Source of the DNA: Vibrio breoganii
GTDB lineage: Bacteria; Pseudomonadota; Gammaproteobacteria; Enterobacterales; Vibrionaceae
Length of the DNA stretch: 64,000 nucleotides
Assembly: GCF_001677275.1 (NCBI RefSeq)
Contig: NZ_CP016177.1
Span: 2,418,001 to 2,482,000, forward strand
Direction: 5' to 3'
Under the pieces are notes generated by a model. It searched no databases, was not told where the DNA came from, and saw only the letters and a list, made by a program, of their open reading frames with translations. The position numbers and the translations under genes are program-made. Positions 1-64,000 of the stretch are shown here, piece by piece. Within the stretch, counting starts at the first letter, position 1; every line of letters begins with the position of its first letter.

Positions 1-92
1 TCACTAATTCACTTGATGACGAAGAAGCTGTTGAACTGTTGAAGACTACATCGAACCCTCAAGATGTATTGAATATCCTCAACGGAAAATAA
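1..92 (+). CDS. mtlA: mannitol PTS permease EIICBA, C-terminal tip (partial)
   Basis: Only the last 29 codons are in the window; the frame runs in from the left edge and stops with TAA at 90-92. The visible tail (ending in VLNILNGK) is acidic and helical, as expected for the end of the EIIA domain of a mannitol-specific phosphotransferase permease. The identification rests mainly on position: mtlD and mtlR follow directly in the same orientation, the usual mtlADR order in Vibrio. The protein would import mannitol and phosphorylate it to mannitol-1-phosphate at the inner membrane. The sequence of the fragment alone is too short to prove the family. Confidence 0.75.
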   Translation, partial: TNSLDDEEAVELLKTTSNPQDVLNILNGK

Positions 93-125
93 AATTGCTT
101 TAAGTCACGCTCCTAAGTAAGTGAC

Positions 126-170
126 GAGGCCAGCTCCCCTTATTATTACGCTGGCCTCCTTTTTATTTTT
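126..170 (+). terminator. intrinsic terminator/attenuator between mtlA and mtlD
   Basis: A perfect 9-bp stem (GAGGCCAGC at 126-134, GCTGGCCTC at 150-158) with a 15-nt loop is followed by a T-rich run. It sits inside the mtl operon, so it probably lowers mtlD-mtlR transcription relative to mtlA rather than ending all transcripts. Confidence 0.8.
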
Positions 171-197
171 ATTAATTTCTATTGGTTAGGTACTGTT

Positions 198-1346
198 ATG
201 AAAGCTTTACATTTTGGCGCAGGTAACATTGGTCGTGGTTTTATCGGTAAGCTGCTTGCTGACGCTGGTATCGCAGTGACATTTGCAGATGTAAATGAAA
301 CTGTAGTGAACGCTCTTATCGAGCGAAATGAATATTCAGTTAAGGTTGTTGGCGCAGATTGTGTTGTAGACACAGTTTCAAACGTAACCGCTGTTAACTC
401 AACTAGCCCTGAAGTTGTGAACTGCATTGCAGAGTCAGACATGGTGACAACTGCAGTAGGACCAACGGTTCTAAACATCATCTCAAAAACCATCGCACAA
501 GGCCTTGAGCTACGTTTCTCACAAGGTAATGAAGCACCACTAAACATCATTGCTTGTGAAAACATGGTACGTGGTACGACTCAGCTTAAAGAAGCCGTTT
601 ACGGCCACCTAAGTGATGAAGCACAAGCGAAAGCCGACCAATATGTAGGCTTTGTTGATTCAGCAGTAGACCGTATCGTTCCACCAGCAGAAGAAGGTGA
701 AACGGACCCACTAGCCGTGACCGTTGAAACCTTTAGTGAGTGGATCGTCGATCAAACTCAATTCAAGGGCGAGATTCCTAACATCCCTGGTATGGAATGC
801 ACTGATAACCTAATGGCATTTGTTGAGCGTAAACTATTTACCCTGAACACTGGCCACTTAATCACTGCATATCTCGGCGTTCTTGCAGGTCACGAGACCA
901 TCAAGGATTCTATCGAAGATCCTGCGATTCTTGCAGAAGTACAAGCGGCAATGGAAGAAAGTGGTGAAGTATTGATTCGTCGCTACGGCTTCGACCCTGA
1001 AGCTCACGCTGCTTACATTCAAAAGATTCTTGGTCGATTCGCCAACCCGTTCCTTCGTGATGAAGTGGATCGCGTAGGCCGCCAACCTATTCGTAAGCTA
1101 AGCCCTCAAGACCGTTTGATCAAGCCGCTTAACGGTACTCTAGAGTACAACCTACCGAACACGCACCTGCTAAAAGGTATCGCTGCTGCATTCCATTATA
1201 AGAATGACGACGATCCACAAGCAGTTGAACTTCAAGCTATGTTTGCTGAAAAAGGCTTTGCTGAGACATTAGCGCACTACTCTGAGCTGAATGTTGATGC
1301 TGAAGTTGTTAAACTAGCGGAACAAGCTTACCTAGCGATTAAATGA
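198..1346 (+). CDS. mtlD: mannitol-1-phosphate 5-dehydrogenase
   Basis: This 382-aa cytoplasmic enzyme oxidises mannitol-1-phosphate to fructose-6-phosphate with NAD+. The N-terminus carries the expected dinucleotide-binding motif [13 protein letters not shown] (residues 5-17), and the length equals that of the family. The C-terminal half shows the polyol dehydrogenase block with the KLFTLNTGH segment around residue 214. The ATG at 198 is preceded by TTAGGT. It follows mtlA across a terminator-like hairpin, and another hairpin lies just after its stop, so each gene of the operon is separated by a transcript-shaping structure. The family assignment is secure. Confidence 0.97.
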
Positions 1347-1356
1347 TCCAAACAAT

Positions 1357-1387
1357 AGGTGCCTCTTATGAGGCGCCTTTTAATTTT
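1357..1387 (+). terminator. intrinsic terminator between mtlD and mtlR
   Basis: AGGTGCCTC (1357-1365), a 4-nt loop, then GAGGCGCCT (1370-1378) followed by TTTAATTTT. The stem has a single G:U-type mismatch. It lies upstream of the chosen mtlR start and would make mtlR expression depend on read-through. Confidence 0.75.
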
Positions 1388-1411
1388 AGTCCCCACAACA
1401 ATAAGAGTAGT

Positions 1412-1948
1412 ATGCCCATAACCCCTGAGCATGAAACAGAACTCCTTGAGGCCCTTTCTGAAGCAGAGAGCGCTCACGAGTGCCTGCTAACTGCCTATGA
1501 TGCATTAGACGATACCGTTGACGCATTGCTCAAGAGTATCTTTTTCAAAGATGATTATGCGGTTAAATTTGTGGTTGATCCCTTACTAACGAACGATGGT
1601 CCTTTAGGGGAAATCCAAGTAAGAACCAAGCTTTTGTTAGGGTTAGGAAGTATCTCCAAAGAGATTTACGACGATATAGAGATCTTCGTGACGTTAAGGG
1701 AATGGGCTAAGATTCAGGGAGAAGAAGTCAGCTTCACAGAGGTTGATGTGTTATTTGAGCTCAACAAGATAAACTCAATTAAGGGCATTATGCCACTTGA
1801 GTTTGATGCGACCTTTGCTGAAGGTATGAGTGGCGCCACATTAGACATGTTTCTAACTCGGCACTTCCAGAGAGTACGCTCTACCCTAGTGCTCGCCATC
1901 ACGGATATCATCAACAAACTCTGTCGTGAAAATGACTTAACCTCCTAA
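1412..1948 (+). CDS. mtlR: MtlR family mannitol operon repressor
   Basis: A protein of 178 aa if translation starts at the ATG at 1412 (MPITPEHETELLEAL). The open frame extends upstream to 1343, but that part overlaps the mtlD stop and encodes the terminator hairpin, so it is unlikely to be translated. MtlR proteins are all-helical and lack a classic helix-turn-helix; they repress mtlA-mtlD expression by a mechanism that is not a simple DNA-binding repressor. The sequence has the family's LLKSIFFKDDYAVKF-like region and a helical C-terminal half. The start has only a weak AAGAG ribosome site, consistent with low expression. Confidence 0.88.
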   Translation: MPITPEHETELLEALSEAESAHECLLTAYDALDDTVDALLKSIFFKDDYAVKFVVDPLLTNDGPLGEIQVRTKLLLGLGSISKEIYDDIEIFVTLREWAKIQGEEVSFTEVDVLFELNKINSIKGIMPLEFDATFAEGMSGATLDMFLTRHFQRVRSTLVLAITDIINKLCRENDLTS

Positions 1949-1951
1949 GAC

Positions 1952-1979
1952 AAAAAAACCACCTTGCGGTGGTTTTTTA
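1952..1979. terminator. bidirectional terminator between convergent mtlR and nagB
   Basis: Near-perfect palindrome: an A-run, then CCACC, a TTGC loop, GGTGG and a T-run. It can end transcripts from both converging genes. Confidence 0.9.
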
Positions 1980-2002
1980 TTAACTATTCAATCGAACCAA
2001 GC

Positions 2003-2803
2003 TTATAGATCTTTGATGTTCTCAGCTTCTAGCTCGTTAAAGTACTTAACCGTTTTCACTTTAAGCTCTTGCTGTGCTGGTTCATCAGCAACGATGATTG
2101 CCTTATTGTGAAGCTGTAGAGCCGTCACTGTCCACATGTGGTTTACGCTGCCTTCAACTGCCATTTGCAATGCTTGCGCTTTGTTGTGGCCTAGGGAAAG
2201 AATCATCACTTCTTCCGCATCAAGCAAAGTAGCAACGCCGATAGTTAGTGCGTATTTTGGAACTTGGTTGATGTCGCCATCAAAGAAGCGAGAGTTCGCA
2301 ATGCGAGTATCTTCAGTTAGAGTCTTGATACGTGTACGCGATGATAGAGATGAGCCTGGCTCATTGAAAGCAATGTGCCCATCAATACCAACACCACCCA
2401 TGAATAGGTTAATCTTGCCGTAAGACTTCATTTTAGCTTCGTATGCTGCGCAGTGAGCATCGATATCGTCAGCCAAGCCATCAAGCAGGTTGATGTTTTC
2501 TTCTTGAACATCAACATGATTAAAGAAGTTGTTGTACATGAAAGAGCGATAAGATTCTGGATGCTCAGGGTCAATGCCTACATACTCATCCATGTTGAAG
2601 GTAACAACGTTCTTGAAGCTCACTTCACCCGCTTTATACAATTCAATTAATGCTTTGTAAGTGGTTAGTGGAGTGCCACCTGTTGGTAGACCCAGAACAA
2701 ATGGTCGCTCTGCTGTTGGTTGGAACTTGTTGATGCTTGCAACGATATGACGAGCAGCCCACTTACCTACTTTTTCAGCATTGCTTAACGGAATCAGTCT
2801 CAT
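2003..2803 (-). CDS. nagB: glucosamine-6-phosphate deaminase
   Basis: This 266-aa enzyme converts glucosamine-6-phosphate to fructose-6-phosphate and ammonia, the last step of N-acetylglucosamine and chitin-sugar catabolism. Visible signatures are the phosphate-binding [13 protein letters not shown] (residues 39-51), the NMDEYVG catalytic aspartate region and the [14 protein letters not shown] block. The length matches the E. coli hexameric, allosteric type. An AAAGGTAGAG ribosome site precedes the ATG. It stands alone, without nagA or nagE, and is divergent from the DeoR-type regulator and glmS, which makes the reverse reaction with glutamine. Confidence 0.97.
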
Positions 2804-2850
2804 AACTCTACCTTTCTAGTAATTAGGGTTTTAATGTTTTTTTGTAGTGT

Positions 2851-2868
2851 AAAATAAGTAGTAATTTT
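2851..2868. promoter_or_regulatory. candidate NagC-like operator upstream of nagB
   Basis: An AAAAT-N8-ATTTT palindrome lies 48 bp before the nagB start. NagC operators are AT-rich palindromes of similar size, but the central CG step usually seen is absent, so this is weak. Confidence 0.25.
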
Positions 2869-2890
2869 GTCCAACCCTTATTAGCGATTT

Positions 2891-2906
2891 TTTGACCTAG
2901 ATCAGC
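2891..2906. promoter_or_regulatory. candidate CRP site
   Basis: TTTGA-CCTAGA-TCAGC keeps the TGA-N6-TCA core of the CRP consensus. Position, about 90 bp upstream of nagB, fits a catabolite-activated gene. Confidence 0.4.
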
Positions 2907-3148
2907 CATAATCAGCAAAACTCAGGCCTTAAACCTTCAATAAATGCCCTTTCATTGCCTTTCTAAACGAAAGATAGCAAGCGTAAACACCCAAATAATT
3001 CTCTTCGAAAATTATGCTTTTCAATTCATAAATAACAGTACCTTATGACAAAAGGCCGTGACCTTACTGGTTTCGACTGGCTTTCGAAGTGTAGACATTT
3101 AAGTTTCGATATGAAAGAATGCACCCACTAAAACGAAAGAAACCGAAT

Positions 3149-3916
3149 ATGACTAAACGAAATACTCAAATTCGACGCAGTGCTATCGCCTCTCTTGTAG
3201 AGGAACAAGGCGAAGTGACTGTTGAAGAACTAGCAAAACGCTTTGATACATCAGAAGTTACTATTCGTAAAGACCTCGCATCGTTAGAACAAAGTGGACA
3301 GCTACTCCGTCGCTATGGTGGCGCCGTCTCTATCCCAACCGAAACGGTAGCCGAAGAGCTCAATATACTGATTTCAGAAGAGAAGCTATCTCTAGCCTCA
3401 GTCGCCGCCTCCTTGGTTCGTGACCACAATCGAATATTAATCGATAGCGGCAGCACCACTGGTGCTCTTATTTCTAAGCTAAATACCAAGAAAGGCTTAG
3501 TGGTAATGACCAATTCATTAACCGCAGCGAATGCGCTTAATGAGCTAGAGAGTGAGCCGACCCTATTGATGACTGGTGGCACTTGGGATGCACATTCAGA
3601 CTCATTTCAAGGCCAAGTCGCCGAAGCAGCTCTTCGTTCGTACGATTTTGACCAGCTGTTTGTTGGCGCCGATGGTATCGACCTTGAGCGAGGAACGACT
3701 ACCTTTAATGAACTTATTGGTTTAAGTCGCGTGATGGCTGAGGTATCTCGCCAGGTTATCGTCATGATTGAGTCAGACAAGATTGGTCGTCGCATTCCCA
3801 ACTTAGAACTCGCTTGGGACAGCATCGATATCGTAATTACCGATAAAAACCTGTCTGACGAATACAAACAAATTATCGAATCAAAAGCTGTTCGCGTTAT
3901 CCGAGCAGCCAACTAA
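3149..3916 (+). CDS. DeoR family transcriptional regulator, glmS-linked
   Basis: This 255-aa regulator begins at the ATG at 3149 (MTKRNTQIRR); the frame is open to 3119 but that extension is unlike the family. Residues 1-55 form the DeoR helix-turn-helix (EVTVEELAKRFDTSEVTIRKD, split here by the family signature VTIRKDL). Residues 75-235 form the DeoRC sugar-phosphate sensor with DSGSTTG and the VGADGIDLERG segment. It lies between divergent nagB and downstream glmS (56 bp gap). A role in sensing an amino-sugar phosphate and setting glmS and/or nagB expression is an inference from context. No symbol is assigned. Confidence 0.88.
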   Translation: MTKRNTQIRRSAIASLVEEQGEVTVEELAKRFDTSEVTIRKDLASLEQSGQLLRRYGGAVSIPTETVAEELNILISEEKLSLASVAASLVRDHNRILIDSGSTTGALISKLNTKKGLVVMTNSLTAANALNELESEPTLLMTGGTWDAHSDSFQGQVAEAALRSYDFDQLFVGADGIDLERGTTTFNELIGLSRVMAEVSRQVIVMIESDKIGRRIPNLELAWDSIDIVITDKNLSDEYKQIIESKAVRVIRAAN

Positions 3917-3972
3917 ATTTAAAACTACTATCGTCTTTGCTGTATACGTAAAGACAAACCGGAGAATAAAAC

Positions 3973-5805
3973 ATGTGTGGAATTGTTGGTGCAGTAGCAC
4001 AGCGTGATGTAGCAGAGATCCTTGTCGAAGGCCTTCGTCGTCTTGAGTACCGTGGTTACGACTCAGCAGGTGTTGCTGTTGTTGACGCAGAGTCAAACCT
4101 AACTCGCGTTCGCCGCTTAGGTAAGGTTCAAGAACTTGCAGACGCTGTAGATGCACAAAACGTTCTAGGCGGTACAGGTATCGCACACACTCGCTGGGCA
4201 ACGCACGGCGAGCCAAGTGAAGTAAACGCTCACCCTCATATGTCGGGTGACATTGCTGTTGTGCACAATGGCATCATCGAAAACCACGAAGAGCTGCGTG
4301 AGCTTTTAGTTGGCCGTGGCTATGTCTTTACTTCTCAAACCGATACTGAAGTTATTGCTCACCTAGTTGAGTGGGAACTAAGAACATCAGCATCTCTAGT
4401 TGAGGCTCTACAAAAGACCGCTAAGCAACTAGATGGTGCTTACGGCACAGTAGCAGTTGATCGCAAAGACCCAAGCCGTATCGTTGTCGCTCGCTCTGGT
4501 AGCCCAATTGTGATTGGTTTAGGTGTAGGTGAGAACTTTCTTGCTTCAGATCAGCTAGCGCTACTTAACGTAACGCGTCGCTTCATCTACCTAGAAGAAG
4601 GTGATATCGCAGAAATCACTCGCCGTGACGTATCTATCTTCGATGCAGAAGGTCACTCAGTAGAGCGTGAAGAGCACGAATCTAACGCTGAGCACGATGC
4701 AGGTGATAAAGGTAAATACCGTCACTTCATGCAAAAAGAGATCTTCGAGCAACCTACAGCGCTAATTAGCACTATGGAAGGCCGTATCTCTGCAGATTCA
4801 GTCATCACTAACGCTATCGGCGTTAAAGCAGAAGAAATCCTTAGCAAGGTAGAACACGTTCAGATCATTGCTTGTGGTACTTCATACAACTCAGGCATGG
4901 CTGCTCGTTACTGGTTCGAATCTATCGCTGGTGTAAGCTGTGACGTAGAAATCGCATCTGAGTTCCGTTACCGCAAATTCGTAACTCGTCCAAACAGCCT
5001 ACTTGTGACTCTTTCTCAATCAGGTGAAACGGCCGATACGCTAGCTGCACTTCGCCTAGCAAAAGAAAAAGGTTACATGGCGGCAATGACCATCTGTAAC
5101 GTGGCAGGCTCTTCTCTTGTTCGTGAATCTGATTTTGCCTTCATGACTCGCGCAGGAACAGAGATCGGTGTTGCTTCAACAAAAGCATTCACCACTCAAC
5201 TTGCAGCAATGCTGATGATGGTAGTTTCAATTGGTCGTCTGCAAGGTCGCGTCGATTCAGCTCGTGAAGCTGAGATTGTTCAAGCTCTACATGAACTGCC
5301 AACGGCTATTGAAAAAGCGCTAGCGTTCGATAAAGAAATCGAAGCTCTAGCCCCTGATTTTGCTGACAAGCACCATACATTATTCCTAGGCCGCGGTGAG
5401 TACTACCCAATTGCTATGGAAGCATCTCTTAAACTCAAAGAGATCTCTTACATCCATGCTGAAGCTTATGCAGCAGGTGAATTAAAGCACGGTCCTCTTG
5501 CTCTTATTGATGCCGATATGCCAGTAGTGGTTATCGCACCAAACAACGAGCTTCTAGAGAAGCTGAAATCTAACGTTGAAGAAGTACGTGCACGTGGTGG
5601 ACTACTGTATGTATTTGCTGACGAAAAAGCGGGCTTTGAGAGCGATGAAAACATGAAGATCATCAAGATGCCTCATGTAAATGAAATTACAGCGCCTATC
5701 TTCTACACAGTTCCAATGCAGCTACTGTCGTACCACGTAGCATTGATCAAAGGTACCGATGTAGACCAACCTCGTAACCTAGCAAAAGCGGTTACTGTTG
5801 AGTAA
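3973..5805 (+). CDS. glmS: glutamine--fructose-6-phosphate aminotransferase (isomerizing)
   Basis: This 610-aa enzyme makes glucosamine-6-phosphate from fructose-6-phosphate and glutamine, feeding UDP-GlcNAc, peptidoglycan and LPS synthesis. It starts MCGIVGAV, so removal of Met exposes the catalytic Cys of the type II glutaminase domain (residues 2-240). Two SIS domains follow (about 285-610), with the [13 protein letters not shown] sugar-phosphate loop and the C-terminal KHGPLALID and AKAVTVE tail typical of GlmS. A GGAGA ribosome site lies 8 nt before the start. No glmS ribozyme is visible in the short leader, as expected for a gammaproteobacterium. Confidence 0.99.
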
Positions 5806-5827
5806 GCAAAACATAAGTTTATGAATT

Positions 5828-5852
5828 AAAGGGACCTTTGGTCCCTTTTTTA
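5828..5852 (+). terminator. glmS terminator
   Basis: AAAGGGACC (5828-5836), a TTT loop, GGTCCCTTT and a T-run: a textbook intrinsic terminator 23 bp after the stop. Confidence 0.93.
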
Positions 5853-6196
5853 TTATCAAACTTATAATAATCGCCATTACATATAATTAATCAACAAGTA
5901 AATAAAACTCCATTCGATATATTATTAATAACTAATCATTACAGGTTATTCTACTCTTTATACAGACTGTTAAGACTTGGTTACTAGATTGGTATATAAG
6001 TTACAGGTTTAACCTATCTTTTTATTTATCTAAGATATCTTCATTGTGAAAGTGTTCATTATGTTTTTTCGTATCACGTTTATTATATTCACCGAATGAG
6101 TTTAAGATCACAACATCGTATTGACTCAGTGTATGAGTTTGCACTCTACTGGTAGACTCATGCGACTTTGTTTTGACTCTATGGCTTATTGTTTTT
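5853..6196 (+). other. intergenic region upstream of xylR
   Basis: This 344-bp AT-rich stretch is gene-free. Repeated GACTC/GAGTC words (6122-6180) form imperfect inverted repeats just before xylR and could be a binding site, but they do not match the TTTCATAATTG motif seen at the other xylose genes. No ribosome site is clear. Confidence 0.5.
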
Positions 6197-7387
6197 ATGG
6201 ATAGGAAATATCGAATAAACTTGCTATTCAATGCAAATAAGGTTTATGACCGACAAGTAATTGAAGGCATTGGCGAATACTTACAAGCAACTCAGTGTGA
6301 CTGGGATATTTTTCTTGAGGAAGACTTTACGACTCACTTGGAGAATGTTCAAGCTTGGCAAGGCGATGGCATCATTGCAGATTTTGACAATCCGGAGATA
6401 GAGCGCTTACTTTCAAACTCAAACATTCCTGTGGTCGGCGTGGGTGGCTCTTACCAGTCTGAAAATGATTACCCCGACGTCCCCTATGTGGCTACAGATA
6501 ACCAAGCCTTAGTGGAAATGGCATTCCAACACCTAAAAGGCAAAGGGCTACAAAATTTTGCTTTTTATGGCATCCCTGATGCGCCTTGTCGCCGCTGGGC
6601 CAGCGAAAGAGAAAAGGCATTCAAAAACATCGTCGCTCGCGAGGGCTATGCTAGCGCAGTGTTTCGTGGCAATGAGACCTCATCAGGCAGTTGGCAATAT
6701 GATATGAACCGCCTTGCTGATTGGCTACAAAGGCTTCCAACCCCCACAGGGATTATTGCAGTAACAGACTCAAGAGCTAGACATCTGTTGCAGGTATGCA
6801 GCCATTTAAACATCATGGTCCCTGACAAAGTTGCTGTGATTGGCATCGACAATGAAGAGGTAACTCGATACCTCACAAGAGTATCCCTGAGCTCTGTGGC
6901 TCAAGGTAGTAAGGAAATGGGTTATCGCGCGGCTAAGATGCTCCACAACATCTTAGATACCCAAGCTAACTCTGAAAATGCAGCCTTAGTTCCTACAGCA
7001 AGACCTAGAGTCATGATTCCACCATCAATGGTGTATGAGCGTCAAAGCACTGACTACCAGGCCTTAAACGATCCTTATGTGATTCAGGCGATGCACTTTA
7101 TTCGTCACAATGCCTGCAAAGGAATCAAGGTCGATCAGGTACTCAGCTATGTGGGTATCTCTCGTTCAAACATGGAAGTGCGATTTAAAGAGGCCAGAGG
7201 ACACTCTATCCATCAAGAGATTCATAACTCAAAATTGAAGAGAGCTTGCAACCTACTCACCAGCACCTCACTCTCGATCAATGATATCGCAGAGGTCTGT
7301 GGCTACCCATCGTTACAATACATGTATACGGTATTTAAAAAGAACTTTGAAATGACACCTAAAGACTTTAGAGAAAAGTCAGCTTAG
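6197..7387 (+). CDS. xylR: XylR family xylose-responsive activator (AraC type)
   Basis: This 396-aa regulator starts at the ATG at 6197 (MDRKYRINLLFN); a TTG-initiated extension to 6173 is possible. Residues 1-280 are a periplasmic-binding-protein-like sugar sensor that aligns by eye with E. coli XylR (LFNANKVYDRQVIEGIGEYL; GIIAVTDSRARHLLQVC; VIGIDNEEVTRYLTRVSLSS). Residues 295-396 are the AraC DNA-binding domain (KGIKVDQVLSYVGISRSNMEVRFKE; ISINDIAEVCGYPSLQYMY-type second helix pair). The linker near residues 255-280 is about seven residues longer than in E. coli. It opens the xylan locus and probably activates the promoters carrying the motif described below. It has its own terminator and so is a monocistron. 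Confidence 0.96.
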   Translation: MDRKYRINLLFNANKVYDRQVIEGIGEYLQATQCDWDIFLEEDFTTHLENVQAWQGDGIIADFDNPEIERLLSNSNIPVVGVGGSYQSENDYPDVPYVATDNQALVEMAFQHLKGKGLQNFAFYGIPDAPCRRWASEREKAFKNIVAREGYASAVFRGNETSSGSWQYDMNRLADWLQRLPTPTGIIAVTDSRARHLLQVCSHLNIMVPDKVAVIGIDNEEVTRYLTRVSLSSVAQGSKEMGYRAAKMLHNILDTQANSENAALVPTARPRVMIPPSMVYERQSTDYQALNDPYVIQAMHFIRHNACKGIKVDQVLSYVGISRSNMEVRFKEARGHSIHQEIHNSKLKRACNLLTSTSLSINDIAEVCGYPSLQYMYTVFKKNFEMTPKDFREKSA

Positions 7388-7412
7388 AGAAGTAAAAACT
7401 CTTTCATATTAA

Positions 7413-7445
7413 AAAGCCCCGTTATAAATACGGGGCTTTATTAAT
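7413..7445 (+). terminator. xylR terminator
   Basis: AAAGCCCCG (7413-7421), a 9-nt loop, CGGGGCTTT (7431-7439), then TATTAATT. Confidence 0.85.
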
Positions 7446-7782
7446 TAAAGCTCTGTTTGGGGGTGAGCTTATTATAAATAATCAATCAGTAATTATTATA
7501 TCAATCAATTTAAATAGTAATACCTAGGCGATTGATTGAAATTACTGTTATTAGCAACTTAATTATGCAATCTGGTTTATGTGATAAACATCTAAAAACT
7601 GATAAGGCTTGCTCAATAATCCATCACAAATAATTCGAGAAACGTTTTTCAGTTCCTGAATGAGACTTGTCGCACAAATAACAAATACATGAATTTTAGT
7701 ACTAAAAATCGTAATTGAAGGAATGAGATAAAAAGTAAATTATGACTATCGAAGCCTGTTACTCATTTTGGATATTACGATT
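7446..7782 (+). other. xylA1 promoter region
   Basis: About 337 bp, very AT-rich, with several ATTGATTG/AATCAATC words but no gene. A CRP half-site-like TGTGATAAACATCTAA lies at 7580-7595 and a XylR-motif variant at 7704-7717. Confidence 0.55.
7704..7717 (+). promoter_or_regulatory. candidate XylR operator, xylA1
   Basis: AAAAATCGTAATTG matches 8 of the last 11 bases of the TTTCATAATTG motif and ends 66 nt before the xylA1 ATG, the same spacing as at xylA2 and the second ABC ATPase (67 nt each). Confidence 0.55.
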
Positions 7783-9102
7783 ATGACCGAATTCTTTAAA
7801 AACATTAATAAAATTAAATTTGAAGGCACCGAGTCTTCAAACCCTCTTGCTTTCCGCCACTACGACGCCGACAAAATGGTACTGGGCAAAAGCATGAAAG
7901 AGCACCTGCGCTTTGCTGCATGCTACTGGCACAACTTCTGCTGGGCTGGCTCTGACGTATTTGGCGCTGGCACTTACGACCGTCCGTGGCTAAAAAGCAA
8001 CGACCCAATGGAAGTGGCTCGCATGAAAGCCGACCACGCCTTCGATTTCTTCTCAAAGCTAACCGTGCCTTACTACTGTTTCCACGACACCGATGTGGCT
8101 CCTGAAGGCAACTCTATCAAAGAGTACATCAACAACTTCCAAACTATGGTTGACGTACTAGAGCAGAAACAAGCCGAAACCGGCACCAAACTACTTTGGG
8201 GTACAGCCAACGCCTTCTCTAATCCTCGCTACATGTCAGGTGCAGGCACTAACCCTGACCCGAAAGTGTTTGCGTATGCGGCAACTCAAATTTTCAACGC
8301 TATGGGCGCAACTAAGCGTCTAGGTGGTGAGAACTACGTGCTTTGGGGTGGCCGTGAAGGCTACGAAACACTGCTTAACACTGACCTTCGCCAAGAGCGC
8401 GAGCAATTAGGCCGCCTAATGCAGATGGTGGTTGAGCACAAACACAAGATTGGCTTTAACGGCACTATCTTGATTGAGCCAAAGCCACAAGAGCCGACTA
8501 AGCACCAATACGACTACGATACAGCGACTGTATATGGCTTCTTGAAGCAATACGGCCTAGAAGATGAAATCAAGGTCAACATCGAAGCAAACCACGCTAC
8601 TCTTGCAGGGCACAGCTTCCACCATGAGGTGGCAACTGCGACCTCTCTAGGTCTATTCGGCTCTATTGATGCAAACCGTGGTGATGCTCAGCTAGGTTGG
8701 GATACTGACCAGTTCCCTAACAGCGTTGAAGAAAACACATTAGTGATGTACGAAATCCTGAAAGCAGGTGGCTTTACCACTGGTGGCTTTAACTTTGATG
8801 CCCGCCTTCGTCGCCCATCTATCGACGCTGAAGACCTATTCCACGGCCATATCGGCGGCATGGATGTGATGGCGAAATCTCTAGAAAATGCAGCCGCAAT
8901 GCTAGAAAACGACGTGCTAGGTAAGCTGACTTCTGAGCGCTACGCAGGCTGGAATGACGACCTAGGTAAGAAAATCCTAAGCGGTGAAATGAACCTTGAA
9001 CAAGTGGCTAAGTTTGCTCAAGAGAAAAACATTGCACCTAAGATGGTATCGGGTCGTCAAGAGCACCTAGAAAACATCGTTAACAACTTTATTTTTAAAT
9101 AA
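7783..9102 (+). CDS. xylA: xylose isomerase, copy 1
   Basis: This 439-aa enzyme interconverts D-xylose and D-xylulose in the cytoplasm. The active-site His101 and Asp104 are present (YYCFHDTD), as are metal ligands in [12 protein letters not shown] and [11 protein letters not shown]. The ATG at 7783 is chosen because copy 2 starts at the same codon; a TTG extension to 7768 is unlikely. The gene is collinear, without indels, with the copy at 20330-21649. Bases 7834-8351 are identical to 20381-20898, whereas the first 51 bp differ at 11 positions. A terminator follows, separating it from the GH43 gene. Which copy supplies most activity cannot be told from sequence. Confidence 0.98.
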
Positions 9103-9125
9103 CAAAGCGATACGTTAACCAATCG

Positions 9126-9165
9126 AGCCCGAGCACCATATACATTAAGGTTCTCGGGCTTTTTA
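9126..9165 (+). terminator. terminator between xylA1 and xynB
   Basis: AGCCCGAG (9126-9133) pairs with CTCGGGCT (9153-9160) and is followed by TTTTTAAT. Confidence 0.88.
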
Positions 9166-9200
9166 ATAAACAAATTCGCAGTGAACTACAAGAATAAGAA

Positions 9201-10829
9201 ATGACAATGACACATGTAATCCAAAACCCAATACTTAAAGGCTTTAACCCCGATCCTTCCATAGTTCGAGTGGGCGATGATTATTACATTGCCACTTCAA
9301 CGTTCGAGTGGTTTCCTGGCATTCAGATCCACCATTCTAAAGACCTAGTCAACTGGCGTCTCGCCGGGCATGTTCTTACTCGCACCTCACAACTAGACAT
9401 GAAAGGCATGGATAACTCTGAAGGTGTCTACGCCCCTACTCTTACTTATGCTGACGGTAAGTTCTGGGTTTGTTTTTCCAACGTACACTCATGTCGAGGT
9501 GGCAACTGGATGGCAACCCCTTGCTTTGTTGTGACCGCAGAGGACATCGAAGGTCCATGGAGTGAGCCAGTTTCCATAGGAAACTATGGCTTTGATCCTT
9601 CACTGTTTCATGATGACGACGGCAAGAAATACATGGTCAATATGGTGTGGGATGGTAGACAAAAAACCAATTTCTTTGGTGGCATTGTAGTTCAAGAATT
9701 TGACGTCGATACACAGTCTCTGGTTGGAAAGCCGCACAATGTGTTCAAAGGCACCCAACTTGGCTGTACCGAAGGGCCACAGATCCTCAAGAAAGACGGC
9801 TACTACTACCTAATTACTGCAGAAGGTGGCACTGATCGTAATCATGCTGTCACTGTATGTCGTTCTAAGAATATATTGGGGCCTTATGAGGTTCATCCTG
9901 AAAACCCAATCCTAACTACGCGCTTTCAAGAAAATGCGCCTCTTGAGCGTGCTGGACACGGCTTCTTTGTTGAGACCCAAAATGGTGAGTGGTATTTAAG
10001 CCATCTATGTAGCAGACGCATTCCAAATCCAGAGGGCTATCAATTTATACCCGATTATGACAATGGCTACTCGATTCTTGGGCGTGAATCGGCGATTCAA
10101 AAAGCGCACTGGCAAGAGGGTTGGCCTTATGTCACTTCAGGTCGTATACCTGCCCTCGAAGTAGAGGCTCCAGATCTTCAGCCTCATCCTTGGCCAAGTA
10201 AACCAAGTCGTGACAACTTCGAATCCACAACCCTTGCAGTTGATTATCAAACACTAAGAGAGCCCGCTGACGAGTCTTGGTTGTCTCTAACCGAGCGCCC
10301 AGGGTATTTGAGACTAAAGGGCCGCCACTATCTCTCGTCAAGGTACGATCAAAGCATACTGGCTCGCCGCTTTCAGGCTTTCTATTGCACCGTAGAAACT
10401 AAGCTAGAGTTTGCACCTGAAACGCCTTATGAGATGGCCGGCTTGTGCGCCTACTACTCGCGCAATGGCCACTATTTCTTAAAGATGAGCGCCGATGATG
10501 AAGGAAACAGACTGCTACAAATAGTTGGAAATATAAACGATGTCTACGGGGAGTATTCTGAGGAGGTGTTTATTGGTGATACCGACGCTGTCTTTATGCG
10601 TCTCGAGCTCGATTGCCAGTGGTATCGCTTTAGTTATTCATTAGACGGACAGACTTGGCAACAGATAGGCCCTTCTCTAAACAGTACGCCACTGTCCGAT
10701 GAAGGTGGCCCAGATATCTTCCGTTTCACCGGCAGTTTTGCAGCGTTATTTGCTGCTGATATTCGCGGACAAAAGCGAGCTGCTGACTTTGAGTATTTCG
10801 ACTACATCGAACATCAAGACAAGCAATAA
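9201..10829 (+). CDS. xynB: GH43 beta-xylosidase (XynB-type)
   Basis: This 542-aa glycoside hydrolase family 43 enzyme has no signal peptide and so should release xylose from xylo-oligosaccharides in the cytoplasm. The three GH43 carboxylates are visible: Asp18 (FNPDPSIV, general base), Asp132 (YGFDPSLF, pKa modulator) and Glu191 (CTEGPQI, general acid). The five-bladed propeller covers about residues 5-320. The C-terminal 200 residues match the beta-sandwich found in XynB-type xylosidases such as the Selenomonas enzyme. It lies downstream of xylA1 behind a terminator and upstream of a second, different GH43 gene. Beta-xylosidase is the best call; some relatives also have arabinofuranosidase activity. 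Confidence 0.93.
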   Translation: MTMTHVIQNPILKGFNPDPSIVRVGDDYYIATSTFEWFPGIQIHHSKDLVNWRLAGHVLTRTSQLDMKGMDNSEGVYAPTLTYADGKFWVCFSNVHSCRGGNWMATPCFVVTAEDIEGPWSEPVSIGNYGFDPSLFHDDDGKKYMVNMVWDGRQKTNFFGGIVVQEFDVDTQSLVGKPHNVFKGTQLGCTEGPQILKKDGYYYLITAEGGTDRNHAVTVCRSKNILGPYEVHPENPILTTRFQENAPLERAGHGFFVETQNGEWYLSHLCSRRIPNPEGYQFIPDYDNGYSILGRESAIQKAHWQEGWPYVTSGRIPALEVEAPDLQPHPWPSKPSRDNFESTTLAVDYQTLREPADESWLSLTERPGYLRLKGRHYLSSRYDQSILARRFQAFYCTVETKLEFAPETPYEMAGLCAYYSRNGHYFLKMSADDEGNRLLQIVGNINDVYGEYSEEVFIGDTDAVFMRLELDCQWYRFSYSLDGQTWQQIGPSLNSTPLSDEGGPDIFRFTGSFAALFAADIRGQKRAADFEYFDYIEHQDKQ

Positions 10830-10905
10830 AACCCAACAAAAAGCGCATTGCCCAATCAGGTAGTGTGCTGTTAAAAGATTAAATGACTATTTGAGTGAGA
10901 ATATT

Positions 10906-11961
10906 ATGAATGACACGACAGCAACAGCAAGCGAACTGAGTGATGCAGAGAAGGTAACGGCACGCGATCTTGAGCGTGCTAGCTCACTAAAGCCGATCTC
11001 TTCGCCTTTGGTTACCCACATGTATACAGCGGATCCCTCCGCGCATGTTTTTAATGGCAAGATCTACATCTATCCTTCTCATGATATCGAAACGGATCAG
11101 CCTCTAAACGACAACGGTGATCACTTTGATATGCGTGATTACCATGTCATCTCTCTTGACCAACCTTTTGGCAAGGCAACAGATCACGGCAATGCACTAG
11201 ACGTTAAAGACGTGAAATGGGCAGAGCGTCAAATGTGGGCGCCAGATGCCGCTGAGAAAGACGGTAAATATTACCTGTATTTCCCTGCTAAAAATGCCGA
11301 GGGCATCTTTCATATAGGCGTGGCAGTCGCAGACCAACCAGAAGGTCCTTTTACCCCAGAAGAAACTCACATCCAAGGTACCTACAGTATTGATCCTGCG
11401 GTATTCCAAGATGAGGATAACCAATACTACCTTTACATTGGTGGCCTATGGGGCGGTCAACTGCAAAATTGGCGTGATAACCAATATGGTGAAGAGATAT
11501 TCCCACAAGATCACGAACTAGCCCTTTTACCAAAAGTGGCCAAACTCGCAGACAACATGGTTGATCTTGCAGAAACACCTCGTGACATCGAGATCCTTGA
11601 TGAGAATGGAGACCTGCTTCTAGCAGGAGATACCGACCGTCGTTACTTTGAGGGCCCATGGCTACACAAACACAACGATACTTACTACTTCTCATACTCT
11701 ACCGGTGATACCCATAAAATAGTGTATGCCACCAGCGAGTCACCGTATGGTCCGTTTACTTATCAAGGCGTTATTTTAGAACCAGTTTTAGGCTGGACAA
11801 CTCACCACTCAATTGCTGAGTTTGAAGGTAAGTGGTACTTGTTCTACCATGACAGCACCTTATCCGGAGGTCAGACACACCTTCGCAATATCAAGATGAC
11901 AGAGCTGATTCATAACGAAGATGGCAGTATTCAAACCATTACTCCTTATCTCGATATCTAA
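10906..11961 (+). CDS. GH43 family beta-xylosidase or alpha-L-arabinofuranosidase
   Basis: A 351-aa single-domain GH43 protein. The ATG at 10906 is chosen because GAGTGAGA precedes it; a TTG at 10891 is the only alternative. The expected catalytic acids are Asp43 (TADPSAHV), Asp163 (SIDPAVF) and Glu249 (FEGPWL). It lacks a signal peptide and lacks the C-terminal sandwich of the preceding GH43 enzyme, so it belongs to another subfamily. Working beside xynB, it may remove arabinose side chains or cleave other xylo-oligomers; the exact specificity cannot be read from sequence. No araBAD genes are in the window, so arabinose released would need other genes. Confidence 0.88.
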   Translation: MNDTTATASELSDAEKVTARDLERASSLKPISSPLVTHMYTADPSAHVFNGKIYIYPSHDIETDQPLNDNGDHFDMRDYHVISLDQPFGKATDHGNALDVKDVKWAERQMWAPDAAEKDGKYYLYFPAKNAEGIFHIGVAVADQPEGPFTPEETHIQGTYSIDPAVFQDEDNQYYLYIGGLWGGQLQNWRDNQYGEEIFPQDHELALLPKVAKLADNMVDLAETPRDIEILDENGDLLLAGDTDRRYFEGPWLHKHNDTYYFSYSTGDTHKIVYATSESPYGPFTYQGVILEPVLGWTTHHSIAEFEGKWYLFYHDSTLSGGQTHLRNIKMTELIHNEDGSIQTITPYLDI

Positions 11962-11987
11962 AATTAAGACACCAATTCCCCTTCAAG

Positions 11988-12015
11988 CGCACACCAAAAC
12001 GGTGTGCGTTTTTTA
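11988..12015 (+). terminator. terminator of the second GH43 gene
   Basis: CGCACACC (11988-11995), an AAAAC loop, GGTGTGCG, then six Ts. Confidence 0.92.
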
Positions 12016-12040
12016 TGGTTTCTGTTAATTATCTAGGCAC

Positions 12041-12068
12041 AAAAAAAGAGGTGACCTAAGCCACCTCT
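12041..12068 (-). terminator. terminator of the xylanase/ABC operon
   Basis: On the minus strand AGAGGTGG pairs across a short loop with CACCTCT, followed by a run of seven Ts (12047-12041). It ends the minus-strand operon that starts near 18.6 kb. Confidence 0.9.
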
Positions 12069-12088
12069 ATTTCAATTTACTCAATAAT

Positions 12089-14341
12089 CTAACGCAAGGT
12101 TATCCTAGTTAACTCCTCACCAAGATAAGACATATTGCTCCCCGGTACTGGGTAAAGTTGATAGTTACGTCCCTCTCCGTCGTTGTCTGACAGGGCAATA
12201 TTCCACTGAATGCTTTCGCCATCTTTTAGCTCTGAATCAAGTTCAATAGCAAACATTAACTGTGTGCCCTCCTCGTTCCATTGCGCTTCATAGCCAAGTG
12301 CATAGTTGGTCGGCTCAAAACCTTTCCCAACCACAGTTCTAAACTGCGTCATATCCTTGTCGCCCTGCTGAACAAACACCTCAACGTTATCGTTTTCATA
12401 GCTTTGTTCAGCGCCAGTAAAGGTCACATCATCTTGTCTTTCTACAACACCGTACAACCATTTACCGTGAACACCAACCTGCCACGAGCCCGATACATCC
12501 GTATCATCAAAGCTCATATCCCTCTGATTTAGCTGATTAAAAGCAAACGAGTAACGATAGGCATTTTCCCAAACAGCATCATCAGAACTGCTTGGTGCCT
12601 TGCTTAATTGACTCATAGAAAACGTCGGTGGTGTAGAGATTGGATTCGGTGACACAACAGCATTCTGTCCATTCATGAACAGCTCGCCAAACTCTTCTCC
12701 CTGCCAACCCACGTTGTTACCCGTCAGCGGATAAAGCTGAGCTTTGCGGTTGCCATCGTCTGTATCGTTATCATTATCCGATAGCGCAATATTAAAGCCT
12801 AACGTCTCACCCACTAAGTCTTCAAAACCGTCAAATTCAATGACAAAATCAAACACCTTACCGTCGTCACTCCAAGTTCCAGAGGCTTTTCCAGGGAAAC
12901 CTAACGGAGCAAAGTCTTGGCCTACGATTGAACGGAACTGCCAGTATTGTTCACCAAGTCGAATGAACACCTCAACATTGTCATTCTCATGCACAAGGCT
13001 ATGGTTGGTCACCGTTGTCTCGTCTGAGCGAATCACTTGGCCTATGAGTTTGTTCTTGTAGTAACCCACGCCCCATTTGCCGCTCACCGTCTCTGAGTTA
13101 GGCAGTCTTTGGTCTTTGCCATTAAGTTGGTTGTAAACAAATGGGTAATAAACCACAGCTTCAGCATTTAATGATTCTGACGACAAAGGCTTAGCATTGA
13201 ATGGGCTGACATGGCGTTTTGCATTACTTAGGTCGGTAATGGGTTCATAGCCAAAGTTTCCGGTTACCGCATCCACCAATACATCTTGCACCGCCAAATA
13301 GGCCGGTTTTGCGCGGTAGTCTTTATCCAGCATCAAGGCTCTGCCGTAACCCTCAAACCAAGACGGCACCCAAGAGTATTTGTCACTTAATCCCCAGGTG
13401 GTATACATGTCCACTTCAGGATAATAGGCCGCAAGCTTCATTAACGTCTCATAATGCTTTGCTTGGTCATTGAGCCCCGCCTGACCTTCACTGTCTCGCA
13501 TACGCACATCTATCTCAGTGAAGTGCGTATCCAGTCCAATCTCAGAGAATCGTTCAATATTGCGGGCGATAGACGCCTCACCAATAGGGTATTCACTCAT
13601 CAGGTGTAACTGCGTACCTACGCCATGGATTGGCACACCTTTATCTAGCAAGGCCTTTAAGTGACGATACACGGCATTGGATTTAGGCCCCATGGCTTCT
13701 GTGGAGTAATCGTTATAAAACAGCACAGCATCGGGATCCGCTTCATGCGCCCATCGAAAAGCCATCTCGATATATTCTTCACCTAATACTTGATACCACA
13801 GTGTTTCTCTAAAGGTGCCGTTGTCATTAAAGGCTTCGTTGACCACATCCCAGTAAGCTACCCGACCTTTATAATGGCCGACCACTGTCTTAATGTGCTG
13901 CTCTAGAACCTCACTCAGCTCTTCTTTAGTCCATTTGGTTTCTTCTAGCCATTTAGGGTTTTGGATGTGCCAAACGAGGGCGTGTCCTTTGACGACCATG
14001 TCATGCTCTTCAGCAAACTCAACGAGTTGGTCTGCTTTACTAAAATCGAACTGACCACGCTCGGGCTGAACATAGCTAAACTTCATCTCATTCTCTGGCG
14101 TGATTTGCGAAAAGTCGCGGATCAATACCTGACGAAATAGAGGGTCTTCTAAGTGTCGAGTCTCTACCGCAGCACCTATCGCAAGGTTGATTTGATCAGC
14201 CAGAGATTTAAGAGGCATACCCGGAAGTTCGCCCGGTTTAGCCATAGCGGGTGTGGTTTCTTGAGTGGGCTGATTGGATTGTTCGGCGGAGCAAGCTGAG
14301 AGTAATGCGAGACAGAGCGAAGGGAAAAGTAACTTTCTCAT
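12089..14341 (-). CDS. xynA: GH10 endo-1,4-beta-xylanase, lipoprotein with two CBM9-like modules
   Basis: A 750-aa protein starting at 14341 (MRKLLFPS) behind AAAGGA; the frame is open 8 codons further. A lipobox (LLSAC, Cys17 followed by Ser) predicts an outer-membrane lipoprotein. Residues about 40-360 are the GH10 barrel with the acid/base Glu169 (DVVNEAF) and nucleophile Glu276 (HFTEIDVR). Two repeats of about 165 residues follow (about 385-560 and 590-750). Both contain ENDNVEVF, NIALSDND and QLYP blocks typical of family 9 carbohydrate-binding or DOMON-like modules. It is the last gene of the ABC operon and would make oligosaccharides at the cell surface for the importer. Surface exposure is inferred, not shown. 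Confidence 0.94.
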   Translation of the reverse strand: MRKLLFPSLCLALLSACSAEQSNQPTQETTPAMAKPGELPGMPLKSLADQINLAIGAAVETRHLEDPLFRQVLIRDFSQITPENEMKFSYVQPERGQFDFSKADQLVEFAEEHDMVVKGHALVWHIQNPKWLEETKWTKEELSEVLEQHIKTVVGHYKGRVAYWDVVNEAFNDNGTFRETLWYQVLGEEYIEMAFRWAHEADPDAVLFYNDYSTEAMGPKSNAVYRHLKALLDKGVPIHGVGTQLHLMSEYPIGEASIARNIERFSEIGLDTHFTEIDVRMRDSEGQAGLNDQAKHYETLMKLAAYYPEVDMYTTWGLSDKYSWVPSWFEGYGRALMLDKDYRAKPAYLAVQDVLVDAVTGNFGYEPITDLSNAKRHVSPFNAKPLSSESLNAEAVVYYPFVYNQLNGKDQRLPNSETVSGKWGVGYYKNKLIGQVIRSDETTVTNHSLVHENDNVEVFIRLGEQYWQFRSIVGQDFAPLGFPGKASGTWSDDGKVFDFVIEFDGFEDLVGETLGFNIALSDNDNDTDDGNRKAQLYPLTGNNVGWQGEEFGELFMNGQNAVVSPNPISTPPTFSMSQLSKAPSSSDDAVWENAYRYSFAFNQLNQRDMSFDDTDVSGSWQVGVHGKWLYGVVERQDDVTFTGAEQSYENDNVEVFVQQGDKDMTQFRTVVGKGFEPTNYALGYEAQWNEEGTQLMFAIELDSELKDGESIQWNIALSDNDGEGRNYQLYPVPGSNMSYLGEELTRITLR

Positions 14342-14372
14342 CTTTATTTCCTTTTCTAGATGCAATTACACA

Positions 14373-14397
14373 ACTGGATGCCTTAGTAGCATCCAGT
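14373..14397 (-). other. hairpin between permease and xylanase genes
   Basis: CTGGATGC and GCATCCAG form an 8-bp stem in the 91-bp gap. No T-run follows on the minus strand, so RNA processing or stability is more likely than termination. Confidence 0.5.
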
Positions 14398-14432
14398 ATG
14401 TGGTTGTCATCAAATAGTGAGTAGGTGAAGGT

Positions 14433-15266
14433 TTATCCTTTAACAGCACCAGAGGTAAGTCCGTCGATGAGTCGACGTGATGCCAGTATAAATAGAATAA
14501 GTAGTGGCAATACTGCGATGGCAGCACCGATAGAGACGGCGCCCCAAGGCACTTGTCCCGTTCCCTGCAGGGCACGAAGAGCCAGCGGCACTGTAAACAT
14601 CTTCATGTCGTTCATTACCACCAAAGGTCCCATGAAGTTGTTCCATGTTCCGATAAAGGTAATCAAACCTAAAGTACCGAATGCAGGCGTAATTAGAGGC
14701 ACGATAACTCGGTAGTAGATCTTAAACTCACCACAGCCATCCATTCGCGCCGCTTCAACCAGCTCTTTAGGAATAGAGCTTGCAATGAACTGTCGCATCA
14801 TGAAGATCCCCATCGCTCCACAAGCCGCAGGGATGATCAGTGCCTTAGGATCGTTCATCCAACCGATAGTAGACATGATCATTGCCGTTGGGATCATTCC
14901 TAGGAATGGAGGTAGCAACATGGTCGCCATAATGCCAACAAAAAGCGCGTTCTTGAACTTAAAGTCAAACATAGCGAAGGCGTAGCCAGCCAGTGAACAG
15001 AACAATAGGTTCAAGAAGGTCACCACAATGGCAACATATAAACTCAAGCCAAGGTTGTGCCAAAAGTAAGGTAGAAACTCCAATAAGGTATTAAAGTTTT
15101 CTACTAAGTAATCACCCAACCCAATCGGTGGCGGTACAGACAAGATGCCCGCATTCGAATGAGAGGAGAATATAAACATGAAGTAGAACGGAGCAATCAT
15201 GATTACTGCTCCAACGGCTACAAAACCGTAGGCAATGAGCTTATCTTTTTCTATTACTTTTCTCAT
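14433..15266 (-). CDS. sugar ABC transporter permease (MalG type)
   Basis: A 277-aa inner-membrane protein with six predicted helices and the EAA loop VEAARMDGCGEFKIYYRVIVP (read as EAA-X3-G-X9-I-X-LP type, residues about 165-190). It forms the heterodimeric translocation pore with the preceding MalF-type permease, whose stop it overlaps by four bases (ATGA), a sign of translational coupling. Context makes xylo-oligosaccharides the likely substrate. A stem-loop lies between this gene and the xylanase gene. Confidence 0.93.
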   Translation of the reverse strand: MRKVIEKDKLIAYGFVAVGAVIMIAPFYFMFIFSSHSNAGILSVPPPIGLGDYLVENFNTLLEFLPYFWHNLGLSLYVAIVVTFLNLLFCSLAGYAFAMFDFKFKNALFVGIMATMLLPPFLGMIPTAMIMSTIGWMNDPKALIIPAACGAMGIFMMRQFIASSIPKELVEAARMDGCGEFKIYYRVIVPLITPAFGTLGLITFIGTWNNFMGPLVVMNDMKMFTVPLALRALQGTGQVPWGAVSIGAAIAVLPLLILFILASRRLIDGLTSGAVKG

Positions 15267-16240
15267 TGGTTGTTCCCACCTAAAAGCTTGTTATTTATTA
15301 GCGTCAATCCGGCAATAATCATGAATAGAATCCAAGAGATTGCTGACGCTGTACCAAAGTCACTTTCAACGAATGCTGTGATGTACATGTGCATCGCGGC
15401 TGTCTTACCCGCTTGCTCTAAGCCACCAGTACCGCCAGTGATGATGAAGGGTTCTTCAAACAACTGCAGGTTACCGATGATGGTGAGTGTTACTGCAAAG
15501 AAGGCCATCGGTTTTAGCATTGGCAAGGTGATATGCAGGAACTGCTGATAACGGTTCGCACCATCGATGATGGCTGCTTCATAGATATCTTTTGGAATAG
15601 TCTGCAGTGCTGACAAGTACAACACGGTGTTCCAGCCAACAAATCGCCAGAAGACCACAAATGAGATCATATCTTTGGTATAGGCAGGTTTAGCCCAATC
15701 AATGTTCTCTGTAGGGAATAGCCACGACAGAACCTTGATATCAGCAATAGTGAAGTTACCCAGTGAGGTAAGCACCTGGTTGATCATGCCAAAATCACGC
15801 GAGAATAAGGTAGTGAATACCAAAGAGATCGCGACCGTAGACGTAATGTAAGGAACAAAGTAAATACCAATCACGGTATTTCGCATTCTCATAAAGCTAG
15901 TATGAATGAAAAATGCTAACGGCAGAGCAACAGCGTGTTGCGGAATACCCGACTTAAGGGCAATAACAAAGGTGTTATATATTGAGGTTTGGAACCATTC
16001 ATCTTGTAGGGCGAATGTATAGTTCTCAATACCTACCCACTCCATTGCAGCGAGACCCGCTGCAGGCTCCCAATAATGGAATGACAAATACAAAGAAAAT
16101 AAAAGTGGAAATAATCCGAAGATGCCAAATATTACGAAGAATGGCAGCACAAAAATATAAGGGGCAACTTTGTTGCCTTTGCGCAGCCAAAAACGACTCT
16201 TTTGTGGCGAAGTAGGACTGGTAGCTAATAAAGAACTCAT
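15263..16240 (-). CDS. sugar ABC transporter permease (MalF/UgpA type)
   Basis: A 325-aa permease. A 25-residue cytoplasmic N-terminus is followed by six helices; the EAA loop is at YEAAIIDGANRYQQFLHITLP (about residues 218-238). It pairs with the MalG-type subunit encoded next. The size and motif place it in the carbohydrate uptake transporter-1 family. It follows the binding-protein gene after a strong hairpin that probably reduces permease synthesis relative to the binding protein. Confidence 0.93.
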   Translation of the reverse strand: MSSLLATSPTSPQKSRFWLRKGNKVAPYIFVLPFFVIFGIFGLFPLLFSLYLSFHYWEPAAGLAAMEWVGIENYTFALQDEWFQTSIYNTFVIALKSGIPQHAVALPLAFFIHTSFMRMRNTVIGIYFVPYITSTVAISLVFTTLFSRDFGMINQVLTSLGNFTIADIKVLSWLFPTENIDWAKPAYTKDMISFVVFWRFVGWNTVLYLSALQTIPKDIYEAAIIDGANRYQQFLHITLPMLKPMAFFAVTLTIIGNLQLFEEPFIITGGTGGLEQAGKTAAMHMYITAFVESDFGTASAISWILFMIIAGLTLINNKLLGGNNQ

Positions 16241-16253
16241 AATCTTATCCCAA

Positions 16254-16289
16254 CTAAAAAACAGCGGGTTAGGGTCATTGCCCTAACCC
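16254..16289 (-). terminator. partial terminator/stabilising hairpin after binding-protein gene
   Basis: A perfect 9-bp stem (GGGTTAGGG at 16266-16274, CCCTAACCC at 16281-16289) with a 6-nt loop. On the minus strand it is followed four bases later by six Ts. Such elements after the binding-protein gene commonly set a high binding-protein to permease ratio. Confidence 0.75.
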
Positions 16290-16298
16290 GGGCGTTAC

Positions 16299-17552
16299 TT
16301 AACGACGACGTGCACGACGTTTGATTTGCTTCTCAGCATTCGCTAGTACCTGATCGATATCAGCGTCTTTTTCTAGCACTTGCTCAAGTGCATCATTGAT
16401 AACTTGGCGAGCGACTTCGTCATAGCGGTCAGCAACACGTGCTGGTACTTTCTCTGATGCGGCACGCCAAACTAAGCGAGCTTGTTGTCCACCTAGGTAA
16501 GGCACTTCTTCGTTGAAGAACTCAGCTGAATGAACTGATTGCAGTGCAGGGAATGCGTTGATCTCTACGAAACCTAGCATTTGTACTTCAGGGTTCGTTG
16601 CCATGAACTCGATGAACTTCCATGCCGCTTCTTTGTTTTTCGCTTTCTTAGGGATGCCGTAGAAAGATCCACCCCAGCTTGCATATGCCTCAGCAGGAAG
16701 TTGAGCCGTACGCCACTTACCTACTTCTTCAGGAGCAATCCAGTCTTGTAAGTGACCGCCTAACCAAGCACCCATCATTTGCGATGCAATCGTTCCGCGA
16801 CGCAGACCTTCTGTCCACTCATTTGACCAAGCACCTACTTCAGCATCAATGCCAGCATCACGCGCTTTTTTCGCTAAACGGAAGGCTTCTTTAAAGCGTG
16901 GAGAGTTAACCAAGATGTTATGTTCACTATCGAAGTAAACACCCTCGCCATCTTTTAAATTGGCACGAATGTAAATGTCTTTGATATCAACCGCATTTGC
17001 TAGCAAGTAGCTGCCTGTTGTCTCCTTAACCTTGATACCAGCCTCAATGAATGAGTCCCAATCCTTAGTCAGTTCTTCTTCAGTCACACCCGCTTTATCA
17101 AGTATGTCTTTACGATAGAACGTCGCACCAGGACCGATGTCAGCCGGGACACCAGACAATACGCCTTTTGAGTTTGTGCCTTGAGCTACAGCATAAGGTA
17201 CAAGCTGATCGGTAAATTGAGTGGCGTTGTATGGTGCTGCACCTAGGTCTTCTAAGCCGCCCCCTTCAATGAATCGACCAACATAGCCATACTCAATGCC
17301 CATCACGTCAGGCACATTGGCACCAGTCGCAAGCGCTGTTGTCATCGCATTATGGTGATCGCCGTAAGCTAGAGTGACGACTTTGACCTTAATGTCTGGG
17401 TATTGCTTCTCAAATAAAGGAACTGCAGCTTCTGCTACCTGGTTAAAGTTGGGAAAAGAGGCAACGCTAAGCTCCACAGTCTCTGCCTGAGCATAGCCAG
17501 CAACGGCGGATGCTATCGCAAGAGACATTACCTTGAGATTTAACTTTTTCAT
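16299..17552 (-). CDS. ABC transporter sugar-binding protein
   Basis: This 417-aa periplasmic protein belongs to the family 1 extracellular solute-binding group (MalE-like). A signal peptide (MKKLNLKVMSLAIASAVAGYAQA, cleavage expected after AQA at residue 23) is clear. The mature part has the typical segments DVMGIEYGYVGRF, GATFYRKDILDKAG and GIPKKAKNKEAAWKFIEFM. It would deliver oligosaccharides to the adjacent permeases. The last residues are strikingly basic (KRRARRR). It lies 12 bp after the ATPase gene in the same operon. Xylo-oligosaccharide specificity is inferred from the locus. Confidence 0.93.
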   Translation of the reverse strand: MKKLNLKVMSLAIASAVAGYAQAETVELSVASFPNFNQVAEAAVPLFEKQYPDIKVKVVTLAYGDHHNAMTTALATGANVPDVMGIEYGYVGRFIEGGGLEDLGAAPYNATQFTDQLVPYAVAQGTNSKGVLSGVPADIGPGATFYRKDILDKAGVTEEELTKDWDSFIEAGIKVKETTGSYLLANAVDIKDIYIRANLKDGEGVYFDSEHNILVNSPRFKEAFRLAKKARDAGIDAEVGAWSNEWTEGLRRGTIASQMMGAWLGGHLQDWIAPEEVGKWRTAQLPAEAYASWGGSFYGIPKKAKNKEAAWKFIEFMATNPEVQMLGFVEINAFPALQSVHSAEFFNEEVPYLGGQQARLVWRAASEKVPARVADRYDEVARQVINDALEQVLEKDADIDQVLANAEKQIKRRARRR

Positions 17553-17564
17553 TATTCTTCCTTT

Positions 17565-18611
17565 TTATAGTAGGGTAATGCTTTGATTTTCATCGAAATA
17601 GTGAACATTTCGAGAGTCAAAATACACGTTAATACGATCGTCTAGATCTTCTTCTTGGTATGGGGTTTCGATGGTGATTCGCTTTGAACCAAGCAAACCA
17701 TTCACATGAATAACGGAGCCCAAGACTTCATGCCCAATAACATCGACCTTGGCAGAACAGCGGTGAGTCGCATCGACATCGTTCTCAGTTAAGGTGAAGT
17801 CCTGTGGACGAATACCAATGGACTCAACCGTATTGATATCGATGGAATGCGGCAGGCAACTGACGAAGTCTTGTTCAGTAGAAGGCATGATGTTGATTTC
17901 AGGACTACCGATGAATTTGGCGACAAACTTAGTGCGAGGCTTTTCGAATATCTCTTTTGGCGTTCCCACCTGTTCAATAACACCGTTATTCAGAATCACA
18001 ATTCGATCCGCTAGCGTCATCGCTTCAACTTGGTCATGGGTAACGTAGATAACCGTGGTTTGAACACGCTTGTGTAAGGCTTTTATTTCTTTGCGCATTG
18101 CTCCGCGCAGCTTCGCATCCAAGTTAGATAGGGGTTCATCAAATAGGAATACCTCGGGGGTACGAACCATTGCACGTCCCATCGCGACACGCTGTCTTTG
18201 ACCACCCGATAGATCTTTAGGCTTTCTATCAAGTAGAGGCGTCAGCTCCAAAACCTCTGCCACTTCAGCAACCATCTCTTTACGCTTAATCTTATCCACC
18301 TTCATGTTCTCTAGCGCAAAGCCGATATTTTGTTCTACTGTCATATGCGGGTAGAGAGCATAGCTTTGAAATACCATTGCGATATTTCGCTCAATTGGGT
18401 GCAGGTCGTTTACAAGTAGGTCATCAATGTAGATTTCGCCGTCACTGATGTCTTCTAGGCCCGCTAGCATTCTTAAGGTGGTGGATTTACCGCAGCCAGA
18501 AGGTCCTAACAGAACCACAAACTCACCATGTTTTATGTCTAGGTCAACGCCTTTTACTACTTCCGTATCGCCGTAGGATTTTTTTAAGTTGTTAAATTTT
18601 ACAGATGCCAT
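17565..18611 (-). CDS. sugar ABC transporter ATPase, UgpC/MsmX type (operon copy)
   Basis: This 348-aa ATPase has Walker [10 protein letters not shown] (about residues 37-45), signature [15 protein letters not shown], Walker [18 protein letters not shown] and the switch His in VTHDQ. A C-terminal regulatory TOBE/OB region follows (about 235-348). It energises the binding-protein-dependent importer and heads the five-gene operon ATPase, binding protein, two permeases, xylanase. A candidate XylR motif is 72 nt upstream. A second, related ATPase gene lies divergently at 19058. Confidence 0.95.
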
Positions 18612-18682
18612 TTACATCACCTAAGAGTAATAAACCTTCAAAATTTTCTGTCATTCATACTGTGAAATAATAAGCTCATCAG

Positions 18683-18699
18683 CAATTGTGAAATTTCAT
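18683..18699 (-). promoter_or_regulatory. candidate XylR operator, ABC-xylanase operon
   Basis: On the minus strand the sequence reads ATGAAATTTCACAATTG, one base off TTTCATAATTG in the core. It ends 72 nt before the ATPase start and points toward that gene. Confidence 0.65.
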
Positions 18700-18883
18700 A
18701 TCAAATTTATTCTTTTTATTTGTCAGCGAGGTTTATCTCAATAATTAGCTATTGCTCACATTTATAATTCCTTTACAGCACATGGCATTGACAGGTTGAG
18801 TTTATTTATCAAGATTCCCAAATCAATTAATAGAGATGAGCTAAATAGAGCTAAGCCAAAACCTAATTCCTTCTACTTTTATA

Positions 18884-18899
18884 TGTGAACTCGGTCACT
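18884..18899. promoter_or_regulatory. CRP site in the divergent ABC promoter
   Basis: TGTGA-ACTCGG-TCACT matches the CRP consensus at 9 of 10 arm bases. Its central position could serve both divergent transcripts. Confidence 0.7.
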
Positions 18900-18980
18900 T
18901 ATTTTATTATTTTTGATGCTAAATAACTTAGAGATGTGATCATTCGCAAATTAGTCAAATAACTTAAAGTCAGTAATAAA

Positions 18981-18991
18981 TTTCATAATTG
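18981..18991 (+). promoter_or_regulatory. candidate XylR operator, second ATPase gene
   Basis: TTTCATAATTG, preceded by AATAAA, ends 67 nt before the ATG. The same 11 bases at the same distance precede xylA2. Confidence 0.7.
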
Positions 18992-19057
18992 AGGAAATAG
19001 CTAAAACTAATTCATGATAGGGCAAATGATTCATCCTTTTGGACTTAGGTAGAGACG

Positions 19058-20140
19058 ATGGCAACTGTAGAGTTTAGAGGCGTAGACAAGATTTACTCCG
19101 GAGATACGCACGTAGTAAAGGACTTCAATCTTAAGATTGAGGATGGCGAATTTGTAGTATTGCTAGGTCCCTCTGGCTGCGGTAAATCCACCACCCTTAG
19201 AATGTTGGCTGGCCTAGAAGACATCAGCAACGGTGAAGTTGTCATTGATGATCTGGTCGTCAATGACCTGAATCCAAAGGATAGAAATATCGCAATGGTA
19301 TTTCAAAGCTATGCCCTATACCCACATATGACGGTGGCAGAAAACATAGGTTTCTCCCTTAAGATGGCAGGGGTAGATAAGAAAGAAGTTGAGCAACAAG
19401 TTCGCCGTGTTTCTGACATGTTGCAACTGACACCACTACTAAATAGAAAACCAAGAGCCTTGTCTGGAGGACAACGTCAGCGTGTCGCTATGGGTCGTGC
19501 AATGGTTCGTACACCCGAGGTATTCTTGTTTGATGAACCCCTATCAAACCTAGATGCTAAGCTGCGTAATACCATGCGCACTGAACTAAAAGAACTGCAT
19601 AGAAAACACAACAAAACCACCGTTTATGTCACCCACGATCAAATAGAAGCAATGACCCTTGCAGACAAGGTAGTTATATTACGTGATGGTTTAATAGAGC
19701 AAGTTGGAACGCCAAAAGAGATATTCCATAAGCCGGTAAACCAGTTTGTTGCGACCTTTATCGGCAGTCCAACTATGAATATGTTGCCTGTGAATATTCA
19801 TAAAAAGGCTGAACTATGGGAGCTTAGAGTAGAAGATACAAACTACCTTCTTTCTGAGGCCTATCACAATTCAAGTATCCAAGAAGGCCCGGCAACCTTA
19901 GGTATCAGACCATCGGATATCAGCAGTGAAGAAAGTGACAACTCGATCCCTATCGAATTGTTTGTTGAAACAACTGAGCTACTGGGTGCAACGGTGCAAA
20001 TCAATGGCATTTACCAAGATGTAAATGTAGTGATTGAAGTTGATTCTGATAAAAGTGTGTCTGCCAATAAAATGCATCGCTTCTATATCGATAGAAATAG
20101 AATGCATATTTTTGATAGTGCAGGTAAGGCTTTAATTTAG
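19058..20140 (+). CDS. sugar ABC transporter ATPase, UgpC/MsmX type (orphan copy)
   Basis: A 360-aa ATPase with Walker [10 protein letters not shown], signature [15 protein letters not shown] and Walker [18 protein letters not shown]. It is closely similar to the operon ATPase in its first 230 residues but diverged in the C-terminal regulatory part, so it is an older paralog rather than a recent copy. It has no permease genes beside it and ends in its own terminator. It may energise the neighbouring permeases as an alternative subunit, or serve another sugar importer elsewhere; multitasking ATPases of this class are known (MsmX, MsiK). Confidence 0.93.
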
Positions 20141-20159
20141 TTCTTATATAGAATTATTA

Positions 20160-20199
20160 AAAATAACCGCAGTGATCATTAATTCACTGTGGTTATTTT
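20160..20199 (+). terminator. terminator of the orphan ATPase gene
   Basis: AAATAACCGCAGTG and CACTGTGGTTATTTT pair with one mismatch around a 10-nt loop; a T-run is part of the stem's 3' side. Confidence 0.85.
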
Positions 20200-20252
20200 G
20201 CTGTCATAAATAAACTCAAATCAATAATAAATTACCTAAACAACAAATAAAA

Positions 20253-20263
20253 TTTCATAATTG
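20253..20263 (+). promoter_or_regulatory. candidate XylR operator, xylA2
   Basis: TTTCATAATTG, preceded by AATAAAA, ends 67 nt before the xylA2 ATG. Confidence 0.7.
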
Positions 20264-20329
20264 TAATTAAAACGCTGAACATTGATCATTGAATTCGAAG
20301 ATTAATCCTACTAACTGGGTACAAAAATT

Positions 20330-21649
20330 ATGTCCGAATTCTTTAAAAACATCGATACTATTAAGTTTGAAGGTTCTAACTCTTCAAACCCTCTTGCTTT
20401 CCGCCACTACGACGCCGACAAAATGGTACTGGGCAAAAGCATGAAAGAGCACCTGCGCTTTGCTGCATGCTACTGGCACAACTTCTGCTGGGCTGGCTCT
20501 GACGTATTTGGCGCTGGCACTTACGACCGTCCGTGGCTAAAAAGCAACGACCCAATGGAAGTGGCTCGCATGAAAGCCGACCACGCCTTCGATTTCTTCT
20601 CAAAGCTAACCGTGCCTTACTACTGTTTCCACGACACCGATGTGGCTCCTGAAGGCAACTCTATCAAAGAGTACATCAACAACTTCCAAACTATGGTTGA
20701 CGTACTAGAGCAGAAACAAGCCGAAACCGGCACCAAACTACTTTGGGGTACAGCCAACGCCTTCTCTAATCCTCGCTACATGTCAGGTGCAGGCACTAAC
20801 CCTGACCCGAAAGTGTTTGCGTATGCGGCAACTCAAATTTTCAACGCTATGGGCGCAACTAAGCGTCTAGGTGGTGAGAACTACGTGCTTTGGGGTGGTC
20901 GTGAAGGCTACGAAACACTGCTTAACACTGACCTTCGCCAAGAGCGCGAGCAATTAGGCCGCCTAATGCAGATGGTGGTTGAGCACAAACATAAGATTGG
21001 CTTTAACGGCACTATCTTGATTGAGCCTAAGCCACAAGAGCCGACTAAGCACCAATACGACTACGATACAGCGACTGTATATGGCTTCTTGAAGCAATAC
21101 GGCCTTGAAGATGAAATCAAGGTCAACATCGAAGCAAACCACGCTACTCTTGCAGGGCACAGCTTCCACCATGAAGTGGCAACTGCGACTTCTCTAGGTC
21201 TGTTTGGTTCTATTGATGCAAACCGTGGTGATGCTCAGCTAGGTTGGGATACTGACCAGTTCCCTAACAGCGTTGAAGAAAACACATTAGTGATGTACGA
21301 AATCCTGAAAGCCGGCGGTTTTACTACTGGTGGTTTTAACTTTGATGCTCGTCTTCGTCGCCCATCTATCGATGCTGAAGACCTATTCCAAGGCCATATT
21401 GGCGGTATGGATGTGATGGCGAAATCTCTAGAAAATGCAGCCGCAATGCTAGAAAACGACGTGCTAGGTAAGCTGACTTCTGAGCGCTACGCAGGCTGGA
21501 ATGACGACCTAGGTAAGAAAATCCTAAGCGGTGAAATGAACCTTGAACAAGTGGCTAAATTTGCTCAAGAGAAAAACATTGCACCTAAGATGGTATCGGG
21601 TCGTCAAGAGCACCTAGAAAACATCGTTAACAACTTTATCTACAAATAA
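20330..21649 (+). CDS. xylA: xylose isomerase, copy 2
   Basis: A second 439-aa xylose isomerase with the same catalytic residues as copy 1 (His101, Asp104). The proteins differ only at the N-terminus ([16 protein letters not shown] against [16 protein letters not shown]), at one residue late in the chain (LFQGH against LFHGH) and at the end (NFIYK against NFIFK). It is followed by a hairpin without a T-run, then transaldolase and transketolase, so this copy heads a xylA-tal-tkt operon that delivers xylulose carbon into the pentose phosphate pathway. It has a strong candidate XylR site. Confidence 0.98.
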
Positions 21650-21657
21650 CTCCAACG

Positions 21658-21683
21658 GATGCCAGGGTCTACTCGCTGGCATC
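21658..21683 (+). other. hairpin after xylA2
   Basis: GATGCCAG and CTGGCATC form an 8-bp stem with a 10-nt loop. Without a T-run it probably allows read-through into talB. Confidence 0.6.
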
Positions 21684-21728
21684 TCCCCCTAGATTTCACT
21701 TTCTCCTAACACCCTAGGATTAATTAAC

Positions 21729-22679
21729 ATGAACAATGCACTGCAACAGCTAAGAAAATTCACTACTGTCGTTGCCGATACCGGCGAAATAGATGCCATT
21801 AGAAAATACGCACCTCAAGATGCAACCACCAACCCATCATTGATCTTAAAAGCAGCGCAAGTGCCTGAATACGCGCCCTTGATCGATGAAGCGATTGTCT
21901 ATGCAAAATCGCAAAGCAATGACAAAGCAACGCAGATCCAAGATACCTGTGACCGACTTGCTGTAAACATAGGTAAAGAGATCCTCACCACGATTCCAGG
22001 CCGTATTTCAACAGAAGTAGATGCGAGATTGTCCTATGACACAAACGCGAGTGTCAGTAAGGCTCGCCAATTGATCAAGATGTACAACGACGCAGGCATT
22101 AGCAATGACAGGATCCTGATCAAACTCGCCTCTACCTGGGAGGGGATCCGCGCCGCAGAGATCTTAGAAAATGAAGGGATCAACTGTAACCTAACACTGT
22201 TATTTTCTTTTGCTCAAGCTCGTGCCTGTGCGGAGGCGGGGGTATTTTTGATCTCGCCATTCGTGGGCAGAATCATGGATTGGTACAAGGCCAAGCAAGG
22301 CCAAGAGTTCGAAGCGTCAGAAGATCCTGGCGTGCTGTCTGTTACTACGATCTACAACTACTACAAACAGCATGATTACAACACTATAGTGATGGGTGCC
22401 AGTTTCCGAAATATCGGCGAGATCATCGAACTTGCGGGCTGCGATCGCCTCACCATTAGCCCTAATTTACTTCAAGAGCTCGAAGAAACTGAGCTTGAGA
22501 TCAGCGAAAAGCTACATGCCAATCAGTCGGTGCAACATCGCCCAGAGCCATTAACTCATGCCGAGTTTCTGTGGCAGCACAACCAAGATCCAATGGCCAT
22601 AGAAAAGCTTGCGGAAGGCATTCGTAACTTTGCTATCGACCAAGGCAAACTTGAAACGATGATCGCTGAAAAGCTTTAA
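21729..22679 (+). CDS. tal: transaldolase
   Basis: A 316-aa transaldolase of the TalB class. The Schiff-base lysine is Lys132 ([12 protein letters not shown]), and the N-terminal [10 protein letters not shown] signature is intact. It moves a dihydroxyacetone unit between sugar phosphates in the non-oxidative pentose phosphate pathway. An AGGA ribosome site is 12 nt before the ATG. Sitting between xylA2 and transketolase, it forms a dedicated module for growth on pentose. Whether a housekeeping paralog exists elsewhere cannot be seen here. Confidence 0.97.
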
Positions 22680-22790
22680 CCCATTTCCTTGTATCTAATC
22701 AGAGCGTTTGTCATCGTAAACTCATACCGTAAACAAATGCTCTGTTAGATAAGCCAACCACTTTCCTTTTATCTATAGAGACATTCACAT

Positions 22791-24785
22791 ATGGACCGTA
22801 AACTCCTCGCCAACGCGATCCGTGCATTGAGCATGGATGGTGTGCAGCAAGCCAATTCTGGACACCCAGGTGCACCAATGGGCATGGCTGACATTGCCGA
22901 AGTACTTTGGCGTACACACCTAAACCATAACCCGACCAATCCTAACTGGGTAGACCGTGACCGATTCGTGCTATCAAATGGTCATGGCTCAATGCTTATC
23001 TATTCTTTGCTCCACCTCAGTGGCTACGACTTATCTATTGATGACTTAAAGCAATTTCGACAATTGCACTCTAAAACACCAGGTCATCCTGAATATGGCT
23101 ATGCCCCAGGCATAGAGACGACCACAGGCCCGCTGGGACAAGGGATCACTAACGCTGTAGGTATGGCCATTGCAGAGAAAACCCTAGCGGCGCAGTTCAA
23201 CCGTGACAATTTTGATATCGTTGACCACCACACCTACGCGTTTATGGGCGATGGCTGCCTAATGGAAGGCATCTCCCATGAGGCTTGCTCTTTGGCTGGA
23301 ACCTTGGGCCTAGGCAAGCTTGTCGCTTTCTGGGATGACAATGGTATCTCCATTGATGGTGAGGTTGAAGGCTGGTTCTCCGATGATACTCCTAAGCGAT
23401 TTGAAGCCTACGGTTGGCAGGTAATTGCGGACGTTGATGGTCATGACCCCATTGCCATCAATACTGCAATTGAACAAGCGAAGGCAGACAGCTCACGCCC
23501 TACCCTAATCTGCACCAAAACCATTATTGGTTTCGGCTCTCCAAACAAGTCGGGTTCTCATGATTGCCACGGTGCACCATTGGGAGCTGAGGAAATTCTT
23601 GCAACACGAAAACAACTAGGTTGGAACTATGGCCCGTTTGAGATTCCATCGGAAATCTACGCACAATGGAACGCGGCTGAGGCAGGCTCAGCTAAGGAAG
23701 CAGCGTGGAACCAGAAGTTTGCTGATTATGAAAAGGCACACCCTGAACTCGCCAGCGAATTCAAACGCAGAACCCATGGTGAACTCCCAGAGCAATGGCA
23801 AGAGCTAAGCCAAAAGGTCATCGATGATCTACAAGCAAACCCTGCGGATATTGCCTCTCGAAAAGCATCGCAAAACGCCCTTGAGGCCTTTGGTAAGATC
23901 TTGCCTGAATTCTTAGGAGGATCAGCTGATCTTGCCCCATCTAACCTCACTATGTGGTCAGGATCTAAGGCGATCTCTGCGGAAGATGCCACAGGCAACT
24001 ACATGCATTACGGGGTTCGTGAGTTTGGTATGACCGCTATCATGAACGGCATCACCTTACATGGTGGCTTTGTTCCCTACGGCGCTACCTTCTTAATGTT
24101 CATGGAATATGCGCGCAACGCCATGCGCATGGCCGCATTGATGAAGATCCAAAACATTCAGGTGTACACCCACGACTCAATCGGCCTTGGTGAAGACGGA
24201 CCCACCCACCAGCCAGTTGAACAGATAGCATCATTGCGCTTAACGCCAAACATGAGTACTTGGCGTCCTTGTGATCAGGTGGAATCAGCTGTAGCTTGGA
24301 AGCTGGCTATAGAACGTAAAGATGCGCCAAGCGCATTGATATTCTCTCGCCAAAACCTTACTCAGCAACCAAGAAACCAGCAGCAACTCGCAGACATTAC
24401 AAGAGGCGGATACATCCTGAAAGATTGTTCTGCCAAACCTGAGCTTATCCTGATTGCGACGGGCTCTGAAATGGAGTTAGTCGTTAATGCGGCGGCAGAA
24501 CTAACCGCACAAGGCAAGCAAGTGCGCGTAGTCTCTATGCCATCAACAGACACATTTGATAAGCAGAGCGCGGAATATAGAGAGTCTGTATTGCCATCTG
24601 CGGTTACCAAGCGTATTGCTATTGAGGCCGGTATTGCTGATTACTGGTACAAATACGTAGGCTTTGATGGCGCTATCGTTGGCATGACCACATTTGGTGA
24701 ATCCGCTCCAGCGGGTGAGCTATTTAAAATGTTTGGTTTTACCGTCGATAACATTGTTGACAAAGCAGCTGAACTACTGAAATAA
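22791..24785 (+). CDS. tkt: transketolase
   Basis: A 664-aa thiamine-diphosphate enzyme that transfers two-carbon units, consuming xylulose-5-phosphate. N-terminal [11 protein letters not shown] and the ThDP-binding GDGCLMEG through the DDNGISIDG segment (residues 155-190) are present. So are the pyrimidine domain ([19 protein letters not shown]) and the C-terminal domain. The length fits E. coli TktA. It is the last gene of the apparent xylA2-tal-tkt unit, 111 bp after tal, and ends in a terminator. Confidence 0.97.
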
Positions 24786-24791
24786 CACACC

Positions 24792-24835
24792 AAAAAGCGA
24801 GTACTGAGGCGCTTAGTCTTCAGTGCTCGCTTTTT
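24792..24835 (+). terminator. terminator of the xylA2-tal-tkt unit
   Basis: AAAAAGCGAG-TACTGA pairs with TCAGTG-CTCGCTTTTT around a 12-nt loop. Confidence 0.9.
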
Positions 24836-24876
24836 ATGCTTTCCGTAAGATAAAACCTACCCTCGATTTCAAAAAC

Positions 24877-24905
24877 AAAAAAAGGCCAGCCTTATAGGCT
24901 GACCT
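24877..24905 (-). terminator. xylB terminator
   Basis: On the minus strand GGTCAGCC, a short TATA loop and GGCTGGCC are followed by seven Ts. Confidence 0.9.
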
Positions 24906-24927
24906 CAAATAATCAAATCAACAATGC

Positions 24928-26379
24928 TTAGAACAATCCCTTAAGCTGGGAATATAGCGCCTGATAAGTTCCGCGTTTACTCGCGTACAGCTCTGTAACC
25001 GCTAGGTCAGGCATATGTACTTGCACGACAGGAGGCACAGGGCATACATCAGTTATAGTAGCACCTTCTTCAACGCCTAATCGTGCCAGCCTTGCAGCGC
25101 CTAGAGCCGGACCTACATCACCACCTTCTCTGAACACTACCTTCATACCAAAGATATTGGACAGCATTTGACGCCAGTACGCACTGCGCGCACCACCACC
25201 AATCAATGAAATTTCTTCTGGTACTAGTTTTGTTTCGTGCAAGGCATCAAGGCCATCTGCAAACGCAAAACCAACCCCCTCAAGCACAGCCTGAACAAGG
25301 TCATACTTAGTCGTAGAGTGCGTCATTCCAAAGAATACGCCCTTTGCAGTAGGGTCATTGTGTGGCGTTCTTTCACCAGAAAGATAAGGCAAGAAATAAA
25401 CCGCTGATTCTTGATTTGCCTTAGCTTCAGTTTCCGCCAGCATCTGACCAACATCTTCAAAATCACTCAGCTGCGCAACCCAATCTAGACATGAAGCCGC
25501 ACTCAAGATCACTGACATTGCATGCCAAGTACCTGGCAGCGCATGACAGAAGCTGTGCAGCGCCGATTCAGGATTAGAGATATAGCCGTCACTCACTGCG
25601 AAATACACACCCGAGGTACCAAGAGACAGCATCGCTTGTCCTGGTTCGGTAATACCAACACCGACAGCGCCTGCAGCATTATCACCACCACCAGCAATAA
25701 TCGGCACCTCTTTCATTCCCCAGCGAGCAGCAAGCTCAGAGTTGAGATGACCTGTCACCTCACTACCCTCAAACAATTCTGGCATTTGCTGACGAGTCAG
25801 TCCGGTTGCTTTGAGTAACTCTTCGCTCCAATCTCTCTTAGCGATATCAAGCCACATTGTACCGGCAGAATCAGACATGTCTGATGCGTAGTCACCACTG
25901 AGTTTAAAGCGCAGGTAATCCTTAGGAAGTAGCACCATATCGACCTTAGCAAAGACTTCTGGCTCATGGTTGGCCACCCACTTCAGCTTAGGGGCAGTGA
26001 ACCCTGGCATCATCAAGTTACCGACAATATCGCGGCTGTTAGGCACGGCTTTCTCAAGCTCAATACACTCGGCAGCACAGCGACCATCATTCCACAAAAT
26101 AGCCGCTCTTAGCACTTCGCCTTGGCTATCCAATAGGGTCGCACCGTGCATCTGCCCAGATAAACCTATCGCTGTAACCGCTGACATATCTATTTGCTCA
26201 GCAAGGCTATCAATAGCCGTTTGTGTTGCCTCCCACCAAGCATGAGGGTCTTGCTCTGACCAAAGAGGTTGTGGCCTTTGTACCATCAGCGACTGTGTAG
26301 CTTGTGCGACGATTTTATCTTGATTATCCAGTGCGATAACCTTCACACCAGATGTGCCTAAATCTACTCCAATATACAT
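24928..26379 (-). CDS. xylB: xylulokinase
   Basis: A 483-aa FGGY-family kinase that phosphorylates D-xylulose to xylulose-5-phosphate with ATP. The start at 26379 (MYIGVDLGTSGVKV) has an AGGTAA ribosome site and puts the N-terminal phosphate-binding DLGTSG at the usual place; the open frame continues 30 codons upstream without resemblance to the family. LSGQMHG (substrate loop), AGGGDNAAGAVG and the ATP-site GGGARSAYWRQMLSN are all present. It faces tkt convergently and closes the xylose locus. No XylR motif was found at the usual spacing, so its control may differ. Confidence 0.97.
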   Translation of the reverse strand: MYIGVDLGTSGVKVIALDNQDKIVAQATQSLMVQRPQPLWSEQDPHAWWEATQTAIDSLAEQIDMSAVTAIGLSGQMHGATLLDSQGEVLRAAILWNDGRCAAECIELEKAVPNSRDIVGNLMMPGFTAPKLKWVANHEPEVFAKVDMVLLPKDYLRFKLSGDYASDMSDSAGTMWLDIAKRDWSEELLKATGLTRQQMPELFEGSEVTGHLNSELAARWGMKEVPIIAGGGDNAAGAVGVGITEPGQAMLSLGTSGVYFAVSDGYISNPESALHSFCHALPGTWHAMSVILSAASCLDWVAQLSDFEDVGQMLAETEAKANQESAVYFLPYLSGERTPHNDPTAKGVFFGMTHSTTKYDLVQAVLEGVGFAFADGLDALHETKLVPEEISLIGGGARSAYWRQMLSNIFGMKVVFREGGDVGPALGAARLARLGVEEGATITDVCPVPPVVQVHMPDLAVTELYASKRGTYQALYSQLKGLF

Positions 26380-26639
26380 ACCGATTACCTGCTCATTGAA
26401 AACTAATATCATCGCGTATTGTTCAATACAACGAATTGCTTGATATCGATAATGAGCGCTCCAAGGCACACCCTCAATTACGTTTTTTGTTTCTTAAATT
26501 CAGGGATTTCACGACTGGGGGGTGGATCACATTGAAATAGTCCATCAAGCCTTGCCGACTTCGCTGAGGCTTTTTGTATGTGAGTACTTATAAGTTTTGG
26601 ACTGTAAATAAGCATTGCACCAATTTCCCCCAAAACGAC
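26380..26639. other. intergenic region upstream of xylB
   Basis: About 260 bp (part of a 450-bp gene-free stretch up to the tRNA). It must hold the xylB promoter. I see no other gene or repeat. Confidence 0.4.
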
Positions 26640-26667
26640 GAAAGACCGCTATAAATAGCGACCTCTC
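26640..26667 (-). terminator. tRNA-type terminator of the decayed tRNA module
   Basis: A 13-bp stem (GAGAGGTCGCTAT with ATAGCGGTCTTTC, two or three G:U pairs) followed by a weak T-run on the minus strand. Confidence 0.6.
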
Positions 26668-26673
26668 TTTGTC

Positions 26674-26696
26674 ATGGTACCGGCGGGCGGAGTTGA
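26674..26696 (-). pseudogene. tRNA-Leu 3' end remnant
   Basis: The minus strand reads TCAACTCCGCCCGCCGGTACCA, differing at two positions from the T-arm/acceptor/CCA end of the intact tRNA-Leu at 26833. The rest of a tRNA is missing; three 16-bp repeats stand in its place. It may be a broken second tRNA gene or an attachment-site-like duplication. Confidence 0.6.
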
Positions 26697-26743
26697 CTGG
26701 GCTTGCATCCAACTGGGCTTGCATCCAACTGGGCTTGCATCCA
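26696..26743 (-). repeat. three perfect 16-bp tandem repeats
   Basis: The unit ACTGGGCTTGCATCCA is present three times without mismatch (26696, 26712, 26728), directly adjoining the tRNA remnant. Strand slippage or recombination at a tRNA-like hairpin could produce it. Confidence 0.95.
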
Positions 26744-26793
26744 AGCCACCACTAAAGATACAACATCACTACAATGATTACGTTCCAGACACG

Positions 26794-26823
26794 AAAAAGC
26801 CCTAGTCTTTCGACTAGGGCTTT
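26794..26823 (-). terminator. tRNA-Leu terminator
   Basis: A 12-bp stem (AAAGCCCTAGTC with GACTAGGGCTTT) followed on the minus strand by TTCG; it starts 9 nt past the tRNA CCA end. Confidence 0.85.
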
Positions 26824-26832
26824 ATCTAAATA

Positions 26833-26917
26833 TGGTACCGGTGGGCGGACTTGAACCGCCACGCCCGAAGGCAACGGATTTTGAATCCGTCGTGTATACC
26901 AATTTCACCACACCGGC
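26833..26917 (-). tRNA. tRNA-Leu (anticodon CAA)
   Basis: 85 nt including an encoded CCA. The acceptor stem is GCCGGTG with CACCGGT. The anticodon stem is ACGGA/TCCGT with loop TTCAAAA, giving anticodon CAA. A long variable arm (TGCCTTCGGGCG) is present, as expected for leucine, and the T-arm is GGCGG-TTCAAGT-CCGCC. A single transcript is likely, with its own promoter and terminator. It marks the edge between the xylan locus and the conserved backbone. Confidence 0.95.
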
Positions 26918-26944
26918 ATTGCGCACCTTTAAGGTACGTTTTGC

Positions 26945-26972
26945 ATTATACGTAAGCCAAAGGGGCACGCAA
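26945..26972 (-). promoter_or_regulatory. sigma-70 promoter of tRNA-Leu
   Basis: On the minus strand TTGCGT, a 16-bp spacer and a perfect TATAAT. The -10 box ends 28 bp before the tRNA 5' end. Confidence 0.7.
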
Positions 26973-27109
26973 GGGCAAATATTGTAATTATGATTCGTTC
27001 GCATGTTTTTTAGACATGGATGCCACTTTTTTACACTGAATCTCTTTGCAGTCAGGCAACAAATGGCTATTCTGAGCCACAAATTACAATGATTAGAACT
27101 TCAAAACGA

Positions 27110-27586
27110 ATGAATTCACAAAACTCTCTACCTAAAGCAGGCTTGATGCGACGTCTTGGTGCTTGGCTTTATGACGCACTAATTGTAATTGCGATTGAGA
27201 TGATGGCGGCCGGTGTCGTCGTTGCAATCTTTGAAGCATTAGTTGCAGCCGGTCTAATGGACTATGGTCAATACATTGATGTCAGTGACTATCTTACTCA
27301 GCACCCGCTATGGAGTGTTCTATTCACTTCCTACCTAGCCATTATCTGGATTGGATTCTTTGTGTATTTCTGGACTAAAGCAGGACAAACCCTGGGAATG
27401 CGAGCTTGGAAGCTGAGAGTACAGAACAAAGACGGCTCACTCATCAGCGTGACTCAAGCCTGTATCCGCATTGCAACCTCAGCCTTCGGTTTGAGTAACT
27501 TAGCGGTTCCCGTCGATACTGAAAAACGCGGTTTCCACGATATCTGGGCAAAAACTGAAGTGGTCGTGTTACCGAAGGCTATCTAG
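27110..27586 (+). CDS. RDD family membrane protein
   Basis: A 158-aa inner-membrane protein when started at 27110 (MNSQNSLPKAG); an ATG at 27089 or 27020 would lengthen it. It has the RDD family pattern: an Arg in GLMRRLGAWLYDA followed by two Asp positions near helix 1, about three hydrophobic helices, and a C-terminal GFHDIWAKT motif. The biochemical role of single-domain RDD proteins is not established, although some have been linked to ion or drug transport. It converges with lptG across a perfect bidirectional terminator. Confidence 0.85.
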   Translation: MNSQNSLPKAGLMRRLGAWLYDALIVIAIEMMAAGVVVAIFEALVAAGLMDYGQYIDVSDYLTQHPLWSVLFTSYLAIIWIGFFVYFWTKAGQTLGMRAWKLRVQNKDGSLISVTQACIRIATSAFGLSNLAVPVDTEKRGFHDIWAKTEVVVLPKAI

Positions 27587-27600
27587 AAAACTGGCCCATA

Positions 27601-27632
27601 AAAAAAGGATGGCAAATTTGCCATCCTTTTTT
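27601..27632. terminator. bidirectional terminator, RDD gene / lptG
   Basis: A perfect 32-bp palindrome (A6-GGATGGCAAA and its complement) with T-runs on both strands. Confidence 0.95.
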
Positions 27633-27643
27633 ATTTGTTTCGT

Positions 27644-28714
27644 TTAAAGCTTACGCCTCAACAACATAATGGCTACCAGCATAAAGGCGACGCTCGGAGC
27701 TAGGGCTCCCCACATTGGCGGGATTTGATAAACAACACTCAAGGGTCCAAAAAACTCTGACGAGATATAGAAAGAGAATCCCGCAATAACCCCAGAAAGT
27801 ATCCTTGCCCCCATAGTCACACTACGCAGCGGACCAAATACAAAGGACAGCGCCAACATCATCATTACCGCAATGGATAAGGGCTGAGTTATCTTCCGCC
27901 AGAAGGCCAGTTCATATCGAGAGGCATCCTGCTCTGAGTCTTTAAGGTAGGTGACATAACTGTACAGCCCCGATAAAGATAGCTCTTCAGGCTTAACCGT
28001 TACAATCTCAAGTCTTTCTGGCGCTAGCGTGCTCTGCCACTCCAGCTTACTTTGCTTGCTTTTATCAATCTCTGTTTCGTTGGTATACAAGGTTGTAGTG
28101 ACATTATTCAAGGTCCAAATATTGTCACCCTTGTAGTCCGCACTTTTCGCAAACAGGCTGCGCATCAGGTCTTTGTTTTCGTCATACTCCCAAATGTTTA
28201 TGGCAGTTAACTCTTCGCCATTCACTCGACCAATATAGATAAAGTCGTTGGCATCTTTAGCCCAAACACCTGCTCGTGTTGATACCATTTGGCCACCAGA
28301 GACTGAGATTAATCTCAAGTCACGCGCCATTTTCTGCGCTTGCGGAGCACCCCACTCACCTAACAGCATGACCATCATCATTAGCGGCAGTGCTGTTTTC
28401 AGCACTGACATGCCGATGTTAACTTTGGAGTAACCCGAAGCCTGCATTACCGTTAACTCTGAGCTTGTTGCCAAGGTTCCCAACGCAATCAATGCGCCTA
28501 GTAAGGCTGCCATAGGGAAGAACAGTTCGATATCGCGTGGCACACTCAACAATACAAAGTAAAGTGCATGCAACAAGTCATAAGTACCACGTCCAACTTT
28601 ACGCAATTGTTCAACGTATTTGATGATGCCTGACAAACCCACCAAGGTAACCAAACAGATAGTGGTGGTACCGATAATGGTTCTGCCAATGTATAAATCT
28701 AGAATCTTAAACAT
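27644..28714 (-). CDS. lptG: LPS export ABC transporter permease LptG
   Basis: A 356-aa protein of the YjgP/YjgQ family with six membrane segments: three N-terminal, a large periplasmic beta-jellyroll (about 120-255), and three C-terminal. With LptF and the ATPase LptB it extracts lipopolysaccharide from the inner membrane and hands it to LptC and LptA. Its ATG directly follows the lptF stop (TAGATG), implying translational coupling. lptB, lptC and lptA are about 21 kb away in this window, the usual gammaproteobacterial split. Confidence 0.96.
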   Translation of the reverse strand: MFKILDLYIGRTIIGTTTICLVTLVGLSGIIKYVEQLRKVGRGTYDLLHALYFVLLSVPRDIELFFPMAALLGALIALGTLATSSELTVMQASGYSKVNIGMSVLKTALPLMMMVMLLGEWGAPQAQKMARDLRLISVSGGQMVSTRAGVWAKDANDFIYIGRVNGEELTAINIWEYDENKDLMRSLFAKSADYKGDNIWTLNNVTTTLYTNETEIDKSKQSKLEWQSTLAPERLEIVTVKPEELSLSGLYSYVTYLKDSEQDASRYELAFWRKITQPLSIAVMMMLALSFVFGPLRSVTMGARILSGVIAGFSFYISSEFFGPLSVVYQIPPMWGALAPSVAFMLVAIMLLRRKL

Positions 28715-29815
28715 CTAGGCAGCCCTCTTTTGGCGAATCTTATCTTTCCAGCGTCGTACCGGTAAACTATCCATTGAATTAAGCGCTAACCCCACTACCA
28801 ATAAACCAATATTCATCGGCCACATCCCTAGTACTTCGGAGATTTTTCCATCTTCAATCGCCGACTTTGCCGCACTAATAGACATAAAGTACGCCAAATA
28901 AAACAGAATAGCGGGTCCCATTTTAGCAAAGCGACCTTGTCGAGGGTTTACCGCAGAAAGCGGGATAACCACAAGGGTGAGCAGCGGAATACAAATAATC
29001 AAACTGAGACGCCAATGAAGCTCAGCCTTTGCTCGCTTATCCGGATTGTTCCACAGTTGAATCGTTGGTAGCGCCTCAAAGTCTCGCCCCTTAGGCTTGA
29101 CCTCACGCTGACCGATTAACGCATCGTACTCATCAAAATCCGTTCTCATATAGTCAAGCTGAGTGGGTATCCCCTCCCAGCGCGTACCATTGAACAACGT
29201 TAAGATCTGGCGACCGTCAGACAACTCTTGCGCTAGCCCTGAATCTGCAAATGCAACGCTTGGGCGAATCGAACCTTCACCCACAGTTTGTGCAATAAAG
29301 ACGTTAGTCAGTCGTTTATCTTTCAACTCATCGATAAAGACTACAGCAGTGCCATCAGGCGTTCGCTGGAACTGACCTTTCTGCAATAGCTCAACGCTCG
29401 TGTCAGCAGCCAAATCCTCCATTATCTGTGCTTCTTTATCTTGAGCCCAAGGCGAGAAGTACAAAGAGTTAAACGCTGCCACACCAGAAGTAATAAGTGC
29501 CAGATACAAAGCCGCCTGAATCAAGAACTTGTTCCCGATCCCTGTTGCATTCATAACAGTTATCTCACTTTCAGCGTACAAGCGGCCAAAAGTAAGCAAA
29601 ATACCAATGTATAAACTCAGCGGTAGCATTAACAAGCCCATAGCGGGCATGTTTAAACCAACCACTGTCATGATAAGTCTGGCGGGAATATCGCCATTTG
29701 AGGCTTCGGCCAACACACTGATAAACCTTTGGCTTAAAAAGATTAAAAACAGTACGAAAAAGATGGCCAGCTGGCTCTTGATTGTCTCGCGGATCAAATA
29801 TCTAACAATAATCAC
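28715..29815 (-). CDS. lptF: LPS export ABC transporter permease LptF
   Basis: A 366-aa partner of LptG with the same layout: MIIVRYLIRETIKSQLAIF opens the first helix, a periplasmic jellyroll spans about 125-260, and three helices follow. The length equals E. coli LptF. It is first in the two-gene lptF-lptG operon and divergent from pepA, the conserved arrangement in Vibrio and enterobacteria. It is expected to be essential. Confidence 0.96.
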   Translation of the reverse strand: MIIVRYLIRETIKSQLAIFFVLFLIFLSQRFISVLAEASNGDIPARLIMTVVGLNMPAMGLLMLPLSLYIGILLTFGRLYAESEITVMNATGIGNKFLIQAALYLALITSGVAAFNSLYFSPWAQDKEAQIMEDLAADTSVELLQKGQFQRTPDGTAVVFIDELKDKRLTNVFIAQTVGEGSIRPSVAFADSGLAQELSDGRQILTLFNGTRWEGIPTQLDYMRTDFDEYDALIGQREVKPKGRDFEALPTIQLWNNPDKRAKAELHWRLSLIICIPLLTLVVIPLSAVNPRQGRFAKMGPAILFYLAYFMSISAAKSAIEDGKISEVLGMWPMNIGLLVVGLALNSMDSLPVRRWKDKIRQKRAA

Positions 29816-30034
29816 GCTAAAGTCCCTATAAGCTCGGATGCAAAACTTGTATTTTTACAGGAATCGCTATAATTTCTGATTGAACCTTTTATTTTTCAAT
29901 TTTTCTGACTAATCGATAATCAATTAACTTGCTTACGCTCATTGAGTAAACATAGCTCTTGACCAAGATTCAACAAGTTAAGCAGTTATTATCTAACATT
30001 TATTGTGGTTTGTCTTCAGGATGTAGGAGTAGGC

Positions 30035-31543
30035 ATGGAGTTCAGTGTAAAAAGTGGTAGCCCAGAGAAACAACGTAGCGCATGTATCGTTGTTGGGGTG
30101 TTCGAACCACGACGCCTTTCACCAGTTGCAGAACAACTGGATAAAATCAGTGATGGATACCTAAGTTCACTGCTACGCAGAGGCGATCTAGAGGGTAAAC
30201 CCGGCCAAATGCTGTTATTGCATCAAGTACCAGGTGTGTTGTCCGAACGTGTTCTGTTAGTAGGTTGTGGTAAAGAGCGTGAGCTTGGCGAGCGCCAGTA
30301 CAAAGAAATTATTCAAAAAACCATCAGCACGCTAAACGAAACAGGTTCAATGGAAGCAGTTTGTTTCCTGACTGAGCTTCACGTTAAGGGACGCGATACC
30401 TACTGGAAAGTACGCCAAGCAGTAGAAGCAACACATGATGGTCTTTACACTTTCGATCAGTTTAAGAGCAATAAGCCAGAGACACGTCGTCCACTGCGTA
30501 AGCTAGTGTTCAATGTGCCAACGCGCCGTGAACTCAATATCGGCGAGCGCGCGATTAGCCACGGTCTAGCAATAGCATCGGGTGTTGCCGCTTCTAAAGA
30601 CCTAGGCAATATGCCACCAAACGTGGCCAACCCAGCTTACCTAGCCTCACAAGCGCGCCGTCTAGCGGATGACTATGAAACGGTCACCACTAAGATTATT
30701 GGCGAGCAAGAGATGGAAAAACTGGGCATGACCTCTTACCTAGCGGTAGGTCGTGGCTCACACAACGAATCTATGATGTCAGTCATGGAGTATAAGGGTA
30801 ACCCTGAATCAACTGCTAAGCCTATCGTGCTTATTGGTAAAGGTTTGACCTTTGACTCTGGCGGTATCTCTCTTAAGCCGGGTGACGGCATGGATGAGAT
30901 GAAGTATGACATGTGTGGCGCGGCGAGTGTCTTCGGCACAATGAAGGCCCTTGCTCAGCTTAACCTACCCATCAATGTGGTAGGTGTACTTGCTGGCTGT
31001 GAAAACATGCCGGGAAGCAACGCATATCGTCCTGGTGACATCCTAACAACTATGTCAGGTCAAACAGTCGAGGTGCTAAACACCGATGCTGAGGGCCGCC
31101 TAGTATTATGTGATGCTCTAACGTATGCCGAGCGCTTTGAACCGGATTGCGTGGTTGATGTCGCAACCCTAACCGGTGCTTGCGTGATTGCCCTTGGCCA
31201 TCACATCAGTGGCGTTATCTCAAACCATAACCCGCTATCTCACGAACTCGTGAATGCATCAGAGCAATCGGGTGACCGTGCGTGGCGTTTACCTATGGCT
31301 GACGAGTACCAAGAGCAGATTGCTAGCCCGTTTGCAGATATGGCAAACATCGGTGGTCGCCCTGCCGGTACTATCACTGCGGGTTGTTTCCTTTCTCGCT
31401 TCACCAAGAAGTACAACTGGGCTCACCTGGATATCGCAGGTACCGCTTGGAAGTCTGGTCAAGCAAAAGGCTCAACGGGCCGCCCTGTATCACTATTGGT
31501 TCAGTTCCTACTAAACCGTAGCGGACAAGAAACCGAAGAGTAA
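30035..31543 (+). CDS. pepA: leucyl aminopeptidase (PepA)
   Basis: A 502-aa M17 zinc/manganese aminopeptidase. The ATG at 30035 is chosen for its TAGGAG ribosome site; the open frame reaches 30005. The C-terminal catalytic domain has the family signature [18 protein letters not shown] and metal-ligand segments ([21 protein letters not shown], read in two parts). The N-terminal domain gives hexamers and, in E. coli and V. cholerae relatives, DNA binding in carAB control and site-specific recombination. It is divergent from lptF and followed by holC and valS. Confidence 0.97.
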
Positions 31544-31577
31544 TAGCCTCAATACTGTGTGCTAACCTAAATTAAGT

Positions 31578-31604
31578 AACGCCTCCTCCGGGAGGCGCTT
31601 TTTA
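31578..31604 (+). terminator. pepA terminator
   Basis: CGCCTCC (31580-31586), a TCCG loop, GGAGGCG and CTTTTTA, lying just upstream of holC. Confidence 0.88.
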
Positions 31605-31616
31605 TTGAGAAAGAGC

Positions 31617-32072
31617 ATGTCTATAGCCACCTTCTACTTGATTGAACCCAACAGTGTTGCCGACTCAGAGCAAGGCTTTCGTGATTATGTCTGCTACCTA
31701 GTGAGACACTTTACCAAGCAAGGAGCACGCATCTACCTGAATACCAAAGATAAACAACATTCAGACATCTGGGATGACTATCTATTTCAGCTTGATGGTG
31801 CAGACTTTATTGCCCACAACCTAACCGGAGAAGGTCCCCGGCAAGGTACTCCAGTCGAGATTGGCAGTGGTTCAACTCAACTTAATCGCAGCCGTAATAT
31901 TGTCATTAATCTGGCTGAAGATAATACAAACTTTGCGGGAATAGTGTCTCAAGTGGTAGACTTCGTGCCTTGCGATGAAAAAGCGAAGCATATCGCCCGA
32001 GAAAGGTATAAAATTTACCGTCAGGCTGGCTATCAAATGCAGACGATATCCATTGCAGAACTGAACAAATAG
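31617..32072 (+). CDS. holC: DNA polymerase III chi subunit
   Basis: A 151-aa protein starting at 31617 (MSIATFYLIEP) behind GAGAAAGAG. Family features are the N-terminal ATFYLI strand, HFTKQGARIYLNTKD and the final segment with YRQAGYQMQTI. Chi links the clamp loader, through psi, to single-strand binding protein at the replication fork. The pepA-holC-valS order is the standard gammaproteobacterial one. Confidence 0.94.
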   Translation: MSIATFYLIEPNSVADSEQGFRDYVCYLVRHFTKQGARIYLNTKDKQHSDIWDDYLFQLDGADFIAHNLTGEGPRQGTPVEIGSGSTQLNRSRNIVINLAEDNTNFAGIVSQVVDFVPCDEKAKHIARERYKIYRQAGYQMQTISIAELNK

Positions 32073-32167
32073 ACCAAACTTCATAGCTAAAGCATTTATC
32101 AACTGGCGGTTGATAAACCCTTAATTTATGCAGTTTGCCATCAACCAATTATCCATGTAAGAGCATT

Positions 32168-35029
32168 ATGGAAAAGACATATAACCCACAATCTATCGAA
32201 CAAGATCTGTATCAGACTTGGGAAGAAAAAGGCTACTTCAAGCCACACGGTGACACCTCGAAAGAATCATACTCAATCATGATCCCACCGCCGAATGTCA
32301 CAGGTAGCTTGCACATGGGTCATGCATTCCAAGACACCATCATGGATACGCTAATCCGTGCTGAGCGAATGAAGGGCAAAAACACCCTTTGGCAAGTGGG
32401 TACCGACCACGCAGGTATTGCCACTCAAATGGTTGTTGAGCGCAAGATTGCGGCAGAAGAAAACAAGACTAAACACGACTATGGTCGTGAAGCTTTCATT
32501 GACAAGATCTGGGAATGGAAAGCGGAATCTGGCGGTACCATCACCAAGCAGCTTCGTCGCCTTGGCGCTTCTGTAGACTGGGATCGTGAGCGATTCACTA
32601 TGGATGACGGCCTATCAGCGGCAACTCAAGAAGTCTTCGTTCGTCTATACGAAGACGACCTTATCTACCGTGGTAAGCGCCTAGTTAACTGGGATCCAAA
32701 ACTGCACACTGCAATTTCAGATCTTGAAGTTGAGAACAAAGACAAAAAAGGCTTCATGTGGCACTTCCGCTACCCGCTAGCAAATGGTGCTATGACGGCA
32801 GACGGTAAAGACTACATCGTTGTTGCGACCACTCGTCCAGAAACCATGCTGGGTGATACTGGTGTTGCTGTAAACCCGGAAGATCCTCGTTATAAAGATC
32901 TTATTGGTCAGCACATTGAACTGCCAATCGTAGGTCGTCTAATTCCAATCGTAGGCGATGAGCATGCGGACATGGAAAAAGGCACTGGTTGTGTGAAAAT
33001 CACTCCTGCTCACGACTTTAACGATTATGAAGTTGGCAAGCGCAACAGCCTTCCAATGATCAACATCCTAACGTTCAACGCTGATATTCGTGATGCTGCT
33101 GAAGTATTCAATACCAACGGTGAAGAAAGTGATGAATACAGCACTGACCTTCCTGCTAAATACCATGGCATGGAGCGTTTCGCTGCTCGTAAGGCTATCG
33201 TTGCTGAATTTGAAGAGCTTGGCCTTCTTGATGAGATCAAAGATCACGACCTAACCGTTCCTTACGGTGACCGTGGTGGTGTGGTTATTGAACCAATGCT
33301 AACGGACCAATGGTACGTACGCACCGCTCCTCTAGCGGAACCAGCTGTAAAAGCGGTTGAAGACGGTCAGATTCAATTTGTACCTAAGCAGTATGAAAAC
33401 ATGTACTTTGCGTGGATGCGTGATGTACAAGACTGGTGTATCTCTCGTCAACTTTGGTGGGGCCATAGAATCCCAGCATGGTACGACAATGACGGCAAAG
33501 TCTACGTAGGTCGCACTGAAGAAGAAGTTCGCGAGAAGAACAACCTAGCGCCAGTTGTAGTACTGCGCCAAGACGATGACGTTCTCGATACCTGGTTCTC
33601 TTCTGCACTTTGGACATTCGGCACGCAAGGCTGGCCTGAAGATACTGATGCACTGAAAACATTCCACCCATCTGAAGTTCTAGTATCAGGCTTTGATATT
33701 ATCTTCTTCTGGGTTGCTCGTATGATCATGATGACCATGCACTTCGTGAAAGACGAAGACGGCAAACCTCAAGTACCGTTCAAAACCGTGTACATGACGG
33801 GTCTTATCCGTGATGAAAACGGCGACAAGATGTCTAAGTCGAAGGGTAACGTACTTGACCCTATCGATATGATTGATGGTATTGGCCTTGAAGAGCTGGT
33901 TGAAAAGCGTTGTGGCAACATGATGCAGCCACAACTAGCGAAGAAGATCGAAAAGAACACTCGTAAGACCTTCGAAGACGGCATTGAACCTTACGGTACT
34001 GATGCACTGCGCTTTACTCTAGCAGCAATGGCCTCAACGGGTCGTGACATCAACTGGGACATGAAGCGCCTAGAGGGTTACCGTAACTTCTGTAACAAGC
34101 TGTGGAACGCAAGTCGCTATGTTCTCATGAACACAGAAGACCAAGATTGCGGCTTTGCACCAGATGCAGAACTAGAGTACTCAATCGCTGACAAGTGGAT
34201 TGAATCTCAGTTTGAACTTACTGCGAAAGAGTTTAACGCTCACCTAGACAACTACCGTTTAGACATGGCTGCGAACACGCTTTATGAGTTCATCTGGAAC
34301 CAATTCTGTGACTGGTACCTAGAGCTAACTAAACCTGTTCTTTGGAAGGGTACAGAAACTCAGCAGCGCGCAACACGTCGCACTCTGATCACGGTTCTTG
34401 AGAAGACTCTGCGTCTTGCTCACCCTGTTCTTCCTTACATCACAGAAACAATCTGGCAGAGCGTGAAGCCACTTGTTGACGGTGTAGAGGGCGATACCAT
34501 TATGACTCAAGCTCTGCCTCAGTATGACGCAGCTAACTTCAACCAAGAAGCGCTTGATGATATTGAATGGGTTAAAGCCTTCATTACTAGCATCCGTAAC
34601 CTGCGTGCAGAATACGACATTGCTCCAAGCAAGCCACTAGACGTAATGCTGAAAGCCTCTGATGCAAGCGACGTAACTCGCCTAGAAGCAAACAAGGCCG
34701 TACTTATGTCTCTAGCCAAGCTTGAGAACATCACGGTTCTAGAAGATGGCGCTGAGACTCCTGCATGTGCAACTTCTCTAGTTGGCAAGTCTGAGCTAAT
34801 GATCCCAATGGCAGGTTTGATTGACAAAGACGCTGAACTTAACCGTCTAGCGGGCGAAATCAAGAAGACTGAAGGCGAGATCAAGCGCATCGAAGGCAAG
34901 CTAAACAACCAAGGCTTCGTTGCGAAAGCACCTGAAGCGGTTGTTGCTAAAGAGCGAGAGAAGCTTGATGGTTACAAAGATACACTGACTAAACTCGCTG
35001 AGCAGCAAGCGACCATCGCTGCGCTGTAA
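32168..35029 (+). CDS. valS: valyl-tRNA synthetase
   Basis: A 953-aa class I synthetase. The ATG at 32168 ([15 protein letters not shown]) has AAGAG upstream. The HIGH-type motif is in [14 protein letters not shown] (about residues 42-55) and the KMSKS motif in [10 protein letters not shown] (about 555-564). Between them lies the CP1 editing domain that removes threonine. The anticodon-binding domain and a C-terminal coiled coil (about 885-953) follow, as is typical of ValRS. A terminator and then an unusual 135-bp repeat array follow it. Confidence 0.98.
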
Positions 35030-35047
35030 TAGTAAGTATTTGAATAG

Positions 35048-35077
35048 AAAGGGTTGACGAGAGTCAGCCCTTTTTTG
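35048..35077 (+). terminator. valS terminator
   Basis: AAAGGGTTGAC, a GAGA loop and GTCAGCCCTTTTTT, with one G:U pair. Confidence 0.9.
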
Positions 35078-35139
35078 TGTCTGCTGTTCCTTATTGTTGC
35101 CGGTATCGAGTGTAGAGTGAGTCATTTGTCTAAAGAAGC

Positions 35140-35725
35140 TTTCGTGCTTTCTAAGGTTCTGGATCAAGTCCAGAATGACGGGATCGCACAACTGAACTCG
35201 TACACTATTCCCAATCTCACCAGCATCGTCATTCCGGCCAACGAGCCGGAATCTTGGGTTGCACGGAGTAAGTCCTTCGTACTCACCAAGGTTCTGGATC
35301 AAGTCCAGAATGACGGGTTCACATAACTGAATTTATAAACTTTCCCCAACCTCACCAGAATCGTCATTCCGGCCAACGAGCCGGAATCTTGGGGCGCACA
35401 GAGTAAGTCTTTCGTACTCACCAAGTTTCTGGATCAAGTCCAGAATGACGGGATAACACAACTGGATTCATACCCCCCCCTCAATCTCACCAGAGTCGTC
35501 ATTCCGGCCAATGAGCCGGAATCTTGGGTCGCACAGCGTAAGTCCTTCGCACTCACCAAGGTTCTGGTTCAAGTCCAGAATGAGGGGATCGCACAACTGA
35601 ACTCATACACTATTCCCAACCTCACCAGAATCGTCATTCCGGCCAACGAGCCGGAATCTTGGGTCGGACAGAATAAGTCCTTCGTACTGACTAAGGTTCT
35701 GGATTAAGTCCAAAATGACGGGCTA
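35140..35725. repeat. 135-bp tandem array of inverted REP palindromes (REPIN-like)
   Basis: The period is exactly 135 bp. Palindrome A (TTCTGGA-TCAAG-TCCAGAA) starts at 35157, 35292, 35427, 35562 and 35697. Palindrome B (ATTCCGGC-CAACGA-GCCGGAAT) starts at 35231, 35366, 35501 and 35636. A read on the minus strand and B read on the plus strand both begin CGTCATTC, so each A-B pair is two REPs in inverted orientation, the REPIN layout. Copies differ by scattered substitutions only. No protein is supported here, although frames stay open across the repeats. Confidence 0.93.
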
Positions 35726-35781
35726 AATACCTTCATCGTTTTTCCCTATCAAACTAATCATAAAATAACCATTGAACAAAT

Positions 35782-35800
35782 GAGAATAATTATCAATACT
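35782..35800. promoter_or_regulatory. candidate Fur box upstream of DUF2061 gene
   Basis: GAGAATAATTATCAATACT matches the 19-bp Fur consensus at 13 positions by eye and lies 34 bp before the DUF2061 start. Confidence 0.55.
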
Positions 35801-35834
35801 ATTTTTAACAAGGAAAAACACTATAGGCTCAACA

Positions 35835-36218
35835 ATGAAAAAGACACTTAGCTTTGCAGTATTACACTTCTCAATTGCGTTCACCGTAGCTTACGTTCTT
35901 ACGGGTGATGTGATCCTAGGTAGTCTAATTGCAATGATTGAGCCTAGCGTTAACACTGTGGCATTTTACTTTCATGAAAAAGTTTGGAACTCAGTGCCTT
36001 ACCTAAAAGCGAAGCAGGCGTTCTCACAGATTAAAACCACCAGCTTTGCCATTGTTCATTTTAGTGTTGCGTTTACTGTGGTGTACCTAATCTCTGGAGA
36101 TGCTTTAGCGGGTGGTTTGTTGGCTTTAGTCGAACCTACTATTAATACTGGAGCTTACTACTTTCATGAACGTGTATGGCGTAAATACTTCACTCAGCCA
36201 ACACTTAGCCACGCTTAA
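35835..36218 (+). CDS. duplicated DUF2061 membrane protein
   Basis: A 127-aa protein made of two similar halves (about residues 1-50 and 68-116). Each has the DUF2061 pattern: TLSFAVLHFSIAFTVAYVLTGD then IEPSVNTVAFYFHEKVW in the first, and the matching SFAIVHFSVAFTVVYLISGD then VEPTINTGAYYFHERVW in the second. Each half has two hydrophobic segments, so a small four-helix membrane protein is likely. Most family members have one repeat. The function is unknown. The Fur-like box just upstream suggests iron control, which is an inference. It has its own terminator. Confidence 0.88.
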   Translation: MKKTLSFAVLHFSIAFTVAYVLTGDVILGSLIAMIEPSVNTVAFYFHEKVWNSVPYLKAKQAFSQIKTTSFAIVHFSVAFTVVYLISGDALAGGLLALVEPTINTGAYYFHERVWRKYFTQPTLSHA

Positions 36219-36248
36219 TAGCAACTAGAAGTACTTTCCTATAGACAC

Positions 36249-36277
36249 AAAAAAGCTCGCTAAATAGCGAGCTTTTT
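36249..36277. terminator. bidirectional terminator, DUF2061 gene / rraB
   Basis: AAAAGCTCGCT, an AAAT loop, and AGCGAGCTTTTT; A- and T-runs suit both convergent genes. Confidence 0.92.
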
Positions 36278-36299
36278 CAATTAGAAAAACAAATAACGA

Positions 36300-36716
36300 T
36301 TACTCGTCTTCATCATCTTCTTCGTCATAAACAAGTGCGTCTTCGCCCTCGTAGTATGTGCCCCAGCCGTCATAAATAATGTCGTATTTTTCAGCTAGGT
36401 TAATCAGCTTCTCAACTTGCTGATCGATCAGCTCAGGGTCTAAAGTACAAGTCATTGTAGCATCACAGCACAATAGCTTTTTGCCATCTTCGTCTTCAGT
36501 TTCTTCTGCTTCTAGAACCTCAAAACCCATCTTGAAGGCTTCAACAACCGCTTTTTCTAAAGTCTCAAAGTCTTCAGCAAAAAGATGATGTTCAATTTCA
36601 TACAAAGCATCAGGTTCACTACCGTCTTCAAGCAAAGCGGCGATAATGTCGCGCGTCTCTTCTTTCTGAAATTCGATAAGTTCTTCGACTGATAGATACT
36701 CTTCCACTTGTGACAT
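36300..36716 (-). CDS. rraB: ribonuclease E inhibitor RraB
   Basis: A 138-aa acidic protein of the RraB family. It binds RNase E and changes the set of mRNAs the degradosome cuts. The N-terminal [21 protein letters not shown], the central [15 protein letters not shown] and the very acidic end (YDEEDDEDE) all fit. Its start has GGGAGC upstream, and it is divergent from arcA. Confidence 0.93.
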
Positions 36717-36811
36717 GGGTGTGCTCCCGAACAGGTAAAAATAATAGATTTATATACCGACGAAATATGGCACGGTTCGACACGAAATACCATATCTAGG
36801 CTCGATCTAGG

Positions 36812-36834
36812 GGGAGATTTCTCAATTATCTCCC
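36812..36834 (+). other. hairpin upstream of arcA
   Basis: GGGAGAT and ATCTCCC form a 7-bp stem about 75 bp before the arcA start. Without a good T-run its role (leader structure or operator) is unclear. Confidence 0.4.
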
Positions 36835-36909
36835 TTGCTTACCTCTGTAACTTGCAACTTCACTCCATCCTTGTCATAAAGGGTGGGTCATAATGAGAAA
36901 GGATGCATA

Positions 36910-38130
36910 ATGAGTAAGCTGTACGTCGGTTCAGAAGTGGGACAACTGCGCCGTGTTTTACTTAATCGCCCAGAAAGGGCACTCACCCACTTAACACCGT
37001 CAAACTGCCAGGATTTACTGTTCGACGATGTACTGGCGGTGGAAGCCGCTGGTGAAGAACATGATGTTTTTGCCCAGGCACTGCGTGACCAAGATGTCGA
37101 TGTACTCCTGCTGCACGATCTTCTAGCCGAAACACTCGCGATTCCCGAAGCCAAGCAATGGCTACTGCAAAATCAAATCTCAGATTATCGATACGGCCCC
37201 ACTTTTGCCAATGAGCTCCGTGAGCACCTAGCAGAAATGGACAACGATCATCTCGCCACCGTACTCACTGGTGGTCTTGCCTATTCAGAGCTGTCCATAA
37301 CTTCGACGTCAATACTGCCGAAGATGCACAAGGCACTGGATTTTGTTATTGACCCACTGCCCAACCATTTATTCACTCGCGATACCTCCTGTTGGATCTA
37401 TGGCGGTGTCTCGCTAAACCCAATGATGAAGAAGGCCAGAAAGAGAGAAACCAACCATCTTCGAGCTATTTATCGTTGGCACCCGACCTTCGCCAAGCAA
37501 AGTTTTGAAAACTATCTCGGAAATGAAAATGAGCACTACGACAACACCAATATCGAAGGCGGTGATGTACTAGTAATTGGCCGAGGTAGCGTGTTGATCG
37601 GTATGTCTGAACGCACGACTCCACAGGGTGTGGAAAACTTAGCCCATCGACTCTTTGAGACAGGACAAGCGACGCAGGTCATCGCATTGAGGTTACCTAA
37701 AACACGTTCATGCATGCACCTAGATACGGTAATGACCCAGCTAAATGTGGATACCTTTTCTATCTACCCAGAAGTCATTAATTCCTCTTTAGAGACTTGG
37801 GTTCTCACACCGTCAGATAAAGGCCGTGTGCACGCAGTTCAAGCTGACTCATACGCTAGCGCCATAAAAGATGCCCTTGGTTTACAAGAACTGAAGATAG
37901 TCACCACGGGAGGCAACAGCTATGAAGCAGAGCGCGAGCAATGGAATGATGCCAATAACGTTTTAACCGTGAAGCCTGGCGTAGTGATTGGTTACGAGCG
38001 CAATGTCTATACCAATGAAAAATACGAACAAGCCGGCATCAAGGTGATATCCATTCCTGGAAACGAACTCGGTAGAGGACGTGGTGGCGCTCGTTGTATG
38101 AGTTGCCCTATTGAAAGGGATGCGATCTAA
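36910..38130 (+). CDS. arcA: arginine deiminase
   Basis: A 406-aa enzyme that hydrolyses arginine to citrulline and ammonia. The start at 36910 ([18 protein letters not shown]) has AAAGGA upstream; an earlier in-frame start at 36883 is unlikely. The catalytic Cys396 is in ARCMSCPI, the His is in SCMHLDTVM, and the [13 protein letters not shown] and FTRDTSCWI blocks are intact. It is followed 71 bp later by argF. There is no arcB or arcC here, so citrulline would have to be handled by the argF product or exported. Confidence 0.97.
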
Positions 38131-38170
38131 GTGAATTTATATTTGATTTAAAAGAATTTATATGCAATAA
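38130..38170 (+). promoter_or_regulatory. paired ArgR boxes upstream of argF
   Basis: TGAATTTATATTTGA (38132) and AGAATTTATATGCAA (38153) each resemble the TGAAT-N4-ATTCA ARG box and start 21 bp apart, the spacing of two 18-bp boxes with a 3-bp gap bound by one ArgR hexamer. Confidence 0.7.
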
Positions 38171-38201
38171 ATCATAAATAACACCGAATGAGAGAACCCG
38201 T

Positions 38202-39206
38202 ATGGCCTACAACCTAAGAAACCGTAACTTTCTAAAACTTTTAGATTTTACTCAAAAAGAAATTCAGTTCTTATTAGACCTATCTGCAGACCTGAAAAAG
38301 GCTAAGTATGCAGGTACAGAGCAAAAGCGATTACAGGGAAAAAACATCGCTCTAATTTTTGAGAAGTCTTCTACAAGAACACGCTGTGCATTTGAGGTAG
38401 CGGCCTTTGATCAGGGCGCTCAGGTTTCTTATTTAGGCCCATCAGGTTCTCAAATTGGCCATAAAGAGTCGATGAAAGATACCGCTCGCGTCCTTGGACG
38501 CATGTATGACGGCATCGAGTATCGCGGTTTCGGACAAGCTATTGTCGAAGAACTGGGCGAGTACGCTGGCGTGCCTGTTTGGAACGGTCTAACGGACGAG
38601 TTCCATCCAACACAAATCTTGGCAGATTTCCTAACCATGCAGGAGCATGCACGCGGCAAGCAGCTTCATCAAATCAGCTTTGCTTATCTTGGTGATGCGC
38701 GCAACAACATGGGAAATTCGTTACTGGTGGGCGCTGCCAAGATGGGTATGGATATTCGCTTAGTTGCGCCAAAAGCCTATTGGCCAGAAGAAGAGCTCGT
38801 CGCGCAATGTCAGGAAATCGCTCAAAGCAGCGGCGCGACCATCACGCTCACTGAGGATGTCGCCTCTGGCGTAGAGGGCTGTGATTTCTTGTACACTGAC
38901 GTTTGGGTCTCTATGGGCGAGCCTGCTGAAGCTTGGGAAGAGCGCATTGCCGTAATGAAGCCCTATCAAGTGAATATGGATGCCATTAAGGCAACCGGCA
39001 ACCCACACGTTAAGTTCATGCATTGCTTACCGGCTTTCCACGATGACCAAACCACTGTGGGTAAAGAAATAGCCGCCAAATATGGCATGCAAGGTCTTGA
39101 GGTTACCGATGAAGTCTTTGAGTCTGAGCACTCAATTGTCTTTGATGAAGCGGAAAATCGCATGCACACCATCAAGGCAGTAATGGTTGCCACCTTAGGT
39201 CAATAA
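38202..39206 (+). CDS. argF: ornithine carbamoyltransferase
   Basis: A 334-aa enzyme with the carbamoyl-phosphate motif [10 protein letters not shown] (about 55-64), HPTQ in [11 protein letters not shown], and the ornithine-site MHCLPAFHD (about residue 273). It makes citrulline in arginine synthesis. The paired ARG boxes in front support an anabolic, arginine-repressed gene, even though it sits directly after arcA, where a catabolic enzyme would be expected. One enzyme may serve both directions in this organism. Confidence 0.97.
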
Positions 39207-39221
39207 TTCTGACGCAAACGC

Positions 39222-39249
39222 TTGCGATCGTATACTTAGCGCGTATAAT
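39222..39249 (+). promoter_or_regulatory. sigma-70 promoter of pyrLBI
   Basis: TTGCGA, a 16-bp spacer and TATAAT, 25 bp before the leader-peptide start. Confidence 0.75.
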
Positions 39250-39274
39250 CCCAGACGATAAATAGGAGGGTTGT

Positions 39275-39352
39275 ATGCTACACCGTGGCAATCAAAACGT
39301 GACTAAGGAACACTGCCAACGCCGTGTTCCACTCCTATTCATTCAGAATTGA
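39275..39352 (+). CDS. pyrL: pyrBI operon leader peptide
   Basis: A 25-codon ORF (MLHRGNQNV... ending PLLFIQN) with a strong AGGAGGG ribosome site 6 nt before the ATG. Its stop lies 4 nt before the attenuator hairpin. The arrangement matches the pyrBI attenuation mechanism: when UTP is low, polymerase pauses, translation catches up, and the ribosome blocks hairpin formation. The peptide sequence itself is unlike the E. coli leader, which is expected because the sequence is not conserved. Confidence 0.85.
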   Translation: MLHRGNQNVTKEHCQRRVPLLFIQN

Positions 39353-39356
39353 TTCT

Positions 39357-39385
39357 AGCCTCCCTTTTTAGGGGGGCTTTTTTAT
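39357..39385 (+). terminator. pyrBI attenuator
   Basis: AGCCTCCC, a TTTTTA loop and GGGGGGCT with one G:U pair, then six Ts, ending 26 bp before pyrB. Confidence 0.92.
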
Positions 39386-39410
39386 GTGCGTACTATCAGG
39401 GGAAGAAACC

Positions 39411-40340
39411 ATGCAAAACACGCTTTTCAATAAGCACATCATCTCCATTCCAGAGCTAAACCGCGAAGAGCTTGAGCTTATTGTGCAAACGGCAGGAAAA
39501 CTCAAATCAGAGCCAATGCCTACACTGCTAAAGAACAAGGTTGTCGCTAGTTGCTTTTTTGAGCCTTCTACGCGCACACGCCTATCATTTGAAACCGCTA
39601 TTCAACGCGTTGGCGGCAGTGTCATTGGTTTCGACAACGGCGGAAATACCTCACTGGCTAAGAAAGGTGAGACCCTAGCGGACTCAGTACAGGTAATCTC
39701 AACCTACGTTGACGCATTTGTAATGCGCCACCCTCAAGAAGGTGCAGCGCGACTAGCATCTGAGTTTTCCAACGGCGTTCCAGTGATCAATGCTGGTGAT
39801 GGTTCAAACCAACACCCTACGCAAACCTTACTCGACCTGTTCTCAATCTACGAAACTCAAGGCCGTCTAGACAACCTTAACGTTGCCTTTGTTGGCGACC
39901 TTAAATACGGTCGTACTGTGCACTCTCTTACTCAAGCATTGGCGAAGTTTAACAACGTTCGCTTCTACTTTATTGCACCAGAAGCGTTAGCCATGCCAGA
40001 TTACATCTGCGAAGAGCTAGATGAATCAGGCATTCAATATAGCCTGCATACGGATATGGAAAGCGTCATTCCTGAGCTAGATATTCTGTACATGACTCGT
40101 GTTCAAAAAGAACGTTTTGACGAGTCTGAGTATGCGCACATCAAGTCGGCTTACATTCTCACAGCAGCACTGCTGACAGAAGCACGTGACAACTTAAAGG
40201 TGTTACACCCGCTACCACGCGTTGATGAAATCACCGTTGATGTCGATAAAACACCGCATGCCTACTACTTTACGCAGGCTGAAAATGGTGTGTATGCACG
40301 TGAAGCCCTGTTAGCGCTTGTTCTTAACCAAACCCTGTAA
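39411..40340 (+). CDS. pyrB: aspartate carbamoyltransferase catalytic subunit
   Basis: A 309-aa subunit that joins carbamoyl phosphate and aspartate, the committed step of pyrimidine synthesis. The ATG at 39411 ([13 protein letters not shown]) follows AGGGGAAG; the open frame begins earlier inside the attenuator. STRTRLSFE (carbamoyl-phosphate site), [11 protein letters not shown] and HPLPRVDEI (active site) are intact. It is 16 bp upstream of pyrI, with which it forms the 2(C3):3(R2) holoenzyme. Confidence 0.98.
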
Positions 40341-40356
40341 TAGAGGAGATTTAACC

Positions 40357-40818
40357 ATGACTAAACCAACTCAATTACAAGTTGAAGCCATTAAAGACGG
40401 TACTGTAATCGACCATATCCCTGCACATGTGGGTATCAAGGTACTGAAGCTCTTCTCAATGCAAAAATCGAACGAGCGTGTCACCGTTGGCTTAAACCTG
40501 CCTTCATCGGCACTGGGCGCGAAGGATATCCTTAAGATTGAAAACGTGTTCATCAATGAAGAGCAAGCGAGCAAGTTAGCCCTTTACGCTCCTTATGCGA
40601 CAGTCAATCAGATTGAAGACTACAAGGTGGTAAGGAAGCTTGAGCTTGAACTGCCAAGCCAAGTTCGTGGTGTGTTTGCTTGCCCGAACAGCAACTGTAT
40701 CACCCACGGCGAACCAGTAGAAAGCCAGTTCAATGTGGTGGAAAAGAAAGACAGCATTCGTTTGAAATGCAAATACTGTGAAAAAGTGTATTCACGTGAA
40801 GTGGTCACTGAGTTATAA
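40357..40818 (+). CDS. pyrI: aspartate carbamoyltransferase regulatory subunit
   Basis: A 153-aa regulatory chain that binds CTP and ATP. The ATG at 40357 (MTKPTQLQVEAIKDG) has AGAGGAGA upstream. The C-terminal zinc site has four cysteines (CPNSNC and CKYCEK). The N-terminal allosteric domain has GTVIDHIPAHVGIKVL. It is translated after pyrB from one mRNA. Confidence 0.98.
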   Translation: MTKPTQLQVEAIKDGTVIDHIPAHVGIKVLKLFSMQKSNERVTVGLNLPSSALGAKDILKIENVFINEEQASKLALYAPYATVNQIEDYKVVRKLELELPSQVRGVFACPNSNCITHGEPVESQFNVVEKKDSIRLKCKYCEKVYSREVVTEL

Positions 40819-40855
40819 CTAGTATTCGCTAAAACAAAATAGAAATGGAATGAAA

Positions 40856-41245
40856 ATGACGAAAGTACTGCATACTGACAATGCTCCAGCAGCAATCGGC
40901 CCTTATGTTCAAGGTGTTGACCTAGGCGGCATGGTAATGACTTCAGGTCAGATCCCTGTAAACCCAGAGACAGGCGAAGTGTCTTCTGATATTGCAGAGC
41001 AAGCGAGACAGTCTCTAGAGAACGTAAAAGCTGTGGTTGAATCATCAGGTCTAACTGTTACTGACATCGTTAAGATGACGGTATTCGTTAAAGACCTAAA
41101 TGACTTCGGTACAGTCAACGAGGTATACGGTAAGTTCTTCGACGAGCATAACGTAGCAAACTACCCTGCTCGCTCTTGTGTAGAGGTTGCTCGTCTTCCA
41201 AAAGATGTAGGCATCGAGATCGAAGCGATTGCAGTTCGCAAATAA
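40856..41245 (+). CDS. ridA: 2-iminobutanoate/2-iminopropanoate deaminase RidA
   Basis: A 129-aa YjgF/UK114-family enzyme that hydrolyses reactive enamine/imine products of PLP enzymes. The start at 40856 is preferred over the ATG two codons earlier because a GGA site lies 6 nt before it and it matches the family N-terminus (MTKVLHTDNAPAAIGPY). The signature ARSCVEVARLPKDVGIEIEA (with the substrate-binding Arg) is present. The gene follows pyrBI, an arrangement shared with enterobacteria and Vibrio. Confidence 0.97.
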   Translation: MTKVLHTDNAPAAIGPYVQGVDLGGMVMTSGQIPVNPETGEVSSDIAEQARQSLENVKAVVESSGLTVTDIVKMTVFVKDLNDFGTVNEVYGKFFDEHNVANYPARSCVEVARLPKDVGIEIEAIAVRK

Positions 41246-41270
41246 GACGATCTGCTTTTGCGAATGACTA

Positions 41271-41297
41271 AAAAGGGAGCCTCGGCTCCCTTTTTTC
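41271..41297. terminator. bidirectional terminator, ridA / plsC
   Basis: AAAAGGGAGC, a CTCG loop and GCTCCCTTTTTT between convergent genes. Confidence 0.93.
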
Positions 41298-41301
41298 TTG
41301 T

Positions 41302-42045
41302 TTAGTTTTTCGCGCCGTCAGCGGCATTTCTTGCGTCGACTTCTTCATCCAAGTCTTTCAGCTTCGCTTCCATCTGACTACGACAAAGCTCTGCAAGTTC
41401 GCGCACATTAGACTTACTGTATTGTGATGTATCCACTGGTGGTAGCATCTCAATAATAACGTGACCGTTATTCCAACGATTCAGTTTTACCTTATCTTGA
41501 GTCGTGCTACATACAATAGGAATGATGGGGGTCTCAGCGCCAATCGCGGCATGAAAAGCACCGGTCTTAAATGGCAGTAAACCACGTCCGCGTGAACGCG
41601 TCCCTTCAGGGAACATCCATACTGACAAGCGAGTTTGCTTCATCTTATCGACCACCTGATCAATCGTGCCCATGGCTTTTGAGCGGTTAGCTCGGTCAAT
41701 CAAGATATTACCCGTTAGCCAATAAAGCTGACCAAACAGTGGTAACCAAAGCAGACTTTTCTTACCTACTGTTACTACGTTTGGGGTCACCGCAGAAGAT
41801 ACAGTAAACAGATCCCATGAGTTCTGGTGATTAGCGATATAGGTTGCCTGACCACGCTTATAAGCATCTTCAGGAAGACGCAGTTCCAACTTGATACCAA
41901 ATACGCGGTGCATTGCGCCAAAGTAGCGACCAAATCTAAATACGTGTTTTGGGTTTCTAGGGCTAAATAGGCAGTAGCCACAGCCAAACACAAACATCAG
42001 TACAGCAAAAATTGCGACCATAAATATGCGCAGTAAAGCAATCAT
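41302..42045 (-). CDS. plsC: 1-acylglycerol-3-phosphate O-acyltransferase (PlsC family)
   Basis: A 247-aa membrane-associated acyltransferase starting at 42045 (MIALLRIFMVAIF) with AGGAA upstream; the open frame extends 23 codons further. An N-terminal hydrophobic anchor is followed by the catalytic NHQNSWD (HX4D) and the substrate-binding FPEGTRSRGRG. It makes phosphatidic acid from lysophosphatidic acid. Vibrio genomes often carry more than one PlsC homolog, so the symbol is by family. Confidence 0.9.
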   Translation of the reverse strand: MIALLRIFMVAIFAVLMFVFGCGYCLFSPRNPKHVFRFGRYFGAMHRVFGIKLELRLPEDAYKRGQATYIANHQNSWDLFTVSSAVTPNVVTVGKKSLLWLPLFGQLYWLTGNILIDRANRSKAMGTIDQVVDKMKQTRLSVWMFPEGTRSRGRGLLPFKTGAFHAAIGAETPIIPIVCSTTQDKVKLNRWNNGHVIIEMLPPVDTSQYSKSNVRELAELCRSQMEAKLKDLDEEVDARNAADGAKN

Positions 42046-42205
42046 TGTTTCATTCCTAGCGATATCCTTCGCAGTTATATGGTTATACCCGACATATCCA
42101 AATCTCGGGGACATTATTCTTTAAGAAGGTTGCGGCCCATGTTGACCTAGGGCTAATTGCATAAGCCCGCAGACAATAGCGGTATTTAGCCCTACAAGTC
42201 TACCA

Positions 42206-42237
42206 AATAAAAAAGCCGAAACCATATGGTTTCGGCC
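42206..42237 (-). terminator. murA terminator
   Basis: On the minus strand GCCGAAACC, an ATAT loop, GGTTTCGGC and a run of six Ts. Confidence 0.93.
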
Positions 42238-42261
42238 TGAAATAGCATCTAAATAACCTAA

Positions 42262-43533
<1,272 letters not shown>

Positions 43534-43539
43534 TTATCC

Positions 43540-43794
43540 TTAAAGCGACATAAGTTTTTTATCGCGCTGCCACTCATCAGGAGTAAAAGCTTTGATTGAT
43601 ACCGCGTGGATATCATTGCGTTGGATGTATTCCATCAAAGGTGCATAGATAAGCTGTTGCTTCTTAACACGACTCATACCGTCAAAAGATTCGTCAACGG
43701 CAATGACCTCATAGTGGCTACCTTCGCCTTTCACATGAATTTCTGCTAGCTGCAACGCGTCGTCGAGCAATTTCTTAACTTGTGTACTATCCAC
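43540..43794 (-). CDS. ibaG: BolA family acid-stress protein IbaG
   Basis: An 84-aa BolA-like protein. I choose a GTG start at 43794 ([14 protein letters not shown]), preceded 6 nt upstream by GAGGG; the open frame continues four codons to a [28 protein letters not shown] and [13 protein letters not shown] are BolA/YrbA signatures, including the invariant His in the last. It probably binds an iron-sulphur cluster with a glutaredoxin. The start overlaps the mlaB stop (GTGGATAG), so the two are translationally coupled. Confidence 0.9.
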
Positions 43795-44119
43795 TTTTAC
43801 CCTCAATCTCGATTTCTATATGCCCCGCCAGTAACGGCATTGCATTACTTACTTCAAATAGTGTAAGCAGTTTATTTGGTACAGATCGCAACATTATATG
43901 GCAGTTACAATTTTTTGCATGTTCAATTAAGTGCAGAATGAGTGCCATTGCCGCAGAATCGGAATTTAGCACCTCATTTAGGTTGATTTCTAGCCGCTCT
44001 GCACTTGGGGACCATTGCAATATCTGCTGCCAAAGCTGCGGAACACTGTTTCTATTTAACACACCACTAATCTCGGCATGCTGTTCATCAATGACGATCC
44101 AAGACGCTGTAGTGCTCAT
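43787..44119 (-). CDS. mlaB: STAS-domain phospholipid transport protein MlaB
   Basis: A 110-aa cytoplasmic STAS-domain protein that stabilises and regulates the MlaF ATPase in the inner-membrane MlaFEDB complex. The STAS strand/helix pattern is visible, with [19 protein letters not shown] containing the conserved Asp-Ser region. The gene order mlaF-E-D-C-B supports the call. The start overlaps the last base of mlaC, and the tail overlaps ibaG. Confidence 0.92.
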
Positions 44120-44760
44120 TATTTTGCAGGCTCATAGCGAATTGGAGTCTTAGCAAGCCTTGCTAGCTCTTCTGTTACCGCAGGAAGGCCATCACTACGG
44201 ATCTTTCCGCCCCACTCGGATTGCTTGCTGGATATCAGACTGACACCTTCAGCCACCATATCAAAGGCTTGCCACTCGCCGGTTTTCTTATCTTTACGCC
44301 ACTTAAATTCAATCTTAATCGGTGGGCGATCACCTTGCACAATTTCAACCGGAATAGACACGATACGTTGGTCAGCTCTTATAGGTTTAGATTTTGAGTA
44401 ATTAATCTGTTGGTCTTTGTATTGGGTAAGCACCTGTGCGTATGAGGTGACCAAATACTCACGAAAGGCCACCAAGAAGTCAGCCACTTCGGCTTTATCA
44501 GCTTTTTTCAGGTAACTCCCTAATACCTTTAAGCCTGCATAACGGTCATTAACGTACGGCATTAGCTCTTCTTCTACGACAACTTTAAGTTGGTCTGGAG
44601 ATTCTCTTAATTGCGTCTGCTCATTTTTGAGTCTGTCAAACGTATTGCTCCCAACTTGCTCCATCATCTGATACGGCTGAGTTTTATCAATAGTTGCGCC
44701 CAAGACAATCGGCGAACAAAGCATTAAAATCAATGAGATAAATCTAAGAATGCATTTCAT
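44119..44760 (-). CDS. mlaC: periplasmic phospholipid-binding protein MlaC
   Basis: A 213-aa protein with a signal peptide (cleavage expected after VLGA near residue 22). It shuttles phospholipid between the outer-membrane MlaA complex and MlaFEDB. The family's MLaC/Ttg2D fold is recognisable by LKVLGSYLKKADKAEVADFLVAFREYLV-type spacing around residue 80 and WQAFDMVAEGVSLISS near residue 165. mlaA is not in this window. Confidence 0.93.
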   Translation of the reverse strand: MKCILRFISLILMLCSPIVLGATIDKTQPYQMMEQVGSNTFDRLKNEQTQLRESPDQLKVVVEEELMPYVNDRYAGLKVLGSYLKKADKAEVADFLVAFREYLVTSYAQVLTQYKDQQINYSKSKPIRADQRIVSIPVEIVQGDRPPIKIEFKWRKDKKTGEWQAFDMVAEGVSLISSKQSEWGGKIRSDGLPAVTEELARLAKTPIRYEPAK

Positions 44761-44762
44761 AC

Positions 44763-45242
44763 TTATTCTCCTGAGCCATCACCAACGCTATATAAGAACT
44801 GTCCAATCAAATCCTCAAGCACCAGTGCCGATTTAGTATCCTCTATCAGGTCACCATCTGCGAGTAAGTCTACATCCTCGTCAATAAAGCCAGGTATCAA
44901 GCTAATGTATTGCTCCCCTATTAGGCCTGAGGTCAAGATATGTGCACTTGAGGTATCAGGAAAATGACCATAGTTTTCGCCAATCGAAAGGGTCACTATG
45001 GGAGTATAGTACTCGGTATCTAAGCTAATATCCGATACTCGCCCTACCACTACCCCACCGACCTTGACCGGGGAGCGCACCTTAAGGCTACCTATATTGT
45101 CGAAATAAGCTCTTAACTTATAGCTGTCTTGGCTTCCTATTGACTTTACATCAGCAACCTTCAGCACCATAAATAGCACCGCTATGATGCCAAGGATCAT
45201 AAAACTACCGACCCAAAACTCTAACTTCCTTGATTGACTCAT
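44763..45242 (-). CDS. mlaD: phospholipid transport MCE protein MlaD
   Basis: A 159-aa protein with one N-terminal membrane helix (residues 8-28) and a single MCE domain (LRAYFDNIGSLKVRSPVKVGGV, seen in the family as the RAxFxxxxGLxxGxxVxxxGV pattern). Six copies form the ring above MlaE. The C-terminal LEDLIGQFLYS helix fits the hydrophobic pore. It is 2 bp after mlaE. Confidence 0.95.
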   Translation of the reverse strand: MSQSRKLEFWVGSFMILGIIAVLFMVLKVADVKSIGSQDSYKLRAYFDNIGSLKVRSPVKVGGVVVGRVSDISLDTEYYTPIVTLSIGENYGHFPDTSSAHILTSGLIGEQYISLIPGFIDEDVDLLADGDLIEDTKSALVLEDLIGQFLYSVGDGSGE

Positions 45243-45244
45243 AC

Positions 45245-46036
45245 TTAACTTCCAAACATTAATGCGGTAAGCACAAAATCTAGCCCCAATACGGCTAGAG
45301 ATGAATGCACTACTGTGCGAGTAGTTGCTTGACTGATGCCCTCTGAAGTAGGCACTGCGTCATAGCCATTGAACAAAGCAATCCAAACCACGGTAATAGC
45401 AAATACCAAAGACTTAATGAGGCTGTTGCCAATATCTCTGCCTAATTCCACAGAAGACTGCATTGCTGACCAAAAACTTCCGTGGTCGATGCCCTTCCAA
45501 TCAACACCCACAAACTGGCCACCTAAGATGCCAATGGCAATAAAAATCATAGTAAGTAGTGGCATCGATATCACACCGGCCCAAAATCTTGGATTAATGA
45601 TGCGTTTTAGTGGATCGACAGCCATCATCTCTAGGCTTGATAACTGTTCTGTTGCCTTCATTAAACCTATTTCAGCGGTCAACGCTGAGCCCGCACGCCC
45701 AGCAAACAGTAGAGCAGTGACCACAGGACCCAACTCTCGCAATAGCGACAAGGCAACCATCTGCCCCAAGCTGCCTTCTGCACCATAATCGACGAGCACG
45801 ACATAACCTTGAAGGCTCAACACCATGCCGATAAACAGCCCTGACACCATAATGATGGCCAAGGATTGCACACCAACCGAGTGAAGCTGCTTGATCAGCA
45901 GAGGGAAGCTTTTTAACGGCTCAGGTTTACTAAACAAAGCACCGAGCATCATAAAGGTCGCTCTACCAAAAGAGCGGCTTAGCCTCACTCCTGAAGCGCC
46001 AAAATCAGCCACCTTGTTAACCACTTTAGACATCAT
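45245..46036 (-). CDS. mlaE: phospholipid ABC transporter permease MlaE
   Basis: A 263-aa inner-membrane permease with about five helices. Family hallmarks are the [18 protein letters not shown] region, the [24 protein letters not shown] loop (with the conserved E and R) and [16 protein letters not shown]. It overlaps the mlaF stop by four bases (ATGA). The ABC system keeps the outer membrane asymmetric by retrograde, or as debated anterograde, phospholipid transport. Confidence 0.96.
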
Positions 46037-46836
46037 CGCAGAAACAAGTCCTTTTCTAATTGCTGTGATGGAAACGCAAAGGGCACCGCACCATCCGCAT
46101 TGCCTTGCAAAAACTGCTGAACCCTTGGATCGGCGCTTTGCTCAATCTCTAACGGGTTTCCTTTGGCTATGATCTTCTTATCCGCCATCAAATACACATA
46201 ATCCGCGATACTCATTACCTCAGGTACATCATGCGAAACCACGATAGAGGTAATGCCCAAGGCTTGGTTGAGCTTTTGAATCAACTCCACCAGCACCCCC
46301 ATAGTAATAGGGTCTTGCCCCACAAAAGGTTCATCGTACATGACCACTTCAGGGTCCAGCGCTATTGCTCGAGCTAGAGCCACTCTTCGCGTCATACCTC
46401 CAGACAGTTCGCTAGGCATTAAGTCTGCAGCACCTCTCAAACCAACCGCTTCCAACTTCAAAAGTACTATGGTGTGAATGAGCGACTCGGGCAAAGTCGT
46501 ATGCTCACGAATAGGAAAGGCGACGTTGTCAAAAACGGTCAGGTCGGTAAACAGTGCCCCCGACTGAAACAGCATGCTCATTTTCTTTCGGGTTTGGTAT
46601 AGCAACCCTCGGCTCAGCGCTGGAATATTACGGTCTTCAAACCATATCTCTCCGCTATCGGGCTGAATCTGCCCACCAATGAGCTTCAATAGTGTGGTTT
46701 TACCAATGCCCGACGGTCCCATAATTGCCGTGATCTTCCCTTCTGGAATCGACAGACTGATGTCATCAAAAATCACCCTATTGCCACGCGAGAAGGTGAC
46801 ATTATTGAGAATGATTTTGGGATTTGGTTCAGCCAT
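46033..46836 (-). CDS. mlaF: phospholipid ABC transporter ATPase MlaF
   Basis: A 267-aa ATPase starting at the ATG at 46836 ([12 protein letters not shown]), 6 nt after AAGGAG; a GTG two codons earlier is less likely. Walker [12 protein letters not shown], signature [15 protein letters not shown], Walker [14 protein letters not shown] and the H-loop in VVSHDV are present. It is the first gene of the mla-ibaG-murA operon and is divergent from yrbG. Confidence 0.97.
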
Positions 46837-47025
46837 CGACACTCCTTGTCCAGACTCTGTACGCGCAAAATATTAAAAAGGTTGAATAAATCAGTTAGTT
46901 GCTCGACTTAATCATAGGAATTTTATTAGACTTATGTGTAAATAATTTGTCTAAAATCTTCCCTTTTTGACAGCTTAACGTCAAAATCACTGTTTAACTC
47001 GCATCAATTAATAAAGAGTCCACTA

Positions 47026-47985
47026 ATGATCGTAGCGATTTGTCTTCTTATCGTTGGCTTAATCTTGCTGGTATGGAGTGCCGATAGACTGGTATTCGGT
47101 TCCGCAGCCCTGGCCAGAAACTTCGGGATTTCTCCACTAGTCATCGGTATGACCATTCTTGCCATGGGCTCTTCTGCTCCTGAAATGATGGTATCTGCAA
47201 CGGCGGCTCTAGAAGGTAAAACCGATACTGCGGTAGGTAACGTGCTGGGCTCTAACATCGCAAACATCGCCCTTATTCTCGGTATCACTGCGCTAGTTAA
47301 ACCACTTTCAGTAAGCTCTGGCGTATTGCGTCGCGAACTGCCTCTAATGATAGGTGTGACCTTGGTTGCCGGCGGCATCATGTGGAACCACTACCTAGGT
47401 TTTATGGAAGGTGTATTGTTGGTCGTGTTGTTTGCCGCATTCATCATCACCATGCTACGTATCTCGCGCGCAGAGAAGCTCAAGGGCGATACCATGATCA
47501 GCGAGCAAGAGTCTGAAGTACCCGATGGCGTAGAAAATAAAAAAGCCATTTTTTGGGTCGTTGTGGGTCTTATCGTCTTGCCTATTTCAGCAGATCTACT
47601 GGTCAACAATGCTGTCATCATTGCCAAGTACTTTGGCATGAGTGATTTGGTTATCGGCCTGACGATTATCGCAGTGGGTACCAGCCTTCCTGAGCTAGCG
47701 GCTTCTCTTGCCGGTGTGATGAAAGGCGAAGATGACATGGCAGTGGGTAACATCATCGGCTCAAATGTATTTAATATTCTTGCTGTAATGGGTATTCCAG
47801 GCCTTCTTAATCCATCATTCCTCAACGAAGACGCGATGAACCGTGATTTTTGGGTGATGCTAGGCGTTTCTTTGCTATTAGTGGTGATGGCGCTCGGTAA
47901 GTCCAGAAGCATCAACCGAATCGAAGGTAGTATCCTGTTCCTGTTATTCATCGCCTATCAAGGCTACTTGATCATGAACGTATAA
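47026..47985 (+). CDS. calcium/sodium antiporter (YrbG family)
   Basis: A 319-aa protein with ten membrane helices arranged as two homologous halves. Each half has the cation-binding alpha repeat: GMTILAMGSSAPEMMVSATAAL in the first and GLTIIAVGTSLPELAASLAGV in the second, with the acidic residue in the helix. It belongs to the Ca2+:cation antiporter family. The short acidic loop (EQESEVPDGVENK) separates the halves. It opens the operon leading to kdsD, kdsC and the lpt genes, as in E. coli. Confidence 0.94.
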   Translation: MIVAICLLIVGLILLVWSADRLVFGSAALARNFGISPLVIGMTILAMGSSAPEMMVSATAALEGKTDTAVGNVLGSNIANIALILGITALVKPLSVSSGVLRRELPLMIGVTLVAGGIMWNHYLGFMEGVLLVVLFAAFIITMLRISRAEKLKGDTMISEQESEVPDGVENKKAIFWVVVGLIVLPISADLLVNNAVIIAKYFGMSDLVIGLTIIAVGTSLPELAASLAGVMKGEDDMAVGNIIGSNVFNILAVMGIPGLLNPSFLNEDAMNRDFWVMLGVSLLLVVMALGKSRSINRIEGSILFLLFIAYQGYLIMNV

Positions 47986-48009
47986 AATTGAACATCAAAG
48001 GAATCAACC

Positions 48010-48984
48010 GTGTCTTCAAAATTTGACTATCAAAAAGCTGCACAAGAAGTTCTAGATATAGAAATTGCAGGACTGACTCAGCTGTCTCAATATTTTAATG
48101 CCGATTTCAATCGTGCCTGTGATGCCATATTAGAAAACAAGCACGGCAAGGTTGTGGTAATGGGTATGGGTAAATCTGGCCATATTGGTAACAAGATTGC
48201 AGCCACATTGGCAAGTACGGGCACCTCTGCCTTTTTTGTTCACCCAGGAGAAGCAGCACACGGCGACCTTGGTATGATTGCTCAAGGAGATATCGTTATC
48301 GCTATCTCCAATTCTGGTGAATCTTCTGAGATTTTATCGCTGTTTCCAGTATTGAAGCGTCTGAACATTCAGATCATCAGCATGACAGGTAAGCCAAACT
48401 CAAACATGGCTAAACTGGGTGATATTCACCTGTGTATCGCCGTTCCTCAAGAAGCTTGTCCTAGAGAGTTAGCACCAACGAGCAGCACAACCGCTACCTT
48501 GGTGATGGGCGATGCCTTAGCTATGGCTCTGATGCAGGCGAGAGGCTTTACCGCTGAGGACTTTGCACTGTCTCATCCGGGTGGTGCACTGGGTCGCAAG
48601 TTGTTATTAAAATTAGAAAACATTATGCACACTGGCTCAGCAGTTCCTAAAGTTAAAGCAGGCGCTTTGATTAAGGATGCCCTGATTGAAATCAGCCAAA
48701 AAGGCTTAGGCATGACGGCCATTGTTGATGATCAGGACAAAATCCAAGGCATATTCACCGATGGTGATTTACGACGCCTTTTAGATAAGCGTATTGACAT
48801 TCACAGCACTAAGATTGGTGATGTAATGTCAAAGAATCCAAGCTTTGCCTCGCCATCTCTATTGGCGGTTGAAGGGTTGAATATGATGCAAGAACGCAGC
48901 ATCACAGCCTTATTACTATGTGAAGACGACAAACTGGTTGGTGCTCTCAATATGCACGACCTTCTTAAAGCCGGAGTAATGTAA
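48010..48984 (+). CDS. kdsD: arabinose-5-phosphate isomerase
   Basis: A 324-aa enzyme converting ribulose-5-phosphate to arabinose-5-phosphate for Kdo synthesis. The SIS domain (about 35-170) has GMGKSGHIGNKIAATLASTG, read with SNSGESSEIL as the sugar-phosphate loops. Two CBS motifs follow (about 205-324). The start codon is GTG with AAAGGA upstream. It is 24 bp after yrbG and 3 bp before kdsC. Pentose phosphate produced by the xylose locus would feed this enzyme too. Confidence 0.96.
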   Translation: MSSKFDYQKAAQEVLDIEIAGLTQLSQYFNADFNRACDAILENKHGKVVVMGMGKSGHIGNKIAATLASTGTSAFFVHPGEAAHGDLGMIAQGDIVIAISNSGESSEILSLFPVLKRLNIQIISMTGKPNSNMAKLGDIHLCIAVPQEACPRELAPTSSTTATLVMGDALAMALMQARGFTAEDFALSHPGGALGRKLLLKLENIMHTGSAVPKVKAGALIKDALIEISQKGLGMTAIVDDQDKIQGIFTDGDLRRLLDKRIDIHSTKIGDVMSKNPSFASPSLLAVEGLNMMQERSITALLLCEDDKLVGALNMHDLLKAGVM

Positions 48985-48987
48985 TTC

Positions 48988-49545
48988 ATGACTGAAATGG
49001 TCAACTCTCTATACGGTCCAGTTTCAACATCTGTTTTTGCCATAGCAAAAGAGATAAAACTACTCATCTGTGATGTGGATGGCGTCTTTTCTGACGGCCT
49101 TGTTTACATGGGCAATGATGGCGAAGAATTAAAAACCTTTCACACCCGAGATGGCTATGGTGTGAAGTCGCTGATGAACGCAGGAATTGAAGTCGCCATC
49201 GTTACTGGTCGCAAATCGCAAATCGTTGAAAACCGTATGCGCGCTTTAGGTATATCTCTTATCTATCAGGGCCAAGATGACAAAATCAAAGCCTACAACG
49301 ACATCGTAGATAAGTTAGGTATTCAACCAGAACATACCGGATACATCGGTGATGACCTGATTGACTGGCCTGTAATGGATAAGGTTGCTCTCAAGGTATG
49401 CGTCAATGATGGACACCCATTATTGGTTCAGCGTGCCAACTACGTCACCAAGATTAAAGGCGGACACGGCGCAGTGCGCGAAGTCTGCGATCTCATCCTA
49501 GAAGCTAGGGGTGAACTTGAGCAACACAAAGGCTTGAGTATATGA
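48988..49545 (+). CDS. kdsC: 3-deoxy-manno-octulosonate-8-phosphatase
   Basis: A 185-aa HAD-family phosphatase that releases Kdo from Kdo-8-phosphate. The nucleophile Asp29 and acid/base Asp31 are in LLICDVDGVFSDG. Motif II (VTGRKSQIVE), motif III Lys (DDKIKAY) and motif IV (YIGDDLIDWPVM) follow. It overlaps lptC by four bases. Confidence 0.97.
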   Translation: MTEMVNSLYGPVSTSVFAIAKEIKLLICDVDGVFSDGLVYMGNDGEELKTFHTRDGYGVKSLMNAGIEVAIVTGRKSQIVENRMRALGISLIYQGQDDKIKAYNDIVDKLGIQPEHTGYIGDDLIDWPVMDKVALKVCVNDGHPLLVQRANYVTKIKGGHGAVREVCDLILEARGELEQHKGLSI

Positions 49546-50105
49546 CGGGTTCTCGCATTTTTCAGATAGTGCTAATCGGAGTCATCTGTTTTTCCGGTTA
49601 CTACTTACTGACAAATCAAGAACAAATGGTCATTCAGGTGGAGCCGAGTGCCGAACTGCCTATGTTTACAGGGCGATTAGTGACGAATACCAATTATGAC
49701 CTAGAGGGTATTCGTAATTACAAGATCACCTCAGAGAAGCTCGAGCATTATGCCGACAGTGGTGATACCTTATTTGATAACCTCGTGATGTATGTGTATC
49801 GTGAGGGGATTGTCGAAGAGTGGCAAGTAGTTTCAGATAAAGCCGTTTTAGATAAAAATCATCACCTGACGCTGGAAGGTAATGTCATTGCGACCAACTT
49901 ACTGCCCGACGCCAGCTTTGAAACATTAACTACAGACAAAATGACAATTGAACTGGACACCAAAGACTTCAACTCTGACGTTCAAGTTACTCTAGAAGGG
50001 CCACAGTTTGTGAATATTGGCCAAGCACTAGAGGGCAACCTGGATGACAATGAAGCGGTGCTGTTCAATAGTGTACAAGGGATCTATGAAAACTCTCAGC
50101 CTTAG
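49542..50105 (+). CDS. lptC: LPS export protein LptC
   Basis: A 187-aa bitopic protein: one N-terminal helix (residues 5-23) and a periplasmic beta-jellyroll that receives LPS from LptB2FG and passes it to LptA. The conserved YDLEGIRNYKITSEKLEHYA region is present. It overlaps kdsC at its start and lptA by 20 bp at its end, so the genes are tightly coupled. Confidence 0.94.
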   Translation: MTGSRIFQIVLIGVICFSGYYLLTNQEQMVIQVEPSAELPMFTGRLVTNTNYDLEGIRNYKITSEKLEHYADSGDTLFDNLVMYVYREGIVEEWQVVSDKAVLDKNHHLTLEGNVIATNLLPDASFETLTTDKMTIELDTKDFNSDVQVTLEGPQFVNIGQALEGNLDDNEAVLFNSVQGIYENSQP

Positions 50106-50583
50106 TCTTTTACTAGGAATATTGCTGTCTCCTGCTGCTCTCGCGCTATCAACAGATTCAGAGCAACCGGTTTACATCGACTCAGACAGTCAGCACCTCG
50201 ACATGAAGAGCAACAAAGTGACCTTTATTGGCGATGTAAAAATGCGCCAAGGAAGCATCAATGTTGAGGGCGATAAAGTCATTGTTTTCCGTAATCCAGA
50301 AGATGGCTCAATCAAAGAAATCGAAGCCTATGGAGAGCTAGCTAAGTTCTCTCAACTTACTGATGACGGTAAAACCATTCGCGGTCACGCAGAAGAGCTC
50401 TACTACAACATGTCTGAAGACCAATTAACCATGGTCAAGCAGGCGATGCTGGCTCAGGATGACAGTACAATTAATGGTCAGCGCATCGTATACCATATTA
50501 CTACCGAGAAAATGATCGCCGAAAGTGGCGAGGGCTCTCGAGTTTCAACGGTATTACAGCCACAGCCAAAAGAGAAGAAATAG
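50086..50583 (+). CDS. lptA: LPS transport periplasmic protein LptA
   Basis: A 165-aa protein starting at 50086 ([20 protein letters not shown]), with a signal peptide cleaved near residue 21. The OstA-like jellyroll has [21 protein letters not shown] and the [12 protein letters not shown] strand. It polymerises to form the periplasmic LPS bridge. The start is inside the end of lptC. Confidence 0.95.
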
Positions 50584-50590
50584 TCAACCT

Positions 50591-51316
50591 ATGGCAATAC
50601 TCAAAGCTGAACACCTAGCGAAAAGCTACAAGAACCGCAAAGTGGTTGCTGACGTGAGTCTGCAAGTAGAATCAGGACAAATCGTGGGTCTATTAGGGCC
50701 TAACGGTGCGGGTAAAACGACATCGTTCTACATGATTGTAGGCCTAGTGGCTCGCGATGAAGGTCAGATCCTCATTGACGATCAGGACATTAGTATTCTT
50801 CCTATGCATAGCCGCTCAAGAATGGGTATCGGCTATTTGCCTCAAGAAGCTTCCATATTCAGAAAGCTTTCTGTTGAAGATAACATCTATGCCGTATTGC
50901 AAACTCGCAACGAGATATCCAAGCAAGAGCGAGACGAGAAGCTAGAAGAGTTGCTCGACGAGTTTAATATTCAGCACATTCGCAAGAGTAACGGTATGGC
51001 ACTTTCTGGTGGCGAACGTCGCCGTGTAGAAATCGCTCGAGCGCTAGCTGCAAATCCACAGTTTATCTTGCTAGATGAACCCTTTGCTGGTGTTGATCCA
51101 ATCTCTGTTATCGATATCAAAAAGATCATAGAACATTTACGAGACCGTGGCCTAGGTGTACTCATCACTGACCACAACGTTCGTGAAACATTAGACGTAT
51201 GTGAACGCGCCTACATTGTTAGCCAAGGACACCTAATAGCAGAAGGAACCCCTGAGCAAGTCCTAAGCAACGACCAGGTTAAGAAAGTTTACCTTGGTGA
51301 ACAGTTCCGTCTGTAG
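50591..51316 (+). CDS. lptB: LPS export ABC transporter ATP-binding protein LptB
   Basis: A 241-aa ATPase starting at 50591 ([14 protein letters not shown]), 7 nt after lptA. Walker [14 protein letters not shown], signature [15 protein letters not shown], Walker [14 protein letters not shown] and the H-loop in ITDHNV are present. It works with LptF and LptG, encoded at 27.6-29.8 kb. Confidence 0.98.
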
Positions 51317-51343
51317 ACGGTTCGTTTCGGGCGACTCATTATC

Positions 51344-52795
51344 ATGAAAGCGGCATTACAACTCAAATTTGGTCAGCAGCTCGCTATGACCCCTCAGTTG
51401 CAGCAAGCGATTAGGCTGTTGCAACTGTCGAGCCTTGAGCTTCAGCAAGAGATTCAGGAAGCCCTAGATTCCAATCCACTTCTTCAAGTTGTAGAAGACA
51501 ACAATCAAACCGAAGAAAAAACAGATTCCTCACAAGACACATCGACAGAAAACGCCACTGAAACGAGCGCTCAAGATAGTGCAGAACTGATGGCATCTAA
51601 TTCCATTGGTGAAGACTTGGCGATGGACACTTCATGGGAAGACGTTTACAGCTCTAATTCAGGTAATACGGGTATCGCAGCGGATGATGAATTACCCATT
51701 TATCAAGGCGAGACCCAAACCAGCTTGTATGACCATCTGTTATGGCAATTGGAGCTCACTCCCTTTACCGAAACAGACCATGCCATTGCAATAGCCATCA
51801 TCGATGCTATCGATGACAGAGGCTTTCTAACCCTTACCACTGCTGACATTACCGCGAGCTTGTCTCTTCCCGACATCGAAGAAGATGAAACTATCGCAGT
51901 GCTTAAACGCGTTCAACAATTTGAACCTTTAGGGGTGGGTTCGCGTAACCTACAAGAGTGTTTGTTACTGCAGCTTAATGCTCTCCCTGACGATACTCCG
52001 CGTAAGCAACAGGCTTGCGAGATCTTAGAAAACTATATCGAACATTTAGCCAATCGCGACTACAAAATGATCGTTAAAGAAACTAAGCTCAAAGAGAGTG
52101 ATTTGATCGCGGTTTTACAGCTAATTCAGCAACTCGATCCGCGACCGGGAAGCCAAATTGGTGAAAACGACATCGAGTACGTGATACCTGATGTTAATGT
52201 GATAAAAGTGAATGGTAAGTGGACGGTATTTCTCAATAACACGAGTACACCTAAACTAGAAGTTAATCAGCATTACGCGACCATTACCGGTGCAAATAGC
52301 GATGACAATCAATACATCAAAGACCAGCTTCAAGAAGCAAAGTGGCTCATTAAGAGTTTAGAGAGTCGTAATGATACTCTGCTCAAAGTTGCTAGATGCA
52401 TTGTCGAGACTCAACAAGAGTTTTTCGACAAGGGCGAAGAAGCCATGCAACCGATGATATTGAACGACGTTGCGCAAGCTATTGATATGCACGAGTCGAC
52501 TATTTCACGTGTCACAACTCAGAAATATATGCACACACCGCGTGGTATTTTTGAGCTAAAATATTTCTTCTCAAGTCACGTCAGCAATGATGAAGGTGAG
52601 GACAAGTCCTCGACAGCTATCAGAGCATTAATCAAAAAATTGGTAGCCGAAGAGAACAGTGCTAAACCATTGAGCGATAACAAAATTGCCACCCTACTCG
52701 CTGAACAAGGGGTGAAGGTAGCGAGACGCACCGTGGCAAAATACCGTGAATCACTGGGTATTGCCCCGTCGAGTCAGCGAAAACGCCTAGTTTAG
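51344..52795 (+). CDS. rpoN: RNA polymerase sigma-54 factor
   Basis: A 483-aa sigma factor. Region I is glutamine- and leucine-rich (residues 1-50, KFGQQLAMTPQLQQAIRLLQ); region II is acidic (about 55-125). The core-binding domain follows, and the RpoN box ARRTVAKYRE (460-469) recognises the -24 element. It directs flagellar, nitrogen and other genes activated by enhancer-binding proteins. It lies between lptB and hpf in the conserved rpoN-hpf-ptsN-rapZ-ptsO cluster. Confidence 0.98.
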   Translation: MKAALQLKFGQQLAMTPQLQQAIRLLQLSSLELQQEIQEALDSNPLLQVVEDNNQTEEKTDSSQDTSTENATETSAQDSAELMASNSIGEDLAMDTSWEDVYSSNSGNTGIAADDELPIYQGETQTSLYDHLLWQLELTPFTETDHAIAIAIIDAIDDRGFLTLTTADITASLSLPDIEEDETIAVLKRVQQFEPLGVGSRNLQECLLLQLNALPDDTPRKQQACEILENYIEHLANRDYKMIVKETKLKESDLIAVLQLIQQLDPRPGSQIGENDIEYVIPDVNVIKVNGKWTVFLNNTSTPKLEVNQHYATITGANSDDNQYIKDQLQEAKWLIKSLESRNDTLLKVARCIVETQQEFFDKGEEAMQPMILNDVAQAIDMHESTISRVTTQKYMHTPRGIFELKYFFSSHVSNDEGEDKSSTAIRALIKKLVAEENSAKPLSDNKIATLLAEQGVKVARRTVAKYRESLGIAPSSQRKRLV

Positions 52796-52816
52796 GCATC
52801 ACTAGAAGGAACGCTT

Positions 52817-53104
52817 ATGCAAATCAATATCAAAGGCCATCATGTAGAGCTTACAGAGTCACTTCAAGAGTACGTTGATACCAAGTTTCAAAAATTAGAG
52901 CGTTTCTTCGAGCACATCACCAATGTGCACGTGATCTTAAAACTCGAGAAAGTTAATCATATCGCAGAAGCCACATTACACGTTAGCCAAGGCGATATTC
53001 ATGCAGCAGCAGAAGAAGACAACATGTACGCTGCTATCGATGCACTAGTTGATAAGCTAGTACGCCAGCTGACCAAGCATAAAGAAAAGTTAAGTAATCA
53101 CTAA
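52817..53104 (+). CDS. hpf: ribosome hibernation promoting factor (short HPF)
   Basis: A 95-aa YfiA/HPF-family protein with the S30AE fold (HHVELTESLQEYVDTKFQKLERFF; the KVNHIAEATLH strand). The short form promotes 100S ribosome dimers together with RMF. AGAAGGAA precedes the ATG, 21 bp after rpoN. Confidence 0.95.
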   Translation: MQINIKGHHVELTESLQEYVDTKFQKLERFFEHITNVHVILKLEKVNHIAEATLHVSQGDIHAAAEEDNMYAAIDALVDKLVRQLTKHKEKLSNH

Positions 53105-53106
53105 CC

Positions 53107-53574
53107 ATGCAAATTAATGAAGTATTGTCGTTGGACTGCACTAAAAGTGCAGTCCATTGTACGAGTAAGAAGCGCGCACTAGAACTCATCAGTCAAATCG
53201 CAGCCACACACACAGGTCATGATTCAACGGACCTGTTTGAATGCATGCTGGGCAGAGAAAAGCTAGGTAGTACCGGTATTGGCAATGGCATTGCTATCCC
53301 TCACGCACGTATGAGTAATTCAGACAAGGCGATTGCTGTGCTCCTGCAGTGTGATGAGGCCATTGAATTTGATGCCATCGATAATCGTCCGGTTGATCTG
53401 TTGTTTGCGCTACTTGTTCCTGAAGACCAGTGCAAAGAACACCTTAAAACCCTTTCTTGTATGGCTGAACGCCTTAACGACAAGAAAATCCTCAAACAAC
53501 TTCGTCATGCCAAGTCCGACGAAGAACTATTCGAGATCATGATCTCTGAATCGATTGAGTGTCCAAAGGGATAA
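53107..53574 (+). CDS. ptsN: nitrogen PTS EIIA component
   Basis: A 155-aa EIIA-Ntr protein. The phosphorylated His66 is in GIAIPHARM. It is phosphorylated by PtsP via NPr and regulates potassium transport, sigma-54 functions and, through NPr and RapZ neighbours, cell-envelope amino-sugar metabolism. It starts 2 bp after hpf and ends 4 bp before rapZ. Confidence 0.96.
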   Translation: MQINEVLSLDCTKSAVHCTSKKRALELISQIAATHTGHDSTDLFECMLGREKLGSTGIGNGIAIPHARMSNSDKAIAVLLQCDEAIEFDAIDNRPVDLLFALLVPEDQCKEHLKTLSCMAERLNDKKILKQLRHAKSDEELFEIMISESIECPKG

Positions 53575-53578
53575 ATAG

Positions 53579-54448
53579 ATGTCCGAACCACGCCAGCTAG
53601 TTGTTGTCAGCGGTAACTCCGGTGGTGGCAAGAGTGTTGCCTTACGTGCTCTAGAAGATATTGGCTACTACTGTGTTGATAACCTTCCGGTAACGCTGCT
53701 TAGCGCTTTTGTTGATGGTCTGAGCCCACAGCAAAGAAAGGTTGCAGTCAGTATTGATATTCGCAACCTACCGACAAATCCAAGTCAAGTTGCTGCTGTA
53801 CTGACAACCCTTGATGATTCGGTTCAGGTAACCGTCTTGTATCTCGAAGCCAATGAAGAAACGCTGGTTAAACGATACAGCGAAACTCGAAGGATTCACC
53901 CGCTCTCTCTCGTTGAAGATTCACGCTCATTGCAGCAAGCCATAGTAGAAGAGAAGCGACTGCTCTCCGCACTTAAAGAGCAAGCTGACCTGGTCATCGA
54001 TAGCAGTAAGCTTTCTATTCATGAGCTGAGCGAGATGGTGCGTAAACGCATTCTAGGTCGCGATGGCCAAGAGTTGGTCATGGTGTTCCAATCCTTTGGT
54101 TTCAAGCACGGCCTGCCCTCAGATGTCGATTATGTGTTTGATGTACGATTCCTACCGAACCCTCACTGGGAACCAGAACTTCGCCCTCTTACGGGTTTAG
54201 ATAAGCCCATTCAAGACTACTTGTTTGGCTTTGAGGATGTGGTTGAACTCAAGGGTCAGATACAGGCCTTCATCGAGCGTTGGCTACCCTCTTTAGAAAA
54301 GAATAATCGTAGTTATCTTACTGTGGCTATAGGTTGTACTGGCGGTAAACATCGTTCCGTTTTTCTAACTCAGCAAATCGGTGAACACTTCCTAAAACAA
54401 GGCCAACACGTACTGATTCGTCACAACGAATTGGAGAAAGGCCAATGA
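53579..54448 (+). CDS. rapZ: RNase adapter protein RapZ
   Basis: A 289-aa protein with N-terminal Walker [10 protein letters not shown] (residues 11-19) and Walker B-like VSIDIRN. The C-terminal domain has the HxxGLP and [10 protein letters not shown] motifs that bind glucosamine-6-phosphate and RNA. In E. coli, RapZ directs RNase E to the sRNA GlmZ and so controls glmS. This window also holds glmS and the RNase E inhibitor RraB, but whether GlmZ-type control applies in this organism is not shown. Confidence 0.96.
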
Positions 54449-54717
54449 CAGAATCTCGCACCCTGCTTATCGTTAATAAGCTAGGCTTGCATGCGCGCGC
54501 TGCCGTTAAACTGGTCGAATTGGCACAAAGTTTCGATGCTAAGGTCAGCGTTCATAACGAAGAAAGCAGTGCTGAAGCAGACAGTGTAATGGCCTTATTG
54601 ATGCTTGAGTCTGCTCAAGGTGAGCACGTAACAGTCACGGCCGATGGTGCTGAGGCATCGCAAGCTCTGAACGCCATCTGCTCGCTTATCGAAGGAAAGT
54701 TTGAGGAAGACGAATAG
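54445..54717 (+). CDS. ptsO: phosphocarrier protein NPr
   Basis: A 90-aa HPr paralog with the phosphorylated His16 in [15 protein letters not shown] and the Ser-region DSVMALLML. It carries phosphate from PtsP to PtsN. It overlaps rapZ by four bases and ends the sigma-54 cluster. Confidence 0.96.
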
Positions 54718-54839
54718 TTTTCGCCCACTCAAGTTAATTTTATCTTTTAGCTCTAATAACTTATTAACCCCTTGAATAAAATAAGCTAATATCCTTCTAT
54801 TAAACTATTCAGTGAACAAAAATCTAACGGAGGCAAATA

Positions 54840-56198
54840 ATGGCGGAACAGATCGAGTTTGATCAAGCCCACCAAACGCTCCAAGAAGTTAGTGATGCAC
54901 TGGATAATGGTCGCTTTGTCTTCGTACGACGCCAACTGCAAGGTATGGAGCCGGAGGATATTGCTCACCTCCTCGAAGCCTCTCCAAGAAAAAGTCGTGA
55001 AGTCTTATGGCAACTCACCGATCCTGAAGATTACGGTGAAATCCTTGATGAGCTAAGCGAAGATGTAAAAGATAACCTCGTCTCTAAAATGGCCCCTGGT
55101 AAGCTTGCAGAAGCAACCGAGGGTATGGATACCGATGATGTTGCCTACGTACTTCGAAGCCTACCTGATGACGTCTCACAGCAAGTTCTAGGTCAAATGG
55201 ATGCGGCAGATCGACTTCGTGTCGAGAAAGCCCTCTCTTACCCAGAAGATACTGCTGGCGGTATCATGAATACCGACGTAACCACTATTCGTGATGATGT
55301 CGATATTGACGTAGTTCTTCGCTACATGAGAATGAAGGGCGAACTGCCAGAGGCAACAGATACCTTATATGTTATTGATAGTGATGACCGACTCATCGGT
55401 AACTTATCTCTAACAACACTACTGACCACTCAGCCCGACATTCCTGTCATTGATGTAATGGAAGATGCCGATGAGGCTATCTCCGTAGACCTCAGTGATA
55501 CCGATGTCGCTAGCCTGTTTGAACGTCGAAACTGGGTATCAGCCCCTGTTGTCGATGAGAATCAACATCTGGTCGGTCGTATCACCATCGATGACGTAGT
55601 TGATATCATTCGTGAAGATGCCGAGCACTCGATGATGAGTTTGGCGGGTCTCGATGACGACGAAGATACCTTTGCCCCGGTAGTAAAATCAGCGCGCCGT
55701 CGAAGCGTATGGCTAGGGGCGAATGTTCTAGCCGCATTGGCAGCAGCTTCTGTTTCGAACATGTTTGAGGCAACCCTCGAACAAATGGCCGCGATTGCTA
55801 TCTTAATGACTATCGTGCCATCAATGGGCGGTGTTGCGGGCAACCAAACCGTGGCATTGGTTATTCGTGGCTTGGCATTGGGTCATATTGGTGACAGTAA
55901 CCGAAAAGAACTATTGATGAAAGAGGCTGCCATAGGCTTCTTGAACGGCATTCTATGGGCGCTGATCATCGGTGCGATTGTGGTATTCTGGAAGGGTGAT
56001 TGGGTGCTAGGCATGATCATCTCCGCCGCTATGCTAACCAACCTATTTATCGCTGGCGTCGCCGGTGTAACTGTACCTATTGTGCTGAAGAAGATGAATA
56101 TCGACCCTGCGCTCGCGGGTGGTATGGCTTTGACTACCATTACGGATGTTATTGGACTATCGGTGTTTCTTGGATTGGCGACGGTGTTTTTGCTTTAG
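54840..56198 (+). CDS. mgtE: magnesium transporter MgtE
   Basis: A 452-aa channel. The N-terminal superhelical domain (about 1-130; DVAYVLRSLPDD), two CBS domains (about 135-260; MNTDVTTIRDD and MEDADEAISVD) and five membrane helices (about 285-452) are in the standard order. The pore motif MTIVPSMGGVAGNQTVAL is intact. Mg2+ binding by the N and CBS parts closes the pore. A GGAGG site precedes the ATG. No Mg2+ riboswitch is visible in the 122-bp upstream gap. Confidence 0.97.
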   Translation: MAEQIEFDQAHQTLQEVSDALDNGRFVFVRRQLQGMEPEDIAHLLEASPRKSREVLWQLTDPEDYGEILDELSEDVKDNLVSKMAPGKLAEATEGMDTDDVAYVLRSLPDDVSQQVLGQMDAADRLRVEKALSYPEDTAGGIMNTDVTTIRDDVDIDVVLRYMRMKGELPEATDTLYVIDSDDRLIGNLSLTTLLTTQPDIPVIDVMEDADEAISVDLSDTDVASLFERRNWVSAPVVDENQHLVGRITIDDVVDIIREDAEHSMMSLAGLDDDEDTFAPVVKSARRRSVWLGANVLAALAAASVSNMFEATLEQMAAIAILMTIVPSMGGVAGNQTVALVIRGLALGHIGDSNRKELLMKEAAIGFLNGILWALIIGAIVVFWKGDWVLGMIISAAMLTNLFIAGVAGVTVPIVLKKMNIDPALAGGMALTTITDVIGLSVFLGLATVFLL

Positions 56199-56234
56199 CA
56201 GAATTAAAGCTGACAGCTTTAAGCTATCAGCAAT

Positions 56235-56266
56235 AAAAAAACGAGCCAAACGGCTCGTTTTTTTGT
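56235..56266. terminator. bidirectional terminator, mgtE / pmbA
   Basis: An A-run, ACGAGCC, an AAAC loop, GGCTCGT and seven Ts between convergent genes. Confidence 0.94.
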
Positions 56267-56281
56267 TTCTAATTAGCGGGT

Positions 56282-57625
56282 TTAAGCGCCTGCCACCTTC
56301 ATCGATTCAATGAGCATCGAACCGGTTTGGATTTGAGAGCGGGTCTCCACATCGTTGCCTACGGCAACAATTTTCTGGAACATATCTTTTAGGTTACCGG
56401 CGATAGTGACCTCGGATACAGGGTATTGAATCACGCCATTTTCTACCCAGAAGCCAGCCGCACCGCGAGAGTAGTCACCGGTTACGCCGTTAACACCTTG
56501 GCCCATCAATTCAGTGACCAAGAAACCTGTGCCTAGCTCTTTAAGCATGGCTTGATAATCTTGACCTGTAGATTGAACAAACCAGTTGTGAATACCACCA
56601 GCATGTCCTGTGGTAGTCATGCCCAGTTTACGAGCGGAATAGCTGGTGAGTAGATAGGTCGCAAGCTTACCATCTGTGATGATATCGTAGTCTTTAGTCT
56701 GAACACCTTCGCTATCAAACGGCGTTGATGCCAATCCACGTAGCAGGTGTGGCTTCTCGTTAACATTGAACCATTCTGGCAATATTTGCTTGCCTAGGTG
56801 ATCAAGTAAGAATGACGACTTACGATATAGACTACCACCGCTGATCGCACTGACTAGGTGGCCCATCAATCCAGTTGCTACTTCTGCAGCAAACATAATT
56901 GGGTATTCACCGGTTTCAATCTGGCGAGCATCGAGACGGTCTACGGTTCTTTGCGCGGCCTTCAAGCCCACTTCTTTCGCTGACCAAAGGTCTTCAGCAC
57001 GACGAGCCACACTGTAGCTATAGTCACGCTCCATATCGCCCGTAGCACCCGCGCCAATCACACAGCAGCTCACACTATGACGACTCGATGGGTAGCTTGC
57101 TAATACGCCATGAGAGTTACCGTACACTCGAATACCATAGTGGGTATCGTAGCTTGCACCGTCACTTTGCTTGATCTTATCGCTGTAGCTAAGAGCGGCT
57201 TCTTCAGCCTCAATAGCGATTTGTGCAATTTGATCAGGGTTAGGTTCATAAGGATGGAAAAGATCTAGGTCTTGTACCTCTTTGACCATAAGCTCTGCAG
57301 GAGCGGGTCCTGCACACGGATCTTCAGAGGTATACTTGGCAATATCTAGGGCTGCAGCCACGGTTTGAGCGATGGCTTTCTCACTCAAATCAGAGGTAGA
57401 GGCACTTCCCTTCTTTTGACCTCGGTAAACTGTGATACCCAGAGCACCGTCGCTGTTAAACTCGACGTTCTCCACTTCACACATACGAGTGGATACACTG
57501 AGACCGGTAGATTTGTTGATCGCAACCTCAGCACCATCGGCTTGAGCAGAGGCTAAACTCAATGCTTTTGAGACAGCTTCTTCTAATTCTACTTTTTGTT
57601 GGGCAATTTGTTGTCTAGCGTCCAT
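56282..57625 (-). CDS. pmbA: metalloprotease PmbA (TldE)
   Basis: A 447-aa protein of the TldD/PmbA family starting at 57625 ([14 protein letters not shown]); the open frame continues 29 codons but overlaps the divergent promoter. It lacks the HExxxH motif that its partner TldD has, as is normal for the non-catalytic TldE subunit. [19 protein letters not shown] and [13 protein letters not shown] are family hallmarks near the C-terminus. The TldD-TldE heterodimer degrades unfolded peptides and, in E. coli, matures microcin B17 and processes CcdA. It is divergent from darP. Confidence 0.95.
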
Positions 57626-57755
57626 AGTTAAATCAAATATTTGCAGGCAATAAAGGTTAGAATAACAAGCTTTTCGCATTCTCCCCACTTTGTTTGGTAA
57701 AATAAACGACATAAAGCGAAATACGCATTAAGAATTGAGTAACTAAGAGCAGATT

Positions 57756-58280
57756 ATGGCCAGAAAAAATCAGAAAGCCCCTTGGGAAGAAGAAGAGGAA
57801 ATCATTTGGGTAAGTAAAACCGAAATGAAAGAGGACATGGAAGCCTTGCAGAAACTCGGTGAAGAACTAGTAGAATTGAAACCTTCTGTACTAGAGAAGT
57901 TTCCACTACCTGATTCCCTTGCCGACGCAATTAAAGATGCTCAACGCTTCAATAAAGAAGCAAAGCGTCGCCAATTGCAGTTCATTGGTAAGCTAATGAG
58001 ACAAATTGACGTCGAGCCAATTCAAGCTGCGCTCGATAAGCACCACAACAAACACTCACAAGCATCAGCAGAGCTACACAAGCTAGAAGCGTTGCGTGAC
58101 CGCGTTGTAGAAAATGGCGACTCAGCCATTGAAGAAGTGCTGAATCAGTTCCCATCAGCAGACAGACAGCGCCTGCGCCAGTTATCACGCCAAGCGAACA
58201 AAGAGAAAAAAGCGAGCAAGCCACCTAAGGCTTATCGTGAGATCTTTCAGCTGCTGAAAGAGTTGAACGAAGAAGCTTAA
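57756..58280 (+). CDS. darP: ribosome-associated protein DarP (YjgA)
   Basis: A 174-aa charged, helical protein of the DUF615 family. Signature regions are [37 protein letters not shown] and [15 protein letters not shown]. In E. coli it assists late 50S assembly. It pairs with divergent pmbA in many gammaproteobacteria. A REP cluster follows its stop. Confidence 0.93.
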
Positions 58281-58578
58281 TACGCCAACTGGCGCCCTGA
58301 ACTTGATTCAGGATCTTCGGTATAACCTTGGGTAATGCTTATAAAGAAATGGTAAAGTTCTGCACTGCCCAAGATTCTGGATAGTCGCTAGGCGACTTCC
58401 AGAATGACGTGATTGTAGCTACAAAATGCCATTAAACGTCGTCATCCTAGAAAGTTCGGAGAACTTATCTAGGATCTTAGAGAGTGCCTAACCCAACCAT
58501 GTGCACTCTAAGGTTCTGGATGAATGCTTTGCATTCTCCAGAATGACGTAATTTGGTTTATTAAGAGTATATACAACT
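58281..58578. repeat. cluster of REP-like palindromes between darP and tldD
   Basis: Four palindromes fill this region. The first is CCTGAA-CTTGA-TTCAGG (58296-58312). The second has TTCTGGA/TCCAGAA ends with an inner AGTCGC/GCGACT stem (58374-58405). The third has ATCCTAGA/TCTAGGAT with AAGTTC/GAACTT (58444-58475). The fourth has TTCTGGA/TCCAGAA with GAATGC/GCATTC (58514-58543). Three are flanked by CGTCATYC in the same relation as the array after valS. It may also terminate the convergent darP and tldD transcripts, for which no ordinary terminator is seen. Confidence 0.85.
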
Positions 58579-60024
58579 CTACTCAGTACCACCCACAGTA
58601 ATACTGTCTAGCTTCAATGTAGGCTGGCCAACACCAACAGGGACACTTTGTCCTGCCTTGCCGCACACGCCAACACCCTTATCGATCTGTAGGTCATTGC
58701 CGACCATAGAGACTTGTTGCATCGCTTCAATACCAGAGCCAACCAAAGTTGCGCCTTTCACTGGACGAGTGATTTTACCGTCTTCAATCAAGTAGGCTTC
58801 CGAGGTTGAGAACACAAATTTACCTGACGTAATATCAACCTGGCCACCCGCAAAGCTTGGGGCATAAATCCCCTTCTTCACGGTAGAGATGATCTCTTCC
58901 GGAGTATGTTGACCCGGCAGCATGTAGGTATTGGTCATGCGAGGCATTGGAAGATGAGCAAACGACTCACGACGGCCGTTACCCGTAGGTGCTACCCCCA
59001 TCAAACGAGCGTTAAGCTTATCTTGCATGTAGCCCTTCAGAACGCCGTTCTCAATCAGGGTATTGTATTGTCCTGCAACGCCTTCATCATCAATATTCAA
59101 TGAGCCACGGCGATCTGTCATGGTGCCATCATCAACGATAGTACAAAGATCTGAGGTTACCTTTTCTCCCACTTTTCCAGAGAAAACAGATGACTGCTTG
59201 CGGTTAAAGTCACCCTCTAGACCATGCCCAACCGCTTCGTGCAGTAGCACTCCTGGCCAGCCCGCACCCAGTACTACGGGCATAGCACCTGCAGGTGCCG
59301 CATCTGACTCTAGATTCACAAGAGCAAGACGGATTGCTTCATCAGCCATGTGTGTCGCTACTGTCTTGTCACCGTCCATGTCTAGGAATCGCTGATAATC
59401 GTAACGACCACCACCACCTGATGAGCCGCGCTCACGGCGCTCTCCCCGCTGAGCAAGCACACTGATAGAGAGACGTACTAGTGGACGAATATCGGTGGCA
59501 TAGGTGCCATCGGTTGCTGCGACTAGCACCTGCTCATAGACACCACTAATGCTGATATTCACCTCAGAAACCAACGGCTCCTTAGTGCGAATATAAACGT
59601 CTAGCTCTTTAAGCAGATCGATCTTTTGTTGTTTCTCAAGACTTTGAAGCGGGTTTACTCCAGAGTAGTGCTGGTTAGAGTGATGACGAGAAAATGCCTG
59701 CACTTTCGCTGTTTGGCCTTGCTTTGCAATACCACGAGCGGCAATCGCACTTTGTTTTAAGCTATCAGCCTGAATTTGGTCAGAATAAGCAAATCCAGTT
59801 TTTTCACCGCTCACGGCTCTAACGCCAACACCCCTATCGATATTAAACGAGCCATCTTTAATAATGCTGTCTTCTAAGACAAGAGTTTCATGCCAACTGG
59901 ATTGGAAATAGACATCCGCGTAATCGATATCTCGAGTAGCGATCATAGAAAGCGTATTGTTGACGTCCTGCTCAGTAAGGCCTGTAGGGGCCAGCAGTTC
60001 TTGTTCTACTTGTTCAATAGTCAT
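58579..60024 (-). CDS. tldD: metalloprotease TldD
   Basis: A 481-aa catalytic partner of PmbA. The zinc motif HEAVGH (His262, Glu263, His267) in [14 protein letters not shown] is intact, as are NTYMLPG and the C-terminal [17 protein letters not shown] segment. It starts 3 bp after the nitrilase stop, so the two are co-translated in a yhdP-nitrilase-tldD operon. Partner gene pmbA lies 1 kb away. Confidence 0.97.
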
Positions 60025-60027
60025 AAT

Positions 60028-60870
60028 CTACTCTTTATCCTCATTGTTTATGAGGTTAGAAATTTTCTGATGTGAAGCAACAGGCATCGCCTTGCGAACC
60101 TTCTCCACTTGATGTAATTCGATTTCGGCTACTAGGTTGCATGGGGTCGTAGCTCCTTGAGTGACGACTTTACCCCACGGGTCAATTACCATAGAGTGCC
60201 CCCACGTTTGTCTGTTGGCTGAGTGATAGCCACACTGCCCAACGCCAACAACCCAAGCTTGATTTTCTATGGCTCTAGCGCGAAGTAATATTTCCCAATG
60301 TGCCTCTCCAGTGACTGCTGTAAAAGCAGCAGGTACCAGAATAATATCGGCACCTTGCTCACGCAAAATGTTGTAGAGATGAGGGAATCTTAGATCATAA
60401 CAAATAGAAAGCCCTAACCTTCCTACGGGAGTATCAATCACTTGGGGCTGTGTACCATGAGAAAAACAATCAGATTCTCTATAGCTACCATGCTCATCTT
60501 CAACTTCAACATCAAATAAATGCATCTTGTTGTAATGAGCCACTAGCGCTCCATTGTCATCAAACACTAAGCACGCAGAATAAAGATGAGTGGCGTTGCT
60601 TCGTATAGGAAAAGAACCAATCACCAACCATGTTTGCAACTCTTTTGCTAGTTGCGCCAATTTGGATTGAATTGGGCCAGAGTTCAGCTCTTCTGCGATC
60701 ACTTGATACGCTAGTGCATTGTCAAACAGCAAGCTATTCTCTGGTGTTACCACCAACTGACAGCCTTGTTTGACTAAGTCTCTCAACTGTTGCTCAATGA
60801 ATTGCAAATTCTCAGTGACATCGTTACCCGATGTCATCTGGATCAAACCTATCCTTGGTGCATCCATCAT
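60028..60870 (-). CDS. carbon-nitrogen hydrolase (nitrilase superfamily, Nit/YbeM-like)
   Basis: A 280-aa hydrolase with the triad Glu44 (VTPENSLLF), Lys115 (YNKMHLFD) and Cys157 (LSICYDLRFP). Relatives include Nit1/deaminated-glutathione amidase, which repairs a side product of transaminases; that activity is the best guess, not proven. Two adjacent ATGs (60870, 60867) follow AGGGGA. It lies 3 bp after yhdP and 3 bp before tldD. Confidence 0.92.
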   Translation of the reverse strand: MMDAPRIGLIQMTSGNDVTENLQFIEQQLRDLVKQGCQLVVTPENSLLFDNALAYQVIAEELNSGPIQSKLAQLAKELQTWLVIGSFPIRSNATHLYSACLVFDDNGALVAHYNKMHLFDVEVEDEHGSYRESDCFSHGTQPQVIDTPVGRLGLSICYDLRFPHLYNILREQGADIILVPAAFTAVTGEAHWEILLRARAIENQAWVVGVGQCGYHSANRQTWGHSMVIDPWGKVVTQGATTPCNLVAEIELHQVEKVRKAMPVASHQKISNLINNEDKE

Positions 60871-60873
60871 GGA

Positions 60874-63800
60874 TTATTTCCCCTGTGATTCTGAGCGAAG
60901 CTGTTTGGGAATCTCGTAGTCAGCCTTACGTCGAGATTTCTCATTAACTTGCGGCGAGTTCATTGGGCCTTTTACCTCATAGGTAACCTGAGTAATAACC
61001 TCAATAACTGGCGCCACTACCGTACTTATCGCTAATACATAAAGCGCGGTTTGAGGCGCTACAGCGAAGGCAGTTAGCATAGGTATGCCAGAGGTAACAT
61101 CCGGTTTAAATGTGACTTCCGCATCCACCATCTGAGTATTCAAATTGGCTAAACCGCGTATGGTCATATCCCCAGAGATAGAGTCCATCTTCAAGTCATT
61201 AGTAATAAAGACGCCCTTTTCGACCTTACCTGTACCCTTGATAGAGTCGAAGGCTAAACCTTCATCAAACACATCACTGAAGTCTAATTGCATACGTCTA
61301 ATAATAGAATCGAGGCTAAACATACCTAACAGCTTTGCTGCGCCGCCGACATCTGAGATAACACCTCGGCCAAGCTCTGCTTTAAGGGTACCGTTAACGG
61401 TATCCACTTGCATATTCCAAGGAGAACCCTTCCACTCTAATGATGAGTTCCCCTCGAAAGAGGCCTTCTGAATCCCTGAATCAATGCCAAAGCGCGCCAT
61501 GATTTCAGAGTTATCGTCACCCTTCAGGTTAAGATCAAGATGCGTAGTACTATCATCATCGGTCAGCTCCCACCAACCACTGGCTAATACACTCGATGTA
61601 CCGCTGGTAAAGTTGGCTTTATCCCAAACAATACGTTGGCCATCGTGGTTCATGACCACATCAACTTTACCTACCTTGTAGCCCTGCATCCAAAAATCAT
61701 CGATCTTAAGATCAAGGTTAGGCATTTCCTCAAAGAACTTCCGATCAAAATCGGTAATAAGCGGTTGAGTCTCACCCTTACTATCTTTGACCTCTGTTTT
61801 AGCGACAGACTCTTCAACTAAACTCTTTGGCTCAGCAAGATACAGTTGTAGCAGCGACAGATTGATACCTAAATTAGAACCATCATATTCAGCCTTACCT
61901 TTAACCTGTGAGCTGTCTATGTTGTATTGCCATGTATTGGCTCTCTTGCGGGCGACAAAGTCCACTTCATTCCAATCCAAGCCACCTACTTTAATACTGC
62001 TGGTTTGCACTTGAATACGCTGTGGCACAGGAATTTCAGGAGCATTGAGCTCGCTAAGGATCGGCTTAGGCCCAACACTTGGTCGCTCTAGCGCCGCTAT
62101 CCATTCATCAAGATTAAACTCTGGCAAGCGCAGCGAGGCGTGATGGCCTACTATAGGGCTTACCCTAAAGCTACCCGAGCCAATGACAGTATTGGTCGCC
62201 TCAAGTACAGGCCGCCCCTGAGTGATATCAATTTCAGTCTGAAACTTAGCAGAAGGAAGCTGTAGCCTTGCGGAAATCGATTCCTGGTTACCAGAAGCCT
62301 GCATTCGAGCTTGCCATACGTCCCCCACCTTTTTGTTCATTGGTGCAGGATAGGTACTCGCAATAGAAGTTAGATTGGCCTTTGCATCTATCTGATAGGT
62401 AAAGCCAACGTCATTAATCTGTAGATCGATCCCCATATTCCAAGGAGCGTGTCCCGATATTGGCTCTAGCCAAGTCTTTCCTAGATAAGGAACTAGCGGT
62501 TCAGCGCGCCAATCGCCGATAAGGTCAATTCTGGTGTCGTAACTCGACTCGGCATTTTGTCCAAGGAAGTCCAAGGTAATAGGCTGTTCCAGCAGGTTAG
62601 CGCTTATCCCTGATGAGCGCACAACATCATTATCAAACTCAATTCGACCCGATGCCTTTTTCAGCAGCATAGGGGGTGCCGTAATATTGATGTCATTCTC
62701 GCTAAGATCAGCGTAGCCCCAAGCTCTAGCTTCTTGCTCTTCGTTGAACGGAATCTTAAGTTGGAACTGCGATTCTACCTGTCCCTTGATATCGACAGTC
62801 GTCAGTACCGCACCTACGGAGCCAACCAATGGAGAGGCGCTCATGTAATCTCGAACATCCTTACCTTCCGCTTTTGCTGCAGCGAAGATTTCGATATGTC
62901 CATTCCCATACATACGAGGGATCTTTCCAGAAATGCGGTCAGCCTGAATATTAAGAAGCTTGGCATCTTTCGAGTCTAAGAACATGGTCTCGTTTTGGAA
63001 CAGCAAATCTAGCTGCATATCGGTCAAAGGCGGCCACGCGGTACTAAAGCTAAACTTGGTTTTGCGTAGCGGTACCCATGCCTGGAAAATGCCACTATTG
63101 TCGTTATATGGGAAGCTAGACAGTTCACCATACCAAAGCAATTTTGCCGTTTTTACTCGGCCGCCTTGAATACCGGCAGAGAGGTAATCGGTAAGGCCTC
63201 GCCCTAAAGCAAGAGTTGGTAAGTAACGCCAGGTTTGCCCTGCATTAGCTAGGTCGGCTTCTGCATAGAAAGACAAAAATGCGGGTGCATCCTTTGGAAA
63301 GTCGAGCTTGAACGCTCCCAATACTTGCAAGTCCGGAGTCGCTGCAGTGACTTTATCTGACCATAAACTCCAGCCGTTATCATCCGACTGCCAGACAATA
63401 TCAACTTCTGCTTGGCGTATCTTAAGCGGTGCCTGGAATACCTCACCATAAGGCAAGGTATCATCAAGCATAGTGACGGTTGCTTTGGCGAGATCTGAGC
63501 GACCAAATATACGCGCTTCTAAGGTATGAAAGCCAGGGATCAGCTCCCAGTAGTTCATACGGCCATCTTTTACCTTAGCCGAGTAGCGAAGTGACTCTAT
63601 GCCTTTACCCATAGATACACGAATATCTTGGACTGTACCTCCAAGACGAACGGTATCCACCCATTCTTCGCTCTTCTCCATATCAGGCAGTAGGTCGAGA
63701 ATTGGGGTAATACTTTCTAGCTTTATTTGATTGGCATTCAATCGCCACTTTTCTGGAGACCACTCGAATGCCACATTCAGATCTGGCCAAGAGGTGCCAT

Positions 63801-64000
63801 TTGAACTAAATGCCAAGTCTTGCGCGTTTAACTGCCAGCCTTTCTCGGTTGGATCAAGTTTAACCACGCCACCCTCAATAGAGATGGCATTAGGGATATC
63901 ATCTTTATCACGCCATTCCAGTTCTGATGGCGATATTTCCAGATAGGCATCAACGGGCTGGTTATGTTGCAGGGAAATCCAAGTGTTTAGACTGACTCGG
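60874..64000 (-). CDS. yhdP: AsmA-like intermembrane protein YhdP (partial, 5' end outside window)
   Basis: The last 1042 codons are visible; the frame is open to the right edge, so the true start lies beyond it. YhdP proteins are about 1270 aa, with an N-terminal membrane anchor and a long groove of beta strands that spans the periplasm and carries phospholipid to the outer membrane with TamB and YdbH. The C-terminal AsmA2-type region is clear (GRGVISDVGGAAKLLGMFSLDS; KGTGKVEKGVFITNDLKMDS; MLTAFAVAPQTALYVLAIS). It heads the yhdP-nitrilase-tldD unit, and together with the mla and lpt genes makes this segment rich in envelope lipid transport. Confidence 0.94.
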   Translation of the reverse strand, partial: RVSLNTWISLQHNQPVDAYLEISPSELEWRDKDDIPNAISIEGGVVKLDPTEKGWQLNAQDLAFSSNGTSWPDLNVAFEWSPEKWRLNANQIKLESITPILDLLPDMEKSEEWVDTVRLGGTVQDIRVSMGKGIESLRYSAKVKDGRMNYWELIPGFHTLEARIFGRSDLAKATVTMLDDTLPYGEVFQAPLKIRQAEVDIVWQSDDNGWSLWSDKVTAATPDLQVLGAFKLDFPKDAPAFLSFYAEADLANAGQTWRYLPTLALGRGLTDYLSAGIQGGRVKTAKLLWYGELSSFPYNDNSGIFQAWVPLRKTKFSFSTAWPPLTDMQLDLLFQNETMFLDSKDAKLLNIQADRISGKIPRMYGNGHIEIFAAAKAEGKDVRDYMSASPLVGSVGAVLTTVDIKGQVESQFQLKIPFNEEQEARAWGYADLSENDINITAPPMLLKKASGRIEFDNDVVRSSGISANLLEQPITLDFLGQNAESSYDTRIDLIGDWRAEPLVPYLGKTWLEPISGHAPWNMGIDLQINDVGFTYQIDAKANLTSIASTYPAPMNKKVGDVWQARMQASGNQESISARLQLPSAKFQTEIDITQGRPVLEATNTVIGSGSFRVSPIVGHHASLRLPEFNLDEWIAALERPSVGPKPILSELNAPEIPVPQRIQVQTSSIKVGGLDWNEVDFVARKRANTWQYNIDSSQVKGKAEYDGSNLGINLSLLQLYLAEPKSLVEESVAKTEVKDSKGETQPLITDFDRKFFEEMPNLDLKIDDFWMQGYKVGKVDVVMNHDGQRIVWDKANFTSGTSSVLASGWWELTDDDSTTHLDLNLKGDDNSEIMARFGIDSGIQKASFEGNSSLEWKGSPWNMQVDTVNGTLKAELGRGVISDVGGAAKLLGMFSLDSIIRRMQLDFSDVFDEGLAFDSIKGTGKVEKGVFITNDLKMDSISGDMTIRGLANLNTQMVDAEVTFKPDVTSGIPMLTAFAVAPQTALYVLAISTVVAPVIEVITQVTYEVKGPMNSPQVNEKSRRKADYEIPKQLRSESQGK

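Follow-up and report, generated by a model that had tools for sequence, protein, structure and literature searches.

The locus raises the question of what the phased run of palindromes between valS and a DUF2061 gene of Vibrio breoganii represents and how it was formed. The window, that is the whole stretch of 64,000 nucleotides which was analysed, was examined with Tandem Repeats Finder, a repeat search and a hairpin detector. The preliminary description had reported two palindromes, five of one and four of the other, alternating at a constant period of 135 bp, and this layout was confirmed by Tandem Repeats Finder and by the in-register repeats. Hairpins A (n=5) and B (n=4) alternate at an exact 135-bp period, the elements lying at 35151-35720. 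Tandem Repeats Finder gave 35153-35722 with period 135, 4.2 copies, 86% matches, 0% indels and a score of 867, the only array in the window with a period of at least 60, and the repeat search placed five copies of the A region in register at spacings of 135, 135, 135 and 135. From both searches the whole array extends over 35141-35722 and can be written as A(linker-B-spacer-A)x4. The word exact, used earlier for the array, holds for the period and not for the units, which are not identical: the four full 135-bp units have 113-124 of 135 positions in common in a register without indels (84-92% identity).

The A hairpins lie on the minus strand at 35151-35180, 35286-35315, 35421-35450, 35556-35585 and 35691-35720. 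The first has part of a spacer at its left and no preceding B, the second forms a tags-outward dimer with the first B across a spacer of 28 bp, the fourth has the tag CCTC, and the fifth adjoins a downstream flank common to V. superstes. The B hairpins lie on the plus strand at 35227-35257 (CGTCAT-hairpin-ATCTTGG), 35362-35392, 35497-35527 and 35632-35662. Element coordinates were taken from the hairpin detector (all four B and the second A), from the repeat register (third and fourth A) or from both (first and fifth A). The detector counts are lower bounds; for the valS array it found 8 hairpins here and 5 in V. comitans, for which reading of the sequence gives 9 and 6. The word CGTCATTC occurred 15 times in the window, whereas 100 shuffles gave 1.61 on average and never more than 4; the valS array holds 7 of the 15. 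The fourth A carries CCTCATTC in place of CGTCATTC and the fifth carries CGTCATTT, so both fall outside this count.

The array is preceded by an ORF at 32135-35029 (plus strand, start codon uncertain), which we take from its sequence to be valS (valyl-tRNA synthetase), and is followed by the gene of a DUF2061 membrane protein at 35835-36218 (plus strand; ORF list and family assignment). An apparent intrinsic terminator of valS, read by eye at 35051-35076 on the plus strand, has an 8-pair stem with one G-U, a GAGA loop and six T; a consensus terminator scan did not flag 35051-35076. A chain of hairpins in single-stranded DNA or RNA downstream of valS had been proposed; the location is right, and membership of the valS mRNA is not obvious because the array lies 3' of the apparent terminator. 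As a single strand, the 585-nt array folds better than 100/100 shuffles (z = -3.78 under both RNA and DNA parameters). The Rfam search of 34900-36300 gave no family above the gathering score, and its seven weak matches are all outside the array.

Three side observations were made in the window. The sequence AATGAGAATAATTATCAATACTATT at about 35775-35805, ahead of the DUF2061 gene, is nearly unchanged in relatives and resembles a Fur box. At 26696-26744 the 16-bp unit ACTGGGCTTGCATCCA is repeated 3.1 times with 100% identity (Tandem Repeats Finder). The window also holds a second CGTC-REP cluster at 58369-58548 with three long hairpins by the detector (58369-58409 minus, 58440-58480 plus, 58508-58548 minus); its region, 58280-58560, lies between convergent ORFs, and a degenerate short palindrome was read by eye near 58292-58320.

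The genome-wide count of headed palindromes, suggested in the preliminary description, revealed a dispersed, high-copy family of REP-like hairpin dimers. The generic element CGTCAT-hairpin-ATCTTRG has 172 exact matches in the 4.49 Mb genome, and the reversed-pattern control has 0. A lone local satellite is ruled out by these matches and by the other tandem arrays. Elsewhere in the genome, a DNA search gave no match to A or B above 90% identity. For closer study, 36 clusters were drawn from the first 100 of the 172 matches, and the detector was run on 154,853 bp of the genome, window included. It gave 148 matches, 146 of them non-overlapping, against 3 in the reversed sequence. In the 36 clusters the spacer of tags-outward pairs is 26-29 bp in 47 of 50, whereas the spacing of the 47 tags-inward pairs varies over 30-130 bp; same-orientation neighbours numbered 13. 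In V. comitans a spacer of 26-29 bp was found in 21 of 23 outward pairs. The near-fixed outward and variable inward spacing indicates that the unit is an outward-tagged heterodimer, here B-spacer-A. The inverted, REPIN-like pairing described earlier is thus upheld, while the tags-inward pair gives way as unit to the tags-outward pair.

Each hairpin consists of a CGTC tag, a stem-loop and a CTTRG-like tail, with a short type of 29-31 nt and a long type of 41 nt, the latter having an 8-bp outer stem, a bulge and an inner stem. Across 43 different 41-nt elements, standard pairing holds almost throughout at the eight outer pairs, and column pair 7/34 is standard in 43/43 with five pair types. Against slid controls the overall pairing excess of the 41-nt elements is modest (417/602 cells, compared with 373/602 at a slide of -1). 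As regards genomic position, 23 of the 33 clusters for which crude ORF calls gave a neighbour on both sides (33 of 36) lie between convergent genes, an ordinary site of REPs as described in PMC3733652.

The elements were compared with known systems, first with the CGTC-tagged REPs, families CGTC-1 to CGTC-4, of Di Nocera, De Gregorio and Rocco 2013 (PMC3733652). As in the REPs described there, an unpaired CGTC tag is followed by a stem starting with AT (172 matches against 0) and a short unpaired tail, and the outward-tag (HH) dimers have conserved spacers and lie mostly downstream of genes. The differences are that the tail is CTTRG here and mostly CCA there; that a long 41-nt partner occurs here, whereas families 1-4 have a stem of 8-9 bp and a loop of 4-5 nt, to which only the short type comes close; and that phased arrays are common here, whereas the survey describes grouped elements as rare except in Neisseria and Wolbachia. 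On these features the V. breoganii elements can be placed in the CGTC-tagged REP superfamily, outside families 1-4. The name Vibrio has 0 occurrences in the text of PMC3733652, and a literature search, judged by title or start of abstract, found no paper treating CGTC REPs in Vibrio.

The tandem arrangement of oppositely oriented REP pairs is like that of E. coli BIME-2 (PMC2817692), and most of the array clusters of this genome described below show alternating orientation, with tandem inverted REP pairs joined by linkers as in BIME-2. E. coli REPs differ in accompanying a RAYT gene which they flank, according to the same source. Among the features of BIME-2 is protein binding, by DNA gyrase (as reported in PMC2817692), by IHF or by Pol I; in the present DNA the IHF consensus has no match within 35141-35725 and 15 matches over the whole window against 6.7 expected. 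Pseudomonas fluorescens SBW25 offers a likeness in its 16 ordered REPIN clusters, in which near-identical dimers stand in tandem together with their flanks and from which the authors of that study deduce that clusters also form by a second mechanism (PMC3116915). The clusters there adjoin RAYT genes, and the largest ordered one described is four REPINs and one REP (PMC3116915); here the detector found as many as 12 hairpins in one cluster, and of the six REP-rich relatives searched five are without a Y1 transposase. The dRS3 repeats and NIME of Neisseria are likewise CGTC-class palindromes in intergenic arrays, of 200-2700 bp (PMC3898611), but there 20-bp dRS3 repeats are combined with RS elements (PMC3898611), whereas here heterodimers differ from array to array.

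The array is not the only one of its kind. Of the 36 clusters, 15 carried Tandem Repeats Finder arrays, some with as few as 1.8 copies; their basic periods were 72-366 bp, and these 15 clusters contained 94 of the 146 elements. The view that strictly phased tandem runs are unusual does not hold in the face of these clusters and of the ordered REPIN clusters known from P. fluorescens (PMC3116915). The hairpin pairs vary from array to array, and another array, on C2, was the first to be noticed, through a 29-bp match. The locus L172 (C2:259481-259887) is a 366-bp tandem duplication with one detected REP per copy; its 100% match indicates a recent event. The orthologous arrays L158 (C1:1764444-1764701) and L216 (V. 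comitans) have same-orientation long hairpins at a 72-bp period, as opposed to the usual alternating dimers.

In V. comitans, Tandem Repeats Finder gave arrays at 7 of the 10 REP loci examined. Two more relatives, G022 and G207 (L225-L229), have 29-nt CGTC hairpins with tags outward, mostly with 3-4 bp between partners, in arrays with periods of 84, 172, 244, 248 and 300-404 bp, and both genomes lack a Y1_Tnp match. The 29-nt elements of G022, G207 and G045 are near the geometry of CGTC families 1-4. Regularly spaced 29-nt CGTC hairpins were also seen at G065:C1:381978-382413 and G117:C1:176449-176699, in two genomes with an uninterrupted RAYT-like match. A DNA search with the 135-bp unit gave nothing in 24 same-genus relatives, the 41 genomes searched not including V. 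comitans and V. inusitatus. In an order-level sample of 197 genomes, none apart from this one had more than 2 pattern matches, Vibrio being the sample's only genus of the same family, with Photobacterium and Aliivibrio absent. The pattern scan of viral contigs found at least 80 loci with one match each and no array among the matches listed.

The history of the locus was followed through the relatives. The valS gap contains one A in V. superstes, a single A-B in V. inusitatus, (A-B)x3 in V. comitans and A(BA)4 in this strain; no element was found in that gap in V. ezurae, V. halioticoli and Vibrio sp. UCD-FRSSP16_30. The A of V. superstes has the same downstream junction as that of this strain. 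Nine of ten V. comitans REP loci match REP loci of this genome by their flanks, L223 on one side only, and the tenth has no match among the loci compared. The detector element counts differ at 9/9 of these orthologous loci. Shared positions with differing counts indicate that many positions are old and the copy numbers younger. The single-dimer locus L164 has no dimer in V. comitans and V. inusitatus and a different palindrome in V. superstes, which points to insertion, loss or replacement of elements as well; no insertion junction could be read there in the empty-site analysis, the flanks being too diverged.

Conservation of the hairpins was compared with that of the DNA between them. Within the array, 5 of 61 columns are variable in the hairpins against 27 of 74 in the rest (Fisher p = 1e-4). 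In the comparison of this strain with V. comitans the identity is 0.94 for A, 0.93 for B, 0.61 for the spacer and 0.53 for the linker, the last 300 bp of valS having 0.92; the linker value is not above the shuffled 95th percentile of 0.54. With V. inusitatus the values are 0.88 for A, 93% for B, 56% for the spacer and 0.60 for the linker. This linker exceeds 500/500 shuffles (maximum 0.596), so the linkers there are diverged and not unrelated, and together with the A value it makes the contrast between hairpin and linker weaker in that pair. Over nine loci, orthologous hairpins have an identity of 0.87 against 0.75 for size-matched non-orthologous ones, and linkers 0.51 against 0.48. Little hairpin excess was seen at L037 (0.73 vs 0.71), L036 (0.80 vs 0.76) and L049 (0.81 vs 0.75). 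The likeness is unlikely to stem from conversion by distant copies, since A and B have no copy above 90% elsewhere in the genome. The simplest reading would be selective constraint, and the hairpins are probably constrained. Hairpins that are kept while linkers drift suggest that the hairpins have a function for the cell at their sites.

These same data bear on the alternative that the array is a neutral tandem duplication of a dead, functionless element. Such an origin would accord with counts that differ at every orthologous locus compared, with drifting linkers and with the three loci of little hairpin excess. It is nevertheless judged unlikely, as the family is not local but counts 172 elements, and as the valS-locus hairpins are conserved about as well as the end of valS while the linkers shared with V. 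comitans are at chance.

The array is probably a tandemly amplified, BIME-like heterodimer of CGTC-tagged REPs, in which old dimers were duplicated with adjoining DNA, copy number changes by recombination and the hairpins are probably constrained. Its basic element would be two different hairpins, tail to tail, with a spacer of about 26-29 bp and the CGTC tags outward. An ancestor of this strain, V. superstes, V. comitans and V. inusitatus would have carried such a dimer in the valS-DUF2061 gap. A tandem duplication that took in the neighbouring DNA, now the linker, would have followed, probably through slippage of replication at the hairpins or through recombination of one copy with another. 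The number of units may later have been expanded or contracted separately in each lineage, and the role of the hairpins would most likely be to form secondary structure, in DNA or RNA, at the ends of genes. Later tandem amplification by recombination, as the preliminary description had it, or by slippage, is the best account of the array in view of the many arrays and of the copy numbers that differ at shared loci. The copy-number comparison is one between species only, and the step of slippage or recombination is deduced from the sequences. The flanks were also compared with the linkers. In several arrays, among them L037, L167, L171 and L035, an outer flank resembles the linker of its own array more than that of any other array, a likeness that may in some cases be inflated by missed partial elements. 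The flanks of the window array scored 10 (null maximum 9) and 8 (null 10) against its own linker, and neither is a clear copy.

A different origin had been assumed at the outset, namely that the pairs are REPINs moved by a RAYT. In its fuller form, a RAYT or another Y1 (HUH) transposase would move and array the pairs by recognising hairpins in ssDNA, with circular or rolling intermediates giving the tandem phasing. The outward-tag dimer design does resemble REPINs, and the profile search of this genome gave eight Y1_Tnp matches, which from ORF reading, and from Pfam for two proteins, are IS200/IS605-type enzymes, a fragment and one RAYT-like gene. The RAYT gene that was to be looked for is therefore present in likeness, but it is apparently split into two overlapping ORFs in different frames (L042 1345-2186, on C2), with a weak, sub-threshold HTH match in the downstream ORF, and it has no detected REPs within 1.5 kb. 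In fact the flanks of all eight Y1 matches, searched over 1.5 kb to each side, gave no CGTC REP with the detector, so that a RAYT gene flanked by the same REPs was not found in this genome, and the tag is CGTC and not the GTAG of REPINs moved by RAYT.

The Y1_Tnp search covered this genome and six REP-rich relatives with 9-110 pattern matches, a set that does not include G065 and G117. Y1_Tnp is absent from V. comitans (G071, 110 matches), V. inusitatus (G106, 37), G022 (35), V. superstes (G224, 20) and G207 (19), and the single match in G045 (9 pattern matches) contains stops. Genus-wide, a RAYT-like protein occurs in 30 of 227 genomes, 26 of which have 0-4 pattern matches. At least 5 pattern matches were found in 4/30 bearers against 5/197 others (Fisher p = 0.02, relatedness ignored), an association that is weak and would point against rejecting RAYT. 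The four bearers are this genome, G224, G065 (7 matches) and G117 (5); the RAYT-like copies are broken in the first two, that of G224 being a remnant with stops, and uninterrupted in G065 and G117. Mobilisation and arraying by a RAYT is thus not supported by the surroundings of the eight matches or by the REP-rich relatives, and is considered improbable. Present-day RAYT activity is hard to maintain for the five relatives without Y1_Tnp; a RAYT may have acted in the past and since been lost. The CGTC-REP variety seems to multiply without the transposase usually held responsible.

Both dispersal and array formation may instead have been driven by a separate enzyme that works on CGTC palindromes, for example a phage integrase or one of the DEDD/IS110-Piv type. 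The dRS3 repeat of Neisseria, a CGTC-1 repeat, is described as an integration target of a filamentous prophage (PMC3898611). In this genome an IS110-family gene (L048 350-1360, C1:858314-859321) lies between two CGTC REPs (C1:858023-859494); at E <= 1e-5 the genome has no second match of this kind. IS110, the only family compared, is not supported as driver, as the protein has no match at E <= 1e-5 in 5 of the 6 REP-rich relatives, and its matches in the sixth, G022, are of just 25% identity. An origin through such an enzyme is regarded as rather unlikely. An assembly artefact in copy number or period, conceivable as short-read assembly can miscount 135-bp repeats, is most improbable, since units differing by 8-16% are each distinguishable, since the assembly comprises three contigs, and since the valS locus of V. 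comitans, assembled independently, also shows a 135-bp array.

The tandemly amplified heterodimer of CGTC-tagged REPs is thus of a known general kind, CGTC-tagged and BIME-like, in a little-described variety. As a tentative extension, the CGTC REP dimers of Vibrio could be structures kept by the host and arrayed without a Y1 transposase, with drifting linkers, selected hairpins and copy number as a rapidly evolving trait. For CGTC REPs the 2013 survey (PMC3733652) found no dedicated transposase. The Vibrio relatives are a good test bed for the way in which these REPs spread, with many arrays and with five of the six REP-rich relatives tested lacking a Y1 transposase. The differing element counts at the nine orthologous loci compared allow tandem amplification to be studied here apart from transposition, and the constant hairpins with their drifting linkers give a handle on the usefulness of REPs to the cell.
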